Assembly: GCA_014804495.1 (NCBI GenBank)
Contig: JAAUZS010000069.1
Location: 8,120 to 20,581, forward strand
Direction of reading: 5' to 3'
Length of the DNA: 12,462 nucleotides
From: Lachnospiraceae bacterium
GTDB lineage: Bacteria; Bacillota; Clostridia; Lachnospirales; Lachnospiraceae
Positions 1 through 12,462 of this stretch are shown here, piece by piece (positions within the stretch are counted from its first letter, which is position 1; the number at the start of each line of letters is the position of its first letter). The notes under the pieces were generated by a model. The model made no database searches. It was given only the letters and a program-made list of their open reading frames with translations, and was not told where the DNA came from. A program made the translations under genes and the position numbers.

Positions 1-246
1 GAGTTTTTGAAAACCTCAATCCGCGCCGGCAGTTTTCAGCCCTTTGACGGTATGATTTACTCGCAGAACGGAATCATTCAGTGTAAAGAAGGAAGCCGCC
101 TGGAACCCGAAGAGATCATCACCATGGACTGGCTGGCAGAGAATGTAATAGGACGAATTCCTGAATTTGAAGAACTAACGGAGGAAGCTCAGGCGCTGTT
201 ACAGCTTCAGGGCATTAAGATCGATGAAACCAACTCAGACAAATGA
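1..246 (+). CDS. BMP-family ABC transporter substrate-binding lipoprotein, C-terminal end (partial)
   Basis: The frame is open from the first base, so this is the C-terminal 81 codons of a longer gene and the true start lies outside the window. The piece FDGMIYSQNG followed by the MDWLAENVIGRIP stretch matches my memory of the C-terminus of the Bmp/PnrA/Med family. These are extracellular lipoproteins that bind nucleosides or related ligands for an ABC importer. The signal peptide and ligand-binding lobes are not visible. The last 23 bases overlap the next gene, so the two are probably co-transcribed and translationally coupled. The family call is from recognition only; the ligand cannot be inferred from this fragment. 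Confidence 0.7.
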   Translation, partial: EFLKTSIRAGSFQPFDGMIYSQNGIIQCKEGSRLEPEEIITMDWLAENVIGRIPEFEELTEEAQALLQLQGIKIDETNSDK

Positions 247-862
247 CACCGTAAAGATTCTGATATTAGCCGATCATGAATCCAAGCTGCTCTATGATTA
301 TTATGACCCGGAGCGGCTTAAAGGTGTTGACCTCATAATTTCATGCGGCGACCTAAGAGCGGATTATCTGACATTTTTTGTCACGCTCTGCAATGTCCCG
401 CTTCTATATGTTAAAGGAAACCATGATAAAAAATATGATGTCAAGCCTCCGGAAGGATGCATCTGTATCGAAGATACTATCTATGTTTATAAAGGAATAC
501 GCATCATGGGCCTGGGCGGCTCCATGGAGTATATTCCCAAATCCACAAATCAGTATTCTGAGCAGAAAATGAGACAGCGTGTAAAGAAAATGAAGCTCAA
601 ACTATGGTGGCATAAAGGTTTCGATATTCTGGTGGCGCACTCTCCCGCATACCACGTCAACGACATGGAAGACCTTCCCCATCGGGGATTTGAAGTTTTC
701 AGAACACTGATGGAAAAATACGAACCAAAGTTTTTCTTTCATGGACATGTACATTCCAATTACGGCCGGAATTTCAAAAGAAAAGACAAGTTCGGAAAAA
801 CCACTATTATAAATGCTTATGAATACGCCATTGTAGAATACCCTGCCGATGCGGAGGATTGA
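224..862 (+). CDS. Calcineurin-like metallophosphoesterase
   Basis: A 212-residue protein with the metallophosphoesterase motifs in order: D17-H-E19 in place of the usual DxH, GD at 42-43, GNHD at 65-68, HSP at 139-141 and GHVH at 174-177. These residues would hold a dinuclear metal centre that hydrolyses phosphoesters; the substrate is unknown. There is no signal peptide or membrane segment, so it should be cytosolic. The ATG at 224 lies inside the end of the upstream transporter gene with only a weak ribosome site, so translation probably depends on coupling. No other start keeps the first motif. The DxE variant of motif I seems common in clostridial homologues, so activity is likely kept. 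Family assignment is firm; the role is not. Confidence 0.85.
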   Translation: MKPTQTNDTVKILILADHESKLLYDYYDPERLKGVDLIISCGDLRADYLTFFVTLCNVPLLYVKGNHDKKYDVKPPEGCICIEDTIYVYKGIRIMGLGGSMEYIPKSTNQYSEQKMRQRVKKMKLKLWWHKGFDILVAHSPAYHVNDMEDLPHRGFEVFRTLMEKYEPKFFFHGHVHSNYGRNFKRKDKFGKTTIINAYEYAIVEYPADAED

Positions 863-937
863 CGCGGCAGCGATACCGGTCGAAACAGATATTGAGCGGT
901 AGTTAATTTTTTGTAGTGATACTTAACTTATGTTCAC

Positions 938-966
938 TTGTAAATGCTAAATAGCCTTGCTATGAT
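938..966 (+). promoter_or_regulatory. Sigma-A type promoter for the XRE regulator gene
   Basis: TTGTAA at 938-943 and TATGAT at 961-966 are separated by 17 bp. Transcription would start near 973, just upstream of the palindrome at 986-999, leaving a leader of about 65 nt. Confidence 0.55.
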
Positions 967-985
967 TGATAATATAACAGAGGCC

Positions 986-1019
986 GATGTTATAACATCA
1001 TTGCCACATAAGCGGCAAT
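986..1019. promoter_or_regulatory. Candidate operator: perfect 14-bp palindrome plus a second inverted repeat
   Basis: GATGTTATAACATC at 986-999 is a perfect palindrome. It is followed directly by ATTGCC (1000-1005) and its inverse GGCAAT (1014-1019) around an 8-nt loop. Both lie between the predicted transcription start and the ribosome site of the XRE gene, where an autorepressor would bind. Binding is inferred from position and symmetry. Confidence 0.45.
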
Positions 1020-1038
1020 ATCATAGGAGGTATACATT

Positions 1039-2070
1039 ATGCAGATAGGTGAAATCATTAGAAAATATAGAAAAGAACGCAACATGACACAGGAAGAAAT
1101 GGCAAACCGCCTTGGTGTAACGGCTCCGGCTGTTAATAAGTGGGAAAACGGAAATTCAATGCCGGATATAATGATGTTAGCGCCGATAGCCAGGCTCTTA
1201 GAAATCAGTCTTGATACACTTCTGTCTTTTCAGGATGAACTTACTCCGGAAGAAATTACTCATTTTATTTATGAAACGACTGAACAACTAAAGAACAGAC
1301 CTTATGATGAAGCATTCCAACGGTCAAAAAAGATAATAGAACAATATCCAAACTGTAAGGATTTAATATGGCAAATCGCAGTCTTACTCGATGCCAAACG
1401 TTTAACAGAGGAAGTTCCCAATTCCGAAAGTTATGATGACTATATCGTGAATTGTTATACACGCGCTCTGGAAAGCGAAAATGAGATTATAAGAAATCAC
1501 GCCGCCGACTCTCTGTTTGGATTTTACTCAAGAAAAGAGCAGTATGATAAGGCGGAAGAATACCTGTCTTATTTTTCTTTGCAGAATCCGGAACGAAAAT
1601 TTAAGCAGGCACAGATTTACAGCAATACCGGACGTATAGATGAAGCATATAAGGCATTTGAAGAATTATTGTTTTCATACTACACAATGGTAAGCGCCGC
1701 ACTTCATAACATCTATATGCTTGCAATGCAGGAAAATAAGCTCTCAAAAGCTCATATGCTTATTGATAAACAGCAGAAATTAGCAAAAGTTTTTGATATG
1801 GGCGGCTACCACGAGCTTACATGTAGATTAGAGTTTGAAACCGCTGCGAAAGATGCAGATGCAGCCATTAAAACAATGGAAGAAATCCTGGCAAGCATTG
1901 ATAAAATTACCGATTTCAGGAAATCACCCTTATATGAGCATATGGATTATAGAGCGCCCAGCGAAGAATTTACGGCAGATTTAAAAGAAAAGATATTGAC
2001 GTGTTTTCGTGATGAAGAGACTTACGGCTTTCTCAAGGATGACGAGAGGTATTGGGAATTGATTAAATAA
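1039..2070 (+). CDS. XRE-family transcriptional regulator with helical/TPR-like C-terminus
   Basis: A 343-residue protein. Residues 4-60 form an XRE/Cro-CI type helix-turn-helix (MTQEEMANRLGVT, then AVNKWENG, then a PD.. and LLEISLDTLL ending) that would bind DNA. Residues 70-343 are almost entirely helical with regularly spaced alanine, tyrosine and leucine (for example AEEYLSYF and AYKAFEELL), resembling TPR-like sensor domains of many Bacillota regulators. The ATG at 1039 has an AGGAGG 8 nt upstream, so the start is secure. It is a single-gene unit with its own promoter and operator-like palindrome, ending at a hairpin shared with the convergent anti-sigma gene. Autoregulation is likely; the signal and target genes are unknown. 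Confidence 0.85.
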   Translation: MQIGEIIRKYRKERNMTQEEMANRLGVTAPAVNKWENGNSMPDIMMLAPIARLLEISLDTLLSFQDELTPEEITHFIYETTEQLKNRPYDEAFQRSKKIIEQYPNCKDLIWQIAVLLDAKRLTEEVPNSESYDDYIVNCYTRALESENEIIRNHAADSLFGFYSRKEQYDKAEEYLSYFSLQNPERKFKQAQIYSNTGRIDEAYKAFEELLFSYYTMVSAALHNIYMLAMQENKLSKAHMLIDKQQKLAKVFDMGGYHELTCRLEFETAAKDADAAIKTMEEILASIDKITDFRKSPLYEHMDYRAPSEEFTADLKEKILTCFRDEETYGFLKDDERYWELIK

Positions 2071-2077
2071 CAGTCAA

Positions 2078-2104
2078 ACAGGACTTGAAAAGCTCAAGTC
2101 CTGT
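2078..2104. terminator. Perfect 11-bp hairpin between convergent genes; likely bidirectional terminator
   Basis: ACAGGACTTGA at 2078-2088 and its exact reverse complement at 2094-2104 enclose a 5-nt loop. It sits 7 nt after the XRE stop codon and 23 nt past the anti-sigma stop codon on the other strand, so it can end both transcripts. The U-tracts are poor on both sides (CTCTCTATATT on +, TTTGACTGTTATTT on -). Both arms match the T-arm of the tRNA-Leu gene at 4172-4252, and on the minus strand the hairpin and its preceding TAGAG resemble the tRNA-Leu trailer repeats. Confidence 0.65.
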
Positions 2105-2127
2105 CTCTCTATATTAATTAGTAAACA

Positions 2128-3363
2128 TCATTCCATAATCCGTCTAATCTCTAAAATATCATCAAAATCAACTTCAGAAATACAGATTCCAATTTCAGGC
2201 ATTGCATGAACAATCATTCCATCTCCAATATAGATTGCCACATGAGGAGGCGTCTCATAAAAGATTAAATCTCCGGGTTTGGCGTTTTCTATAGCTTCTA
2301 TTTTTGTCCCCAGCGCACGTTGTCCGCCCGAATTGTGTGGAAGGCTAATTTCAAAATGCTCATATACACTCATTGTAAAACCGGAGCTGTCTGTACCTTC
2401 CGTCAGACTGTCAGCACCCCATACATATGGATTTCCAACAAACTGCAAAGCATACTCTGCAACTTCTGCCCCCTTTTTATTATCTTCTGTAATCTCTACT
2501 TCAAAAGCTCCCTCCAATTCTACATTCAGTTTTTCTACTAAAATATCAGGCTCCACCCCCAAGCTTGCAATGTATTCTGCGGCCTTTTCAGGGTTTGCTT
2601 TTGAAATATCCACCGGCAGGTCAAATAAAGCATTCAACCCTTCATATTCCTCATTTCTGCTGATTTTTCCTGTCAGTTTATCGTAGCAATAAGCTTCTGT
2701 ATTATAGAACATTCCTTCTGAAACGCAAAGATACAAGTCATGGTCTGCAAATATCTCTACATTATCACATTCCAGTAGTCTATACAAAATTCCATCTTGA
2801 ACCATGTCTGTATAATTGCCGGACATGCTGGCTATATTATAAAAAGCCGGATTATATCCACCAATTAGTGGCGAAGCAAAAAATTCCAATTTTCCATAGT
2901 CATCTTCTGAAGTATCCGGTATTGACACACCATTTGTATTTTCAATGGCAACAACCGCATATGTTCTGTCTTCAACTATAGATTCATTTTTATAACGCGG
3001 ATATTCTGACAACATCTCTCCGGAAACAATACTCAACAATGTGACGCTATAATCTCCATAGCTCTGAGTTTCATTAATGGTTAATGCCTGTTCACTTAAG
3101 AAAACCTCTGACAATTTAATATCCTGTATATTCTCAGCTACATCAGAAGATGACAAATGCTTCCACGCTGCATATACTGTCGCAGAACTCATGCATAACA
3201 ATAATGCAGTAATAATTATTGCTACTGATACTCTTCTTTTCTCTCTTTCCACCATCACGCTTTTCTCTCCTACCCTATTTAATATTTTCTGATTCAGGCA
3301 ATATTCCGCTTCATCACTCGGAGCAAGGGCATGTCTTAATGCATCATCAAACTTTTTATCCAT
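2128..3363 (-). CDS. Membrane anti-sigma-like protein fused to an NlpC/P60 domain lacking the catalytic cysteine
   Basis: A 411-residue protein. Residues 1-44 are cytosolic and charged, as in anti-sigma domains, followed by one membrane segment at about 45-66. Residues 67-295 are an extracytoplasmic region I do not recognise. Residues 298-400 are an NlpC/P60 fold (AEYALQFVGNPYVWG, then PGDLIFY, HVAIYIG and IVHA), a family that normally cuts peptidoglycan stem peptides. The family's DCSGF motif reads D325-S326-S327-G-F, so the catalytic cysteine is serine (codon AGC, bases 2386-2388). H374 and H386 remain with the usual 12-residue spacing. The gene overlaps the ECF sigma gene by 8 bp, which supports an anti-sigma role. 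My inference is a wall-sensing pseudoenzyme that releases the sigma factor; a weak serine hydrolase is not excluded. Confidence 0.75.
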   Translation of the reverse strand: MDKKFDDALRHALAPSDEAEYCLNQKILNRVGEKSVMVEREKRRVSVAIIITALLLCMSSATVYAAWKHLSSSDVAENIQDIKLSEVFLSEQALTINETQSYGDYSVTLLSIVSGEMLSEYPRYKNESIVEDRTYAVVAIENTNGVSIPDTSEDDYGKLEFFASPLIGGYNPAFYNIASMSGNYTDMVQDGILYRLLECDNVEIFADHDLYLCVSEGMFYNTEAYCYDKLTGKISRNEEYEGLNALFDLPVDISKANPEKAAEYIASLGVEPDILVEKLNVELEGAFEVEITEDNKKGAEVAEYALQFVGNPYVWGADSLTEGTDSSGFTMSVYEHFEISLPHNSGGQRALGTKIEAIENAKPGDLIFYETPPHVAIYIGDGMIVHAMPEIGICISEVDFDDILEIRRIME

Positions 3364-3883
3364 TTAAAACATCCTCCAATTCCTTTTTTAAAATTTTTCG
3401 AGCTCGATGTAATCTGCTAAGTACGGTTCCTATGGGTATTTTCATCATCTCAGCAATCTGCGCTACCTGCAAGTCTTCCATATAGAAAAGAAGTACCACA
3501 ATCTTTAATTTTTCCGGCAGCCCATTTACTGCCATTCGTATAGACTCATCTTTCTCTTTATTGGTAATTCTTTCTTCCAAAGACAGTTCCGCAGATTCAC
3601 TCATATCTATATATCTCTCATCTGCCATAAACTGCGCATCTGCAATTCTTTTCCTCCATGCAAATTTTCTCTTTTTGTTCTTCCATATGCGCAGCGCAAT
3701 TGAAAGCAAATAACTTTTTGGATTATTACTATATTCTATCTTCTCTATTAATTCTACCGCTGTCAGAAAAGTGTCCTGATATAAGTCATCAGCTTCCAGC
3801 GTATTGTTTGTAAGATACTTGCAAAATGAGTAGATATCCTTACCATATTCACCTATACACGTTTCAAGCTCTTGCTTTGTCAT
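3356..3883 (-). CDS. ECF-type RNA polymerase sigma-70 family sigma factor
   Basis: A 175-residue protein of the usual ECF length. Region 2 covers about residues 10-75 (EADDLYQDTFL, then NPKSYLLSIALRIWKNKKRK, for -10 recognition and melting). Region 4 covers about 112-170 (LPEKLKIVVLLFYMEDLQVAQIA, then a helix-turn-helix with GTVLSRLHRARK, for -35 binding). It would direct RNA polymerase to a small regulon that probably includes its own operon. The ATG at 3883 has AAAGGGAGA 7 nt upstream. The stop codon overlaps the start of the anti-sigma-like gene (ATGGATAA shared), the usual arrangement for 1:1 synthesis. A C-terminal sensor domain is absent. The signal is unknown, but the partner's cell-wall-type domain suggests envelope state. 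Confidence 0.9.
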   Translation of the reverse strand: MTKQELETCIGEYGKDIYSFCKYLTNNTLEADDLYQDTFLTAVELIEKIEYSNNPKSYLLSIALRIWKNKKRKFAWRKRIADAQFMADERYIDMSESAELSLEERITNKEKDESIRMAVNGLPEKLKIVVLLFYMEDLQVAQIAEMMKIPIGTVLSRLHRARKILKKELEDVLNG

Positions 3884-3898
3884 TTAGTTTTCTCCCTT

Positions 3899-3910
3899 TA
3901 AGACGTCTTA
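3899..3910. promoter_or_regulatory. 12-bp perfect palindrome overlapping the ribosome-site edge of the sigma factor gene
   Basis: TAAGACGTCTTA is perfectly symmetrical. It lies in the 5' leader of the sigma gene and touches its Shine-Dalgarno sequence (3891-3899 on the complement). It could be an operator or only a chance palindrome. Confidence 0.25.
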
Positions 3911-3989
3911 TCAAGATGGCAGCTATTTTGCCCTTCACTTATATATTGTAATAACTATCAAGTTTATTCAAATCTAATTAGATTTTCAC

Positions 3990-4041
3990 AAAAAATAGGG
4001 ACGCAAATCTTGATACTCATTGTATCAAAATCTCCGTCCCT
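3990..4041 (-). terminator. Intrinsic terminator of the tRNA-Leu transcription unit
   Basis: On the minus strand a two-part stem is formed by AGGGACG (4041-4035 with 4003-3997) and TTGATAC (4028-4022 with 4016-4010), separated by an internal loop. It is followed on the minus strand by TATTTTTTG. It lies downstream of both trailer repeats, so a transcript from the tRNA-Leu promoter should contain tRNA, repeat, repeat, terminator. Confidence 0.75.
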
Positions 4042-4047
4042 GAGTGC

Positions 4048-4171
4048 TGCGGATAACAGGACGTTGCACAAGGTTCAAGTCCTGTCTTCCACTCTTTTCA
4101 ATTTTCTAATGCGGATAACAGGACATTGCACAAGGTTCAAGTCCTGTCCTCTACGCTTTTCAATATTCTAC
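4048..4171 (-). repeat. Two tandem 62-bp tRNA-Leu trailer repeats (tRNA 3' end + linker + inverted T-arm)
   Basis: Units are 4048-4109 and 4110-4171 and differ at about six positions. Each begins, on the plus strand, with TGCGGATAACAGGAC, identical to the last 15 nt of the adjacent tRNA-Leu (4172-4186) up to the discriminator base. Each then carries GGTTCAAGTCCTGT in the opposite orientation, the reverse complement of that tRNA's T-arm, and a 24-nt T-rich linker. A hairpin ACAGGAC/GTCCTGT plus TTG/CAA can form in each (4056-4085 and 4118-4147). Both units lie between the tRNA and its terminator, so they should be transcribed in the pre-tRNA trailer. Confidence 0.9.
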
Positions 4172-4252
4172 TGCGGATAACAGGACTTGAACCTGCACGT
4201 CATGGACACCAGAACCTAAATCTGGCGCGTCTGCCAATTCCGCCATATCCGC
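4172..4252 (-). tRNA. tRNA-Leu (anticodon TAG)
   Basis: This 81-nt class II tRNA has acceptor GCGGATA pairing with TATCCGC, discriminator A, and a long variable arm. The anticodon loop TTTAGGT gives TAG, which reads CUN leucine codons. CCA is not encoded. It has its own promoter at 4314-4342 and is followed by two trailer repeats built from its own 3' end. Confidence 0.97.
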
Positions 4253-4313
4253 TTATTTTACGGACTTTGTCTTCTTTTTTATCATCATGAACTAAAGAGC
4301 AAGCCCGCTATGT

Positions 4314-4342
4314 ATCATATCACTAAGAACTTTTTATGTCAA
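4314..4342 (-). promoter_or_regulatory. tRNA-Leu promoter, -35 box inside the last codons of the MATE gene
   Basis: On the minus strand TTGACA (4342-4337) and TATGAT (4319-4314) are 17 bp apart. The -35 hexamer is the last two sense codons (Leu-Thr) of the MATE gene and the spacer begins with its stop codon. The transcript would start near 4307, about 55 nt before the tRNA. Confidence 0.75.
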
Positions 4343-5695
4343 TCCAATACGACTGATGATTTTCCGGTTCACTATGAACAGGAAAACTATCGTCACACAA
4401 AGCGACATCAGTTCCGCTATCGGGAAAGCCCACCATACATAATTCAGATTTCCTGTTAAGGACAACAGATAAGCCGCCGGCAACAGCACTACCAACTGTC
4501 TTGCTATCGATACAATCATACTGTATATTGCGCAGCCCAATGCCTGAAATACCGTACCGCAAATAATACAGAAGCCTGCAAGCAAATAACTGACGCTTAT
4601 GATTCGAAGCGCCGGAACGCCGATTTCTATCATTGTTTCAGAAGCTTCAAACAACTCAAGCAACGTAGCGGGAATCAGCTGGAACACCGCCAGACCAATC
4701 AGCATGGCAGCTACTGCATACATAATTCCAAGCTTCATTGCCTGCATAAAACGCTCTCTCTTACCGGCACCGTAATTATATGACAAAATCGGCACCAAGC
4801 CGTTATTCATTCCGAAAATAGGCATGAATACGAAACTCTGCAGCTTGTAATATACACCAAACACCGCCGTAGCAGTCGAGGTAAAGGATATCAGAATACG
4901 ATTCATTCCGTAAGTCATCACTGAACCGATTGCCTGCATTATCATGGAGGGGATTCCTATCATATATATCTGTTTGATAATAGCACCGTCTATTTTCATG
5001 CCGCTGCGGCTTATTTTTACCTCTTCATTTTTAGTAAAATTAAAATAGAATGCCAAGATTCCTGCTACAATCTGACCGATCACTGTTGCAACTGCCGCGC
5101 CTCTTACGCCCATCTGGGGCATGCCTGCAAGTCCGAATATAAGAACCGGGTCTAAAATGATATTGATAATAGCCCCTGCGCCCTGTGTAATCATTGTATA
5201 AAATGTCTTTCCGGTTGCCTGCAATATTTTCTCAAAAGTGAACTGCGCGAAGATTCCGAATGAACAGCAGCAGACTACCGACAGATAATCAATTCCATAC
5301 TGTACGATTTCCATGTCATCCGTCTGACTTCTGTAAAAAGGAGCTGTCGCAAAAAGACCGACTACCAAAAAAATCAAGTAACCGAAAATCATCAAAATTA
5401 TACCGTTGCAGGCGCTTTTATTTACTTTTTCATAATCCTTTTCACCAAGCGAACGCGATAGAACCGCATTAATACCAACACAGGTTCCGCCTGCTACTGC
5501 TATCATCAGCGTCTGGATTGGGAATGCCAGAGATACTGCCGTCAGTGCATTCTCATTTATTTTTGCAACAAAAATACTGTCTACAACATTGTAAAGAGCC
5601 TGTACCAGCATAGAAATCACCATAGGAAGCGACATTGTAACCAATAGCTGGTTGACCGGCATCACACCCATTTTATTTTCTTTTGTCTGTTCCAT
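4334..5695 (-). CDS. MATE-family multidrug efflux transporter
   Basis: About 453 residues, the usual MATE length, with roughly twelve hydrophobic segments in two homologous halves. Conserved stretches include MPVNQLLVTMSLP, the ALYNVVDSIFVA helix and LQATGKTFYTM in the first half, and GMNNGLVPILSYNYGAG in the second. It would sit in the cytoplasmic membrane and export drugs or cationic metabolites in exchange for Na+ or H+. I chose the ATG at 5695 (MEQTKENKMGVMPV) over the in-frame ATG at 5707. The AAAGG ribosome site is only 3 nt from 5707, and the hairpin GATAAT/ATTATC (5711-5696) hides 5707 while bringing the ribosome site close to 5695. The leader of roughly 170 nt looks like an attenuator. 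The substrate is unknown. Confidence 0.9.
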   Translation of the reverse strand: MEQTKENKMGVMPVNQLLVTMSLPMVISMLVQALYNVVDSIFVAKINENALTAVSLAFPIQTLMIAVAGGTCVGINAVLSRSLGEKDYEKVNKSACNGIILMIFGYLIFLVVGLFATAPFYRSQTDDMEIVQYGIDYLSVVCCCSFGIFAQFTFEKILQATGKTFYTMITQGAGAIINIILDPVLIFGLAGMPQMGVRGAAVATVIGQIVAGILAFYFNFTKNEEVKISRSGMKIDGAIIKQIYMIGIPSMIMQAIGSVMTYGMNRILISFTSTATAVFGVYYKLQSFVFMPIFGMNNGLVPILSYNYGAGKRERFMQAMKLGIMYAVAAMLIGLAVFQLIPATLLELFEASETMIEIGVPALRIISVSYLLAGFCIICGTVFQALGCAIYSMIVSIARQLVVLLPAAYLLSLTGNLNYVWWAFPIAELMSLCVTIVFLFIVNRKIISRIGLT

Positions 5696-5732
5696 GATAA
5701 TACCCATTATCCTTTCTCAACCTGCGAATTTG

Positions 5733-5814
5733 CATGTGTGCTTTGCACACATTTCTCAAGCACAAAATATTGCGTAACGCATGCAAACATGTGTGAAAAA
5801 TTTATTTTTCACAC
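5733..5814 (-). promoter_or_regulatory. MATE leader: mutually exclusive hairpins (attenuator candidate)
   Basis: On the minus strand four segments can pair in competing ways. R1 GTGTGAAAAA (5814-5805) pairs with R2 TTTTTCACAC (5800-5791), 10 bp with a 4-nt loop. R3 ATGTGTGC (5752-5745) pairs with R4 GCACACAT (5741-5734), 8 bp with a 3-nt loop. R2 and R4 both contain CACACATG, so R3 can pair with R2 instead of R4. A small reading frame runs through R1 and R2 and stops 3 nt before R3. This 1:2, 2:3, 3:4 logic is that of leader-peptide attenuators of the ermC type. The mechanism is inferred. Confidence 0.6.
5756..5812 (-). CDS. Putative 18-residue leader peptide upstream of the MATE gene
   Basis: A GTG at 5812 is preceded by GGAGG (5822-5818) at 5 nt, ideal spacing and better than the ribosome site of the MATE gene itself. 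It reads (M)KNKFFTHVCMRYAIFCA and stops at 5758-5756. An in-frame ATG at 5824 would add MEVS, but its ribosome site would lie inside the coding part. Codons 1-8 cover the R1:R2 hairpin, so a stalled ribosome would open it. The peptide has no recognised domain; its likely job is to sense ribosome stalling. The strength of the ribosome site and the position among the hairpins are the evidence. Confidence 0.5.
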   Translation of the reverse strand: MKNKFFTHVCMRYAIFCA

Positions 5815-5828
5815 TGACCTCCATAAGA

Positions 5829-5856
5829 CAAAAAATGTCAGGCTTACACAGCCTGA
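5829..5856 (-). terminator. Intrinsic terminator-like hairpin in the MATE leader
   Basis: On the minus strand TCAGGCT (5856-5850) and AGCCTGA (5844-5838) enclose a 5-nt loop and are followed by CATTTTTTG with six U. It lies only about 15-35 nt after the predicted transcription start and before the leader peptide, so it would stop transcription unless bypassed. Confidence 0.6.
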
Positions 5857-5876
5857 ACAAAAGTAGAGCTATAATA

Positions 5877-5905
5877 ATTCTACTATTGACCAATAATCTT
5901 GTCAA
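5877..5905 (-). promoter_or_regulatory. Sigma-A type promoter for the MATE transcript
   Basis: On the minus strand TTGACA (5905-5900) and TAGAAT (5882-5877) have a 17-bp spacer. Transcription would begin near 5870, giving a leader of about 175 nt. Confidence 0.7.
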
Positions 5906-6065
5906 TCTTATTTAGCATAAATTTCTCAGAGCAACTTTATGAGCAGCTTTGTGTACACGCTTAGACAGATAGTATTTTCTGCAATACATGTGCTTTGTTA
6001 TTGCTTACGCCTGCTATATAGTTACATCGATTTTGAGTCAACTTTTATGTATATTTTCAAAAATA
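5906..6065. other. Intergenic stretch, nothing recognised
   Basis: This AT-rich stretch separates the divergent MATE promoter (minus) and the small-gene promoter at 6066 (plus). I see no reading frame with a ribosome site, no RNA gene and no strong hairpin in it. Confidence 0.5.
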
Positions 6066-6094
6066 TTGATTTATAAGAAACCATATGCTATAGT
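6066..6094 (+). promoter_or_regulatory. Promoter for the small gene pair
   Basis: TTGATT at 6066-6071 and TATAGT at 6089-6094 are 17 bp apart. Transcription would start near 6101, about 66 nt before the first small gene. Confidence 0.5.
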
Positions 6095-6166
6095 GAATAA
6101 AATACTATGATGAATATGCAAGATTCTTTGTGTAATGGATATCAGCAGTCGTGGGGATATATATAA

Positions 6167-6313
6167 ATGAATTTCTTAAATCTTGCAATGGAACTTGTAA
6201 AACGTCTTGTTCTCGCATGGGATCCGGATTTTACCAAACTCACTTCTGATGAACGGATACGCCTTGAAACCGCAGAATGCGGAGAATACATTGACGCTGA
6301 AAAAATAAACTGA
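6167..6313 (+). CDS. Small acidic protein of unknown function (48 aa), possible antitoxin-like
   Basis: ATG at 6167, stop at 6311-6313, with GGGGAT about 10 nt upstream as a moderate ribosome site. The protein has an amphipathic N-terminal helix (MNFLNLAMELVKRLVLAW), then DPDFTKLTSDERIRLETAE and a GEYID.. ending. I recall similar WDPDFTKLTPEE segments in small clostridial proteins, some annotated near toxin-antitoxin genes, but cannot name the family. It is followed 61 nt later by a HicB-like gene on the same strand and shares its promoter. The codon pattern and conserved-looking motif argue for a real gene. A truncated C-terminal remnant of a larger protein is an alternative. Confidence 0.5.
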   Translation: MNFLNLAMELVKRLVLAWDPDFTKLTSDERIRLETAECGEYIDAEKIN

Positions 6314-6374
6314 GATAATTAAAAAAGAATTTTGTTAGTTATTCGATAATATTCATATATAGAAGGTTTGTACT

Positions 6375-6563
6375 ATGGGTTATGTTATCACTTTTACATG
6401 GGATGATGAAACTGATGTATGGATAGCCACCAGCAAAGACATTCCCGGGCTTGTTCTTGAATCCGGTTCATTTGATGTCCTGTTGGAACGGATACGATTT
6501 GCCATACCAGAATTGCTTGAATTAAATTTTTCAACAAATATCCCTGCTATAAAAAAGATATAA
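6375..6563 (+). CDS. HicB-like / DUF1902 domain protein, possibly an orphan antitoxin
   Basis: A 62-residue protein, with AGAAGG (6361-6366) 8 nt before the ATG. Residues 3-51 (VITFTWDDETDVWIATS, then DIPGLVLESGSFDVLLERI, then the AIPELLELN ending) fit the DUF1902/HicB-like partial RNase-H fold that neutralises HicA mRNA interferases. No HicA-like gene lies on either side. The C-terminal tail is only about 11 residues and there is no DNA-binding domain. The usual tail is longer, as I recall, so the gene may be trimmed. It ends before the bidirectional terminator at 6604-6640. The family call is good; the role of an antitoxin without a visible toxin is open. Confidence 0.7.
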   Translation: MGYVITFTWDDETDVWIATSKDIPGLVLESGSFDVLLERIRFAIPELLELNFSTNIPAIKKI

Positions 6564-6603
6564 TCATTTTAATGCTTTTATAAGTATTTTTAAGCAAAAA
6601 CTA

Positions 6604-6640
6604 AACCCGAAAAACCTTATAGAATAAAGCTTTTCGGGTT
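6604..6640. terminator. Bidirectional intrinsic terminator between the HicB-like gene and the tRNA operon
   Basis: AACCCGAAAA (6604-6613) and TTTTCGGGTT (6631-6640) form a 10-bp stem. The plus side is followed by ATTTTCTC and the minus side by TAGTTTTTGC. It ends the small-gene transcript and, from the other side, the Arg-His-Gln-Lys tRNA transcript after its two trailer repeats. Confidence 0.85.
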
Positions 6641-6651
6641 ATTTTCTCACA

Positions 6652-6770
6652 TGAGCCACTGGGGACTTCAACAGGGGTTCGAGTCCCCTTCCTACTTTTT
6701 CTTGATTTAATGAGCCACTGGGGACTTCAACAGGGGTTCGAGTCCCCTTCCTACTTTTTTCTTGATTTAG
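6652..6770 (-). repeat. Two tandem tRNA-Lys trailer repeats of 59 and 60 bp (tRNA 3' end + linker + inverted T-arm)
   Basis: Units are 6652-6710 and 6711-6770, identical except for one T in a T-run and the last base. Each starts on the plus strand with TGAGCCACTGGGGACT, identical to the last 16 nt of the adjacent tRNA-Lys (6771-6786). Each then has TCAACA and GGGGTTCGAGTCCCC, the T-arm sequence in the orientation opposite to the tRNA, and a 22-23 nt T-rich linker. GGGGACT/AGTCCCC can close a hairpin in each. The layout is that of the tRNA-Leu repeats although the tRNA-derived parts differ. They lie between tRNA-Lys and the terminator. Confidence 0.92.
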
Positions 6771-6843
6771 TGAGCCACTGGGGACTCGAACCCCAGACAA
6801 CTTGATTAAAAGTCAAGTGCTCTACCACCTGAGCTAGTGGCCC
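6771..6843 (-). tRNA. tRNA-Lys (anticodon TTT)
   Basis: A 73-nt tRNA with acceptor GGGCCAC pairing with GTGGCTC, discriminator A and anticodon loop CTTTTAA. CCA is not encoded. It is the last gene of the four-tRNA operon and is followed by two repeats built from its own 3' end. Confidence 0.97.
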
Positions 6844-6847
6844 TTAA

Positions 6848-6919
6848 CTGGGCTAGCTGGATTTGAACCAGCGAATGCAGGAGTCAAAGTCCTGTGCCTT
6901 ACCACTTGGCGATAGCCCA
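6848..6919 (-). tRNA. tRNA-Gln (anticodon TTG)
   Basis: A 72-nt tRNA with acceptor TGGGCTA pairing with TAGCCCA, discriminator G and anticodon loop with TTG. CCA is not encoded. It lies 4 nt upstream of tRNA-Lys in the same transcript. Confidence 0.96.
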
Positions 6920-7000
6920 TTACTCATGACAATAGAAAATCTAAAAATCATTTCTACTGTTTGGATAACACCAAGCTGTGCACCCAATACACATGTACAG

Positions 7001-7075
7001 GGTGGATAGAGGGACTTGAACCCTCGGCCTCCAGAGCCACAATCTGGCGCGCTAGCCGACTGCGCCATACCCACC
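7001..7075 (-). tRNA. tRNA-His (anticodon GTG)
   Basis: The acceptor GTGGGTA pairs with TATCCAC, and the extra G-1 (base 7075) faces discriminator C, the hallmark of tRNA-His. The anticodon is GTG and CCA is not encoded. The roughly 80-nt spacer to tRNA-Gln holds no gene. Confidence 0.96.
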
Positions 7076-7118
7076 ATGCTTAAAATGGATCAAGCCTGTT
7101 TACTCAATCCATCCCAAA

Positions 7119-7192
<74 letters not shown>

Positions 7193-7252
7193 GTATTACC
7201 TAATGACAACGGATTATGGGAAATAATTCCGTATCCGCTCGGCACAAGTTAT

Positions 7253-7281
7253 ACTCTAACATATCAGTTTATTCTTGTCAA
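7253..7281 (-). promoter_or_regulatory. Promoter of the Arg-His-Gln-Lys tRNA operon
   Basis: On the minus strand TTGACA (7281-7276) and TAGAGT (7258-7253) have a 17-bp spacer. No other promoter is obvious before the four tRNAs. Confidence 0.75.
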
Positions 7282-7357
7282 TCGAAAATTACTCACTTTT
7301 CTATGACTTTCTACGAACATTTCCTATTATGTCACTTTTATACAATTATATCCAATA

Positions 7358-7945
7358 TTAAACTTCCGAAACAGCCTCCGCAATTACGGTTTCAGCATCA
7401 ACCACTTCAGGACCGTCTGATGCGGCTTCTGCATTCTCTGCAACTTCCATGGGGTCATCATATTCCTTCTCTTCCTCTTCCTCCCACAGCGAATCATATT
7501 TTTCCTTCTTCTGTTGACGTACCAGCATTCCGATACTCTTTGCCATCTGGTACAGGTCTTTATCAAATTCCATCAGTTTCTTTTCATCATATGAAGGAAC
7601 AATGGCTCCCTTCATAAGGCGGCGGGCGACTTCCATCAATTTACCCATCTCTGCCCCGTATTCCTTTGCAGCATCCGCTTGCTGCTCCGCCACCGTGGCA
7701 TTCCAGTATGCGCAATATTGATCCGAAAGTTCATCCATATAATCCTGATATTCATCCTGCTGTTTATTCAATGCTTCTATAGATAATTCCAGAACAGCAG
7801 CTTCTGAGCCAAATATTTCCTTATCTTCCGGCGACGCTTCCATCCTGGAGCGGACATCCTGTAGCTGCTTAGATAAGGCTGCTTTCTGCGTATTGTATGC
7901 TTTTATCTGTTCCCTGTAAATTTGCTGTGCTTCTCCTATTTTCAT
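7358..7945 (-). CDS. Conserved coiled-coil protein of unknown function with acidic tail
   Basis: A 195-residue cytosolic-looking protein without signal peptide or membrane segment. Residues 1-110 are helical and coiled-coil-like (QKAALSKQLQDVRSRM, QQDEYQDYMDELSDQY), and 98-112 contain AEMGKLMEVARRLMKG. A helical stretch DEKKLMEFDKDLYQMAKSIG (120-139) follows, then a lysine-rich patch and a very acidic tail from about 154 (WEEEEEKEYDD). I recall very similar proteins in many Lachnospiraceae, annotated only as hypothetical. The ATG at 7945 has AAGGATGG at a rather long distance upstream. It is transcribed away from the tRNA operon's promoter region. Function unknown; the shape suggests a structural or scaffold role. 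Confidence 0.75.
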   Translation of the reverse strand: MKIGEAQQIYREQIKAYNTQKAALSKQLQDVRSRMEASPEDKEIFGSEAAVLELSIEALNKQQDEYQDYMDELSDQYCAYWNATVAEQQADAAKEYGAEMGKLMEVARRLMKGAIVPSYDEKKLMEFDKDLYQMAKSIGMLVRQQKKEKYDSLWEEEEEKEYDDPMEVAENAEAASDGPEVVDAETVIAEAVSEV

Positions 7946-7971
7946 ATATAATATACCATCCTTGTATTTTT

Positions 7972-7991
7972 TAGATACGTCCGTGTATCTA
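7972..7991. promoter_or_regulatory. Inverted repeat in the 5' region of the coiled-coil protein gene
   Basis: TAGATAC (7972-7978) and GTATCTA (7985-7991) are exact inverses around a 6-nt centre, 27 nt upstream of the start codon at 7945. It may be an operator or a leader hairpin; no promoter with good spacing could be fixed here. Confidence 0.3.
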
Positions 7992-8113
7992 TATTTTATA
8001 TCGACTTATTTTTGTAAAAGAATAGCTATACTTCATAAAAACCTCTTATAATCTCTTACAAATGTTTATGGAAACAAGTAAAAAGCCCGTATTCTTAATG
8101 GCAACTTGTCTAA

Positions 8114-8884
8114 CTATAACTTTTTAATATACTCAACAACCTTATCGTTCCATTTCTGTAAGCTAAGCCCTTTTTGAGTTAAATAATGTACTTTCGGTAA
8201 TAGCTCTTGCGAAATACAATTATCCATCTGCTCTTTATATTGTTCAGGCACTATACACGCAAATAAATAATCCGAAAGAACGACTTCGTCTTTTACTTTA
8301 ATGGGATGATACCCATCAAAAGTGTGTCCTTGGTGCTTTATAATATCTTCATACTTAATATAAAAACGCACACCTGCATTAAAATTACCTTTTAGTAGAT
8401 CTTCTTCGCAATGGAAGTTTTCCGAAAGGACAACGTAGTCACCTACTAAATGCGTACCCCATCCAAACATAATATATTCATAAAAATCTGCTGGATCTTT
8501 CCATTCACATTCTCTTCTTTCAAACGCAATAACTTCTCCTGGTTTTCTATAAACTTTTGTCGCAGAAAGCAGCTTTCCGTCAGTCAATATTTTCTGTGCG
8601 GCATAAACATCTGTTGCATGATAAACAAATTCTTCAATAGCATCTGCAATAGGCGGAATATATTCTGTTCCATCAAGCTTTAAAAAAGCATTTCGAACTA
8701 AAGATAAAATTTCCTTATTCTCACATACTATTTTCAACTCTGTTCCCTGGGCTTTTTCATAACATAAAAAGGCCAGTATATTATTCCATTCCCAATCTTG
8801 AATCTGCGGATACTTCCTCAAACCAAATCGATATATTTCATTTTTAATTATCAATTTATCATCATTAACAATTTCAAGCGTCAT
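8114..8884 (-). CDS. Conserved protein of unknown function, possible ADP-ribosyltransferase-like fold
   Basis: A 256-residue protein without membrane segments. AAGGGAG lies 8 nt before the ATG at 8884. Residues 1-75 form a small N-terminal part. Residues 86-108 (EFVYHATDVYAAQKILTDG, then KLL) look like the YH..(N)ILxxGxL entry of ADP-ribosyltransferase-like folds such as DarT. They are followed by KVYRKPGEVIAFERR, then ADFYEYIMFGWG (132-143), GDYVVLS, VRFYIKYEDI and TFDGYHPIKVKDEVVLSDYLFA. I remember homologues in Clostridia carrying the misleading label phosphate ABC transporter ATPase, but no Walker motif is present. The ADP-ribosyltransferase idea rests on one motif and is weak. It stands alone with palindromic sites upstream. 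Confidence 0.65.
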   Translation of the reverse strand: MTLEIVNDDKLIIKNEIYRFGLRKYPQIQDWEWNNILAFLCYEKAQGTELKIVCENKEILSLVRNAFLKLDGTEYIPPIADAIEEFVYHATDVYAAQKILTDGKLLSATKVYRKPGEVIAFERRECEWKDPADFYEYIMFGWGTHLVGDYVVLSENFHCEEDLLKGNFNAGVRFYIKYEDIIKHQGHTFDGYHPIKVKDEVVLSDYLFACIVPEQYKEQMDNCISQELLPKVHYLTQKGLSLQKWNDKVVEYIKKL

Positions 8885-8932
8885 TTTTATAACTCCCTTA
8901 CTACTTCAAATTTGACACTTTCTATAATATTT

Positions 8933-8957
8933 AAATCATACCACTCAGATATGATTT
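8933..8957 (-). promoter_or_regulatory. Inverted repeat overlapping a possible -10 box upstream of the 8114-8884 gene
   Basis: AAATCATA (8933-8940) and TATGATTT (8950-8957) are exact inverses. On the minus strand the TATGAT at 8940-8935 could be a -10 box, with TTGTAG 18 bp upstream. A repressor bound here would cover the promoter. Position and symmetry are the only evidence. Confidence 0.35.
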
Positions 8958-8979
8958 TCTACAATTATCACGCCTTCTA

Positions 8980-8991
8980 CTGATATATCAG
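8980..8991. promoter_or_regulatory. 12-bp perfect palindrome
   Basis: CTGATATATCAG is perfectly symmetrical and lies about 96 nt upstream of the start of the 8114-8884 gene, in the 235-bp gap behind the methyltransferase gene. It could be a regulator site. Confidence 0.2.
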
Positions 8992-9119
8992 CCTTCACAG
9001 AAAATTCGGGCATTAAAACATGAACAATAATTGTACTTTAAGTTACCACGATATACGAAAAGATCGATATCTACAAAGATTTTCAAAGATTAATGCTTGT
9101 GACACAACAAAGCGAAATA

Positions 9120-9869
9120 CTATATTTTAACAAAAACAACATTCCCCACATCAATATGCTGAACCCATACAATACCATTGTCATTCGTTATATTATAAAG
9201 CGATTTATCCTTATCAGAGATTGTGTCATATATTTGAATATACTCATCCTGCCTGGCAAAAGGAAATTTCATATTGGTAATAACCTGTCTTTCCTTCCTA
9301 AAACCATTCCCGGTAAATAATTCGTCCAGCTCATTTGAAGAGTAAAATTGAATATGCCCGTCTTTTTTTACCTTCATGAACATGTCTATTACCCTGTTTT
9401 CATCTTTTTCATTTCTAATAGGGTCAGAAATAAGCACTCTTCCGCCCTTTACCAAAATTCTGTTCATTTGCCTTATTGCATCAGCAGCATTCGGAAAGTG
9501 ATGGAACGCATATCTGGTAACTATCAGGTCAAAGCTTTCATCAGGGAACGGATACTTTAAACCGTCAAAAACTTCAAATGTAAGATTGAAAATGCCTTTT
9601 TCCTTGACAATTGCATTATTTTTCATAACAATTGTTTCTGCAATATCTATGCCGCAAACACTTGCAGTCGGAAATCTTTCAGCTAACGGAAACGCCAGAT
9701 AACCTGTTCCTGTTCCGATATCCAAGATTCTATTATACTCTCCATTGTCTACTAAACTTAATAATATTGATAAATGTTTATCATCTTTTATTATTCCGGC
9801 ATATTTTTTATTGTCCAGGATATGATTAAAACTTTCTCTGGCTTGCTCAACATTTTCTATATCTTTCAT
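9120..9869 (-). CDS. Class I SAM-dependent methyltransferase
   Basis: A 249-residue protein of the UbiE/Methyltransf_11 type. Motif I is LDIGTGTGY (49-57), the acidic end of strand 2 is GIDI (73-76), D102 lies after strand 3, and SFDLIVTRYAFHHF (112-125) is motif II. RILVKGGRVLISDP (137-150) follows. It would transfer a methyl group from S-adenosylmethionine to a small molecule in the cytosol; the substrate cannot be read from the sequence. GGAAGGAG lies 8 nt before the ATG at 9869. It is 18 nt behind the GNAT gene 9888-10433 on the same strand, so the two form an operon, perhaps for modifying a drug or metabolite. No clear terminator follows. Confidence 0.88.
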   Translation of the reverse strand: MKDIENVEQARESFNHILDNKKYAGIIKDDKHLSILLSLVDNGEYNRILDIGTGTGYLAFPLAERFPTASVCGIDIAETIVMKNNAIVKEKGIFNLTFEVFDGLKYPFPDESFDLIVTRYAFHHFPNAADAIRQMNRILVKGGRVLISDPIRNEKDENRVIDMFMKVKKDGHIQFYSSNELDELFTGNGFRKERQVITNMKFPFARQDEYIQIYDTISDKDKSLYNITNDNGIVWVQHIDVGNVVFVKI

Positions 9870-9887
9870 AATAATCGCTCCTTCCGC

Positions 9888-10433
9888 CTATCTCCATTCG
9901 CTTCTTAATAACCGATATTCCAGCCGTGTTTTCATTTTCCCATCATGCCATTCATAATCAATATGTTCTGCTTCTTTTATTAAGCCGCATTTTTGCATTA
10001 CTCTTTCAGAACCTATATTTTCAGCCAGGCATCCCGTAGCTACTCTGTATACATTATTTTCAGTAAATGCAAACTCCAACACCCGTTGAAACGCTTCCGT
10101 AGTATATCCTTTCCCCCAGAACTTTGGATAAATGAAATACCCTGCACCGACAATTTTCCCTATAGGAGTATCGTCCACTACCGTATACCCAACACTGCCT
10201 ATCTGCTCATGGGAGTCTTTTAATTCAGTATGTAAAAAATAAAACATTCTATCAGGTTTTGACATATCATCCAAAACCATATTGAAATCTTTATAGCCCT
10301 CTTCTTTCGTAAATAATTGTATATCCTGTAGGTAGTACATGGTTTTAGAATCAGTTTTTAATCGATAATATTCATTAAAATCATCTTCACGATAATCTCT
10401 CAAAATTAAGCGCTCTGTTTCCAAATATATCAT
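9888..10433 (-). CDS. GNAT family N-acetyltransferase (RimJ/RimL-like)
   Basis: A 181-residue protein with the RimJ/RimL-like start LETERLILRDYREDDFNEYY. Motif A is YPKFWGKGYTTEAFQ (102-116), the acetyl-CoA pyrophosphate loop. Motif B is ENIGSERVMQKCGL (138-151). It would transfer an acetyl group from acetyl-CoA to an amine of a protein N-terminus, antibiotic or metabolite. AAAGGAT lies about 10 nt before the ATG at 10433. It is the first intact gene of a two-gene unit with the methyltransferase, behind an antitoxin remnant whose promoter at 10704-10732 probably drives it. The substrate is unknown. Confidence 0.9.
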   Translation of the reverse strand: MIYLETERLILRDYREDDFNEYYRLKTDSKTMYYLQDIQLFTKEEGYKDFNMVLDDMSKPDRMFYFLHTELKDSHEQIGSVGYTVVDDTPIGKIVGAGYFIYPKFWGKGYTTEAFQRVLEFAFTENNVYRVATGCLAENIGSERVMQKCGLIKEAEHIDYEWHDGKMKTRLEYRLLRSEWR

Positions 10434-10458
10434 CTGTCATAGCATCCTTTCATTAGCT

Positions 10459-10700
10459 TTACTCTTTCTTCAATCTTTCCGTAATATCCGATGCACTATA
10501 TAACACATTTGTCACAATCACCTTGTTCTCCCGCACTAAATTCAGCAAATGCATCGATTGCATTTTGCACTCTTCCCTCTTCTATATCATCAAAACCTTT
10601 CTTCAATTTTGCATGTAGCTGTTCGCTAGTCATCAAATCTGCATTAATTGTATCCGGTACTTTTGGTAATGTTACAGGAAAAGGAATACCGCCTGTCGGT
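10459..10700 (-). pseudogene. Remnant of a RelB/DinJ-type antitoxin gene, truncated and frameshifted
   Basis: The frame from about 10693 reads GGIPFPVTLPK, then DLMTSEQLHAKLKKGFDDIE and EGRVQNAIDAFAEF. This is the C-terminal half of RelB/DinJ-type antitoxins as I know them. The N-terminal ribbon-helix-helix part is missing: upstream is a promoter, and the only ATG (10732) lies inside its -35 box. After AFAEF the frame runs into SAGEQGD and stops at 10496. The next frame continues as REN KVIVTNVLYSASDITERL to a stop at 10459-10461, and FAEFRE is the natural family continuation, consistent with a small insertion near 10538. No toxin gene adjoins. The remnant lies just upstream of the GNAT gene. 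Confidence 0.6.
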
Positions 10701-10703
10701 AAT

Positions 10704-10732
10704 ATAGTAACGTATATGTCATTACATATCAA
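10704..10732 (-). promoter_or_regulatory. Promoter inside the antitoxin remnant, likely driving the GNAT-methyltransferase operon
   Basis: On the minus strand TTGATA (10732-10727) and TACTAT (10709-10704) are 17 bp apart. The transcript would start near 10697 and have a leader of about 265 nt covering the remnant. Confidence 0.5.
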
Positions 10733-10901
10733 TGATTTTTATTTTAGCACAGACGTAATTCTTTTTATTCAAAAACAAATTATGGAAGTATCTTTTTTAA
10801 CTTCTTATGAATTTTATCCACAATAACGCCACTTTAACAAAGCATAAAAACAAAATTATAAAATCTTAACACCGATTTAGCAAAATCATCAAAAAAAGAT
10901 A
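10733..10901. other. AT-rich gap between divergent promoters, nothing recognised
   Basis: Very AT-rich DNA between the leftward promoter at 10704-10732 and the rightward tRNA promoter at 10902. I find no credible gene, hairpin or RNA in it. Confidence 0.5.
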
Positions 10902-10930
10902 TTGACAGACCTAATTCCGTATTATATAAT
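10902..10930 (+). promoter_or_regulatory. Consensus sigma-A promoter of the tRNA-Pro/tRNA-Gly unit
   Basis: TTGACA at 10902-10907 and TATAAT at 10925-10930 are exact consensus hexamers with a 17-bp spacer. The transcript would start near 10937, about 32 nt before tRNA-Pro. Confidence 0.9.
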
Positions 10931-10968
10931 ATGACTTGCGTTGTTGATAATAGCAATTGCATACTTAC

Positions 10969-11043
10969 CGGGGTGTGGCTCAGCTTGGCTAGAGCGCCTG
11001 GTTTGGGACCAGGAGGTCGCAGGTTCGAATCCTGTCACCCCGA
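10969..11043 (+). tRNA. tRNA-Pro (anticodon TGG)
   Basis: A 75-nt tRNA with acceptor CGGGGTG pairing with CACCCCG, discriminator A and anticodon loop TTTGGGA. CCA is not encoded. It is the first gene of the two-tRNA unit. Unlike tRNA-Leu and tRNA-Lys it has no trailer repeat. Confidence 0.97.
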
Positions 11044-11076
11044 TTAAGGTCATAAAAATAAATAATATGTAAATAT

Positions 11077-11147
11077 GCAGGTGTAGTTCAATGGTAGAAC
11101 ACCAGCCTTCCAAGCTGGATACGTGGGTTCGATTCCCATCACCTGCT
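11077..11147 (+). tRNA. tRNA-Gly (anticodon TCC)
   Basis: A 71-nt tRNA with acceptor GCAGGTG pairing with CACCTGC, discriminator T and anticodon loop CTTCCAA. It is followed directly by a run of T (11148-11153), which may help end transcription, although no separate hairpin is seen. No trailer repeat follows. Confidence 0.97.
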
Positions 11148-11171
11148 TTTTTTATTTCTCCATTTTCGGAA

Positions 11172-11200
11172 TTGTGTACTCGTTAAAAGTAGGATATAAT
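11172..11200 (+). promoter_or_regulatory. Promoter of the downstream GNAT genes
   Basis: TTGTGT at 11172-11177 and a perfect TATAAT at 11195-11200 are 17 bp apart. The transcript would start near 11207, 29 nt before the first start codon. Confidence 0.65.
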
Positions 11201-11235
11201 TGCACTAACAAATCAGAAATTAGGAGAAAGGATTT

Positions 11236-11703
11236 ATGCTTGATATTAAAATCAGACCATATATATCTTCAGATTATAATTACATTTGTATTATTCATGA
11301 TGCAGCCCGTAAAATGGAACTCTCTCTGACCTCTCTTGATGCTGCGTTTCTTCCATTTTCTCTTGCTGCTGAAAGAGAAAACTTCTTTGACTATCCACAT
11401 ATTGATGTTGCAACTGTAGACGATACTGTCGTAGCATTCAGTGCTTATACAGATGATGAGCTTGCATGGCTTTATGTATCTCCAGATATGATGCGCAAAG
11501 GACTTGGAAGAAAACTTGTTGCAAGTGCCTTGGACATAGAACCAGGCATAAAACACATTGAGGTATTATATGGAAATGAGCCCGCAAGGAAGTTGTATGA
11601 ATCAATTGGATTTTATGTTCAAAAGATCAATGAGGGAGTCATGCCTGGTAATGAATCGTATCATGTGAAAGTTTATATTATGTGTCGTGATTCAATTGGA
11701 TAA
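11236..11703 (+). CDS. GNAT family N-acetyltransferase
   Basis: A 155-residue single-domain GNAT. IKIRPYISSDYNYI opens the fold. LAWLYVSPDMMRKGLGRKLV (77-95) is strand 4 with the acetyl-CoA loop, where the usual Q/R of QxxGxG is replaced by M86 (M-R-K-G-L-G). GNEPARKLYESIGF (113-126) is motif B. The ATG at 11236 has AGGAG and AAGG 5-10 nt upstream. It would acetylate an amine on a small molecule or protein; the substrate is unknown. A further acetyltransferase follows on the same strand after 54 nt, probably in the same transcript. Confidence 0.88.
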   Translation: MLDIKIRPYISSDYNYICIIHDAARKMELSLTSLDAAFLPFSLAAERENFFDYPHIDVATVDDTVVAFSAYTDDELAWLYVSPDMMRKGLGRKLVASALDIEPGIKHIEVLYGNEPARKLYESIGFYVQKINEGVMPGNESYHVKVYIMCRDSIG

Positions 11704-11757
11704 TAATACAAATCCCGATTCATGGGAACACTTTTCCGAAAAGAGGTAGAAAGAAAA

Positions 11758-12312
11758 ATGAAATTACAGGAAACTGACATATATTTAACAACATTAAGCA
11801 GGGAAGACTGCAAAACCTTATGGAACGATTTTGAATATGATTTTGATAATCCGACAGAAGAGCTAAATTTAGGTCATTCTGACGAAAAGGCGGAAGGCTG
11901 GTTTGATGAAATACAAAAGTTACAGGGAAACCGACATATCCGTCTGGGAATTTTCAAAAATGACGGAACTGTCATAGGTGATGTCGCTTTGCAGGATATC
12001 GACAGGGTTAATCGGAATTGCAGTGTCGGCATGGGTATGGCTAAAATAGAAAACCGGTCTAAAGGTTATGGCACACAGGCGGTAATGTTGATGTTGAATT
12101 ACGGATTCAGGTATTTAGGGTTAGAAAGAATAACCGCAAATACATTGGACTTAAACATAGGCGCCCAAAAGCTCTTAGACAAATGCGGTTTTTCTTTAGA
12201 GGGCAGGGAAAGAAAAGCTGTTTATCTGAATTCCGAGATGCATGATAGGTTGAATTATGCAATTCTTAAAGAAGAATTCTTAGCTATGGGATATGAATAT
12301 TTACGGAGATAA
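11758..12312 (+). CDS. GNAT family N-acetyltransferase (RimJ/RimL-like)
   Basis: About 184 residues. The start at 11758 (MKLQETDIYL) is chosen over an in-frame ATG at 11722 because GAGG (11743-11746) precedes only the former and the extra 12 residues look non-domain. ENRSKGYGTQAV (98-109) carries R-x-x-G-x-G for acetyl-CoA. DLNIGAQKLLDKCGF (131-145) is motif B, and the RERKAVYLN and HDRLNYAIL endings are typical of the RimJ/RimL type. It lacks a membrane segment and should act in the cytosol on an unknown amine. No good promoter lies in the 54-nt gap, so it is likely co-transcribed with the preceding GNAT gene. Confidence 0.88.
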   Translation: MKLQETDIYLTTLSREDCKTLWNDFEYDFDNPTEELNLGHSDEKAEGWFDEIQKLQGNRHIRLGIFKNDGTVIGDVALQDIDRVNRNCSVGMGMAKIENRSKGYGTQAVMLMLNYGFRYLGLERITANTLDLNIGAQKLLDKCGFSLEGRERKAVYLNSEMHDRLNYAILKEEFLAMGYEYLRR

Positions 12313-12333
12313 AATTCTACCAATAAAATTTCA

Positions 12334-12362
12334 TTGCACTTTATTCCCACACATGCTATAAT
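12334..12362 (+). promoter_or_regulatory. Promoter near the right edge
   Basis: TTGCAC at 12334-12339 and TATAAT at 12357-12362 have a 17-bp spacer. It lies 43 nt before the start codon of the last reading frame. Confidence 0.7.
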
Positions 12363-12404
12363 CATAAAAAATACGCTTAGGCAGATTACGAAAGGAGAAA
12401 TACG

Positions 12405-12462
12405 ATGGCAAATTTTTACGAGGTAATTGAGATGTAAAACTGAATATGTGGTACAGGCAATT
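12405..12462 (+). pseudogene. Start of an unidentified gene, apparently frameshifted after ten codons
   Basis: An ideal ribosome site (AAAGGAGA, 12391-12398) and a good promoter lead to ATG at 12405, but the frame reads only MANFYEVIEM before TAA at 12435-12437. Another frame continues open to the window edge. One added base near 12431 would give IE(D/N)VKLNMWYRQ; the third frame gives KTEYVVQAI. A one-base loss or a sequencing error in a real gene is the simplest reading. A genuine ten-codon leader peptide is possible. The protein family is not recognisable from this short piece. Confidence 0.4.

Follow-up and report, generated by a model that had tools for sequence, protein, structure and literature searches.

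Within the window, by which we mean the whole 12,462-nucleotide stretch of Lachnospiraceae DNA analyzed here, two tRNA genes are followed by short repeated units that carry the 3' end of their own tRNA together with its T-arm in antisense. This raises the question of whether such trailers represent a genuine class, and what might keep them in step with the adjoining gene. The observation is confirmed: the class is real, it tracks the tRNA, and it extends beyond two cases. The plan is not wholly new, as it is shared by the tRNA-linked repeats (TLRs) of E. coli (Rfam RtT), of which the units look like a compact form.

Anatomy of the Lys and Leu trailers

The units are positioned behind the last tRNA of a unit, as the initial annotation had noted, and the Lys units follow the tRNA-Lys(UUU) that ends an Arg-His-Gln-Lys tRNA run. 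The features are as follows.

6771..6843, minus strand: tRNA-Lys(UUU), without encoded CCA (Rfam 6771-6843, ARAGORN 6770-6843)
6711..6770, minus strand: Lys unit 1, 60 bp (tandem-array detection and covariance-model match G000:C69:14830-14874)
6733..6747, minus strand: antisense T-arm (A) of Lys unit 1, GGGGACTCGAACCCC on the tRNA strand (0/15 mismatches against the T-arm reverse complement)
6726, minus strand: bulge base of Lys unit 1
6711..6725, minus strand: tRNA 3'-end copy (S) of Lys unit 1, GTCCCCAGTGGCTCA (0 mismatches over the 13 nt compared)
6652..6710, minus strand: Lys unit 2, 59 bp (tandem-array detection and covariance-model match)
6674..6688, minus strand: antisense T-arm (A) of Lys unit 2 (0/15 mismatches)
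6652..6666, minus strand: tRNA 3'-end copy (S) of Lys unit 2
6604..6640, minus strand: intrinsic terminator past the last Lys unit (17-pair stem, then a T run)
4172..4252, minus strand: tRNA-Leu(UAG) (ARAGORN and Rfam)
4110..4171, minus strand: Leu unit 1, 62 bp (tandem-array detection and covariance-model match; A at 4133-4147 with 1/15 mismatch; S exact, ending at 4110)
4048..4109, minus strand: Leu unit 2, 62 bp (tandem-array detection and covariance-model match; A at 4071-4085; S ending at 4048)
3990..4040, minus strand: terminator-like hairpin and T run past the last Leu unit (by eye; not in the terminator scan list)

In general, a unit opens with a linker, continues with the antisense T-arm (A) and, after a short turn, ends in S, which repeats the tRNA from T-loop to 3' end. 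Read on the tRNA strand, each Lys unit begins with an A-rich linker of 22-23 nt, followed by GGGGACTCGAACCCC, TGTTGA-A and GTCCCCAGTGGCTCA, where A is the exact reverse complement of the T-arm and S in full is TTGA-A-GTCCCCAGTGGCTCA. The initial annotation had described units of 59 and 60 bp containing the last 16 nt of the tRNA exactly, the antisense T-arm and a linker of 22-23 nt, and this description holds when the preceding base is included in the 16 nt. The two Lys units form a tandem array with 97% matching, and their near identity is consistent with the recent duplication that had been suggested. Absent from that account was the 1-2 nt insertion carried by the T-loop of S. The hairpin that A forms with S has a bulge of 1-2 nt, always at the same place. 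The predicted energy of this hairpin is -15.6 kcal/mol for Lys and -13.1 for Leu, with z values of -1.6 and -2.5 indicating that the hairpin alone folds only moderately better than shuffled sequences; over 74 units, the mean energy is -14.2 kcal/mol and the mean z is -2.1. The Leu(UAG) trailer (4048-4171) follows the same plan in the letters of its own tRNA, in agreement with the earlier proposal that the plan is rebuilt from the local tRNA sequence, and in the window's own genome (assembly incomplete, 94%) units stand behind 2 of the 35 tRNAs identified.

Distribution, covariation and turnover

The window's bacterial group consists of gut bacteria. A covariance model built from 14 units (R1) found matches in 44 of the 77 genomes of the window's genus, most, though not all, of which were read individually, and this is the least biased figure for prevalence. 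Since the other 33 genomes yielded no R1 match, the element is dispensable. All units that we read, whether from the genus or from four further genera of its family, follow one of four tRNAs (Lys-UUU, Leu-UAG, Leu-CAA or Leu-AAG), and with few exceptions their T-arm and 3'-end sequences are those of the adjoining tRNA. The supposition that the units form a class is thus borne out in many more than the two original cases and for four isoacceptors. Within the genus, R1 located Lys-UUU units in two different tRNA clusters and picked up Leu-CAA, with 1 to 3 units, as a third tRNA. Outside the genus, true units were found in G329 (Leu-AAG), G379 (Leu-UAG), and G592 and G644 (both Lys-UUU loci in each).

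Broader searches gave a sparser picture. A search of 61 genomes with the Lys unit returned matches in 8, all of the window's genus, one of which (G021) proved to be the T-arm of a tRNA-Thr rather than a unit. An exact-pattern scan of a species-genome collection returned 11 stretches: 7 are tRNA-Lys units in 6 genomes, from records labeled Lachnospiraceae, Clostridiales or Bacillota, and the remaining 4 are chance matches without a tRNA. Scans of the order (392 genomes), family (397 genomes) and phylum (398 genomes) found, respectively, at least 6 genomes with a match (one being the window's own and three false, tRNA-His antisense matches in genus g109), at least 5 (one being the window's own) and the window's own only; these are lower bounds for the compact form, which is all that the R models used in the scans cover, as only 16 candidates per genome were scored. 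The match at G016:C44 is likewise false, a plain hairpin without a tRNA.

The tRNA specificity is equally evident from the trailers themselves. A descriptor comprising the antisense T-arm followed by the 3'-end copy was found in 59 of 283 distinct tRNA trailers, a set enriched for units because the unit searches supplied many of its loci. By isoacceptor, the counts were 45/56 for Lys-UUU, 7/37 for Leu-UAG, 6/7 for Leu-CAA, 1/2 for Leu-AAG and 0/181 for all others. In an earlier, smaller set that likewise included loci from the unit searches, requiring A alone identified 29/36 Lys and 4/30 Leu-UAG trailers. None of the tRNA leaders with at least 160 bases contained the descriptor, and trailers matched the descriptor of another isoacceptor in only 14 of 969 trials; taken together with the trailer count, these controls rule out a chance origin, while the occurrence of units in independent genomes rules out an assembly artefact.

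Units change along with their tRNAs, as the initial annotation had anticipated. The tRNA variants CCGGGG, GGGGG...GTGCTTCA, or GTGGTTCA for GTGGCTCA are mirrored in the adjoining unit. Where the tRNA-Lys of G061 (L182) has the T-loop TTCAA for TTCGA, A of its unit reads TTTGA and S reads TTCAA, and where the Leu-UAG genes of G086 and G077 have AT for GT at the T-loop end, both arms match the change. The exceptions concern Leu-CAA: the units of G098 keep ATCGCCGGCA and their tRNA has GCCGCCGGCA, both G019 units carry letters absent from their own tRNA, and of the three units in G005, two are of its own kind and one is of the other. More generally, Leu-CAA units often diverge from their tRNA at the final base of A and in the acceptor letters of S. 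The two 3'-end alleles of tRNA-Leu(CAA), ATCGCCGGCA and GCCGCCGGCA, occur mixed between tRNA and units in L167, L168 and L171, which looks like exchange between the tRNA end and the repeat copies.

In alignments of the A:S hairpin, assembled from chosen units, 89-92% of cells were paired and 26-51 cells were changed on both sides. Paired cells, both-side changes and the covariation score each exceeded 500/500 shuffles and all slides; the other two of the five covariation measures (double-changed pairs and further pair types) did not exceed shuffles, and the outermost two pairs of the hairpin are mostly unformed. As both arms derive from the tRNA, such covariation could be obtained by common copying alone.

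Of 76 distinct units parsed, 41 have an exact A and 53 an exact S over the 13 nt compared. Departures of A from the tRNA-derived expectation number, by position, 9,1,0,0,0,0,0,3,1,2,2,0,0,7,16 (n=74, omitting L037 and L188, each with 4 mismatches in A), the inner 12 positions thus departing in 0-3 units apiece; GAACC, which is largely hairpin loop, is nearly invariant (1, 2, 2, 0, 0 of 74). Mismatches in the T-loop of S (TTCRA) number 27,23,23,0,2 of 73, the first three of these bases being the hairpin partners of A. As A is near-invariant while its partner bases in S drift, A seems to be held to the tRNA and not just to S, which for its part keeps CRA, the 1-2 nt bulge, the 3' strand and the acceptor end. 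Contrasts of this kind are not probabilities, since related genomes are not independent, and the parser, which needed a recognizable A and S, favors conserved A and under-counts decayed units; at about half a mismatch per A, the mean nonetheless stays far below the parser's limit of 4. Changes in inner A (72 units with at most 2 mismatches) comprised 7 wobble-keeping transitions, 0 pair-breaking transitions and 1 transversion. This strand-asymmetry test is suggestive only. An excess of C>T is present in unpaired S as well, so mutation bias may contribute to the wobble pattern.

The position of A is similarly restricted. It begins 21-28 nt from the tRNA end in 59 of the 64 units lying within 60 nt, which, in the window's genus, leaves no room for a terminator between tRNA and A; in the other five, A lies 50-57 nt from the tRNA with a terminator-like hairpin between them. 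GTR occurs within 12 nt before the hairpin in 48 of 75 linkers, compared with a mean of 23 and a maximum of 38 among shuffles. Among units behind tRNAs for the same amino acid, linkers differ about as much as shuffled sequences do (identity 0.60 versus 0.55; 809 pairs, again from related and hence non-independent genomes), compared with an identity of 0.95 for inner A. CCCCTGTTCGACATCCCC, with its loop and bulge, recurs in three genera (L033, L034, L043; L196; L197, L199).

Copy number varies between genomes from 0 to 3, as a comparison of relatives had been expected to reveal, with 1 to 3 units at loci having any. In G021, an exact empty site joins tRNA-Lys directly to TGTGAGAAAATAAC, the sequence found past the last unit of the window, and G035 has three identical units. 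Gain and loss therefore fall exactly between the tRNA 3' end and S, as direct-repeat recombination would give. All of the units that we read are located at tRNA 3' ends and linkers differ greatly between loci, so the mobile element copying tRNA 3' ends that the initial annotation had also entertained can be set aside.

Genuine mobile DNA does occur beside some units. A collection of viral contigs gave 25 matches (1 + 24 + 0), of which 24 are tRNA genes read in the opposite orientation, including two truncated by a contig end (L125, L136). The remaining match is a prophage attR (L113:13600-13760, within a 14 kb part of an IMG/VR contig), where a prophage with tail, tape-measure-like and lysis-like genes, as read from the ORF list, ends in the T-arm of a relative's tRNA-Lys; beyond the attR come a unit and then a host gene resembling MatE by eye. 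In G023, G031 and G077, partial 3' copies of Leu-UAG that begin within the anticodon arm are found at distances of one to 22 kb from the gene itself (L203:2100-2150, L177:2160-2190, L174:1300-1750), and in G077 a unit sits after the far copy. As units follow both the L113 attR and this far copy, they belong to the host side of these sites. L203 and L177 share AACAGGTAAAAACAGGG upstream of their Leu(UAG) copies, so small elements of one family seem to use this site for integration. REP-like palindromes (GAGAATGCG.AGCATTCTC and others) also stand beside or inside Leu-UAG units, some of them decayed (L088 after 1581; L098 before 1501; L102 after 1580), and the unit of G012 (L061) has an extra inverted copy of the acceptor end, GAGGTTCAC GGTA GTGAACCTC.

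Likeness to the TLRs of E. coli

According to PMC8144298, TLRs have been in print since 1978 and are stated to be without known function, number 22 at ten K-12 loci, were once assigned a starvation role that was later withdrawn, and have a 3' end identical to that of the adjoining gene over 18-19 bp; PMC4986893 still reports a role in the stringent response, as well as RtT-like RNAs beside tRNA genes in Actinobacillus. We read the K-12 loci tyrT, lysT, lysV and argVYZQ along with seven other tRNA loci. Rfam RtT (RF00391) occurs in four places at tyrT/tyrV and six at the Lys loci. Of 28 spacers or trailers measuring 40 nt or more (one being a false tRNA call), 11 have a direct copy of the tRNA 3' end and 4, namely tyrT, tyrV, lysQ and lysV, have an antisense match, compared with 0/200 shuffles. 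The order at lysQ and lysV is tRNA-Lys, terminator, A AAGATTCGAACCTGC, GCAGGTTTGA, an RtT core of about 64 nt, ATCCTGCACGACCCACCA and a terminator; in the Tyr repeats, A has 3/15 mismatches.

Like the Lachnospiraceae units, TLR/RtT elements (rttR in tyrT; the lysT operon and lysV) occupy tRNA trailers or spacers, repeat the 3' end of the upstream tRNA, are tandem at tyrT, and are tRNA-specific (Tyr, Lys and Arg in the K-12 loci read). At tyrT, tyrV, lysQ and lysV, an antisense T-arm stands ahead of the sense copy, and lysQ/lysV share with G592 the succession of terminator, A, S and terminator. The units copy 15-16 nt of the tRNA, extending a few bases into the trailer at many loci; the copy falls short of 18-19 bp because these tRNAs lack an encoded CCA. 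Their 1 to 3 copies per locus also lie within the one to five typical of TLRs. Differences are the 64-67 nt RtT core, which in E. coli occupies the site of the units' 1-2 nt bulge, and the repeat length, the tyrT repeat measuring 178 bp compared with 59-66 bp for the units. Furthermore, the K-12 Arg spacers and the rrnB 5S-linked repeat lack a full antisense, the latter having the direct copy and no antisense, from which it follows that the antisense is not universal among TLRs.

The RF00391 model does not recognize the window, either at its gathering threshold (45 bits) or, in 3900-7000, at E values up to 5, so the units are not RtT members. The RtT stem GGGGAAGGAU/AUCCUUCCCC, which joins the antisense T-stem to the 3'-end copy, has an equivalent in stem1 of the units, written in local tRNA letters, and this correspondence is one of architecture only, not of homology. 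By plan and place the units are very probably TLR-like, although such a sequence comparison establishes neither shared nor separate ancestry. A search of titles and opening lines of abstracts returned no paper on an antisense T-arm in TLRs, a depth of search that does not establish its absence from print.

Other known systems resemble the units less closely. Partial tRNA copies at attR sites also repeat the tRNA 3' part directly, but as a single copy at the far end of a kilobase element and with no antisense, unlike the units of the window's genus, which are about 59-66 bp, tandem, and equipped with an inverted T-arm. Between successive copies there is just linker, A and turn, or additionally a terminator-like hairpin, which is not the structure of an attachment-site scar. 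REP/BIME sequences, which are dispersed outside genes and associated with Y1 transposases (RAYT genes), are similar in having a bulge in the hairpin and a short motif 5' to it, whereas the units are bound to tRNAs and tRNA-specific; no dispersed copies of the REP/BIME type were found among the R1-R3 model matches read.

A distant Firmicutes family with a stripped-down TLR form separates the parts that are kept (antisense T-arm, bulged pairing, 3'-end copy and spacing) from the RtT core, which is not. This makes an old puzzle about TLRs testable and provides 76 natural variants linked to known changes in the tRNA.

A candidate cis-acting element and its rivals

Given the observed anatomy, tRNA-specific sequence, covariation with the tRNA, narrow spacing and changing copy number, our best, albeit tentative, explanation is a compact TLR-like trailer element that follows its tRNA through repeat recombination and selection, and whose A may sequester the T-arm of the precursor. 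The regulatory trailer hairpin mentioned in the initial annotation is plausible; a function, and an action of A in cis, are inferred. The pre-tRNA would be laid out as sense, antisense and sense, comprising the tRNA's own T-arm and 3' end, then A, then S as a second T-arm 3' strand and acceptor end. Acting in cis on the RNA, A would pair with the T-arm over 15 bp and block the cloverleaf, or would pair instead with S and release the T-arm. The balance, set either by 3' processing before A emerges or by loss of S to 3' exonucleases, would determine the share of precursor becoming tRNA, while recombination between the tRNA 3' end and the S copies would add or remove units and keep them tRNA-like. 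Were this true, the precursor's own fold would control tRNA supply. The switch mechanism itself we hold to be less likely than not, and much less certain than the TLR-like nature of the element. It is doubtful, though conceivable, that the idea extends further, such that Lachnospiraceae pre-tRNAs and the longer E. coli Tyr/Lys form, each with an antisense of its own T-arm and a spare 3' end, would be bistable, self-sequestering cis switches gating maturation, which would explain TLRs.

Predicted folding of the tRNA with its first unit favors the A:T-arm state over native tRNA plus the A:S hairpin at 55 of 56 loci, with a mean advantage of -9.6 kcal/mol (range -22.4 to +1.2) in energies that ignore tertiary structure, modification and kinetics. 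Precursors of this kind would stay immature if left to equilibrium; for tRNA to form, processing must be faster than A, or A must be taken up by S. In K-12, tyrV has the same sign (-10.9), while at lysQ/lysV the native state is better (+4.6 kcal/mol). A terminator-like hairpin, judged by eye, separates tRNA and A in G379, G592 and G644 from three other genera, and likewise at lysQ/lysV, so that only read-through transcripts would carry A at these loci. A swap of the acceptor strand to S was considered as the switch and provides no evidence, because it is also predicted with A shuffled (229/280, versus 50/56 with A intact). In favor of the element we count the plan shared by tyrT, tyrV, lysQ and lysV, the empty site in G021, the conserved A with its wobble-keeping changes, the predicted A:T-arm state, the A:S pairing, the narrow offset and GTR; the intervening terminator-like hairpins, the predicted native state at lysQ/lysV, the 3 mismatches of the E. 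coli Tyr A, the 4 each of L037 and L188, the Leu-CAA exceptions and the genomes without a match weigh against it.

Some of these features could also arise without any function, if double template switching at the T-arm palindrome produced a sense-antisense-sense duplication that slippage and unequal recombination then multiplied, homogenized and deleted. Tandem near-identical units, decayed ones (L042, L046 unit 2, L061, L073, L098), the exact empty site, the 33/77 genomes without a match and the palindromic extras in G012 and G379 would all be expected of such a by-product. We nevertheless regard it as rather unlikely, as it does not account for the narrow 21-28 nt spacing, the GTR motif, the constant bulge position, the conservation of A while its partner bases in S drift, the sharing of CCCCTGTTCGACATCCCC with loop and bulge by three genera, or the same plan in E. 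coli. The association with integrated elements could alternatively mean that the units act as DNA. T-loop tyrosine integrases exchange strands in the T-loop. On this view A could be a core site, an intact T-arm in inverted orientation, and S a half site whose overlap (8-9 nt) is spoiled, both serving as decoys for these enzymes or being their scars. The insertion in S falls exactly in the T-loop, an attB position named in PMC1762012, a relative's tRNA-Lys harbors a prophage with a unit just past attR (L113), and elements occupy Leu-UAG in G077, G023 and G031. Yet in a search of 60 genomes the only lone tRNA-Lys 3' ends listed were copies truncated at the edge of a contig, even though Lys has the most units, while the Leu-UAG search listed several although units are rarer there. 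Moreover, apart from those at a host attR, none of the units read is located within an element or at its end, the Leu-UAG elements that were read have the anticodon arm in common and not the T-arm alone, and offsets spread over 8 bp show no helical phasing, making this reading unlikely.

A trans-acting small RNA, freed from the trailer by 3' processing as proposed for E. coli RrA/B/F (Hfq, CsrA) and 3'ETS-leuZ, has a precedent in E. coli, where TLR RNAs are transcribed from the rRNA operons, processed, and bound by Hfq and CsrA (PMC8144298). It is nonetheless improbable here, since it gives no reason for A and S to track the changes of the adjacent tRNA.

The remainder of the window contains a MatE family transporter gene (4334-5707; Pfam MatE) between the Leu and Lys tRNAs, and genes for a sigma-70-like factor (3356-3883) and an overlapping NlpC/P60 protein (2128-3363), which are perhaps an ECF sigma/anti-sigma-like pair.
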